From Chloroflexota bacterium (GTDB lineage: Bacteria > Chloroflexota > Anaerolineae > Aggregatilineales > Ch27): DNA of 38,568 nucleotides. The first letter of the stretch is position 1. Each line of letters opens with the position of its first letter. Positions 1 to 38,568 of this stretch are shown here, in pieces. The stretch is from assembly GCA_019873685.1 (NCBI GenBank), contig JAIOAT010000034.1, forward strand, positions 1 through 38,568. The letters run 5' to 3'. The notes beneath the pieces are model-generated. The model was given only the letters and a program-made list of their open reading frames with translations, was not told where the DNA came from and did not search any database. A program made the translations under genes and the position numbers.

Positions 1-20
1 GGATTTCTAAGAGAGCTACT

Positions 21-110
21 CTACCACTCGCGGCGTAGCAGCCCATAGCAGTACATGTCGTAGGTCCGCCCATCGCGCGGGATAACTTCCCGCATCACTC
101 CCCCATCCAT
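21..110 (-). pseudogene. 3' remnant of a GNAT-family N-acetyltransferase
   Basis: Read on the minus strand, the last 30 codons end in MREVIPRDGRTYDMY followed by CYGLLRREW and a stop. This is the typical C-terminal strand of RimJ/RimL-like GNAT acetyltransferases (G-x-x-R-E ... D-G-x-x-x-D ... G-L-L-R-x-E-W). Just upstream the frame is closed by TGA at about 114-116, and no acetyl-CoA binding region is found in any frame to position 430. It is therefore either a decayed 3' end or a frameshifted gene whose body has been lost. The resemblance is to a short motif only. Confidence 0.35.
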
Positions 111-417
111 CGGTATTCATAAGCTTCTCCTCGAAGCGTTCTGTGGCAGGTTCGCTGGCTGCCGAATCATGCCCGGCTGGCTGCCCCGCACCTGCCGCTG
201 CCCGTGAAGAACACCGAAGTAAGCGAATGCCTGTGGTGTCACCGAATTGGTTGCCGTACGGAGAATCGACCTCCTGGCTTCCCGGTCTCCTGGCTTCCTG
301 CTCTCTCAGCCAGCCCTCGCTGCCCGTGAAAAAGGCGAAAAAATCGCTCTTGCTTCCTGAAAAGTTGGTGTTACAATCCGCGCCGCTGGCGCCGTGCATA
401 GCCAGCGCAAATTGGTG
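111..417. other. Intergenic stretch with no gene
   Basis: I see no credible coding sequence here. Open frames on both strands have no ribosome binding site and odd composition. The stretch holds an 8-bp repeat array (273-304) and a possible -10 box, TACAAT at 372-377. It separates the GNAT remnant from the promoter of the small acidic protein. Confidence 0.6.
273..304 (+). repeat. Degenerate 8-bp repeat array, copy A
   Basis: Four consecutive 8-bp units: CCTGGCTT, CCCGGTCT, CCTGGCTT, CCTGCTCT. The consensus is CCYGGYYT. The same unit, with the same 8-bp period, recurs in two other intergenic regions of this window (6417-6440 and, inverted, 26652-26683). Confidence 0.6.
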
Positions 418-441
418 TATAGTGTGCTAAAGCACTTTAGC
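418..441 (+). promoter_or_regulatory. Probable promoter -10 with overlapping palindrome
   Basis: A -10-like TATAGT (418-423) is followed directly by GCTAAAG-CA-CTTTAGC (426-441), a perfect inverted repeat with 7-bp arms. Its position over the expected start of transcription suggests an operator for the small acidic protein downstream. No good -35 box is seen. The repressor is unknown; the small protein itself, with its possible ribbon-helix-helix start, is a candidate. Confidence 0.45.
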
Positions 442-620
442 GCCTGAACGGAAACATCCCGGTGTGTGACGCGACGGAATGCCGGAGGACATCCCAGGGG
501 ATGCCCGGAAGCCCCGCCCCGCAGCCGGGTTTACTATGGGGGTGCCGCTTCAGGTTTTGACCGCTGGCTGCGGGGTCCTGATGCCAGTCCGCAGCCCTCT
601 ATGAGCACGCGAGAGGTGAG
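442..620 (+). ncRNA. Structured 5' leader, unknown class
   Basis: If transcription starts near 430, the mRNA has a leader of about 190 nt. Several hairpins can be drawn: CATCC/GGATG (490-494 with 499-503), CCCGG/CCGGG (504-508 with 525-529), and an 8-bp perfect stem GGCTGCGG/CCGCAGCC (566-573 with 589-596) shortly before the ribosome binding site. It does not match any riboswitch consensus I know. It may be a cis-regulatory RNA or simply GC-rich spacer. Confidence 0.3.
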
Positions 621-625
621 CAGCC

Positions 626-823
626 ATGGCAAAGAGAAAAATCACCCTGAATGTCCCGGCCGATCTGCTGGACAACCTGAAAGAGTTCGGCGTCAAAGAC
701 CCGATCGCTTTCCTGGAGGACTTCTTCGCTGAGATGGACGCCGAGGACTTCGTCGCCATGATGGAAGAAGAAGACGACGAATACTGGGACGAAGAAGAAG
801 ACTACGAAGACGAAGAATTCTAG
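626..823 (+). CDS. Small protein with a very acidic C-terminal tail
   Basis: A 65-residue protein. The first ~35 residues (KRKITLNVPADLLDNL...) run as a short strand followed by a helix, resembling the start of a ribbon-helix-helix DNA-binding fold. From about residue 45 the chain is almost all Glu and Asp with Tyr and Trp, ending EDYEDEEF. Acidic tails like this can mimic nucleic acid or hold basic partners, but no function is known to me. The start is supported by GAGAGGTGAG upstream. It stands alone, with its own promoter-like region, a long leader, and a terminator hairpin after it, so it is expressed independently. No toxin gene is next to it, so an antitoxin role is not supported. Confidence 0.75.
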   Translation: MAKRKITLNVPADLLDNLKEFGVKDPIAFLEDFFAEMDAEDFVAMMEEEDDEYWDEEEDYEDEEF

Positions 824-851
824 CGCCCCGTTCAATAACCGCATCCGACAC

Positions 852-904
852 CAAGCGGGTGACCCACTGGCCTGACCGCCTGAGCGGGTCACCCGTTGTC
901 TTTT
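852..904 (+). terminator. Rho-independent terminator after the small acidic protein
   Basis: Left arm 852-865 (CAAGCGGGTGACCC) pairs with right arm 886-898 (GGGTCACCCGTTG): 13 base pairs with one bulged G, then TCTTTT. It ends transcription coming from 626-823. Confidence 0.7.
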
Positions 905-1033
905 GGGGGCTGGCCAGCTGGATCACCACGCGCCCGACAAGGGTGCGCAAGCTGACGCATGGGGCGCTTAAGCCCCCTGTCGGTTCGGCGCCTGTGCCCC
1001 CTCTGACCTTCTGCGTGAGTATAGAGACACGCC

Positions 1034-1981
1034 CTAGCGCCCTGCCTCTTTCTCCGTTGCAGCGCGCATCCGCGCTTCCCGCATGGGCAGGAGGGCGATC
1101 AGGCCCAGCGCCCCCATGTCGGCGAACAGCATCGGCGCCAGAAATGGCGCACCGCGCAGAAAACGCTCCGGGACGATGATGTTGCGGGTTGCCAGGCCGG
1201 CCTGCACATGCAAGAGGAAGCCAATCAGGCCGACGATGATCAGGGCGATCATGGCGGCAATCACGGTGATGGTGTCGCTCCGGCTGGGCTTCTCCAGCAT
1301 GCCGTAGGCGATCATGGCTACCGTGGCGAAGACTCCTACCAGCGTTGGCAGCCACACCCACAGGTTCTCAAAGTTAAAGCGCCCGTGATCCAGTACACTG
1401 CTCAGCAGTGTAGCCAGAATGCCCAGGCCGACCCAGATGCAGTACTGGCGGGTCTTGCTGAAAGGCACGCGCCAGCTGAACAACCCCGGTACTACCATCC
1501 GCCCGCTATCCGGCGGATCTTCCACTGTAGCGGCGATCACGCCCAGCACACCCACCAGCGAGAAAGTCAACGGGCCAATGATTGGCGGGGCGAACACCAG
1601 CAGCGCCAGGGCGACATCTGGCGTGCCCGGCCCGCTGGGGGGAATCGCCCGCGCCACATGGAAGTACGCGCCCAGCAGCCCGACGACAATGCTGGCGGCC
1701 AGCACGGCAAACGCCAGCAGGATCGCTGTCGTGCGGCGGCGCAGGGAGATCGCCCCGGCGATGAGCAAGACCAGCCCCGCCGTCGGGCCGAACACGATCG
1801 GGATCATCTCATTCGGGCGGATGGTGCCGTTCATGGCATGGGCCAGGTAAATATCCAGTCCCAGGAAGGCCAGGTTGAGGGCCACCATGAGCATCATGAT
1901 CTGCCCGCGTGTGATCCCCAGCCGACGCCCGGCCAGCACTATCCCCGTCTCTGTGATCTGCCAGTGGCTATTCAGGATCAT
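1034..1981 (-). CDS. Eight-helix membrane protein with duplicated halves and four matched histidines (putative partner of the octaheme cytochrome)
   Basis: A 315-residue polytopic membrane protein that I do not recognise as a named family. About eight hydrophobic helices can be seen. The two halves are related: GLLGAYFHVARAI (101-113) matches GLIGFLLHVQAGL (251-263), and His48/His108 in the first half correspond to His199/His258 in the second at offsets of 151 and 150. Each His sits at the end of a helix, as expected for b-heme or metal ligands; that role is inference. It lies 77 bp downstream of the octaheme cytochrome on the same strand, with a strong hairpin between them. It could pass electrons between the quinone pool and the cytochrome, in place of the NapC/NrfH or c554/cM552 partners known elsewhere. 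The ribosome binding site is weak, so the start is less certain. Confidence 0.75.
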   Translation of the reverse strand: MILNSHWQITETGIVLAGRRLGITRGQIMMLMVALNLAFLGLDIYLAHAMNGTIRPNEMIPIVFGPTAGLVLLIAGAISLRRRTTAILLAFAVLAASIVVGLLGAYFHVARAIPPSGPGTPDVALALLVFAPPIIGPLTFSLVGVLGVIAATVEDPPDSGRMVVPGLFSWRVPFSKTRQYCIWVGLGILATLLSSVLDHGRFNFENLWVWLPTLVGVFATVAMIAYGMLEKPSRSDTITVIAAMIALIIVGLIGFLLHVQAGLATRNIIVPERFLRGAPFLAPMLFADMGALGLIALLPMREARMRAATEKEAGR

Positions 1982-2000
1982 GGTTGTGTCCCAGCGTGCT

Positions 2001-2044
2001 GCCGGGGGCAGGGGTCGACATCCCGTCGCGCCCTTGCCCCCGGC
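2001..2044 (-). promoter_or_regulatory. Intercistronic hairpin between cytochrome and membrane gene
   Basis: GCCGGGGGCAGGG (2001-2013) pairs with CCCTTGCCCCCGGC (2031-2044), a 13-bp stem with one bulge. No T-tract follows on the minus strand, so it is more likely an RNA processing or stability element, or an attenuator, that tunes the ratio of the two proteins than a full terminator. Confidence 0.5.
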
Positions 2045-2058
2045 GCTCCCGGCAGGTC

Positions 2059-3363
2059 TTAGTCCGACCCGCCCCCGGATTCAGTCTCGGCGTGGCGCGG
2101 ATGGACGTATCCCGGCAGGTGTTCCACCGCGTACTCGCGCACTTCGGCCAGGGCCTGCAGGACTTCGTACGCGCCATGCCACTGCGCGTAATCCGGCCCC
2201 TGCATCCACACGCCGAACTTGGCCGTGCGGCCCCAGTGATGCCACAGCTCATAGATGGCGAAGTCGATCGGCTCGTCGAACGGTTCGGCAGTCAGTGCGC
2301 CGGCCTGCATCAGCGCCACACGCAGGTCCTCGCCCTCCTGTGTCCACTCGTTGACGCGCTCGGTGGCGGCGTCGGCAGCGGTGTAGAAATCGTTCACGAA
2401 GTTAGAGTTGTGGCATTCCATGCACACCGTCTGCATGCGCACCTTGTTATCCGTCCAGGCCGGGCGGCGGGTGGAGACGGGGTCAAAGAGGAACCAGGTC
2501 AGACGGTCGCCGACGTCGTGGGTGGTGCTGGCCGCGCCGATGCCGCTGATGTGGCAGATCGCGCAGGTGGCTGCCGGGATGTCCTCGACTGTGATCAGGC
2601 CCGGCTCGGCTTCCCAGTTCCAGGTATGGCCCATGGTGTGGTAAGCGATGCCGTGCGGCGATTCGGTGTAAATCTCATACTGCGGATGATCGGGGCCGAT
2701 ATGGCAGAAGTTGCAGGTCTCTGGCTTGCGGGCCTGTTCCAGGCTGAACTCGTGGCGCAGGTGGCACATCTGGCACTCGCCAGCGGAGCCATCCTCATGC
2801 GGGCGACCGATGTTGTGGCAGCCGTAGCAGGTGAAGCGGGTGATGGCGTCGCCTTCCAGCGCGGCGATCGCATTGCGCGACTTATCCGGGCTGGGCTGGC
2901 CTTCGGCGATGCTCAGGTACTGGGCCAGGTGCGTTTCGCTCAAATTCTGTGACCCGGCCACGGCCACGTAAGCGGGCAGTCCATGACGGCTGGCGTTGAA
3001 CTGAGTTACCTCCCGCGCGTGGCACTTCTGACAGAGCGCCGGGGTAGGCGAGTTGACAACATACGTGCCTTCGTGCGCGATAGCGTTGGGATAATCGGCG
3101 GCGACCACGTGGCAGTCCTCGCATTTGACATTGGCGGCAGCCATCGTGCTGTGGCCGTACTGCTGGACAATGCCCGGCGTGCTGTTGGCATGGCACTGAA
3201 CGCAGGGATTGGTGCTGCCCACCAGCACGTTCTGCCGGACGATTGACCCGCTTTCAACGCGCTCGGTGGACACCGGGCGGAAGATCACCGCCAGCACTGC
3301 GGCCAGTCCGATGAATACGATGGTGACGACAACGGCTGTGATCAACACGCGCTGTCTTGACAT
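2059..3363 (-). CDS. Octaheme c-type cytochrome, hydroxylamine oxidoreductase (HAO) family
   Basis: A 434-residue protein with eight CxxCH heme-attachment motifs at about 54, 81, 111, 179, 197, 217, 267 and 314. Residues 8-28 form one hydrophobic helix with no clear cleavage site, so it is probably anchored and faces outside. The region from about 275 to 400 is typical of HAO-family proteins: THDVGDRLTW, then CMECHNSNFVNDFY, then ELWHHWGR and GPDYAQWHG. HAO relatives oxidise hydroxylamine or hydrazine, or reduce nitrite or hydroxylamine. Tyr392 lies in the C-terminal region where true HAO has its heme-crosslinking Tyr, but I cannot align it with certainty, so direction and substrate stay open. 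The start was chosen at MSRQRV because GGGGGAG precedes it; a longer frame to 3456 has no such site. An FNR-type box lies about 100 bp upstream. Confidence 0.88.
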   Translation of the reverse strand: MSRQRVLITAVVVTIVFIGLAAVLAVIFRPVSTERVESGSIVRQNVLVGSTNPCVQCHANSTPGIVQQYGHSTMAAANVKCEDCHVVAADYPNAIAHEGTYVVNSPTPALCQKCHAREVTQFNASRHGLPAYVAVAGSQNLSETHLAQYLSIAEGQPSPDKSRNAIAALEGDAITRFTCYGCHNIGRPHEDGSAGECQMCHLRHEFSLEQARKPETCNFCHIGPDHPQYEIYTESPHGIAYHTMGHTWNWEAEPGLITVEDIPAATCAICHISGIGAASTTHDVGDRLTWFLFDPVSTRRPAWTDNKVRMQTVCMECHNSNFVNDFYTAADAATERVNEWTQEGEDLRVALMQAGALTAEPFDEPIDFAIYELWHHWGRTAKFGVWMQGPDYAQWHGAYEVLQALAEVREYAVEHLPGYVHPRHAETESGGGSD

Positions 3364-3414
3364 GGCGACTCCCCCGTTAGGCGGCCCGCTGGCAAGCGCG
3401 CCCGGACCGCGCCC

Positions 3415-3474
3415 ATACCATGGTATAAGCTCAGCATAGCTGCCCCGCCGGTGCATGTCGTTGATCTAGATCAA
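3415..3474 (-). promoter_or_regulatory. FNR-type operator and promoter of the octaheme cytochrome
   Basis: TTGATCTAGATCAA (3461-3474) is a perfect match to the TTGAT-N4-ATCAA site of the FNR/DNR/ANR group. On the minus strand a -10-like TATGCT (3438-3433) would give a start near 3426. The box centre (3467.5) is then 41.5 bp upstream, the classic class II activator position. A second perfect palindrome, ATACCATGGTAT (3415-3426), overlaps the predicted start point and could bind another regulator. Site and spacing are seen in the sequence; activation is inferred. Confidence 0.75.
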
Positions 3475-3643
3475 ACCTTCAGCAGAACGCCCCTGGCGAA
3501 CAGACGTCAGGGCTGTTGCACCGGCAACCCTGTGGACGAGTTCAGGCGCAACAGTTGTCCTGGCCGTGGCTGGAAGGCGGCTTCTGGCGCAGGCGGCGAG
3601 ACGCCGTAGAATACAGAGCAGTGTGGATGACGGAGGGGGAACT

Positions 3644-4372
3644 ATGCCAGACAATCGGGTACCTGAGCAAACACCGCGGCTGAACATCTATGGGGTCAAC
3701 ACCATCGGCAAGCATATCGGGCAGGCTGTCCTGACGGCGCTCATGCTCTTTCTGGGCGCCGGGTCGACGGACTGGCCCTGGGGCTGGGTCTTTGCCATCG
3801 TGACGCTTGTCTGCTGGATCGCCCTCAGTATTGTGCTGGCAGTGGGCAACCCGGAGCTGCTCAACCAGCGCGGCCAGCGCATCAAGCAGGCGACGGCTGG
3901 CACCAAGAAGTGGGACCTGGTTATCCTCAGCATCTACTTTGTGCTGATCCTGGTTCAGCCGCTGGTGGCCGGCCTGGACTGGCGCTACAACCTCTTAGGG
4001 CTGGTTTCTCCGCTGGTCAATGTGCTGGGCAATGGGCTGGTGGTGCTGGGGTTTGCCCTGCTGACCTGGTCGATGGTGGTGAACCGCTTCTTTGAGCCAA
4101 GTGTGCGCATTCAGGAGTCACGCGGGCATCAGGTCGTCACGGGTGGGCCGTTCCGCTATGTGCGCCATCCGGGTTATGCCGGCGTCATCCTCCAGTTCCT
4201 GGGCCTGCCGGTTGCCCTGGGGGCATGGACAGCCCTGATTCCCGGTGCCATCGGCGCCGTGCTCTTCATCATTCGTACCGCGCTGGAGGATCGCACGCTG
4301 CTGGAGGAACTGCCGGGATATCCGGAGTACGCCCGGCAGACCCGTTACCGGCTTATCCCCGGCCTCTGGTGA
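3644..4372 (+). CDS. Isoprenylcysteine carboxyl methyltransferase-like membrane protein
   Basis: A 242-residue protein with about five to six membrane helices. The C-terminal half holds the ICMT/PEMT-type S-adenosylmethionine site: GPFRYVRHPGYAG, followed by a hydrophobic stretch, then an EDRTLLEELPGYPEYARQTRYR segment whose E-E-L-P-G-Y-x-x-Y pattern is typical. Members methylate small or lipid substrates at the membrane; in bacteria the substrate is usually unknown and no prenylated protein is implied. The start is set by GGAGGGGGAACT just before the ATG; the frame upstream of it has no support. A weak -10 (TAGAAT, 3607-3612) lies ahead. It is transcribed away from the cytochrome gene, so the intergenic region is divergent. 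Confidence 0.85.
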   Translation: MPDNRVPEQTPRLNIYGVNTIGKHIGQAVLTALMLFLGAGSTDWPWGWVFAIVTLVCWIALSIVLAVGNPELLNQRGQRIKQATAGTKKWDLVILSIYFVLILVQPLVAGLDWRYNLLGLVSPLVNVLGNGLVVLGFALLTWSMVVNRFFEPSVRIQESRGHQVVTGGPFRYVRHPGYAGVILQFLGLPVALGAWTALIPGAIGAVLFIIRTALEDRTLLEELPGYPEYARQTRYRLIPGLW

Positions 4373-4397
4373 GCACCGGGCGTTGCCGGGGGCGGCG

Positions 4398-5090
4398 CTA
4401 CTGCATCGCCATCACGCGCAGCAGGTCCTCCTGCAGGACGCGGATCGCGCTGCGGTCGGTGGCGATGATGCCTGCCCGTTCCAGGGCGCTCAGGGCGCGG
4501 CTGAGCGTTTCCGGCGTGGTGGCCAGGTGGGCGGCGATGGCCGTCCGGGTGATGCTGGGGCCGCTGAGGGCGGGGTTTTCCAGTTGCTTGAGCAGGAAGC
4601 GGGCCAGCCGGGTAGTGACCGAATGCAGCGCCAGGTCTTCGACCTGCTGAACCAGTTCGCGGGTGCGCCCGCTCAGCACCTGGATCACGGTCATGGCCAG
4701 CCGGGGATCAGCCATGATCGCAGCGCGCAGAACGTCGTGAGGCAGGCAGCAGGCGATCACCTCGCTGAGCGCGGCGGCGTTGGCCGGGTTGGGGCCGCCA
4801 TCGAGGGCGGCGATATCGTTGCAGGAATCACCCGGCCCCACCAGATGCAGAATATGCTCGTTGCCTTCGGCGCTGACCTTGAAGATCTTGACCCGCCCGG
4901 CGTGGATAATCCATAGCCCGGCGGATGGTTCCCCTTCCAGAAAAAGCACTTCGCCGGCGGTCAGGGCATAACAGCGGGTTGCCGCTGCCAGCGCCTGAAG
5001 TTGTTCGCTGGCGACGCCCCGGAAGTAGCGATGTTGGCCCAGCTTCTGTGCCAGGGCAGTATCCGGCAGTGAGCGCGTGATGACAATCAT
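4398..5090 (-). CDS. Crp/Fnr-family transcriptional regulator (FNR/DNR-like specificity)
   Basis: A 230-residue regulator: cyclic-nucleotide-binding-type beta-roll (about 18-130), dimerisation helix (about 130-165) and winged helix-turn-helix (about 165-220). The recognition helix reads TTPETLSRALSALE, with Glu194, Ser197 and Arg198 in the E-x-x-S-R arrangement that FNR uses to read TTGAT. The N-terminal cysteine cluster of oxygen-sensing FNR is absent; scattered Cys (40, 90, 114, 115) do not form it. A DNR-like protein sensing NO or redox through heme is possible, but the signal cannot be told from sequence. The start at 5090 leaves a normal-length protein; the frame to 5171 would run through the promoter repeat. 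A perfect site for such a protein lies 0.9 kb away, before the octaheme cytochrome. Confidence 0.9.
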   Translation of the reverse strand: MIVITRSLPDTALAQKLGQHRYFRGVASEQLQALAAATRCYALTAGEVLFLEGEPSAGLWIIHAGRVKIFKVSAEGNEHILHLVGPGDSCNDIAALDGGPNPANAAALSEVIACCLPHDVLRAAIMADPRLAMTVIQVLSGRTRELVQQVEDLALHSVTTRLARFLLKQLENPALSGPSITRTAIAAHLATTPETLSRALSALERAGIIATDRSAIRVLQEDLLRVMAMQ

Positions 5091-5121
5091 CGTGACCTGG
5101 TTTAGAGTAAAGACAGCCGAG

Positions 5122-5160
5122 CGCCAGGAGCGATTATAGCGAATCCGGGCGCTCCTGGCG
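5122..5160 (-). promoter_or_regulatory. 11-bp inverted repeat around a TATAAT promoter box
   Basis: CGCCAGGAGCG (5122-5132) and CGCTCCTGGCG (5150-5160) are perfect inverted arms with a 17-bp spacer. A perfect -10 TATAAT on the minus strand (5138-5133) lies in the spacer, so one arm sits near the -35 and the other near the transcription start of the Crp/Fnr gene. This layout suits an operator for repression or autoregulation. It is not a TTGAT or TGTGA type Crp/Fnr site. Confidence 0.55.
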
Positions 5161-5220
5161 GAACAGGCCATGGCAGTGGATAAGTCCCCTTTTGCACGCG
5201 CTTAGCACAGGGAGGGAGCG

Positions 5221-5697
5221 GTGGAACTCTACTTCGTCCGGCACGGCATTGCTGAGGAGCGCGAGCAGTGGGCGCCGCAACCCGATCATCTGCGCCCGCT
5301 GACTGCCGAGGGCATCACCCGCATGCGCAAGTCCGCTGCGACCATCAAGGCGCTGGGCATGCGCCCGGCGGCCATCCTGACCAGCCCGATGACCCGCGCC
5401 CGCCAGACGGCGGACATCCTGGGGCAGGCGTTGGACTGCGTGGTCACCGAGGTTGAGGCGCTGGCCAGCTTTAGCATCGGCGCCCTGAGCGAGTTGCTCG
5501 ACCACTACCCGACGGCGGATAGCCTGCTGCTGGTCGGGCACGAGCCGGATTTCAGCACGGTGGTGGAGATGCTGATCGGCGGCGGGCAGGTGGTGGTCAA
5601 GAAGGGCAGCCTGATCCGCGTTGACCTCTACGCCACTCATCCGCCGCGCGGCTACCTGACCTGGCTCATCCCGCCCAAGGCGCTCCTGCTACGCTAA
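5221..5697 (+). CDS. SixA-like histidine phosphatase
   Basis: A 158-residue protein of the histidine phosphatase (phosphoglycerate mutase-like) superfamily, close in length and layout to SixA, which removes phosphate from His residues of phosphotransfer proteins. LYFVRHG at the N-terminus supplies Arg7 and the phospho-accepting His8; SPMTRARQTA supplies Arg60; VGHEPDF supplies the second catalytic His107. The start codon is GTG, supported by AGGGAGGG a few bases upstream. It is transcribed divergently from the Crp/Fnr gene, and the inverted repeat between them could affect both. The true substrate is not known. Confidence 0.87.
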   Translation: MELYFVRHGIAEEREQWAPQPDHLRPLTAEGITRMRKSAATIKALGMRPAAILTSPMTRARQTADILGQALDCVVTEVEALASFSIGALSELLDHYPTADSLLLVGHEPDFSTVVEMLIGGGQVVVKKGSLIRVDLYATHPPRGYLTWLIPPKALLLR

Positions 5698-5846
5698 GCG
5701 GTGCGCCCCGGCGGCGATGCAAACGGGGTTCAGTGATACACAGCTTAATTACCGGGTCTGGCGAAACTGAATTCCTACCGGTTCGCCGGGGATGGCGACC
5801 GGAGCAACGGGGTGGACGGAAGCAGGCCGGTTCTGCCTGAGGTCGC

Positions 5847-6263
5847 TCAGACGGCCAGGCAGTACAGGTAACCGCGCCGGCGTGTATAGGCTTCGAACAC
5901 GGCGTCGTACAGCTCCATGGGCTGGAAGGGCAGCGGCAGGCAAACATCCACGCGCGGCCAGGCGGCGTGCTGAATGGGCAGATCCAGCACGTTATCCGCG
6001 CTGCAGATCACCAGGCCCGCGTTATCCAGGCGCGGCTCTTCCGCCACGAAAGTGACGACATCCATGCCCGACACGCTCGCCAGACGGTAATTCACCAGGA
6101 TCACATCGACCGAGGGCAGCTGCCGCAAAAGCGCGATGCCATCAGCGCCGCCCTGTGCCGTGTGCACCAGGTGTCCGGCCCGCAACAGGATGCGCTGCAT
6201 GCCCTGCAGCAATTCATCCGCGTCGTCGATGCACAGGATGCTGAAGCGGGTTGCGAGAAACAT
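5847..6263 (-). CDS. Receiver-domain protein lacking the phospho-acceptor aspartate
   Basis: A 138-residue stand-alone receiver (CheY-like) domain. The acidic pair is kept (ILCIDDADELL, Asp13/Asp14), as is a Ser at the switch position (VICSAD, Ser88). However, the phospho-acceptor position in VDVILVNYRLASVSG is Asn58 instead of Asp, and the conserved Lys before PF is Leu111 (CLPLPFQP). Phosphorylation by a histidine kinase is therefore not expected; such pseudo-receivers usually act through protein contacts or bind other ligands. The start at MFLATRF fits the usual receiver beginning; the ten residues upstream look non-native. No output domain and no kinase lie nearby. Confidence 0.8.
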   Translation of the reverse strand: MFLATRFSILCIDDADELLQGMQRILLRAGHLVHTAQGGADGIALLRQLPSVDVILVNYRLASVSGMDVVTFVAEEPRLDNAGLVICSADNVLDLPIQHAAWPRVDVCLPLPFQPMELYDAVFEAYTRRRGYLYCLAV

Positions 6264-6416
6264 ACGGTGTCCACCACGATGACCATCGTGCAAGTCGTTG
6301 CATCCTGTTTAGCACAGATTGCCCAAAATGCAAAATTGCCGGTGTGAGGAGCGGGGAATGGGAAGCGGTGTGCAGTCATTCTCCTCGCGGCAGCCGCGCG
6401 ATGTTCCAGACAATCT

Positions 6417-6440
6417 CCCGGTCTCCCGGCCTCCTGTCTT
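6417..6440 (+). repeat. Degenerate 8-bp repeat array, copy B
   Basis: Three consecutive units, CCCGGTCT, CCCGGCCT and CCTGTCTT, in the divergent intergenic region between the pseudo-receiver gene and the His-rich membrane protein. Same unit as copies A and C. Confidence 0.6.
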
Positions 6441-6529
6441 GACCTCACTCAGGGCCGTTGCCAGTCGTGGCCGCTCCTGCTAAAATATGACTAAACCTGT
6501 CGACAATTGAGCAGACAAAGGAGCCGACG

Positions 6530-7690
6530 ATGGGTGTCACCACTGCCTCCGCCGCCCCGCGGGCCGCTGCCCGGCCACAGGGCAACCTCTGGCTGCGGGA
6601 CCGTAACTGGGACCTCCTGTTCATCACCTTCAGCGTGATCTGTGTGCCGTTGCCCTACCTGGTCTACCTGTTGCTGCGCGATCGGTTTGGCGTGCAGGAT
6701 GATGTTGCTCGCAACAGCGTCAATGCCTTTGTCGCCATCGCTGTTGGCGGCCCGCATATGATGTCGACCTTTCTGCGCACAGGGCTGGATAGCAGCTTCC
6801 GCGCCCGCTACCCGATGCTGATCCGTTCATCGGTCATCATCCCGATCATCGTGGTTGCCCTGGCCTTCCTCAACCTGACCCTGTTGCTGACGGTGTTCTT
6901 CTTCTGGGCGGCGCTGCATGTGCTGCACCAGGTGACGTATATCGTCGAGCTATACAACCGGCGGGAGCAGGACTCCGATGAGCCAGCCCGTCGTAGCGCT
7001 GTCTCGCTCTCTGCCCGGCTGGTGGACTATGCCGTTATCCTTACCTGTCTGTTCCCGATGGCGGCCTACAAGATCAGCCAGGGATCGTTTGACATCGGGG
7101 TGAATGATCTGACCCGCGTGATCCCGACCTTCTTCCAGCAGACATGGTTCTTTGTGGTGATGAGCGGCGTTTTTGCCCTGGCGCTGGCGGCGTACGTAAT
7201 CAAGACTGTCCGCGAGATTCGCGGCGGCTATGTCCACTGGCCCAAGACGATCTTCATCACCCTGACGGTCGCGGTGGCCTTTACCATGCCGGCCCTGCCC
7301 AACCTGGATACCGCTTTTCAGGGCCTCAATACCTGGCACTCGTTCCAGTACCTGGCCCTGACCTTCTACATCATCAAAATCCGCGCCCGCTATGAGGACC
7401 TGCGCCAGTCCGCGCCGCTGGTGGCCCGCGCCGCTGAACAGGCCAACGACTCGCGGGGCCTCTACGCCCTGAGCGCGCTGATGCTGGTTGGCTCGCTGGT
7501 TGTCTTTGGCGTTGTCTACCTGCTGACCGGCGTCTTCCAGCCGGGCAGCATCGGCACGGCGGATATCGCCAACTGGCGCTTCGATGTCGCTTACTACACA
7601 GCGATCCTGTCCTTCCTGTGGATTCACTACTATCACGACCATTTCCTGTTCACCGATTTTGAGGCGCTGACTCCGGGGCGCAACCGTTAA
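6530..7690 (+). CDS. Polytopic membrane protein with conserved-type histidine clusters
   Basis: A 386-residue integral membrane protein with about eight to nine helices; I cannot assign a family with confidence. Histidines sit at helix ends in motif-like settings: GGPHMM (His76), ALHVLHQ (His130, His133), NTWHSFQY (His270) and IHYYHDHF (His366, His369, His371). Spaced His clusters at the membrane face are the hallmark of diiron membrane enzymes such as desaturases, hydroxylases and the Brp/Blh carotene-cleaving family, so a metal-dependent oxidase acting on a lipid or carotenoid is possible; this is inference. The start is supported by AAAGGAG about 8 bp upstream, and TAAAAT near 6480 may be its -10. 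A strong terminator follows, so it is a single-gene unit. Confidence 0.8.
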   Translation: MGVTTASAAPRAAARPQGNLWLRDRNWDLLFITFSVICVPLPYLVYLLLRDRFGVQDDVARNSVNAFVAIAVGGPHMMSTFLRTGLDSSFRARYPMLIRSSVIIPIIVVALAFLNLTLLLTVFFFWAALHVLHQVTYIVELYNRREQDSDEPARRSAVSLSARLVDYAVILTCLFPMAAYKISQGSFDIGVNDLTRVIPTFFQQTWFFVVMSGVFALALAAYVIKTVREIRGGYVHWPKTIFITLTVAVAFTMPALPNLDTAFQGLNTWHSFQYLALTFYIIKIRARYEDLRQSAPLVARAAEQANDSRGLYALSALMLVGSLVVFGVVYLLTGVFQPGSIGTADIANWRFDVAYYTAILSFLWIHYYHDHFLFTDFEALTPGRNR

Positions 7691-7697
7691 GCCCAGC

Positions 7698-7725
7698 GGG
7701 CGGTCCAGCCGGGGCCGCCCTTTTT
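7698..7725 (+). terminator. Rho-independent terminator
   Basis: GGGCGGTCC (7698-7706) pairs with GGGCCGCCC (7712-7720), followed by TTTTT. It closes the His-rich membrane protein gene. Confidence 0.8.
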
Positions 7726-7855
7726 GTTGGCGGCGGTGGGATCGCGGCGGGATGCCGGTTGTGGGCTTCCCGCCGCTTCTGGTAAGATTGGGTTAGCGAG
7801 GCGGACGGTGACTTCAGGGAGCGCGCCTGATCGGTTGCTGGAAAGGCGGGGGGCT

Positions 7856-8377
7856 GTGCCCAAGTGTCCAAACTGCCAGCATGATTATGTCGAAGGCATG
7901 ATCATCTGCGACTATTGCGGCTTTGTGGTGGATTCAGCAGCCATTGCCCGTTATACCGAGACGCAGCGCTTTGGCGAAAGCGAACGCGGCCAGAACCAGC
8001 CGCGCTGGGGGTCAGCCCGCTTTGACGATCAGACGCGCCTGCTGTTGCGCCTGATGGATTCCGGCCAGACCCTGTACGTAGAGGTGCGCCAGCCGGAAGG
8101 AGTCACGCTGGGCCGCTACGATCCGCTGACGCAAACCGGCCCGGATATTGACCTGACCGGCTTTGACGCGGAGCGACTGGGCGTCTCCCGCCGCCATGCC
8201 CGGTTGACCGTCTTGGATAACTCGCTGTACATCACGGATTTGGACGCGGCCAACGGCACCTATCTCAACGGGTTGCGCCTGACCCCCCAGCAGCCGCGCA
8301 TCCTGCGCGACGGCGATGAGATCCGCCTGGGCCATCTCAAGCTGCTGGTGACCTTCGTCGATATGGTCAATAAGTGA
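7856..8377 (+). CDS. Zinc-ribbon plus FHA-domain protein
   Basis: A 173-residue protein. The N-terminus has two CxxC pairs (CPNC at 4-7 and CDYC at 18-21) forming a zinc ribbon. Residues of about 75-165 form a forkhead-associated domain that binds phosphothreonine peptides: VTLGRYD, then VSRRHARL, then ANGTYLNG, all key FHA positions. The start is the GTG at 7856, because the protein then opens directly with the zinc ribbon and AAAGGCGGGG precedes it; the frame upstream overlaps the previous terminator. It probably reads out Ser/Thr kinase activity; a membrane Ser/Thr kinase lies 23 kb away in this window. TAAGAT near 7782 may be the -10. Confidence 0.88.
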   Translation: MPKCPNCQHDYVEGMIICDYCGFVVDSAAIARYTETQRFGESERGQNQPRWGSARFDDQTRLLLRLMDSGQTLYVEVRQPEGVTLGRYDPLTQTGPDIDLTGFDAERLGVSRRHARLTVLDNSLYITDLDAANGTYLNGLRLTPQQPRILRDGDEIRLGHLKLLVTFVDMVNK

Positions 8378-8447
8378 GGCGGTAAGCCGGGTGATCTACC
8401 GGGCTGCTGTGCCCGTGCCTCTATTCGATCCCTGCGAGTAATGCACC

Positions 8448-9344
8448 ATGACGGAAATCGATCGCTCCGGGCGCGTCGCCGCCCCGCCTGTGACTGCAGC
8501 CTGGCAGGGTGTCGGGCTGGTGGTGCTGGCGACACTCTGCTTCAGTACGGCGATTCTCTTCGTCCGCCTGATTCACGGGCTGGATGCGATGACCATCACC
8601 TTTTACCGCAGCCTGTTTGCTTTCCTGTTCTTCTGCGGGCTTTTGCCGCGCTTCCGGGAGCCGCTGGACTTCGCCCGTTATCGGCGGTACATCCCTCTGC
8701 TGGTCGGGCTGGGGCTGGCTATGGCCCTGACCGCCAGCCTGTACACCTATGCCGTCCAGCACACCACCGCCGCCAACGCCGCCCTGCTCAACAACTCCGC
8801 GCCGCTGTATGTGGCCCTGCTGGCGCCGCCGCTGCTGAAGGAAGCCCGCCCGCGCTATCTGTGGCCGGGGATTGCGCTGGCTGCGCTGGGGGTGATCCTG
8901 ATCACGGACCCGGCCCGGCTGCAGCTGGACCCGGCGGCCTCTGGCGGGATTGCCGCCGCTGCGCTCTCCGGCGTCACCTACGCCGGGCCGATGCTGATCG
9001 GTCGCGCCCTGCGCGGGCGGGTGAGCAGCCTCACGCAGATCTGGTGGGGGGCTGGCCTGACCGCGCTGTTGCTCAGCCCATTCGGCCTGCGCGGCGATCC
9101 CGCGACCATCCTGAGCCAGCTTCACCTGCTGATCCCGCTGGGTGTACTGTCGCTGGGCGTGCCTTACCTGTTGATGTTTCTGGGGCTGGCGCGGGTGAAG
9201 GCTCAGGTGGGCAGCGTGGCGGCGCTGATGGAGCCGGTCTTCGGGACGTTGATCGGCTTCCTCTTCTTTGCCGAGGTGCTGACGCCGATCGGGATGCTGG
9301 GGGCGCTGGGCGTCCTGACCGCAATTGTCCTCATTTCGCGTTGA
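8448..9344 (+). CDS. EamA/DMT-family transporter
   Basis: A 298-residue protein with ten predicted membrane helices in two EamA repeats (about 20-150 and 160-298). The family includes exporters and importers of metabolites such as amino acids; the substrate cannot be told. Typical features are FYRSLFAFLFF in helix 2, NAALLNNSAPLYVALLAP in helix 4, and EPVFGTLIGFLFFAE near the end of the second repeat. It begins 70 bp after the FHA gene, but the ribosome binding site is weak, so the first residues are less sure. There is no terminator in between, so the two may be co-transcribed. Confidence 0.88.
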   Translation: MTEIDRSGRVAAPPVTAAWQGVGLVVLATLCFSTAILFVRLIHGLDAMTITFYRSLFAFLFFCGLLPRFREPLDFARYRRYIPLLVGLGLAMALTASLYTYAVQHTTAANAALLNNSAPLYVALLAPPLLKEARPRYLWPGIALAALGVILITDPARLQLDPAASGGIAAAALSGVTYAGPMLIGRALRGRVSSLTQIWWGAGLTALLLSPFGLRGDPATILSQLHLLIPLGVLSLGVPYLLMFLGLARVKAQVGSVAALMEPVFGTLIGFLFFAEVLTPIGMLGALGVLTAIVLISR

Positions 9345-9450
9345 GGGCGCTCCCCTGCGGCGGCAACTGGATCGACTCTCCGGGTCGGATTGCGCTTACA
9401 ATGAGGAAAGATGCCGGCTCACGTCGGCTGACCACCCTGGAGGGGGGAAT

Positions 9451-9651
9451 ATGAGCGCCACAATCACCGTACCAGAAGCGGAAGCGCACCGGATTTGTGC
9501 GGAGTTGCGGGCGCGCCGCCGCTGGTACCACCTTGCGCTGTGGCAGTGCTGGGGCTGCGCCAAGTATTCCGGCGGCGACCCGGCCAAGATGTGCGGTCAG
9601 GTGGTGGGCTGCAATCAGGTTGTAGCCCGCTACCGGCGACAGCCGCGGTAG
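9451..9651 (+). CDS. Small Cys-rich protein
   Basis: A 66-residue protein of unknown function. After an N-terminal helix comes WYHLALWQCWGCAKYSG, then KMCGQVVGCNQVVARY: four cysteines in two pairs (CxxC and Cx4C), suited to a single zinc or small Fe-S site. GGAGGGGGG lies just upstream of the ATG and TACAAT (9397-9402) is a likely -10, so it appears to be a real, independently transcribed gene. The frame upstream of 9451 has no start support. I know of no partner. Confidence 0.7.
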   Translation: MSATITVPEAEAHRICAELRARRRWYHLALWQCWGCAKYSGGDPAKMCGQVVGCNQVVARYRRQPR

Positions 9652-9885
9652 CGCATCCGCTTCACGCTGGCGCTGCGCTCCGGTCGAATAGTTCACCGGC
9701 TACTTTGCGGCGCTGGCAAGCCCAACTCATGCTTGTCCTGGAAGCAGCGTACCACGCTGCTAGCCTTATCCCCTGTCACGGACCTCTTTGGTTGCCGCGG
9801 CAATTTCCCTCTGGTCGGACGCCCACATCCCCGGTAGACTGGGGTGATAACGGAACGCTGTTGTCACGGAAACGGCCAGGATACC

Positions 9886-11136
9886 ATGCCCCAGGAACGC
9901 CTCCATAAACTGCTGGCACAGGCCGGAGTTGCCTCCCGCCGCGCCTGTGAAGATCTGATTCGGGACGGTCGTGTGACCGTCAACGGCCAGCCGGCGAAGC
10001 TGGGGATGAGCGTTGATCCCGCCACAGACGTGATTCGCGTCGATGGCGAGGTGATCGCCCTGGCTCAGTCGCGCCTGGTGTACATCATGCTCAACAAGCC
10101 CGCCGGCGTGATCAGCGCGGCGCAGGCCCAATCCCAGGAGAAGCGCCCGACTGTCCTCGATCTGGTTGACGTACCGGAGCGCGTGTACCCGGTTGGGCGG
10201 CTGGACGCCGATAGCGAGGGGCTGGTGCTGCTGACCAATGATGGCTCGCTGACTCAGCGCCTGACCCACGCCCGCTACGGCCACCAGAAGGTCTACCGCG
10301 TTCTGGTGGAGGGGGCGCCCACGCCGGAGCAACTGGAAATCTGGGCGGCGGGCGTGATCCTCGATGACGGCCCGACCGCCCCCTGCCAGGTCAGCGTCGC
10401 CAGACGTCTAGAGAACACGACCTGGCTGGAAGTGACCATGGGCGAGGGCCGCAAACGCCAGATCCGCCGCACGGCCTCCGCGGTGGGCCTGCGTGTGTTG
10501 CGCCTGATTCGCACCCGGATCGGCACGCTACGCCTGAGCGGGGTCAAGCCGGGGGAGTGGCGCTACCTGACCGAGGAAGAAGTGGCCGCCCTGCGCCGAC
10601 CTGCTGCGCCGGTTCGCCCGGCGCGTCGCCCGGCCCGATCGGCTGCCGGGGAACCGGCCCCGGAGCGCCCCCGGCGCTTCCGCCGTCCGGAACGGGGCGG
10701 GAAGGATGACGACGAGCGCCGGTCTGCTGCTGGCCGCGCGCGGCCCGGCGGGAAAGCCAGGTCCGCCCGCAGCAAGGCCGTTGAGCACGAGGAACATCCG
10801 CAGCGCCCGCTGCCGCCGGAGCGCCCGCTGTCATCACAGCGTCCGCTGTCATCACAGCGCCCGCGGCGTCGCCCGGCGCGGCCCGCCCGTGATAGCGCCT
10901 CAGAGTGGGATAACCTTCCGGCTGAAAAGCGCCGTCCCGCCAAACCAGCCCGGCCAGCGCCGGACGAAGGGGCGGTCAGCGACCGTCCCCGCCCGGCCCG
11001 GCGACCGGGTCGACCCGCGCCTGCTGGTCAGGGCAGGGGACGCCCCGCCCGGAGACCGCGCCCGGCCAGCGATCGCGGGGAGCGCCGCGGCGGGCGCGGC
11101 GGCAGCAAGCCGGGCGGCAAGAAGAAGAAAGGATGA
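9886..11136 (+). CDS. RluB/RsuA-family pseudouridine synthase with long basic tail
   Basis: A 416-residue protein. Residues 1-60 are an S4 RNA-binding domain (ERLHKLLAQAGVASRR). Residues of about 65-235 are the catalytic domain, with GRLDADSEGLVLLTNDG carrying the catalytic Asp107, and EGRKRQIRR later. It should make pseudouridine in 23S rRNA (RluB-like) or 16S rRNA (RsuA-like); the S4 domain and overall form favour RluB. From about residue 238 to the end is a low-complexity tail rich in Arg, Pro, Ala and Gly, likely to bind RNA, much longer than in most relatives. The start at MPQER puts the S4 domain at the N-terminus. It ends 3 bp before plsC, suggesting translational coupling. Confidence 0.9.
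   Translation: MPQERLHKLLAQAGVASRRACEDLIRDGRVTVNGQPAKLGMSVDPATDVIRVDGEVIALAQSRLVYIMLNKPAGVISAAQAQSQEKRPTVLDLVDVPERVYPVGRLDADSEGLVLLTNDGSLTQRLTHARYGHQKVYRVLVEGAPTPEQLEIWAAGVILDDGPTAPCQVSVARRLENTTWLEVTMGEGRKRQIRRTASAVGLRVLRLIRTRIGTLRLSGVKPGEWRYLTEEEVAALRRPAAPVRPARRPARSAAGEPAPERPRRFRRPERGGKDDDERRSAAGRARPGGKARSARSKAVEHEEHPQRPLPPERPLSSQRPLSSQRPRRRPARPARDSASEWDNLPAEKRRPAKPARPAPDEGAVSDRPRPARRPGRPAPAGQGRGRPARRPRPASDRGERRGGRGGSKPGGKKKKG
10825..10860 (+). repeat. 18-bp tandem repeat inside the RluB tail
   Basis: CCGCTGTCATCACAGCGT occurs at 10825-10842 and again at 10843-10860 with only the last base changed. Each copy contains a small palindrome (CGCTGT-CATC-ACAGCG). It encodes repeated PLSSQR, and shows the tail growing by slippage. 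Confidence 0.7.
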
Positions 11137-11139
11137 GCG

Positions 11140-11865
11140 ATGACCACACTCGCTGCCGATAGCTGGGCCATCCGGCAGCGCACGATCTTTGCCTCGCGGC
11201 GGCGTTTTTGCCGCGACGTGCTGTTTGTCCGCCTGGCCCCGCTGTTCTGGAAACTGACGGTCACCGGCCTGGAGAACATCCCGCCGGAAGGCCCGACCAT
11301 CCTGATGATCAACCACATGGCGGCCATTGACCCCGTCGTGGTTATCGGCACGGCCCGCCCGCGCTTTGTCGTGCCGATGAGCAAGATCGAGAACTTCCAG
11401 AACCCGATCGTGGGCGTGCTGGTGCGGACATGGGGCGCGTATCCGGTGGACCGCGGCAAGGTCGACCGTGAGGCGCTCAACATCGCCATGCAGCTCATGG
11501 CCGCCGGGGAGATGACCCTGATCGCGCCGGAAGGCACGCGCCACAAAGCCCTGCAGCGGCCCAAGGATGGCCTGGCCTACATCGCCACCCGGACTGACGC
11601 CATGATTGTCCCGACGGCCATCTTCGATACCGAAGGCTGGACGCGCGACCTGTTCATCCCCTGGCGGCGGACGCCGATCAAGGTCAGCTACGGCCCGGCC
11701 TTCCGGCTGCGCACGGGCGGACGCACGCGCATCCCCCGTGACGAGATGAGCCGCATGACCGACGAGATGATGTACCAGCTGGCCCGCCTGTTGCCGGAGC
11801 GCAACCGGGGCGATTACGCCGACCTGACGAAGATGACGACGGAATATTTGGACTTTGTCAGGTAG
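11140..11865 (+). CDS. PlsC-type 1-acylglycerol-3-phosphate acyltransferase (copy 1)
   Basis: A 241-residue lysophosphatidic-acid acyltransferase-family protein. It moves an acyl chain to 1-acylglycerol-3-phosphate, giving phosphatidic acid, at the inner membrane face. The catalytic H-x4-D motif is seen in INHMAAID (His59, Asp64), and the substrate-binding APEGTRH follows. Its start lies 3 bp after the RluB stop with AAAGGATGAG overlapping the end of rluB, so both are in one operon. It is closely related to the gene at 15027-15755; both share RRRF-RDV near the start and VVPMSKxENFQ-like and EMMYQLARL segments, so one arose by duplication. Which is the main PlsC cannot be said. Confidence 0.9.
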   Translation: MTTLAADSWAIRQRTIFASRRRFCRDVLFVRLAPLFWKLTVTGLENIPPEGPTILMINHMAAIDPVVVIGTARPRFVVPMSKIENFQNPIVGVLVRTWGAYPVDRGKVDREALNIAMQLMAAGEMTLIAPEGTRHKALQRPKDGLAYIATRTDAMIVPTAIFDTEGWTRDLFIPWRRTPIKVSYGPAFRLRTGGRTRIPRDEMSRMTDEMMYQLARLLPERNRGDYADLTKMTTEYLDFVR

Positions 11866-11881
11866 AATTGAGGGCGGCTCG

Positions 11882-11909
11882 GCCCGGTCAGTTGCAGGGG
11901 CCGGGCTTT
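11882..11909 (+). terminator. Possible terminator after plsC copy 1
   Basis: GCCCGG (11882-11887) pairs with CCGGGC (11901-11906), followed by only TTTG. The short T-run makes it weak. Confidence 0.4.
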
Positions 11910-11964
11910 GCGGGTGGTTGAATGGCCCGGCTTGGGTGATTGTTTGCTGCAAGGAGATTGCCTC

Positions 11965-14880
11965 GTGACAGTGATACACGGTTTCGAACTGGTTGAAGAA
12001 CGCCACATCCCTGAAATCAACTCTCGCGCCCGGCGCTTCCGCCATCTTCGTACCGGGGCGGAATTGCTTTCCCTGGAGAATGACGACGAGAATAAGGTCT
12101 TCGGCGTGACCTTTAAGACGCCGCCTGCCGATTCGACCGGCCTGCCGCATATTATGGAGCACTCTGTGCTGGGCGGCTCCCGCAAGTACCCGGTCAAGGA
12201 ACCATTTGTGGAGCTGCTCAAAAGCTCGCTCAACACCTTCCTCAACGCTATGACCTACCCGGATATGACCTGCTATCCGGTTGCCAGCACCAACCTCAAG
12301 GACTTCTACAACCTGATCGATGTCTACCTGGACGCAGTCTTCTACCCCCGGATTAGCCAGAAGACACTCCAGCAGGAAGGCTGGCATTACGAACTGGCAG
12401 CGCCGAACGGCTCGCTGACCTACAAAGGCATTGTCTTCAACGAGATGAAGGGCGCGTACTCCTCGCCGGATAGCCTGCTGGGCCGCTACACCGAACGGCA
12501 CATCCTGCCGGATGGGCCGTATGGCTTCGATTCCGGCGGCGATCCGGCGGTCATCCCTGACCTGACCTACGAGCAGTTCCGGGCTTTTCACCAGACGTAC
12601 TACCACCCCTCCAATGCCCGCTTCTGGTTCTACGGGGATGACAACCCGGAGGAGCGCCTGCGGCTGGTCGACGCCTATCTCGCCGGTTTTGAGCGTATCG
12701 AGGTTGACACGCAGGTTCCCCTCCAGCCGCGTTTTGCCGCCCCGCGCCGCGCCACGGTTGGCTACGACGCCGGGGAAGAAGCCGGGGAACGGCGCGGCAT
12801 GGTCACGGTGAGCTGGCTGCTGACGGAAACGACCGATGTCGAGCAGGGGCTGGCCCTGGATATTCTGTCGCATATCCTGGTGGGTACGCCGGCCTCTCCG
12901 CTGCGCAAAGCCCTGATCGATTCTGGTCTGGGCGAGGACCTGGCCGATAGCGGCGTCAGCCCCTTCCAGCGCGAAATGTACTTCTCCACCGGCCTCAAGG
13001 GGATCAACCCGGCTGACGTGGAAAAGGTGGAGACCCTGATCATGGACACGCTGGCCGCGCTGGCCCGCGATGGCATCGACCCGGAGATGGTCGAGGCCGC
13101 CATGAATACGGTCGAATTCGAGTTGCGGGAGAAGAACACCGGTCGCTACCCGCGCGGGCTGGCCCTGATGCTGGCCGCCCTGCCGGTCTGGCTACACGGC
13201 GGCGACCCGCTGGACGCGCTGGCCTTTGAGGGGCCGCTGGAGCGGATCAAGGCGGGCGTTGCCGCCGGGCGCTATTTTGAGAATCTGATCGCCCGCTACC
13301 TGCTGGATAATCCGCACCGCTCAACCCTGGCCCTGGTACCTGATCCGAGCGTCCGTGCTGAGCGCGAGGCGGCGGAACAGGCCCGTCTGGCCGCGGCCCG
13401 CGCCGCCATGAGCGAAGCCGACCTGCAGGCTGTGATCGCCGACGCGGAAGAACTGCGCCGCATCCAGGAGACGCCCGACCCGCCGGAGGCGCTGGCGACC
13501 ATCCCCACGTTGACCCTGGCTGATCTGGATCGCGAGATCCGGCGCATCCCGGTGGAGCATCTGGCGGTGGGGAGCAGCCGGTTGCTCTACCACGACCTGT
13601 TCACCAACGGCATTGTCTACCTGGACCTGGGCTTTGACCTGCACACCCTGCCGCAGGACTTGCTGCCCTATATCCCGCTGTTTGGCCGGGCCTTGCTGGA
13701 GATGGGTACGGAGACCGAGGACTTCGTCAAGCTGTCGCAGCGCATCGGGCGCAAGACAGGCGGCATCGGCCCGACTACGCTGATCGCGCCGGTCAGGGGC
13801 GGCGGCGATACAGCCACCGCTTGGCTGTTCCTGCGCGGCAAGGCCATGGCTGCTCAGGCCCCCGACCTGCTGGACATCCTGCGCGATGTGCTGCTGACCG
13901 TCAAGCTGGACAACCCGACTCGCTTCCGCCAGATGGTGCTGGAGGAGAAGACGGGCGCGGAATCGGGGCTGGTGCCAGGCGGGCACATGGTCGTGCTCAG
14001 CCGGTTGCGCGCTCGCTTTGGCGAAGCGCACTGGGCCGGCGAACAGACGGGTGGGGTCAGCCAGTTGTTCTTCCTGCGTCAGCTAATCCAGGAGATCGAT
14101 ACTGATTGGCCGGGGGTGTTAGCCAAACTGGAGGCCATCCGGCGCATCCTGATCAACCGCGAACGGCTGATCGCCAATGTCACCCTGGACGCCGCCAACT
14201 GGGCGCGCTTCCAGCCGCAACTGGAAAGCTTCATCAAGGCGCTGCCCGCCGCTCCCACTGCACCGGTGACCTGGTCGCGCCCGGCAGCCTTCAGCGATGA
14301 AGGGCTGACCATCCCGGCCCAGGTCAACTACGTGGCCAAGGGCGCCAACCTGTACGAGCTGGGTTACCGGCTGCATGGTTCGTACATCCCGATCGTCAAC
14401 TACCTGAACATGACCTGGCTGTGGGAACGCATCCGTGCTCAGGGCGGGGCGTATGGCGGCTTCTGTGGCTTTGACCAGGTCTCCGGCGTGTTTGCGTTTA
14501 CTTCCTACCGCGATCCCAATCTGCTGGGTACGCTGGCCAACTACGACGGCGCGGCGGATTACCTGCGCCAGCTTGATCTGAGCCAGGAGGAACTGACGCG
14601 GGCGATCATCGGCGCAATCGGCCAGATCGACGAGTACCTGCTGCCGGACGCCAAGGGCTTCCGTTCGCTGCAGTACTACCTGACCGGCTATACCGACGAG
14701 ATGCGCCAGCGCATCCGCGACGAGGTTCTGAGCACCACTGCCGCGGACTTCCGGGCCTTTGGCGAGGCGCTGGCCGGAGTCAGGGAGCGCGGCGCGGTGG
14801 TGGTGATGGGGTCGGCGGAGGCCATCAGCAAGGCTAACGCCGAGCGTGGCGAGTTCCTGCAGGTTACCAGAGTGCTGTAG
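11965..14880 (+). CDS. M16C metallopeptidase, presequence-protease (PreP)-like
   Basis: A 971-residue peptidase made of two fused M16 halves, the normal size for the PreP/Cym1 (M16C) group. The inverted zinc motif H-x-x-E-H is at HIMEH (His62, Glu65, His66), and the third ligand is Glu160 in GIVFNEMKGAYSS, a spacing typical of the family. PreP-type enzymes close around unfolded peptides and cut them; in bacteria they probably clear peptide debris. There is no signal peptide, so it is expected in the cytoplasm. The start codon is GTG with AAGGAG eight bases upstream. It lies between two PlsC paralogues and ends at a strong terminator. TAGAAT at about 11863 may be its -10. Confidence 0.93.
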   Translation: MTVIHGFELVEERHIPEINSRARRFRHLRTGAELLSLENDDENKVFGVTFKTPPADSTGLPHIMEHSVLGGSRKYPVKEPFVELLKSSLNTFLNAMTYPDMTCYPVASTNLKDFYNLIDVYLDAVFYPRISQKTLQQEGWHYELAAPNGSLTYKGIVFNEMKGAYSSPDSLLGRYTERHILPDGPYGFDSGGDPAVIPDLTYEQFRAFHQTYYHPSNARFWFYGDDNPEERLRLVDAYLAGFERIEVDTQVPLQPRFAAPRRATVGYDAGEEAGERRGMVTVSWLLTETTDVEQGLALDILSHILVGTPASPLRKALIDSGLGEDLADSGVSPFQREMYFSTGLKGINPADVEKVETLIMDTLAALARDGIDPEMVEAAMNTVEFELREKNTGRYPRGLALMLAALPVWLHGGDPLDALAFEGPLERIKAGVAAGRYFENLIARYLLDNPHRSTLALVPDPSVRAEREAAEQARLAAARAAMSEADLQAVIADAEELRRIQETPDPPEALATIPTLTLADLDREIRRIPVEHLAVGSSRLLYHDLFTNGIVYLDLGFDLHTLPQDLLPYIPLFGRALLEMGTETEDFVKLSQRIGRKTGGIGPTTLIAPVRGGGDTATAWLFLRGKAMAAQAPDLLDILRDVLLTVKLDNPTRFRQMVLEEKTGAESGLVPGGHMVVLSRLRARFGEAHWAGEQTGGVSQLFFLRQLIQEIDTDWPGVLAKLEAIRRILINRERLIANVTLDAANWARFQPQLESFIKALPAAPTAPVTWSRPAAFSDEGLTIPAQVNYVAKGANLYELGYRLHGSYIPIVNYLNMTWLWERIRAQGGAYGGFCGFDQVSGVFAFTSYRDPNLLGTLANYDGAADYLRQLDLSQEELTRAIIGAIGQIDEYLLPDAKGFRSLQYYLTGYTDEMRQRIRDEVLSTTAADFRAFGEALAGVRERGAVVVMGSAEAISKANAERGEFLQVTRVL

Positions 14881-14890
14881 CTGAAGGCGA

Positions 14891-14920
14891 CGGGGGCGTT
14901 CAGGGGAGCGCCCCCGTTTT
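14891..14920 (+). terminator. Rho-independent terminator after the M16C peptidase
   Basis: CGGGGGCG (14891-14898) pairs perfectly with CGCCCCCG (14909-14916), followed by TTTT. Confidence 0.85.
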
Positions 14921-15026
14921 GTCTCTGCCGGCCTGTTGCAGCCAGGCGAGTCAGGCCCGCACCTGCTGGCAGGCGGGCGTGTTTGATTCTCTGGCAAGCT
15001 GTACTGTTGCTTAGAGGGATGTATGT

Positions 15027-15755
15027 ATGGCAGGTGAAATGTCTGTCGCTGAATGGGTTGAGTGGCAAAAGACTGCCTTCACCGGACGGCGACGCTTTTT
15101 GCGAGATGTCTTCTTCCAGCGGTTCCTGGCCCGCTACCTGTGGAAGGTCACAGTGGAGGGGCTGGACTATGTCCCCGCCACCGGCCCGGCGATGATCATG
15201 ATGAGCCATTCGACCATGGTCGACATCACCCTGCCGCTGGGCGTGATCAAGAACCGTTTTGTCGTGGCTATGTCCAAGCAGGAGAACTTCCAATCGCCGC
15301 TGCTGGGTCTGGTGGTCAGGAGCTGGGGGGCGATCCCGGTTCGGCGCGGGGAAGTAGACCGCCGGGCGCTGGAGACCACGCTCGAACTGCTGCGGGCTGG
15401 CGAGCTGGTGCTGATCATGCCGGAGGGCACGCGCACCCCGGCCCTGCGCGAGGCCAAGGACGGCCTGGCTTACCTGGCGCTCAAGGCTGACGCGCTGATC
15501 GTCCCGGCGGCGGTGTGGGGGCTGGAGCGTTACGTGCAGGACGCCCTGCGCCTGAAGCGCCCCGAAGCCCATATTCGCTTCGGGCCGCCCTTCCGCCTCA
15601 GGCAACAGGCGGAAAAGCGCGTTCCCCGCGATGTGCTGGCGCAGATGACCCGCGAGATGATGTACCAGCTGGCCCGGCTTTACCCGGAGCACAAGCGTGG
15701 ACACTACGCCGATCTATCCTTGGCAACGACCGAATATCTGATCTTCGAGGGGTGA
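15027..15755 (+). CDS. PlsC-type 1-acylglycerol-3-phosphate acyltransferase (copy 2)
   Basis: A 242-residue paralogue of the protein at 11140-11865, alike over nearly its whole length. H-x4-D is in SHSTMVD (His61, Asp66), and MPEGTRTP forms the glycerophosphate-binding block. One change is that the common Asn before His is Ser here, which is tolerated in the superfamily. Several ATGs lie close together near 15019-15027; the one at 15027 keeps the same N-terminal length as copy 1, but the ribosome binding site (AGAGGG) is modest. It stands between two strong terminators, so it is a single-gene unit. Confidence 0.9.
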   Translation: MAGEMSVAEWVEWQKTAFTGRRRFLRDVFFQRFLARYLWKVTVEGLDYVPATGPAMIMMSHSTMVDITLPLGVIKNRFVVAMSKQENFQSPLLGLVVRSWGAIPVRRGEVDRRALETTLELLRAGELVLIMPEGTRTPALREAKDGLAYLALKADALIVPAAVWGLERYVQDALRLKRPEAHIRFGPPFRLRQQAEKRVPRDVLAQMTREMMYQLARLYPEHKRGHYADLSLATTEYLIFEG

Positions 15756-15782
15756 GCGCCCTGGACGTGGGTGGGCGTTCGT

Positions 15783-15833
15783 GCCGGAGGCAGCGTCAGC
15801 GGAAAGTCAGCTGCGCTGCTTCCGGCTGTTTTT
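15783..15833 (+). terminator. Rho-independent terminator after plsC copy 2
   Basis: GCCGGAGGCAGCG (15783-15795) pairs with CGCTGCTTCCGGC (15814-15826) over 13 positions with one G-U pair, followed by TGTTTTT. It isolates the glmS leader from readthrough. Confidence 0.85.
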
Positions 15834-15972
15834 AGACGGATTTTATCCTTGCCCGGCGGGACTTCGGCTACACTGGGTTAAAGCAGGCGCGGCGCTGCCG
15901 GGCGCTGGTTCGGCGGCTCCCTGCGCGGAAGGGAGGTGAGGTACTCGATCAGCCATCTGAATCGCAGGGACA

Positions 15973-16202
15973 AGAGCGCATGAGCCTATCCCTTTTCCTC
16001 CGGGATAGGATGACGAGGAGGCGGTTCCTGCCGTGGGGCAGTGCTAAGGGCGTGGCCGGGGAGGCCCGGCAGGCCCGAAAATCGAGGTGTCAGCGGATGC
16101 CGCCAGGGTGATCGCAGGCCACCCTGTTGTCCCTCCTGAAGCAAGACGTGTGACAAAGCCCTGTGGCTCACACACTGCCTGGTAGTGCCCTCGTTGCAGG
16201 GT
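15973..16202 (+). ncRNA. glmS ribozyme (glucosamine-6-phosphate-activated self-cleaving RNA)
   Basis: It lies 73 bp before glmS and has the conserved core. The cleavage site is expected between A15975 and G15976 in AAGA/GCGC. P1 is CCTATCCC (15985-15992) with GGGATAGG (16002-16009), followed by TGACGAGG (16011-16018). P2 is GGCGG (16020-16024) with CCGCC (16100-16104). Core ATCGAGGTGTCAGCGGATGCC (starting 16081) closely follows the family pattern. P3 is AGGGTG (16105-16110) with CACCCT (16120-16125). P4-like GTGTGACAAAG...TCACAC (16148-16173) and CCCT/AGGG (16188-16201) complete it. Between the P2 strands is a ~75-nt insert with two extra hairpins (16028-16041 and 16055-16070). With its metabolite bound the RNA cuts itself and lowers glmS expression. 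Confidence 0.85.
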
Positions 16203-16274
16203 GATCTCCTGCCGTCGGTGGGCGCTGGCTGCTCGTCTGTGATCCGGGTGCGCCCCGGAGGGAGGGAATGCTTC

Positions 16275-18110
<1,836 letters not shown>

Positions 18111-18225
18111 GCGGCGTTGGCTGTGCCGCCATGGACAGGGTGAAGGGGCGTGAGATCGCGGTTCCCCGCCATCCGTCCCGGACAAAAGAGGATGGAGATC
18201 CAATGTTCCGGGCCGCAAAAGCTCG

Positions 18226-18231
18226 TATAAT
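18226..18231 (+). promoter_or_regulatory. -10 box before the corrinoid protein
   Basis: TATAAT, 106 bp before the GTG start of the corrinoid protein. There is no clear -35. The leader of about 100 nt shows no cobalamin riboswitch consensus that I can recognise. Confidence 0.4.
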
Positions 18232-18336
18232 GGCGGTATACTGGCTGATCGTGAAGACGGCTGGCGGGCCGGGCGCAGGGAGAGACTGCCCTGCCAGGTC
18301 CGCCCTGGCCGCAATCATCCGTCCGGAGGAGAGCAC

Positions 18337-18972
18337 GTGAGCATTCTGCAAGAGATTCGCGCCAGTGTGATCAAGGGGGATGCGGCTGGCGCAACGGCGG
18401 GCGTCCACAAAGCCCTGGAGCAGAACATCCCCGCCCTGACTATTCTCAACGAAGCGCTGATCAGCGCCATGACCGAGGTCGGGGAGAAGTTCGAAGCCGG
18501 GGAGTTCTACATCCCGGAGATGCTGATCGCGGCGCGGGCCATGCAAAACGCGCTGCAACCGCTCAAGCCGCTGCTGGTGGAAAGCGGCGCCGAACCGCTG
18601 GGTCGGGTCGCCATCGGCACGGTGCAGGGCGACCTGCACGATATCGGCAAGAACCTGGTGGCGATGATGCTGGAAGGCGCGGGCTTTGAAATCCGCGACC
18701 TGGGCACCAATACAGCTCCGGCTACCTTCGTCAAGGCCGCGCAGGACGGCGCCGATATCATCGCTATGTCGGCCCTGTTGACCACGACCATGCCCGCTAT
18801 GAAGACCACCATCGAAGCCCTCCAGGCTGCGGGCGTGCGCGACCGGGTCAAGGTCATGATCGGTGGCGCGCCGGTGACCCAGTCCTACGCCGACCAGATC
18901 GGCGCGGATGGTTACAGCGGTGATGCCAGCAGCGCCGTGCGCCTGGCCAAGCGGCTGATCGGGGTCGCATAA
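18337..18972 (+). CDS. Cobalamin-binding corrinoid protein (MtbC/MtaC-like)
   Basis: A 211-residue protein with the two-part form of methyltransferase corrinoid proteins: a helical cap (about 1-85) and a B12-binding Rossmann domain (about 88-211). The cobalt-binding D-x-H-x-x-G is GDLHDIG (Asp99, His101, Gly104), with later SALLTTTMPAMK and GGAPV as in MetH, MtaC and MtbC. Such proteins carry a methyl group between a substrate-specific methyltransferase and tetrahydrofolate or another acceptor. No methyltransferase, reductive activase or B12 transporter is encoded in this window, so the partner must be elsewhere. The start is GTG with CGGAGGAG upstream; a small terminator follows. Confidence 0.93.
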   Translation: MSILQEIRASVIKGDAAGATAGVHKALEQNIPALTILNEALISAMTEVGEKFEAGEFYIPEMLIAARAMQNALQPLKPLLVESGAEPLGRVAIGTVQGDLHDIGKNLVAMMLEGAGFEIRDLGTNTAPATFVKAAQDGADIIAMSALLTTTMPAMKTTIEALQAAGVRDRVKVMIGGAPVTQSYADQIGADGYSGDASSAVRLAKRLIGVA

Positions 18973-19042
18973 ATAGCGCGTCGCCTGGCTGGCAGAGCCT
19001 CACGGGCAGGCTTTCCTGACGGGATTCAGGCGCGTCTGTTGG

Positions 19043-19069
19043 GCCTCCGGCCTGCTCGCCGGAGGCTTT
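19043..19069 (+). terminator. Rho-independent terminator after the corrinoid protein
   Basis: GCCTCCGG (19043-19050) pairs perfectly with CCGGAGGC (19059-19066), followed by TTT. The T-run is short. Confidence 0.6.
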
Positions 19070-19122
19070 GCCGTATTCCGGGGACGATCATGCACGGGTT
19101 GGAATGGAAGAAGGTAGAGGTC

Positions 19123-19758
19123 ATGGCCGCTGCGCCGTTGCCCATCACCGATCGCCCGCGCATGGGCATCCGGCGGTTCCTGCGGGGACCGGCGCGGGCG
19201 ATCCTGTACCTGGCCGGCTGGCGGATCGTCGGTGCACCGCCGCCGATTCCCCGCTATGTGGTGATTGCTGCGCCGCATACCTCCAACTGGGATGGCATCC
19301 TGATGTTGCTGGCGACTACCGCCCTGCAGTATCCGCTGAACTTCCTGATGAAGGATAGCCTGTTCCGAGGGCCGCTGGGGCCGGTGGCGCGGCGGCTGGG
19401 CGGGATCGCGGTGGATCGCCGCCGTAGCGCCAACACAGTTGAGCAGATTGTCGCCGCTTTCCGCCAGCGGGAAGCGATGGCGCTGGCCATTGCGCCGGAA
19501 GGCACGCGCCGCCCGGCGGAGTGCTGGCGCAGCGGCTTCTACCATATTGCCCTCCAGGCTGGCGTGCCGATTGTGCTGGGCTACATCGACTACGCCCGGC
19601 GGGAAATTGGCTTCGGGCCGGTGCTGTGGCCTACCGGCGATGTCCGCGCCGACATGGATCGTGTTCGCGCCTTTTACGCGGATAAGATCGCCCGCCACCC
19701 GGAGCGGGTTGGCCCCATCCGGCTGCGGGAGGAACTGCGCCCGTCCGGCAAACGTTGA
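19123..19758 (+). CDS. Acyltransferase of the PlsC superfamily (HTSNWD type)
   Basis: A 211-residue protein of the glycerolipid acyltransferase superfamily, but of a branch different from the two PlsC copies. The catalytic H-x4-D is in APHTSNWDG, and IAPEGTRRP is the second block; this HTSNWD form is common in small bacterial acyltransferases whose acceptor is not well defined. The start at MAAAPLP is preferred because AAGG lies eight bases upstream; MHGLEW at 19090 is a possible alternative. It lies between the corrinoid gene and tRNA-Leu with no obvious operon partner. It is the third acyltransferase within 8 kb. Confidence 0.82.
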   Translation: MAAAPLPITDRPRMGIRRFLRGPARAILYLAGWRIVGAPPPIPRYVVIAAPHTSNWDGILMLLATTALQYPLNFLMKDSLFRGPLGPVARRLGGIAVDRRRSANTVEQIVAAFRQREAMALAIAPEGTRRPAECWRSGFYHIALQAGVPIVLGYIDYARREIGFGPVLWPTGDVRADMDRVRAFYADKIARHPERVGPIRLREELRPSGKR

Positions 19759-19794
19759 CGCCCCTGCCCGCATTTGCTAGACTCTCCAGCGCAG

Positions 19795-19874
19795 GGGGCA
19801 GTGGCGGAACTGGCATACGCAGCAGACTTAAAATCTGCCGGGAAACCATGTGGGTTCGATTCCCACCTGCCCTA
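19795..19874 (+). tRNA. tRNA-Leu (anticodon UAA)
   Basis: A full cloverleaf can be drawn. The acceptor GGGGCAG (19795-19801) pairs with CTGCCCT (19867-19873) with a G-U at the end. The anticodon stem GCAGA/TCTGC encloses the loop CTTAAAA with anticodon TAA at 19829-19831. The T arm is GTGGG-TTCGATT-CCCAC. A variable arm of the class II type (GCCGGGAAACCATG region) fits leucine. The discriminator base is A and CCA is not encoded. It reads UUA and UUG codons. Confidence 0.93.
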
Positions 19875-19880
19875 CAAAAT

Positions 19881-19913
19881 AACAGCGGGAGGCCACGCCG
19901 GCTTCCCGCTGTT
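19881..19913. terminator. Bidirectional terminator between tRNA-Leu and dps
   Basis: AACAGCGGGAGGCC (19881-19894) pairs with GGCTTCCCGCTGTT (19900-19913) over 14 positions with one G-U pair. On the minus strand it is followed by ATTTTG, giving a good T-run for dps; on the plus strand GCATTTC follows the tRNA. Confidence 0.75.
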
Positions 19914-19944
19914 GCATTTCAGGCTAGAGTAACCGTGCTCTGGC

Positions 19945-20382
19945 TTACCGCTGCCAGGCTTTGAGCATCCACAGGTGTGCTTCCAGGCCGTCGTTGATCC
20001 CGTCCAGGAGGTTGACGGTGGTACGATCGCCGGCAGCTTCAGCCACGGCGAGCGCCGCCCGGACGTTGTTGGTGATGGTCTCCAGGTCAGCCGCTGTGCG
20101 CGCGACCATTTGCGCCGCCGCCGGGACTTCCGGGTCCTCGTGCAGCGAGGTTTCATCCAGCATGTGACCGAGGGTATGCAGCGGCGTGCCGCCCAGACCA
20201 ACGATCCGCTCCGCCAGCGCGTCGATTGTATCGCCGACGCCGGTGTACATCTCCTCGAACTTGATGTGGAGCGTGAAGAACTGCTCACCCTTCACGTTCC
20301 AGTGGTAATGACGCAGCTTCTGGTAGAAGACGGTGAAATCGGCGACCAGGCTGTTCAGCTTGGCAATTGTTTCGTTTGACAT
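19945..20382 (-). CDS. dps: Dps-family ferritin-like protein
   Basis: A 145-residue four-helix protein of the Dps family. These form 12-subunit shells that oxidise and store iron using hydrogen peroxide and protect DNA. The intersubunit ferroxidase ligands are all present with exact family spacing: His27 (HYHWNV), His39 (FTLHIKFEE), Asp54 and Glu58 (DTIDALAERI). There is no Lys-rich N-terminal tail, so direct DNA binding is doubtful. The ATG at 20382 was chosen because AAGGAG lies eight bases upstream; a GTG three codons earlier would overlap that site. The upstream region (20392-20470) is rather A/T-rich but shows no clear PerR or Fur box. Confidence 0.93.
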   Translation of the reverse strand: MSNETIAKLNSLVADFTVFYQKLRHYHWNVKGEQFFTLHIKFEEMYTGVGDTIDALAERIVGLGGTPLHTLGHMLDETSLHEDPEVPAAAQMVARTAADLETITNNVRAALAVAEAAGDRTTVNLLDGINDGLEAHLWMLKAWQR

Positions 20383-20673
20383 TATGTTCACTCCTTATCA
20401 GCAAAATCCTGTATTCTGGTAGCCCGTGCTACAGCGTTGCACATGGTCTGTTCTGACAGTAAAGGACATTCCCGGGCTGCCCCGCACATTTTCTTAGATG
20501 CAGGTTGAGGCCGACGGTTACATTCTGGCGGCAATCGCGCGGTCTCCTGCCAGGGCGTCCGGGTGGGCGCGTTGACACGCTGGCCGGGCGCTGTTCTAAT
20601 TCGGTGGCGTGGGGGATCAATGCTCTGCTGGCGGCGCTCCACACTGGCCGCCGCGAGTCCCGGAGGTGGCGCG

Positions 20674-21036
20674 ATGACTTCCCCGGCAGTTCTGCTCGTG
20701 GAGGCGTTCAACGAAGCGTTCAACCGTCACGACGCTGACACCATGCTGGCGCTGATGACCGACGACTGTATCTTTGAGAACACGGTGCCGCCCCCAGATG
20801 GCGCCCGTTACGTGGGCCAGGCGGAAGGACGGGCCTTCTGGTGGGCGTTCTTCCGCGCCTCGCCTGCCGCCCACATCGAAATCGAGGAACTGGTCATCTG
20901 CGGTGAACGGGGCTTTCAGCGCTGGGTGTACCGCTGGACGGACCCCGCTGGACAGGCCGGGCATGTGCGCGGCGTGGATGTGTTCCGCTTCCGCGACGGC
21001 AAGATCGCGGAGAAGCTGTCCTACGTCAAAGGGTGA
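20674..21036 (+). CDS. SnoaL-like (NTF2-fold) protein
   Basis: A 120-residue protein of the NTF2-like superfamily, SnoaL/nuclear-transport-factor type: LLVEAFNEAFNRHDADTMLALMTDDCIFEN at the start (written here only as its pattern of F-N-x-H-D and M-x-D-D-C), a central strand with RWVYRWTDPAG, and VFRFRDGKIAEKLSYVK at the end. Members are small-molecule isomerases, dehydratases or simple binders; the substrate cannot be told. GGAGGTGG sits just before the ATG at 20674, and the frame upstream is not coding-like. It ends 53 bp before an aldo/keto reductase and probably shares its mRNA. Confidence 0.85.
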   Translation: MTSPAVLLVEAFNEAFNRHDADTMLALMTDDCIFENTVPPPDGARYVGQAEGRAFWWAFFRASPAAHIEIEELVICGERGFQRWVYRWTDPAGQAGHVRGVDVFRFRDGKIAEKLSYVKG

Positions 21037-21089
21037 CCGGGGATAGGTCATCTGCTGGCGGCTTCCGTACCCTTGAGGAGGGAAAGACG

Positions 21090-22016
21090 ATGAAGTATCG
21101 CATTCTGGGCCGGACGGGTCTGCGCGTTTCGGTGGTGGGGGTGGGCACCTGGCAGTTTGGCGGGGAATGGGGCCGCGCCTTCAGCCAGGCGGAAGCGGAC
21201 GCCATCCTTAGCCGGGCCAAAGCACGCGGCATCAACCTGATCGACACCGCCGAGTGTTACGGCGATCACGTTTCCGAGGCGCTGATCGGGGACTTTCTGC
21301 GTCGTGACCGGCGCGAGGACTGGATTGTCGCCACCAAGTTCGGCCACCGCTTCCGCAGCAATTTCACCCGCGACGATCTGTGGAGCGCCGCCGCTGTGCG
21401 CCAGCAGCTGGAAGATTCCCTGCGCGCCCTGCAGACCGACTATATTGACCTCTATCAGTTTCATTCCGGCGGGGATGACGCCTTTGACAATGACGAGCTG
21501 TGGACGATGCTGGCGAAGCAGGTGCAGGCGGGCAAAATCCGCTGTCTGGGCGTCTCCATCAGTAGCCAGGGTGACCGCCGCCATCAGGTTGCCGGGGCCG
21601 TCGCTGTTGGCGCGGGGGCGATCCAGCTGGTCTACAACCGTCTGGAACGCGAGCCGGAGGCGGAGTTGCTGCCACTGTGCCTGGAGCACAACCTGGGAGT
21701 ACTGGCCCGTGTGCCGCTGGCCAGCGGCCTGCTCAGCGGCAAGTATAAGCCCGGCGCCACCTTCACCAACCCCGCCGATGTACGCTCCCTGCGGGAGCAG
21801 GAACGCATCCAGGCCCAGCTCCGCGAAGTGGAAGACATCCGGGCGCGGGAAGTGCCGCCTGGCGTTGACATGGCCGCTTGGGCGCTGGCCTGGTGCCTCA
21901 AGCACCCGGCGGTAAGCTGCGTCATCCCCGGCTGCAAGTCGCCGGAGCAGGTTGACGCCAACGCCGACGCTGCTGAGCTTGACCTGGTCGCCGACGATCA
22001 CCCCCAGGCAGCCTGA
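21090..22016 (+). CDS. Aldo/keto reductase
   Basis: A 308-residue NADPH-dependent oxidoreductase with the TIM-barrel aldo/keto reductase fold. The catalytic tetrad is visible: Asp52 and Tyr57 (NLIDTAECYG), Lys83 (VATKFGH) and His125 (YQFHSGG). It begins with the common MKYRILGRTGLRVS pattern. The C-terminal part, WCLKHPAVSCVIPGCKSPEQV, is the cofactor-binding end. The substrate is unknown. The start at 21090 is supported by GAGGAGGGAAAG; the frame upstream overlaps the NTF2-like gene. It lies in a likely operon with the NTF2-like gene before it and anmK after it (25 bp gap). Confidence 0.93.
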   Translation: MKYRILGRTGLRVSVVGVGTWQFGGEWGRAFSQAEADAILSRAKARGINLIDTAECYGDHVSEALIGDFLRRDRREDWIVATKFGHRFRSNFTRDDLWSAAAVRQQLEDSLRALQTDYIDLYQFHSGGDDAFDNDELWTMLAKQVQAGKIRCLGVSISSQGDRRHQVAGAVAVGAGAIQLVYNRLEREPEAELLPLCLEHNLGVLARVPLASGLLSGKYKPGATFTNPADVRSLREQERIQAQLREVEDIRAREVPPGVDMAAWALAWCLKHPAVSCVIPGCKSPEQVDANADAAELDLVADDHPQAA

Positions 22017-22040
22017 GCCATCGGGATGAAAGGCGCAGCG

Positions 22041-23228
22041 ATGAAGATCATTGGCTTGATTTCCGGCACTTCGGCGGACGCCATCGACGCGGCGCTGTGC
22101 GAGATCGAGGGCGCGCCGCCCCACCTGCGCGCCCGGATTGTCGCCGCCCGGACGCATCCGTACCCGCCCGGCTTCCAGGCCCGTATCCTGCGCCAGATCC
22201 GCCCGGAGAGCAGCCGGGTGGATGAGCTGTGCGAGCTGAACGCGGCGCTGGGCGAGTTGTTCGCGGAAGCGGCCCTGGCCCTGCTGGCGGAAAACGGCCT
22301 GACCCCCGCGGAGGTTGACCTGATCGGTTCACACGGTCAGACAGTGTGGCACACCGTCCAGCCGGACGGACGGGCGACCTCTACGCTGCAAATCACCGAG
22401 GCCAGCGTAATTGCCGAGCGAACGGGTATCACCACGATCAGCAACTTCCGCCCGCGTGACATCGCCGCCGGCGGGCAGGGCGCGCCGCTGACCAGCTACG
22501 CCGATTGGCTGCTGCTGCGCCATCCGGATCACTGGCGGGCCGTCCAGAACCTGGGCGGAATCGCCAACGTGACCTTCCTGCCGCCGCTGAATGACACCAC
22601 AAGCGATCCGCTCAGCTTCGATACCGGCCCGGCCAACTGCCTGATCGATGAGATCGCTGTGCTGCTGAGCGGGGGCAGGCAGAGCTACGATGTGGATGGT
22701 GCGCTGGGCGCGGCAGGGACGGTCGATGAAGCCTGGCTGGCTGCCCTGCTGGATCACCCCTACTACCGCCGCCAGCCGCCCAAGACGACCGGACGCGAAC
22801 TGTACACGGCGGCGATGGCTGCTGATCTGCTGGCAACCGGTCGGGCGCGCGGCCTGCGCGACGTCGACGTGGTCGCTACAGTGACCGCGCTCACGGCGGC
22901 CAGCATTGCTGACGCTTACCGCCGCTTCGCCCCGGCGCCGATCGCCGAGGTGATCATCGGCGGCGGCGGGCGGCGTAACCCGACCCTGATGCGTATGATC
23001 CGGGAACGGCTGGGCGGCATCCCCGTCCGCACCCACGAGGATGTCGGCCTGGACAGCGACAACAAGGAAGCGCTGGTCTTTGCCCTGCTGGCCCATGAGA
23101 CCTGGCACGCCCGCCCCGGCAACCATCCCGCCCTGACCGGCGCACGTCATCCGGTGGTACTGGGGCAGATCACGCCCGGCGCGAACTATGTCGCCCTGGC
23201 CCGCCGGACGTGGGGCGCGCTGGATTGA
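22041..23228 (+). CDS. anmK: Anhydro-N-acetylmuramic acid kinase
   Basis: A 395-residue sugar kinase. It opens 1,6-anhydro-MurNAc and phosphorylates it to MurNAc-6-phosphate, feeding recycled cell wall sugar back into metabolism. Family blocks are clear: GLISGTSADAIDAAL at the start, GSHGQTVWH, NLGGIANVTFLP, SFDTGPANCLID and NKEALVFALLA near the end. The usual SGTSMDG reads SGTSADA, a mild change that keeps the phosphate-binding part and the Asp. The ATG at 22041 has AAAGG eight bases upstream and places GLISGTS at the normal distance; ATG 22026 is an alternative. No MurQ etherase is seen in this window. Confidence 0.95.
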   Translation: MKIIGLISGTSADAIDAALCEIEGAPPHLRARIVAARTHPYPPGFQARILRQIRPESSRVDELCELNAALGELFAEAALALLAENGLTPAEVDLIGSHGQTVWHTVQPDGRATSTLQITEASVIAERTGITTISNFRPRDIAAGGQGAPLTSYADWLLLRHPDHWRAVQNLGGIANVTFLPPLNDTTSDPLSFDTGPANCLIDEIAVLLSGGRQSYDVDGALGAAGTVDEAWLAALLDHPYYRRQPPKTTGRELYTAAMAADLLATGRARGLRDVDVVATVTALTAASIADAYRRFAPAPIAEVIIGGGGRRNPTLMRMIRERLGGIPVRTHEDVGLDSDNKEALVFALLAHETWHARPGNHPALTGARHPVVLGQITPGANYVALARRTWGALD

Positions 23229-23268
23229 AGCGATAGCACTAACCGGGAGGGCGGGGGCAGCGCTGCGC

Positions 23269-23274
23269 TATAAT
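23269..23274 (+). promoter_or_regulatory. -10 box of the heme A synthase gene
   Basis: A perfect TATAAT with an expected start near 23281. There is no recognisable -35, as elsewhere in this window. It gives a leader of about 30 nt that contains AGGCGG (23298-23303). Confidence 0.5.
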
Positions 23275-23312
23275 CTTGCCCGGTGCATGGCTTACCCAGG
23301 CGGCAGACCCTT

Positions 23313-24242
23313 ATGGCAGGCAGACGCTTTGCACGTTATGCATGGCTGGTGACCGGCTTCACCGTGCTGGTCATCCTGTGGGGGGCGGTGGTACGGGCCA
23401 CCGGCTCCGGCGCGGGCTGCGGTAATCACTGGCCGACCTGCAACGGCCAGATCATCCCTCAGCCGGAGCAGATCGAAACGCTGATCGAATTTATTCATCG
23501 TCTGACCAGCGGGCTTTCCGGCCTGCTGGTGCTGGCGCTGGCGGTGTGGGCCTACCGCGCCGCCTGGGCCACCCGCTTCACCCGGCGGGCGGCAGCGCTG
23601 GCCCTGCTCTTCATGGCGGTGGAAGCCTTCGTGGGTATGTTGCTGGTGCGGCTGGAACTGGTCGCGGATAACGCCTCCACAACGCGAGCGGTGGTCATTG
23701 CCCTGCATCTGGTCAACACGCTGGCCCTGCTGGCCAGCCTGGCTCTGACCGCCTGGAGCGCCTCCAGGCGGCGGGTCAGCCTGCAGGGGAAGCCGCGTCG
23801 CCTGGTCGGGTTGCTGGGCCTGGCGCTGGCGGGGATGGCGCTGCTCTCCGCGGCGGGGGCGGTTACCGCGCTGGGGGATACACTCTTCCCGCCGGAATCG
23901 CTGGCCGCTGGCCTGCAACAGGACCTGGACGCTACCGCCCACTTCCTGATCCGGTTGCGGGTGATCCATCCGGCCATCGCCCTGCTGGTCAGCGCCTTCC
24001 TGCTGGTGGCCGGGCAGGAATTTCTGGCGGCCTCGGCGGGAGCGCGGCGTCCGGTCATCGCGATGTACGCGCTGGTGATCGCGCAGATCGCCGCCGGATT
24101 CGTGAACGTGATCCTGCTGGCGCCGGTCTGGATGCAGGTGTTGCACCTGTTGCTGGCGGATAGCCTGTGGCTGGCCCTGGTGCTGGTGGCGGCGGAGGCG
24201 CTGGCCGTGCAAGATACCGCTCCGGCGATGCAGGCGGTCTGA
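23313..24242 (+). CDS. ctaA: Heme A synthase (CtaA/COX15 family)
   Basis: A 309-residue protein with eight membrane helices. It oxidises the methyl group of heme O to give heme A for aa3-type cytochrome oxidase. The four conserved His are in FIHRLTSG, ALHLVNTL, VIHPAIAL and QVLHLLLAD. The extracellular loop GCGNHWPTCNG carries the Cys pair seen in the Bacillus-type enzyme. The start at 23313 is preferred, as AGGCGG lies nine bases upstream; a GTG at 23283 is an in-frame alternative. No oxidase subunit or heme O synthase gene is next to it. It implies aerobic respiration in this organism, alongside the multiheme cytochrome. Confidence 0.93.
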   Translation: MAGRRFARYAWLVTGFTVLVILWGAVVRATGSGAGCGNHWPTCNGQIIPQPEQIETLIEFIHRLTSGLSGLLVLALAVWAYRAAWATRFTRRAAALALLFMAVEAFVGMLLVRLELVADNASTTRAVVIALHLVNTLALLASLALTAWSASRRRVSLQGKPRRLVGLLGLALAGMALLSAAGAVTALGDTLFPPESLAAGLQQDLDATAHFLIRLRVIHPAIALLVSAFLLVAGQEFLAASAGARRPVIAMYALVIAQIAAGFVNVILLAPVWMQVLHLLLADSLWLALVLVAAEALAVQDTAPAMQAV

Positions 24243-24340
24243 GGGATAGGCGCGGCGGCTTGTCGAGAAGAACGCTGAAGGGCGTACAATAGAAGTATGA
24301 CAGACCGCCCGGTTGCCGCCGTGGCGGGAAAGGATGCCTG

Positions 24341-24610
24341 ATGGGATTGTTGCGCCGTCTGCTGGGGCGGCAAAAGGAAGCCCGCGGCCCCGGGCCAGGA
24401 GCCACGCCCGGCGAGTTGCTCGACTTCCTGGAGGCGCGCCGCGCTGACGCCGAGAAGACGCTGCTGGGACGCACCCGGTTTTGCCCGCAGTGCCAGAGCA
24501 ACTACCTGCGGGTGGGCGCCTGGGCCAGCCGGGGCCGCGCCGGCTGGACGCTGACGTGCGTCAATTGCGGCCTGTTGCTGGAACAGACAACCGAGATCGA
24601 GGTGCGCTGA
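24341..24610 (+). CDS. Small zinc-ribbon protein
   Basis: An 89-residue protein. A basic, Gly/Pro-rich start (about 1-25) is followed by a helix (GELLDFLEARRADAEKTLL) and a two-stranded zinc ribbon with CPQC (48-51) and CVNC (73-76). AAAGGATGCC precedes the ATG and TACAAT (24285-24290) is a likely -10. Such proteins may bind nucleic acid or partners; the function is unknown. It is convergent with the nuclease gene, with only 28 bp between them. Confidence 0.75.
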   Translation: MGLLRRLLGRQKEARGPGPGATPGELLDFLEARRADAEKTLLGRTRFCPQCQSNYLRVGAWASRGRAGWTLTCVNCGLLLEQTTEIEVR

Positions 24611-24638
24611 CGGGCGCGGCCCCGGACTCGCCGCAGCG

Positions 24639-25316
24639 TTATAGCCCGTTCTGGCGGCTGGCTTCGCGGTACTGGCACCACTCACACTTGGGATCGGCGG
24701 CGGGCGGTTCCGGCAGTTCCAGCACGGTCAGTACCTCGTCCAGAAAGCTCAGGAGGGACTCGTCATCGGGCTGGATGGGGTGCCACTTGAGCGAACCGGA
24801 GAGCATCGAGCGTGATGTGCCCTCAGCGGTATAGCTCTCCGGCGTGAAGGCCAGCAGACCCATGTGGCTGATCGGGCTGAGCGTGAACTTGCCCGGCGCG
24901 GGATGTTCCAGGGCATAGGCGTAGGCGCGTAGCTGGCGGGCGTAAAGCTGCAACGAAACAGCCTTGATGTCCGAAGTCTTAAAGTCGATCACGCCGTAGG
25001 AGCCATCGTCAAACTGCAGGACGGCGTCCAGCTTGCCGCGGATGGTGCAGGTTGCTGTGTGGCCGTCCAGGTGGATGGGCGCGGATTGCACCCACTTTTC
25101 GCCGAAGATCATCAGGCCGGGCGGCAGGTCGGGCGTCATGGCTGCCGTTTCCTTCCACATGAAATAAGCGCGCATCTCCCGGTCGATGATCCCGAAGATG
25201 TTGGGGAAGGGGCTGGAAGGCCGGTTAAACTTGCGCACCAGCTTGAGGTAAAAGCAACGCTTGCATTCTTCCCACAGGAACGAAAAATCAGACGGGCTGA
25301 GAATATAGTTGGTCAT
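24639..25316 (-). CDS. Stand-alone PD-(D/E)XK nuclease (RecB/Cas4-like)
   Basis: A 225-residue protein. The catalytic core is seen in RGKLDAVLQFDDGSYGVIDFKT, where Asp, Asp and Lys form the D...(D/E)-x-K metal site, followed by QLYARQLRAYAYALE, the Q-x3-Y block of RecB-type nucleases. Two Cys pairs flank it, near the start (ECKRCFYLK) and at the end (KCEWCQYRE), as in Cas4/AddB-like nucleases that hold an Fe-S cluster. The start at MTNYILSPSDF is backed by AGGAAAGG upstream; the long frame beyond it is not coding-like. There is no CRISPR array or helicase nearby, so a repair or housekeeping role is more likely than defence. Confidence 0.85.
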   Translation of the reverse strand: MTNYILSPSDFSFLWEECKRCFYLKLVRKFNRPSSPFPNIFGIIDREMRAYFMWKETAAMTPDLPPGLMIFGEKWVQSAPIHLDGHTATCTIRGKLDAVLQFDDGSYGVIDFKTSDIKAVSLQLYARQLRAYAYALEHPAPGKFTLSPISHMGLLAFTPESYTAEGTSRSMLSGSLKWHPIQPDDESLLSFLDEVLTVLELPEPPAADPKCEWCQYREASRQNGL

Positions 25317-25363
25317 CGGCCTTTCCTGTTTGTCTCTGCCTGCCAGGGCAAAGCAGGCCGGAA

Positions 25364-25978
25364 TCAGCCCGGCCTGCGGCTTCGATGGGCCGGTCTGTCG
25401 CGGCGGGAGAAGGCGCTGGCCCACAGCGCCGCCTGTTCCGCCGCCGTCAGGTCGCGCCACTGACCCGGTTGCAGCCCCTCCAGGGTGATCGGCCCTACCG
25501 CCCAGCGCACCAGCCGCAGTGTGGGATGCCCGACTGCCGCTGTCATGCGCCGCACCTGCCGGTTGCGGCCTTCGGTGATTGTCAACCGCAGCCAGCAATC
25601 CGGCACGTTGGCCCGGTAGCGGATTGGCACGGGGCGCGGCGGCAGATCGGGCGGCTCCGCCAGCAGCGTCACCTCCGCCGGGCGGGTCAGGCCATCCTTG
25701 AGCAGCACCCCTTCGCGCAGCGCCCGCAGCGCCGCCTCATCCGGGATGCGCTCCACCTGCACCAGGTAGGTGCGTGGATGAGCGTAACCGGGATCGGTCA
25801 GGCGGGCGCTGAGCGCGCCGGAATCCGTCAGGATCAGCAATCCTTCGCTGTCGTAATCCAGCCGTCCGGCGGGGTAGACGCCCGGTACGTCCACATAGTC
25901 GGCCAGCGTCGGTCGACCGGCGGCGTCGGTGAACTTGCTCAGCACCAGATACGGCTTCCACAGGCGAATCACGCGCAT
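25364..25978 (-). CDS. RluE/RsuA-family pseudouridine synthase without S4 domain
   Basis: A 204-residue protein. The catalytic block [17 protein letters not shown] carries the active-site Asp, and [21 protein letters not shown] follows, as in the RsuA/RluB/RluE group. The N-terminal S4 domain is missing, as in E. coli RluE, which modifies one U in 23S rRNA. The start at [14 protein letters not shown] has GGAGAAGC upstream. The C-terminus carries a short basic tail. It lies in a minus-strand run: TPR gene, this gene (58 bp apart), then the nuclease (47 bp apart), probably one operon. It is distinct from the S4-bearing synthase at 9886. Confidence 0.9.
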
Positions 25979-26036
25979 GAGCTTCTCCGCGGCATCCTGT
26001 GCTCTCTTAGCCGGTGTCGCCGGGATTGTGACCGGC

Positions 26037-26579
26037 TCATGCGCCGGCCAGCACCGCCGCCCAGCGCGGATCGGCCCGCAGGGGAGCCAGCGTTTCATCC
26101 GCTTCTGCCCAGCGGCGGAGCCGGGGCGCGGCAGTCAGCGCCGCCGTCAACGCCGCCAGCGCCTCGTCGATCTGGCCCAGCCGGATCAACAGGGCGAGGT
26201 AACGGCGCTGGATCGCCACTTCGTCAGGGGCCAGGTCTGCTGCGGCGCGGTAGGCGTTCCGGGCGGCTTCCAGCTGGCCTTCCCGCTCCCAGCAGCGGCC
26301 CAGGTTGGCGTGCGCTTCGGCAAAGCCGAAGTCAAGCTGGATGGCCCGGTTGAGCGAGGCGCGGGCGTCGGCCAGCTTGCCCGCTTCCAGCTGGGCCAGG
26401 CCAAGCTGGTTGTACAGGCGGGCATCCTCCGGCTCCAGGAGGACCAGCCGCCGGTAGAACGAAACCGGGTCTTCACCGGGGGCAAGGATGTAGACGTATG
26501 CGCGTGTGCCGTCGGGCACGTCAGCGGGCGGGGTCAGGTAGATCGCGCCGTTGCCAAAGACGCCGATGTGAAAAGGCAT
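26037..26579 (-). CDS. TPR-repeat protein
   Basis: A 180-residue protein. The first ~45 residues ([23 protein letters not shown]) form a beta-type region. From about 50 to 165 there are about three tetratricopeptide repeats, for example [20 protein letters not shown], then [20 protein letters not shown]. TPRs are protein-protein contact surfaces; the partner is unknown. There is no signal peptide. TGGAG lies about ten bases before the ATG. It heads the minus-strand run with the RluE-type synthase and the nuclease. Confidence 0.8.
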
Positions 26580-26651
26580 AGCCGTTGCGCTCCAGAGTCT
26601 GCAGGGTGTGGCGGCGATTATACCCCCGCGGGCGGGCGCGGGAGAAGGAAG

Positions 26652-26683
26652 ACGCCAGGAGGCCGGGAGGCCCGGCGACCAGG
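26652..26683 (-). repeat. Degenerate 8-bp repeat array, copy C
   Basis: On the minus strand there are four units: CCTGGTCG, CCGGGCCT, CCCGGCCT and CCTGGCGT. It is in the gap between the TPR gene and the secreted-protein gene (26580-26735), inverted relative to copies A and B. Confidence 0.6.
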
Positions 26684-26735
26684 AGGCTGCCCCTGAGATG
26701 ACCGGCGCGGCGCGGATGCTGACCGGCTGTGATCA

Positions 26736-27875
26736 TCATGGCGTGGCCGGTTTGAGTGCCTCTTCCGGCAGCGGGGCGAAGGTGTTCAGCATACGCCAGA
26801 TATCCCCGTAAGCGGAGGCTTCGTCCTCATCGAGCAGGTTGACGGCCTCCCCGGCCAGGCGCAGGTTGGCGCTGATGATCTGCCCGCCGGGGGTGTTGAG
26901 CAGCAGGGCCAGGCCGCCATGCGTCGCGCCGTCCGCGTCGCTGAAGCGGTAAGCGATAGCGTAACCTTCCCCGTAGGCGCGCGTGACCGGCTGCATATCC
27001 AGCGCCTCTGCGCCGGGGCGGTTCTCCGTCAGCCAGGATTCGGCGTCGGCGGGCGCTTCCAGGGTACCAGATGCGGCGGAAAGGGTCAGGGTATCGCCGC
27101 CAGCGCTGGTCAGCGTGGTGACAACACGCCCCGGCCCGCCATCAGCCAGCGTCCAGCCAGCCGGGTGGCGGATGACGTAACCCGCCGCCGGGTCAACAAT
27201 CCCGGCCCAGTCCAGCGGGGCGCGCAGGCCATCAGGCAGTACGTGGAAGGAGGGCCGGACAAGCGCTTCCAGAGCGTCCAGCAACGGGGCGTTGTTGCCC
27301 GGCGCTACCAGCCGCACGACGCAAACCAGCCGGGGGTCTTCCGCGGCGGTCCAGGTGATATGACGGGCCAGGTAAGTGTTGCCAGCCAGGTCCAGCGTGA
27401 AGTCGATCGTCACGCTATCGGCGTCGATTCGGCGTCCGGTCTCCCGCCAGCCATCGTATTCCGACCAGGAAGCGGCCAGCGCAGCGGCGTCATTGGCGGC
27501 ATCCAGCGTCGTTGCGTCCTGGGGAGTGCTATACTCCTGGATGTAGGCATGGATCACGCTGTAGCGCGCGCCGTCGACCAGACTCAGGCTGTTGACCGTG
27601 CTCCCGCTGGTGGCGCTGGGGGTGAACCCCTGCGGCTGGATCACCAGGAAGGTGCCCGCCGGATGGATATAGACCTGCGCGATCTCCAGCGCCGGGCCGT
27701 CCGGGTCAGGCGTGGGGAAGACGACGACAGGCGCGGTCAGGTCGAGGGTAGGCTGGCTTGGCGGAGAAGTCGGCTGGCGATCCAGGCCGACCGGCAGGAT
27801 TGAGGTCAGCAGCATGCTGGCGATGATCATAAACAGGCCGACAAGGGCGCTGATTCTTCCCAGTGAGCTTTTCAT
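26736..27875 (-). CDS. Secreted protein with two PsbP-like domains
   Basis: A 379-residue protein of unknown role. Residues of about 10-30 form a hydrophobic signal or anchor (ALVGLFMIIASMLLTSILPV), with no lipobox Cys. A Pro/Thr linker follows (DRQPTSPPSQPT). Two domains of about 150 residues follow; the second opens with GYVIRHPAGWTL, the pattern of PsbP-like proteins (Y-x-I-x-x-P-x-x-W), and the first looks similar in layout. PsbP-like proteins in non-photosynthetic bacteria are extracytoplasmic and poorly understood. The start at MKSSLGR has GGAG eight bases upstream; the extra frame to 28058 lies over the neighbouring plus-strand gene and is not used. Confidence 0.75.
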   Translation of the reverse strand: MKSSLGRISALVGLFMIIASMLLTSILPVGLDRQPTSPPSQPTLDLTAPVVVFPTPDPDGPALEIAQVYIHPAGTFLVIQPQGFTPSATSGSTVNSLSLVDGARYSVIHAYIQEYSTPQDATTLDAANDAAALAASWSEYDGWRETGRRIDADSVTIDFTLDLAGNTYLARHITWTAAEDPRLVCVVRLVAPGNNAPLLDALEALVRPSFHVLPDGLRAPLDWAGIVDPAAGYVIRHPAGWTLADGGPGRVVTTLTSAGGDTLTLSAASGTLEAPADAESWLTENRPGAEALDMQPVTRAYGEGYAIAYRFSDADGATHGGLALLLNTPGGQIISANLRLAGEAVNLLDEDEASAYGDIWRMLNTFAPLPEEALKPATP

Positions 27876-27944
27876 ACCCGGACTCCAGGAGATACAACAA
27901 AGCGCAAATCCACCGGATGATACCGCACAGGAAAAGAGGATGCG

Positions 27945-28247
27945 ATGATGACTCCGCAGGAACCACCCGAACCGATCGCCCCGCAGGAAGCGCGCCAGCG
28001 CCTGGAAGCGGCTATTGCGCCCTATCTGGCGGCGGGCTGGGTTGTGCGCGCCGAGCACGACTATATGGCCCGCCTGACGCGCGGGCGGCGCAGAGTGGAC
28101 TTCTACGTTGACCTGCTGGGGGAGGTCAGCAGCGAAGAGGGCCAGATCAACCCGGCCCAGGATAGCGGGCGGCTGGTGGCCTGGCTGCTGCTGGTGCTGG
28201 CGTTCCTGTTAGCGCTGGCGCTGGCTTCCGCGCTGGGCTGGTTATGA
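27945..28247 (+). CDS. Small protein with C-terminal membrane helix
   Basis: A 100-residue protein. A charged, likely cytoplasmic part (1-75; EARQRLEAAIAPYLAAGW and RRRVDFYVDLLG) is followed by one strong membrane helix (about 78-98; AWLLLVLAFLLALALASALG). This is a tail-anchored layout. GAGGATGCG precedes the ATG; a second ATG follows directly. I do not recognise a family beyond this general form, which is common as an uncharacterised type in Chloroflexota. It is divergent from the PsbP-like gene and convergent with the response regulator. Confidence 0.7.
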   Translation: MMTPQEPPEPIAPQEARQRLEAAIAPYLAAGWVVRAEHDYMARLTRGRRRVDFYVDLLGEVSSEEGQINPAQDSGRLVAWLLLVLAFLLALALASALGWL

Positions 28248-28270
28248 AGTCCGCGGGGCGGGGCAAGGGG

Positions 28271-28648
28271 TCAGCGGTTGAAGATCGCCTGCAGGTCGCG
28301 GCGCAGTTTGCTGGCGGTTACGGGTTTGGCGATGTAGCCGTCTGCGTCAACCTCCCGGCCATTGGCGGGGAAGTAGCTCTGCACATGGGCGGTCAGCAGC
28401 AACACCAGCGTATGTCGTCCGGTCAGCCGGTCGCGCCGCCGGATCTCTTTCAGGATGTCAAAGCCGCCCATGCCCGGCATGGCTAGATCGAGCAGAATGA
28501 GGTCAGGGCGCGCTCGTTCGTACTGCTCCAGCGCCTGCGGCCCGTTCAGGGCGCCGACGGTGGTGTAGCCATCCTTCTTGAGCATGGTGGAGATCAGCGC
28601 CACGATGCCCGGATCATCGTCAACGACGAGAATGGTTCGGCCCGCCAT
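28271..28648 (-). CDS. Single-domain response regulator (CheY-like)
   Basis: A 125-residue receiver domain with all key residues: Asp10/11/12 (ILVVDDDPG), phospho-acceptor Asp54 (LILLDLAMPG), Thr86 (LLLTAH) and Lys108 (GYIAKPV). It has no output domain, so it must act by contact with another protein. No histidine kinase is adjacent. The start at MAGRTILVV has AAAGGCGGTGGG upstream; the frame to 28708 adds residues unlike a receiver. A perfect 11-bp inverted repeat lies 59-94 bp ahead of the start and probably controls it. It contrasts with the two phospho-dead receivers in this window. Confidence 0.92.
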   Translation of the reverse strand: MAGRTILVVDDDPGIVALISTMLKKDGYTTVGALNGPQALEQYERARPDLILLDLAMPGMGGFDILKEIRRRDRLTGRHTLVLLLTAHVQSYFPANGREVDADGYIAKPVTASKLRRDLQAIFNR

Positions 28649-28706
28649 ACTGCCCACCGCCTTTGTTGAGCAGGTACAGGGTCTCACACGCTCCAATACT
28701 AACATC

Positions 28707-28742
28707 ACTCAAACGAATCACCGGTTAGATTTTCGTTTGAGT
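28707..28742. promoter_or_regulatory. 11-bp inverted repeat between the response regulator and NUDIX genes
   Basis: ACTCAAACGAA (28707-28717) and TTCGTTTGAGT (28732-28742) are perfect inverted arms with a 14-bp spacer. A further copy of the right arm with changes, TTCGTTTTGAATTGAGT, follows at 28744-28760. This is an A/T-rich island in GC-rich DNA between divergent genes, which suggests an operator with two or three half-sites. Confidence 0.6.
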
Positions 28743-28814
28743 TTCGTTTTGAATTGAGTGGCCTGAGGGGTAGCGACGGGATCGCGGCCCCTGTTCCGGT
28801 ATCACGGAGAACCT

Positions 28815-29417
28815 ATGCAGCCATCACACTACGATCTGGAAGTTTTGCGCCCGCTGTCGCTGTTCCAGCCGGAGGTGCGCGTCCTGCAGGTGACGCTGGA
28901 GGCGGAGCCGGTTCAGCTGGGGCGGGTAGGGCGTGGCCGCAGACGCGAGGCCGAGGTGTTGCTGGCGCTGAGCCGGGCCGGGGAGGTCCTGCTGGTGCGC
29001 CGCACCCAGTATCCGCCGGGGGTCTTCCGGCTGCCGACGGGCGGGATTGAGACGGGCGAAGCCCCGGCGGCAGCGGCCTGCCGCGAGGCTTACGAGGAGA
29101 CAGGCTACCGTATCAGCGCCCCACGCCTGCTGGGTATCGTGGATTACGCCATGTGCTGGCCAGGCGCGGGTTGCGCCCCGTTTGTGTCTTACATTTTTGT
29201 AGCCGCCGTCCCCGCCGGGCAGGAGCCGTATTCGGCCAATGCTGGCGAGGTTGCCGCCTACCGCTGGCTGCCGGTCACGGCGCTGGGGGAGCTGGCCGCT
29301 CAGCTACGCCATCTGCCGCCGGATTGGGCTTACTGGGGGCGTTTCCGCGCCGCTGCCTACGATTTCATCCGCTGCGGTATAATGGAGCTTGACCTGCTGG
29401 ACTCTGCTCAGGGGTAG
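28815..29417 (+). CDS. NUDIX hydrolase
   Basis: A 200-residue protein. The NUDIX box is complete: GGIETGE, seven residues, then REAYEETGY, matching G-x5-E-x7-R-E-U-x-E-E-x-G-U, the Mg-binding site that cleaves nucleoside diphosphates linked to another group. The N-terminal ~45 residues lie outside the core, and the C-terminal part (RAAAYDFIRCGIMELDLL) is helical. The substrate (NADH, ADP-ribose, oxidised nucleotide or other) cannot be told. The start at 28815 is the first ATG that keeps the whole domain, though its ribosome binding site (CGGAG) is short. The -10 box for the next gene lies inside its last codons. Confidence 0.9.
   Translation: MQPSHYDLEVLRPLSLFQPEVRVLQVTLEAEPVQLGRVGRGRRREAEVLLALSRAGEVLLVRRTQYPPGVFRLPTGGIETGEAPAAAACREAYEETGYRISAPRLLGIVDYAMCWPGAGCAPFVSYIFVAAVPAGQEPYSANAGEVAAYRWLPVTALGELAAQLRHLPPDWAYWGRFRAAAYDFIRCGIMELDLLDSAQG
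29378..29383 (+). promoter_or_regulatory. -10 box inside the end of the NUDIX gene
   Basis: A perfect TATAAT, giving an expected start near 29390, 42 bp before the receiver-roadblock gene. It would let the signalling genes be transcribed apart from the NUDIX gene. There is no -35 seen. Confidence 0.45.
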
Positions 29418-29431
29418 ATGGAGACCTGCCG

Positions 29432-30619
29432 ATGGCCTCTCCCTATCGTATTGTGACGGCGGATCGTACGCCGCTGATCCCCACCCTGACCCGCGCGGCG
29501 CTGGACCTGCTGGAGCGCAGCGGCACCGTGATCAGCGTGCCTTCCGGGCAGGCGGCCCTGGCCGAACTGAAGCGCGGCGAAGTCGACCTGCTGATCTGCG
29601 CGCCGACGCTGGCGGATATGCGGGGCGCTGAACTGGCGCTGCAGGCTCACCGCCTCAACGCCGACCTGCCGATTGTTATCCTGGCTGGCTCCGATGACCC
29701 GGCGGAAGATCAGAGCGCCCTGGAAGGGAGCCTGTTTGTTCACCTGGAGCGCCCGGCGGATGGCGAGCAGTTTGTGCGGGTGGTGCGTGCGATGCTGGAT
29801 GGAGAGCCGCCATTTCCGCCGCCGGTCGAAGCCCTGCCCGTGCCGCTGCCGGTGGCGAGCGTCCCTGTACCCGATCTGGGGCCAGTGCCGCCGGTGGATG
29901 TGGGCGCGCTGGCGGATATCCTGGCTACGCTGCTCAACGATGTTGGTGCGATGGCCGTCGTGCTTGTCGACCGCACCGGGAAGATCCTGCAGGAGATGGG
30001 CGCGGTGGGCTACCTGGATCGCGACCGGCTGAGCGCCACGCTGGCGCCTACCTTTGCCGGTATGGTGCGCATCGGCCCGCTGGTGGGCGGCGCACGACCC
30101 CAGGCGATGCACTTCTATGACGGTGAGGATTTTGACATCTTCGCTCTGGCGGTCGGGCTGCACCATTTCATCTGCCTGATCTTTGAAGGCACGGCTGGCT
30201 CAAGGGCCTTCGGCGCGGTCACTATGTTTGGCCGCCGCGCTGTCAACGAGATGCTGGCGGTGCTCGGCGAGGCGGCCTTCACCATCACCGTGGTCAAGGA
30301 GGAAGCCGCTCCGCCAGCGCCGGGGACGCGGCGCAAATCCGCCAAGCGCAAGACGCAGGAGATTCGGTTGGCCGAACTCCAGCAGGCTCAGGTGGAAAAG
30401 GCTGCCTCCTACCAGCCGCCACCGCCGGAATCCCTGGAACCGCTGCCGGAAGATGTTGACCTGGAAGCCGTGCTGAGCAGCCTGGACAAGGTCGATCTTT
30501 CCCAGGCGGACGACCTCTTCGATCCTGAGCAACTGGCCCGGATCGCGGCGGAGAAACTGGCTGGCGAGCGGCTGTCTTATGATGACGCCCGTCAGCTGGG
30601 TGTGCTCAAGCAGGATTAA
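29432..30619 (+). CDS. Phospho-dead receiver fused to a roadblock/LC7-like domain
   Basis: A 395-residue protein. Residues 1-115 have the receiver fold pattern, but the phospho-acceptor Asp is Ala57 (VDLLICAPTLADMRG), the acidic pair is reduced (IVTADRTP), and the Lys is Arg107 (VHLERPAD). A Pro-rich linker (about 120-150) leads to a roadblock/LC7 domain (about 155-285), the type that in bacteria such as MglB regulates small Ras-like GTPases. The tail (about 290-395) has a basic segment (RRKSAKRKTQEIR) and an acidic helical end. GGAG lies near the ATG. It is followed 54 bp later by a Ser/Thr kinase and probably shares its mRNA, so Ser/Thr phosphorylation may replace Asp phosphorylation. Confidence 0.8.
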   Translation: MASPYRIVTADRTPLIPTLTRAALDLLERSGTVISVPSGQAALAELKRGEVDLLICAPTLADMRGAELALQAHRLNADLPIVILAGSDDPAEDQSALEGSLFVHLERPADGEQFVRVVRAMLDGEPPFPPPVEALPVPLPVASVPVPDLGPVPPVDVGALADILATLLNDVGAMAVVLVDRTGKILQEMGAVGYLDRDRLSATLAPTFAGMVRIGPLVGGARPQAMHFYDGEDFDIFALAVGLHHFICLIFEGTAGSRAFGAVTMFGRRAVNEMLAVLGEAAFTITVVKEEAAPPAPGTRRKSAKRKTQEIRLAELQQAQVEKAASYQPPPPESLEPLPEDVDLEAVLSSLDKVDLSQADDLFDPEQLARIAAEKLAGERLSYDDARQLGVLKQD

Positions 30620-30673
30620 CCTGCGCGGCCTGGCGGCAAACTGCCAGACCCCTGACCGAACGTCTATGTCGGT

Positions 30674-32209
30674 ATGACCGGATTGTCCTCCACCGATCCC
30701 CTGATTGGCACCCGGCTGGGCGATTACATCCTCCAGGACTTGCTGGGCCGTGGCGGGGTGGCCCGTGTCTATCGCGGCCTCGACCCGAATCTGGGTCGCC
30801 TGGCGGCGGTCAAAGTGGTCGAGGTCCCGCCGGAAGATTCTGGCGAGGATCGCACCATCGAACGCTTCCGTCTGGAAGCGCGGGCCATCGCCCACTTTGA
30901 GCACCCCAATATTGTCAGCGTGTATCAGTACGGCGAAGCGGGCAACCTGTTCTTCATCGCCATGAAGCTGGTCAAAGGCCAGTCGCTGGCGCATCTCATC
31001 CGGGAGGCCCGGCGTACCGGTCAGGATATCCCCCCGCAGCGCATCCTGGAGATCGTGCGCGATGTGGGCGACGCGCTGGACTACGCCCACGCCCGTGGCA
31101 TCATCCACCGCGATGTCAAGCCCTCCAACATCCTCTTCGACGCAGAGGCCAACAACCGGGCCATCCTGACCGACTTCGGGCTGGCAATGGAGATCGGCGG
31201 GGCAACGACCCTGGGCACCGCCTTCGGCACGCCACGCTACATTTCGCCGGAACAGGCCATGTTCTCCCAGCAGGCTGTGCCCCAGAGCGACATCTATTCG
31301 CTGGGAGTGGTGGTTTACGAGATGCTCACCGGCCAGGCCCCGTTCCAGGATGATTCGCCGATGAGCGTGGCGCTGGCCCATATCACCAAGCCGCCGCCGC
31401 CGCCGCGCAGCCTGCGGGCGGATATCCCCCCGCAGGTGGAGGCGGTAGTTCTGCAGGCGCTGGCCAAAGAGCCGGAAGCGCGTTACCCCACCGCGGGCGA
31501 TTTTTACCGCGCCCTGGAGGAAGCGTACTTCAGCGCCGGGATCGATCTGCCTACACTGGCTGTGCCGCCGGAACCGCCGGGCGCTGATCCCCGGCGCCTT
31601 CCGGGCACCGAGGCCCTGCCTGCCGCGGCGCTGGGAATCACGCCCGTCGTCGCCCCCTCGCGCCGTGGCCGCGTTCGCCAGCCGTTCCTGCTGGCGCTGC
31701 TGGCGGCGGCGCTGGCCGGCCTGATCGGGTTCTGGTGGCTCAGCGGAGGGATGGTTGGCGCTGGCGGGGCGCTGCAGGCGGCGCTGACGCGCCTGCTGGG
31801 CGGTGCACCCTCGCCCTGGCAGGACATCCCGCCCGATGTGGAGATCGCCCTGGAACTGATCTACGACGCCGACCGCTTCGCCCTGCATAACCTGACGGCA
31901 TACCGCGTCCCGCTGGACGGACTGACGCTGGAATGGGGGGATGGTGCGCCCTATATCCTTCGCGGTGAAGTCTTCAACGGGCCGTTGCCGCCGGGCCAGT
32001 GCTCGTGGATGCGTTTGTTGCAGGAGGGTAGGCTCAGGCCGCCGGAAGGCTGCCCGGCGCTGGCCTATCACCTGCGCTTGCTGGACGCCCCGGCGGATCG
32101 CTTCTGGGTGGGGCGGGGCAGCTTTGAGGTGCGTGTGAACGGCGTGAGCGTGGCGACCTGCCCGGCGGAGGCCGGGCGTTGCCGCTTTGTGGTGCCCCGC
32201 CAGGGCTGA
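30674..32209 (+). CDS. Transmembrane Ser/Thr protein kinase
   Basis: A 511-residue kinase of the bacterial PknB type. The kinase domain (about 15-285) is complete: GRGGVARVY loop, Lys47 (AAVKVVE), catalytic HRDVKPSN (Asp147), DFG Asp167 (TDFGLAME) and GTPRYISPEQ. One membrane helix lies at about 336-357 (LLALLAAALAGLIGFWWL). The outer part (about 375-511) has no PASTA repeats; it holds four Cys (QCSW, EGCPA, ATCPAEAGRC) that could form two disulfides, and looks like an unknown beta domain. The ribosome binding site is weak, so the exact ATG is uncertain. It sits between the receiver-roadblock gene and the PBP gene, both likely partners. Confidence 0.93.
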   Translation: MTGLSSTDPLIGTRLGDYILQDLLGRGGVARVYRGLDPNLGRLAAVKVVEVPPEDSGEDRTIERFRLEARAIAHFEHPNIVSVYQYGEAGNLFFIAMKLVKGQSLAHLIREARRTGQDIPPQRILEIVRDVGDALDYAHARGIIHRDVKPSNILFDAEANNRAILTDFGLAMEIGGATTLGTAFGTPRYISPEQAMFSQQAVPQSDIYSLGVVVYEMLTGQAPFQDDSPMSVALAHITKPPPPPRSLRADIPPQVEAVVLQALAKEPEARYPTAGDFYRALEEAYFSAGIDLPTLAVPPEPPGADPRRLPGTEALPAAALGITPVVAPSRRGRVRQPFLLALLAAALAGLIGFWWLSGGMVGAGGALQAALTRLLGGAPSPWQDIPPDVEIALELIYDADRFALHNLTAYRVPLDGLTLEWGDGAPYILRGEVFNGPLPPGQCSWMRLLQEGRLRPPEGCPALAYHLRLLDAPADRFWVGRGSFEVRVNGVSVATCPAEAGRCRFVVPRQG

Positions 32210-32244
32210 GCGCCGCGTCGGGGCCGGTGGTGCTTCGGTTGGTG

Positions 32245-32250
32245 TATAAT
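32245..32250 (+). promoter_or_regulatory. -10 box of the PBP gene
   Basis: A perfect TATAAT in an A/T-rich patch, giving a start near 32257 and a leader of about 60 nt. It allows the large PBP to be transcribed on its own. Confidence 0.55.
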
Positions 32251-32316
32251 TTTCACAGCAGGATGATGCGGTTATCGTAAACTGAGACAGCTTTTTGGCT
32301 AGGTGGAGCAAATCTA

Positions 32317-35300
32317 ATGGCCGACCGCCCGATTGATGACCAAGAGAAGAAGCCGCTAGACGAGGAAAGCACGACGCCAGCGGCTCCGGAAAGTTCCACG
32401 GAAAGCGGCGATGGGTGGCACACCCCCCTGGCGGCGGGCGCTGAAGCGGGCGCTGAAGCGGGCGCTGAAGAAAGCTGGCATGTGCCGGAAAGCGCTGCGG
32501 AGGCACAGGCGGAGCCTGTACCGGCCAGCGAGCGGGAGGACATGGATGTACTGCCCGGCAGCTGGTTCACGCCAACCGCGCCTGTCCCGGCTCCCGGGGC
32601 GGCCTATGAGGATGTGGCGGAGGGCGGCTGGTTTGTCCCACCGAGCGCCCGTAGCGCCGATCTGCTAGCCGGTGTCGATCGCACGGTTCATCCCCTTCCG
32701 TTGGCTGAGGCAGCCCCTGAAGAAGCCGCCGCGCCGGAGGAGGAAGCCGCTGTTCCGGCCCCGGAAGAAGAGCCTCGTCTCGTCGCTGATTGGGAGCAGG
32801 CCGCCGAGGAAGGACTCGGCACCGGAGTCCTGGGCACCGAGGAAGAGCGCGAATTGTTTGCGCGGGGCGACGCCGCCGCGATTGCCGCGGCTATGGCCGC
32901 CCGCCTGGCCGGTGAGGAAAAAGAGGCGCCCGGTGGGGCGGCGCCTGAAGAAGCCCGCGTGGAAGATAGCTTCTTCCGCCAGGGTGCGCCGGGCGCGCCG
33001 ACTGGCGTTTCCGGAGCGCCTGCGGTGACAGCTGGTCTGGATCGGCTGGTTGCGCAGTTCGACAACGTTGAGGGCCAGGTCGGGCGTCTGCGCGATCTGT
33101 ACCGCCAGGGGCAGATCAGCCGCGATACGCTCCAGGCCGAGCTGCGCAAGCTGATGATCCTGGATGATCAGGGCACCTGGTGGATGATCGGCGTCGAATC
33201 CAACCAGTGGTACCGCTTTGCCGATGGCAAGTGGGTGGCTGCGGAGCGCCCGCGGGCGATTGCCCCGCTGGGCGAGATCGCCGCCCCGACGCTGGAACCG
33301 CATATGCAGGAGACCCAGGCGGCGATCACCCTGGATGAGTACAACATGCCGGTGGTCAAGCCGGCCCCGTACACCGATCCCAGCGCAACGGTAGTCGGCC
33401 CGGCTGCCGTGCAATTTGACCACCTGCGCTCTGAACAGGCGACAGTGCCATCTGCCGCCGCACAGGAGACCATCCCGCGCCCGGGGCAGCCGGATTACGC
33501 TCAGGCCTATACCAGCGCGGAGCAGTCGGATCTCTACCGCCGGGTGCAGGTGGAGAAGGCTCGTCGTCAGCGCAGCCTGCTCATCCGTCTCTCGCTGGCT
33601 GCGGTGTTCGGGCTGCTGGGCCTGTTGTTCATCCTGTTTGTCGGCTCGGCGCTGTTCTACATCAGCCGCGTCAACCGCTATAGCGAGCGTATCGCCTCTC
33701 TGGCGGAGATCGCCGGGGAATTCCAGACGACGCGCATCTACGACAAAGATGGCAACCTGCTGACCCAGATCAACGATCCCACCGGCGGGACGCGGATCAG
33801 CACCACGCTTGACCAGATCAGCCCGTTCCTGATCCACGCTGTGATCAGCACGGAAGACGAGCGCTTCTACCAGAATCCGGGCTGGGACCCGATCGCGATC
33901 CTGCGCGCCGCCATCCAGAACCTGCAGGCGGGGACGGTCGTTTCCGGTGCGAGCACGATCACCCAGCAGCTGGCCAGGGCGCTGGTGCTGGAACCGGAGC
34001 GCCGCACAGACGTCAGCTATGGCCGCAAACTGGATGAAGCGATCATCGCGGCGGAGATCGGGCGGCGCTATACCAAGAACGAGATTCTGGAGCTGTACCT
34101 GAACGAGATTTACTTTGGCAATCTGGCTTACGGCGCGGAAGCCGCCGCGGAAACCTACTTCAACGTGACCGCCCGTGAGCTGAACCTGCCGCAGGCGGCG
34201 CTGCTGGCCGGGCTGCTCCAGGCGCCGGCGACCTACGACCCGGTGGTCAACCGCGAGGCGGCCTTCGACCGCATGGACGCCGTGCTGGCCAAGATGGTGC
34301 AGATCGGCTGCCTGCAGTTCCAGCATGAGCCATACGCCAGCCAGGGGCCGTTCTGCGTCAGGCAGGCCGATCTGGACGCCGCTGTCGTGCAGAAGGCCGA
34401 GGTGGAAATCCGCGAGTACGCGCCACCCAGCCGCACGATGCGCTACCCGCACTTTGTCAACTACGTCGCCCAGCAGCTTGAGGAAAACTACGGCCTGGCG
34501 GATATCTACCGCGCCGGGTTCAACGTCTATACCACCCTTGACCCGGTCCTGCAGGATCAGGCACAGCAGGCGGTGACCAGCCAGCTGGCCGCCCTGCGGG
34601 CGGCGGGGCGCGGCGGCAACAACGCCAGCGTGATCGTGATGGATCCGCGTGACGGGCGTATCCTGGCCATGGTCGGCAGCGCTGACTACAACAATGCGGA
34701 GATCGACGGCAAGGTGAATGTGGCCTTTACGCCTCAGCAGCCCGGTTCCGCGCTCAAGCCGATCCTCTATGTGGCCGCCTTCCAGGGCAACGCCCAGGGC
34801 CAGTACTGGACTCCGGCGACGGTGATCTGGGATGTGCCGACCTGCTGGGGCGGCTACTGCCCGCGTAACTACGACGGCGCCTATCATGGCCCGCAGTCGG
34901 TGCGCTCGGCGCTGGCCAACAGCTACAACATCCCGGCGGTCAAGACGCTGGATTTCGTCGGTGTGGATCGTTTTGCCCAGACGGCGCAGGTGATGGGCCT
35001 GACCTTCCCCGGCAGTTCGCCGCAGGCCGCCGGTCTGGCTGGCGCGCTGGGCGGCTTTGACGTGCGGCTGTACGACATGGTGGTGGCCTACGCCACGCTG
35101 GCCAATGGCGGCAAGCGGGTCGAACCTTACGCCATTACCCGCATCCTGGACAACGATGGCCGTGAGGTGCAAATCCCGCCGCATGCCCAGCCGCAACAGG
35201 TCATCCAGCCGGAGCACGCCTACCTGATCACGCACATTCTCTCGGATGATGTAGCCCGCAGCGCCGCCTTTGGCCGCAACTCGGTGCTCAACATCCCCGG

Positions 35301-36684
35301 TTACACGGTGGCGGTCAAGACCGGCACGACTAACGATAACCGCGACAACTGGACACTCGGTTACACGCCGAACGTGGTCGTGGGGGTCTGGCATGGCAAC
35401 ACGGATAACTCCCCCATGCTGGGGACGAGCGGCCTGACCGGCGCAGCGCCAATCTGGAACGCGGTGATGACGGCGGCCATCGCCCGGCTGGGGACGCAGA
35501 ACTTCCCGATCCCGCCGAACGTGGGCACGATCGAGGTCTGCGCGGATAGCGGCACGCAGCCTTCCGCTGAGTGCCTCAACCGGCGGCAGGAGCTGGTGGT
35601 GACCTCCCAGCTTCCGCCGGGGCCGGAACAGGACATCTACAAGAAGGTGCGGGTGGATACGCTGACTGGCTTGCTGGCCAACGAATTCTGCCCCAACTTC
35701 ACCGAGGAGCGCCAGTTCCTGAACATCAGCGACCCGTCGGCGTTTGATTGGATCAACAACACGGCTGCCGGTCAGCAGTGGGCCGCCCAGCGCAACATCC
35801 CGCTCCCGGCCCGCCCGGTGCCGACCGAGTCCTGTAACCCCAATATCCAGCAGCCGATCATCTCCGTGGAGTGGCCGGTCCCCAACGGGCAGGTGCAGGG
35901 CGTGGTTGAGGTGCAGGGCCGCGTGCTGGTCTACAACTTCAACCGCTACCAGCTTGAATATGGCATCGGTAACGCGCCGCAGGCCTTCCAGGTGGTGGAT
36001 GGCCCGTACACGAATCAGCATGCCAACACGGAGTTCCTGGGCCGCTGGGATGTCAGCCAGTTGCCCAACGGGCCGTATACGCTGCGGCTGAAGGTGTTCA
36101 CCAACGACGGCGGGTATGCCAACCTGGATCGTCTGGTGCTGGTCAACAACCCGATTATCACGCCGACGCCCAGCCCGTCGCCGACGGTGATGGTGATCAC
36201 CCAGACGCCAACCCCGATCATCATCACGCCGACGCCGATCATTGCAACGTGGGCGCCGCCGACCTTCACGCCGATGTTCCCGACGGCGGTTGTGGTGACC
36301 AATACGCCGCTACCGGCGCCCGGTTCGACCACCCTGCCGCCGCGCGATCCTGCCTTCGACATCCCGGTGATCTACGGCGCGGAAGCGACGGGCGTGGTCA
36401 ACAGCGTGCAGGTGGCTAACTACTACTGGTTTGACGGCACCGTAGGCGACATCGTCCAGATCACGGCGCAAACAACGGCCGGCGACCTGGACACGCTGGT
36501 CTACCTGATGGACAGCGGCGGCGGTATCCTGGCGGAGAATGACGACGGCAGCATAGGCACTGATTCCGAGCTGGTATACACGCTGCCCTATACCGGGCGG
36601 TTCACCATCGTCGTGACCCGCTTTGATGTAGGGGCCGGTTATACCAGCGGCGAGTATCGTATGCGGCTGCTTAAGCTCAACTGA
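32317..36684 (+). CDS. Giant class A penicillin-binding protein (glycosyltransferase-transpeptidase)
   Basis: A 1455-residue bifunctional peptidoglycan synthase, about twice the usual size. Residues 1 to about 420 are a cytoplasmic, acidic, low-complexity head containing one folded patch (about 239-315; LRDLYRQGQISRDTLQ then GTWWMIGVESNQWYRF). The membrane helix is about 421-446. The GT51 glycosyltransferase follows (about 480-680), with catalytic Glu513 in STEDERFY. The transpeptidase (about 740-1060) has Ser811 in SALK, SYN at 869-871 and KTGT at 1001-1004. Then come a beta-rich region, a Thr/Pro linker (TPTPSPSPT) and a C-terminal PPC-like beta domain (about 1345-1455). GGTGGAGC precedes the ATG. 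The neighbouring kinase may phosphorylate the head; that is inference. Confidence 0.95.
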   Translation: MADRPIDDQEKKPLDEESTTPAAPESSTESGDGWHTPLAAGAEAGAEAGAEESWHVPESAAEAQAEPVPASEREDMDVLPGSWFTPTAPVPAPGAAYEDVAEGGWFVPPSARSADLLAGVDRTVHPLPLAEAAPEEAAAPEEEAAVPAPEEEPRLVADWEQAAEEGLGTGVLGTEEERELFARGDAAAIAAAMAARLAGEEKEAPGGAAPEEARVEDSFFRQGAPGAPTGVSGAPAVTAGLDRLVAQFDNVEGQVGRLRDLYRQGQISRDTLQAELRKLMILDDQGTWWMIGVESNQWYRFADGKWVAAERPRAIAPLGEIAAPTLEPHMQETQAAITLDEYNMPVVKPAPYTDPSATVVGPAAVQFDHLRSEQATVPSAAAQETIPRPGQPDYAQAYTSAEQSDLYRRVQVEKARRQRSLLIRLSLAAVFGLLGLLFILFVGSALFYISRVNRYSERIASLAEIAGEFQTTRIYDKDGNLLTQINDPTGGTRISTTLDQISPFLIHAVISTEDERFYQNPGWDPIAILRAAIQNLQAGTVVSGASTITQQLARALVLEPERRTDVSYGRKLDEAIIAAEIGRRYTKNEILELYLNEIYFGNLAYGAEAAAETYFNVTARELNLPQAALLAGLLQAPATYDPVVNREAAFDRMDAVLAKMVQIGCLQFQHEPYASQGPFCVRQADLDAAVVQKAEVEIREYAPPSRTMRYPHFVNYVAQQLEENYGLADIYRAGFNVYTTLDPVLQDQAQQAVTSQLAALRAAGRGGNNASVIVMDPRDGRILAMVGSADYNNAEIDGKVNVAFTPQQPGSALKPILYVAAFQGNAQGQYWTPATVIWDVPTCWGGYCPRNYDGAYHGPQSVRSALANSYNIPAVKTLDFVGVDRFAQTAQVMGLTFPGSSPQAAGLAGALGGFDVRLYDMVVAYATLANGGKRVEPYAITRILDNDGREVQIPPHAQPQQVIQPEHAYLITHILSDDVARSAAFGRNSVLNIPGYTVAVKTGTTNDNRDNWTLGYTPNVVVGVWHGNTDNSPMLGTSGLTGAAPIWNAVMTAAIARLGTQNFPIPPNVGTIEVCADSGTQPSAECLNRRQELVVTSQLPPGPEQDIYKKVRVDTLTGLLANEFCPNFTEERQFLNISDPSAFDWINNTAAGQQWAAQRNIPLPARPVPTESCNPNIQQPIISVEWPVPNGQVQGVVEVQGRVLVYNFNRYQLEYGIGNAPQAFQVVDGPYTNQHANTEFLGRWDVSQLPNGPYTLRLKVFTNDGGYANLDRLVLVNNPIITPTPSPSPTVMVITQTPTPIIITPTPIIATWAPPTFTPMFPTAVVVTNTPLPAPGSTTLPPRDPAFDIPVIYGAEATGVVNSVQVANYYWFDGTVGDIVQITAQTTAGDLDTLVYLMDSGGGILAENDDGSIGTDSELVYTLPYTGRFTIVVTRFDVGAGYTSGEYRMRLLKLN
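32434..32469 (+). repeat. 12-bp tandem repeat in the PBP head
   Basis: Three perfect copies of GCGGGCGCTGAA, encoding repeated A-G-A-E. In-frame repeat growth of this kind leaves the reading frame intact and shows the head is loosely constrained. Confidence 0.8.
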
Positions 36685-36716
36685 GGGCCGCCCGCCCGGC
36701 CTCAAGCGGCGGTAAG

Positions 36717-36759
36717 GGGCGTATTGTCGGGCCTGGTGCCCCGGACAGTACGCCCTTTT
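36717..36759 (+). terminator. Rho-independent terminator after the PBP gene
   Basis: GGGCGTA (36717-36723) pairs with TACGCCC (36749-36755), with further pairing inside (TGTC with GACA, GGGC with GCCC), followed by TTTT. Confidence 0.8.
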
Positions 36760-36806
36760 CCTGGTTCCTGGCGCGTCCCCGGCGCGCGGCAGCAGTGGAG
36801 TGGGTG

Positions 36807-37544
36807 ATGATCGGCACGATCCTCAACATGATCACAGTGGCGCTGGGCAGCGGTCTGGGCCTGTTCATCGGCGACCGTCTGCCGGAACGGATGCAGGGAT
36901 CAGTGGTGACTGGCCTGGGGCTGGTCACCCTGACGGTGGGCATCTCCAACGCCCTCAAGACGGGCAACATCATTCTGCCGCTGCTCAGTGTGGGCAGCGG
37001 CGTGATCATCGGCGAATTGCTCAACCTGGACGCCCGGCTGCAGGCGTTCGGCGGCTGGTTGCAGCGGCGCTTTGTGCCCGGTGCAGAGGAAGATGACCCG
37101 GCGGGCGAGGATGGCCGGGCGCGATTCATCAATGGCTTTGTGACGGCCAGCCTGGTTTTCTGCGTCGGGCCGCTGACCTTTATCGGCTCGATCCAGGATG
37201 GCATGACCGGCGACTACCAGCTGCTGGCAATCAAGAGCGTGCTGGATGGCTTTGCCTCGCTGGCTTTTGCCTCGGCGATGGGGGTAGGGGTAGCTTTCAG
37301 CATCGTGACGGTGCTGGTGGTACAGGGCGGGCTGGCCCTGCTGGGGGCGCTGGGCGGCAGCGTGATGAGTGAACCGATGATCACGGAGATGACGGCGACC
37401 GGCGGGCTGTTGCTGATGGGCCTGGCGCTGATCCTCCTCGACATCAAGCGGCCACGGATGGCTAACTTTCTGCCGGCGCTGGTGATCGCGCCGCTGCTGG
37501 TGGCGCTGGCGGGCTGGCTGGGCATCCCCATCTATCCGCTGTAG
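36807..37544 (+). CDS. DUF554-family membrane protein
   Basis: A 245-residue protein with about seven membrane helices. The opening MIGTILNMITVALGSGLG and the central FINGFVTASLVFCVGPLTF then GSIQDGMTGDY are hallmark segments of the DUF554 (YdfK-like) family, whose role is unknown; a transport role is often supposed. The soluble loop at about 90-108 is acidic. The ATG at 36807 was preferred over the GTG at 36795 since GGAG lies six bases upstream and the family starts here. It stands alone after the PBP terminator and is convergent with rmuC. Confidence 0.92.
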   Translation: MIGTILNMITVALGSGLGLFIGDRLPERMQGSVVTGLGLVTLTVGISNALKTGNIILPLLSVGSGVIIGELLNLDARLQAFGGWLQRRFVPGAEEDDPAGEDGRARFINGFVTASLVFCVGPLTFIGSIQDGMTGDYQLLAIKSVLDGFASLAFASAMGVGVAFSIVTVLVVQGGLALLGALGGSVMSEPMITEMTATGGLLLMGLALILLDIKRPRMANFLPALVIAPLLVALAGWLGIPIYPL

Positions 37545-37556
37545 TGGCGCCGGGGC

Positions 37557-38564
37557 TTATTGCGGGCGAGGATCAACAGGCGCGGGGGCGGCGTTGCCGC
37601 GGGCGGCGGGGGCTTTGAGGGTGTGGGCGCTGGTCTGGATTCCGCTCAGCCCGCCGCGTAGCTGGCCAAGCTGGGCGCGCATCTCCTGGCCGGCGTTGTC
37701 CAGCATCCGCAGGGCGCGGGCGTAGCGGCCCTCCAGCTCGTTCTGCAGGGCGTCCAGGTTTTGCTCCACGCTGTTCAGGTAAGCTTCCAGACGGTGCAGG
37801 TCGATGTGCTGGCTGGTGCGCAGCATGGTCTGGAAGACCAGCAGTAGATAGGGCACGAACAGGCTATAGCTGATCAGCACGACATTCAGGCTGAAGGATG
37901 CTGCCTGAATGCCGGTACACAGATCGTAGATCGCGTCGGGCAGGACGGCCACGCCGAAAGGCGTCGTCAGACCGGGGTGCAGGTACTGGCGCACCTCGCG
38001 GGCTTTGAGCAGGACTGTGCGCTCGATCTCGCGCTTGATCTGCTGTTGCCTGGCAGGGCTATCCGCCGCCAGGAACTGCTCCAGCAGGTGAGTGGCGGCC
38101 CACTTGCTGTCGATGGGCAGGATCAGGTTGTTGGGCAGGCGCATCCCGAATTCAACCGTCCGGTTGTCCAGGGTAAAGTTGCGCACCTGCCAGGCGGCAG
38201 GCAACTGGGCAAAGACCGCCTCAACGATGTTTTCCCCGGCCCGGCCTTTAGTCTGCGTCCCGGCGATCACAGCCTCCAGCCGCCGGACAGACTCCACGGT
38301 CTGGCGCTCCAGGTCCTGCCGGGCATGCAGGGTGGCCCGCAGTTCGGTCAGACCATTCTGCAGCTGGTTGAGGCCGGTCGCCAGCGTCTGGGCTTCCGTC
38401 TGGCGGCTGTGGGCCTGGAGTTGCAGTTCGGCCAGGCTGAGCTGTAGCTGGCTCAGCCGCGCTTCCAGGGCGCGGTTATCCGCGCCGCGCCGGATGAGCA
38501 GGATAGTGACGATCAGCAGCAGTCCGGCGATTCCCCCTGCCAGCGCGATTTCCAGCCCGGTCAT
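37557..38564 (-). CDS. rmuC: DNA recombination protein RmuC
   Basis: A 335-residue protein. An N-terminal membrane helix (about 5-25; IALAGGIAGLLLIVTILLI) is followed by a long coiled coil (about 30-95), then the RmuC core (about 105-300), with GRAGENIVEAVFAQLP, FGMRLPNNLILPIDSKW and GVAVLPDAIYDLC. The Asp and Lys of PIDSKW fit the PD-(D/E)XK nuclease fold proposed for this family, which limits inversions at short repeats. The start lies four bases from the window edge, so its ribosome binding site and promoter cannot be seen; the frame could extend further. Confidence 0.93.
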   Translation of the reverse strand: MTGLEIALAGGIAGLLLIVTILLIRRGADNRALEARLSQLQLSLAELQLQAHSRQTEAQTLATGLNQLQNGLTELRATLHARQDLERQTVESVRRLEAVIAGTQTKGRAGENIVEAVFAQLPAAWQVRNFTLDNRTVEFGMRLPNNLILPIDSKWAATHLLEQFLAADSPARQQQIKREIERTVLLKAREVRQYLHPGLTTPFGVAVLPDAIYDLCTGIQAASFSLNVVLISYSLFVPYLLLVFQTMLRTSQHIDLHRLEAYLNSVEQNLDALQNELEGRYARALRMLDNAGQEMRAQLGQLRGGLSGIQTSAHTLKAPAARGNAAPAPVDPRPQ

Positions 38565-38568
38565 GCGC

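Follow-up and report, generated by a model that had tools for sequence, protein, structure and literature searches.

The locus considered here lies within a 38,568-nucleotide stretch of Chloroflexota DNA, which was analyzed as a whole and is referred to below as the window. An octaheme cytochrome gene and a membrane-protein gene stand there behind an FNR-type box, with a gene for a Crp/Fnr-family regulator nearby, and the following features, from low to high coordinates, make up the arrangement:

1034 to 1981, minus strand: membrane partner of 315 aa, directly 3' of the cytochrome gene, with four invariant histidines (48, 108, 199, and 258)
2059 to 3363, minus strand: octaheme cytochrome c of 434 aa, HAO/IhOCC-like, with an N-terminal membrane helix, eight CxxCH motifs, and a PF13447 match
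3426, minus strand: predicted transcription start (+1), inferred from class II geometry
3433 to 3438 (reading from 3438 to 3433), minus strand: -10 hexamer TATGCT, equivalent to -12 to -7 if transcription begins at 3426
3461 to 3474, minus strand: FNR-type operator TTGATCTAGATCAA, a perfect palindrome centered at -41.5, its spacing kept upstream of orthologs
4398 to 5090, minus strand: Crp/Fnr-family regulator of 230 aa (PF00027 and PF13545), with the recognition helix E194-T-L-S197-R198

Between the regulator and the cytochrome, positions 3644-4372 of the plus strand encode an isoprenylcysteine-methyltransferase-like membrane protein, and the same order is found in one relative (G001). Elsewhere in the window, 625-822 on the plus strand encodes a small protein with a very acidic C-terminal part (MAKRKITLNVPADLL...) and a long GC-rich leader, and an Rfam scan of the window returned only a tRNA at 19795-19874.

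An earlier note on this DNA had placed TTGATCTAGATCAA at 3461-3474, a minus-strand TATGCT at 3438-3433, and 41.5 bp between the center of the box and an implied start at 3426; when the sequence was re-read, the box was found at exactly that position, the hexamer was borne out, and the geometry agreed, with a box center of 3467.5. The gap from the box to the -10 element is 22 bases, and the window has no exact TTGAT-N4-ATCAA apart from this operator. An activator site at -41.5 and a -10 element, as in a class II FNR-dependent promoter, are both present, the start being predicted from them, and a search of 3350-3650 for an ordinary sigma-70 pair of -35 and -10 elements found none, as would be expected of a class II, activator-dependent promoter. 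DNR/FNR class II promoters (E. coli nrf and the Pseudomonas DNR regulon) share the TTGAT-N4-ATCAA at -41.5 and the same distance to the -10 element; the nrf promoter of E. coli is driven in class II fashion by FNR at -41.5 (PMC5434802), and FNR/DNR boxes have long been known in front of nir and nor genes (PMC1274295). The cytochrome start at 3363, common to the orthologs, follows the predicted +1 at a distance of 63 nt; a longer reading frame from 3456 would begin upstream of +1. A second perfect palindrome, ATACCATGGTAT, occupies 3415-3426 on the predicted start (+1 to +12); it recurs with one change in G001 and was seen in no other relative.

Conservation was followed through 101 genomes of the order, related MAGs that underlie all statistics given here. 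Orthologs of the cytochrome (54-98% identity) occur in 44 of them, G047 having a weak 37% fragment only. With any spacing allowed, 16 perfect boxes lie upstream of orthologous octaheme units, and 13 of these, from several families of the order, are followed by TANNNT at a gap of 22; at no other gap between 10 and 26 was a TANNNT seen. In the upstream regions of 44 orthologs, each of about 400 bp, the class II pattern was observed 7 times, against a mean of 0 after dinucleotide shuffling, while a sequence-blind scan for palindromic class II 14-mers upstream of octaheme units returned 13, every one of them TTGAT-N4-ATCAA. Across the order, the exact class II pattern occurs 61 times, in 46 of the 101 genomes, against a single occurrence in the reversed control. 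The genome that contains the window (G000; 4.12 Mb in 109 contigs, 97% complete) carries the exact box twice; the second copy sits within a glycosyltransferase coding sequence, presumably by accident, and this lends some color to the idea that the box at 3461-3474 is itself a chance palindrome; set against the exact spacing in relatives, the shuffled regions, and the reversed control, that idea is exceedingly improbable and, on comparative sequence grounds, already refuted by the conservation of exact spacing.

Only the site at 3461-3474 is left in its own genome once a gap of 22 and a TANNNT are demanded, and no further class II site was found there at one mismatch. With one class II site in the genome, the box would be a dedicated, essentially single-target site rather than part of a global regulon, although weaker sites are possible. 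The genome scan for TTGAT-N4-ATCAA that the earlier note had proposed, with the prospect of other nitrogen-oxide or respiratory genes behind the hits, gave its two exact hits but no second class II target; in relatives, such boxes do precede NrfHA and NirK. A genome-wide regulon built from one-mismatch boxes was discarded, as its 95 sites were mostly noise, and the class II pattern was used instead.

Among the genes behind class II sites that were read, NrfH and/or NrfA appear in at least 10 genomes, accompanied elsewhere by NirK (in G087 it exceeds the TIGR02376 cut-off), a cupredoxin-containing cytochrome-cd1 protein, YwiC-like proteins, pairs of small COX1-like proteins, and the octaheme unit; the N-oxide link that had been claimed for the box is borne out to the extent that class II sites precede nitrite reductases in relatives. 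A minority of the 61 sites are intragenic (e.g., in G068, G030, and contig C12 of G100) and presumably due to chance, and in some genomes the box precedes an upstream gene of the operon (a cupin, a ferredoxin-cupin, or a small COX1-like pair) and not the octaheme gene directly. A recognizable box within reach is absent in about 28 octaheme genomes, some of them at contig ends; eight octaheme genomes of the g28 genus have no recognizable box and almost no Crp/Fnr homologs, so that the gene there must be controlled otherwise. FNR-type control of the octaheme unit, as predicted from these boxes, is not universal across the relatives. Two loci with the same class II box have gene starts that resemble each other, and one of them (L221; the other is L220) encodes a cytochrome-cd1-type protein that begins with cupredoxin and cytochrome c domains. 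Pairs of COX1-like proteins of about 137 aa recur in nirK and octaheme operons of the order (L066, L068, L141, L187, L192, L225, and L061), accompanied by cupin and 2[4Fe-4S] ferredoxin genes, and their role is probably N-oxide related.

The regulator at 4398-5090 reads E194-T-L-S197-R198 in its recognition helix, which confirms the Glu194, Ser197, and Arg198 described in the earlier note, and its only cysteines, at 40, 90, 114, and 115, accord with the N-terminal Fe-S cysteines having been called missing; no cysteine is among the columns conserved in 90% of its orthologs. It is not an FNR in the strict sense of an N-terminal Fe-S cysteine cluster, whereas its E-x-x-S-R helix and the TTGAT-N4-ATCAA box place it in the FNR/DNR DNA-binding group, with covariation across 30 ortholog loci. 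Orthologs at 46% identity or more were found in 33 genomes, 32 of which encode NirK, NrfA, or the octaheme gene; NirK in particular is present in 23 of the 33 genomes with a regulator ortholog and in 2 of the 68 without (odds ratio 76, p = 7e-13). Control of nir-type N-oxide genes, as in DNR/NNR, is indicated by genome context only, with a class II site before NirK operons.

These orthologs fall into two helix types, E-x-x-S-R and Q-x-x-S-[TVN], the latter having Gln194 and no Arg198. An FNR-type box is nearby at 14 of 17 E-type loci and at one of 13 Q-type loci, that one without a -10 element, whereas TT[AC]A[GT]C-N2-G[CA]T[TG]AA, at a gap of 22 to TANNNT, occurs at 11 of 13 Q-type loci and none of the 17 E-type ones; the p value of 1e-6 for this covariation ignores kinship, and the Q-type pattern was defined on the same loci. 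By this comparison, the DNA specificity of a Crp/Fnr family has changed naturally in the Q type, and the fact that helix and operator changed together is the best computational evidence that the family of the neighboring regulator reads the class II site. Palindromes with TTAAGC or TTCAGC halves, of the Q type, lie in the regulator-nirK intergenic regions of L132, L133, L135, L137, L143, L145, L148-L151, and L155. In some nirK operons, extra CRP/HcpR-like palindromes of the TGTGA-N6-TCACA type lie upstream of the class II site; those at L137, L143, and L148 are just downstream of the regulator gene.

Two full Crp/Fnr proteins are encoded in the own genome, the neighbor with E-T-L-S-R and a cNMP+HTH_Crp protein at 16441-17082 of contig C45 with E-T-A-S-R. 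The latter has a matching helix and might be the reader of the box, the neighbor controlling something else, and distantly related Crp/Fnr proteins do adjoin the boxed octaheme gene in G051, G027, G006, G029, and G100; but the C45 gene is distant from the box, next to genes for an amino-acid permease and a metal ATPase, whereas orthologs of the neighbor adjoin boxed octaheme units in G001, G014, G025, and G061, the last three being from other families, their helix covaries with the operator, and the own genome offers the neighbor no other class II site. Reading of the box by the C45 protein is accordingly judged unlikely, and the regulator at 4398-5090 is the likeliest reader, its binding being predicted. 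The earlier proposal that this neighbor acts on the cytochrome unit gains from the conservation of the class II site and from adjacency and covariation, which make the E-x-x-S-R family the likely reader. A two-mismatch site at 5077-5090, considered as the regulator's own operator, was dropped because it overlaps the start codon of the gene.

The gene behind the box encodes, as had been claimed, an octaheme cytochrome: its sixteen cysteines all belong to eight CxxCH motifs, and there is no CxxCK. These eight c-heme motifs and a Multi-haem_cyto domain (PF13447, 94 bits against a cut-off of 21.9) place it in the HAO family. The best sequence match is IhOCC of Ignicoccus hospitalis (PDB 4qo5), followed by HAO, and the fold matches IhOCC, HAO, and HDH with Z of 10-14 over about 140-177 residues, IhOCC being again the best and reaching the C-terminal helices; the model is of moderate quality (pLDDT 74), and the fold comparison effectively covers residues 243-423 only. 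The predicted structure and the alignments thus agree on a HAO-family protein that is closest to IhOCC, then to HAO and HDH. IhOCC differs in being archaeal and shows 24% identity over the 177 aligned residues of the fold match. Whereas NrfA has five hemes, usually one of them on CxxCK, the present protein has eight CxxCH motifs, and PF02335 is absent both from a Pfam scan of the window and from the own genome, so that neither NrfA nor ONR is indicated. Met387-x7-Trp395 is invariant among the orthologs, and a Met/Trp signature has been reported for nitrite-reducing (reductive) Hao (PMC8940962). The sequence alignments with PDB entries end short of the Tyr that cross-links to the catalytic heme in oxidative HAO and HDH.

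In every relative whose contig extends far enough, the membrane partner lies directly downstream of the cytochrome. It matched no family in Pfam or NCBIfam, and, having no CxxCH and neither PF03264 nor any other Pfam match, it lacks the marks of an NrfH/NapC quinol dehydrogenase. Its model (pLDDT 83) is helical throughout, and identification by fold was given up as uninformative, the best matches being generic helical bundles (3d19, Z 14.5; bacteriorhodopsins, Z about 8). The partner may be a quinol dehydrogenase with b hemes, the heme role being suggested only by its invariant histidines. An octaheme-membrane pair of 62% identity occurs at L034 (4974-7183) in a MAG labelled Gemmatimonadetes, which could reflect horizontal transfer or misbinning.

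Octaheme unit and NrfA exclude each other. NrfA, called at scores above 450 bits, is found in 22 of the 101 genomes and the octaheme unit in 44, with 0 genomes shared and 9.6 expected (p = 7e-7), a count over related genomes whose observations are not fully independent; random draws of one genome per genus give a median one-sided p of 7e-5. In three genera, some species have the octaheme unit and others NrfA, and one of these genera shows an exchange in place. There, G027 has the regulator, the box, the octaheme gene, and the membrane-protein gene in order between flanking genes, and three genomes of the same genus (G011, G017, and G037) have matching flanks and promoter with NrfH-NrfA in between. 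The exchange locus keeps 72% DNA identity on the upstream side, promoter included, and 85% on the downstream side, and the encoded proteins 76% (regulator) and 85% (downstream gene). The swap of one cassette for the other behind a switch that stayed the same is an argument for the octaheme and membrane proteins doing the work of NrfA and NrfH, and the pair is probably an overlooked replacement for NrfHA. This position of the target in NrfHA's slot, the main point here, had escaped the earlier note.

An oxidative role for the octaheme protein (hydroxylamine or hydrazine dehydrogenase), or one as a general electron carrier, would be compatible with its HAO-family fold and with hydrazine dehydrogenase (NF052343) being its top-scoring NCBIfam model. 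The score of 71 bits, however, falls far short of the curated cut-off (900), the unit is exchanged in place with NrfHA and is found in no genome that has NrfA, the promoter class is typical of anaerobic reductases, and Met387-x7-Trp395 is invariant, so that such a role seems doubtful. It is the displacement of NrfHA, the promoter class, and the Met/Trp signature that argue for a reductase. A route through free hydroxylamine via Hcp was also considered and proved not discriminating (Hcp in 17 of 44 octaheme and 5 of 22 NrfA genomes, the own genome among its holders). For NarG as the source of nitrite, the model gives weak matches in the own genome and none over the cut-off, which would leave nitrite or NO to be supplied by another reductase or from some other source.

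The box, its geometry and conservation, the covariation of helix and operator, the gene pair, the exclusion of NrfA, and the exchange with NrfHA, all computed here, can be joined in a mechanism for which we infer binding, activation, the signal (NO or nitrite), catalysis, and the direction of electron flow. A regulator lacking an Fe-S cluster, most likely that at 4398-5090, would sense an N-oxide or redox signal, presumably NO or nitrite with O2 as a further candidate, bind TTGATCTAGATCAA at -41.5, and recruit RNA polymerase in class II fashion; the two-gene unit of a HAO/IhOCC-family octaheme cytochrome and a polytopic four-histidine membrane protein would then be transcribed, the membrane protein would take electrons from quinol, perhaps via b hemes bound by its histidines, and the octaheme protein would reduce nitrite, NO, or hydroxylamine outside the membrane, yielding ammonium or hydroxylamine. 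We consider it likely that a class II FNR/DNR-type promoter, read by a non-Fe-S Crp/Fnr activator, controls a two-gene quinol:nitrite (or NO/hydroxylamine) reductase in NrfHA's place. The narrower proposal, that the octaheme protein and its four-histidine partner form an undescribed, ammonifying quinol:nitrite reductase of Chloroflexota that displaced NrfHA while the regulator and FNR-type promoter were kept, has about an even chance of being right.

Known systems offer partial parallels. DNR/FNR promoters likewise serve N-oxide respiration and are read through an E-x-x-S-R helix (PMC1274295; PMC5434802); here, however, the host is a member of the Chloroflexota, the regulator lacks the N-terminal cysteines of FNR, one or few sites per genome usually make up a dedicated rather than a global regulon, and regulator and operator shift together within one ortholog family. 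In Campylobacterota, the idea that a reverse-acting HAO stands in for NrfA has already been put forward and in part tested (PMC2628731; PMC3701875), and epsilon-Hao of Nautilia and Campylobacter resembles the present protein as a HAO-family octaheme cytochrome proposed to be a quinol-linked nitrite reductase replacing NrfAH, with NrfA mostly absent and the Trp and Met signature present (PMC3701875; PMC2628731; PMC8940962). Its electron donor, by contrast, is a NapC/NrfH-type cytochrome (cM552), whereas here a membrane protein with four invariant histidines, unrelated to NrfH, takes NrfH's place. The likeness to NrfHA itself lies in the shared locus and promoter of sister species and in a weak C-terminal fold similarity (Z about 5).

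The open-licence literature yielded no paper on the Chloroflexota octaheme unit or its control, and the epsilon-Hao literature found contains no placement behind an FNR box in NrfHA's stead; as far as found, there is no precedent for the unit in Chloroflexota, the membrane protein that accompanies it, its control by this promoter, its exchange with NrfHA in place, or the co-evolved second operator. The covariation of helix and operator within one ortholog family constitutes a natural experiment on change of DNA specificity in Crp/Fnr proteins, and the exchange of NrfHA and octaheme unit behind an unchanged promoter offers a direct, testable route to the function of HAO-like octaheme proteins. 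With the pair, the reverse-HAO idea would reach Chloroflexota and gain a new membrane partner. Surveys of ammonifiers have counted nrfA and onr (PMC10716430), so that the octaheme pair would be missed; if the proposal is true, an order of Anaerolineae would harbor, in 44 of the 101 genomes sampled, an unrecognized nitrite-reducing system with a new kind of electron-delivery protein.
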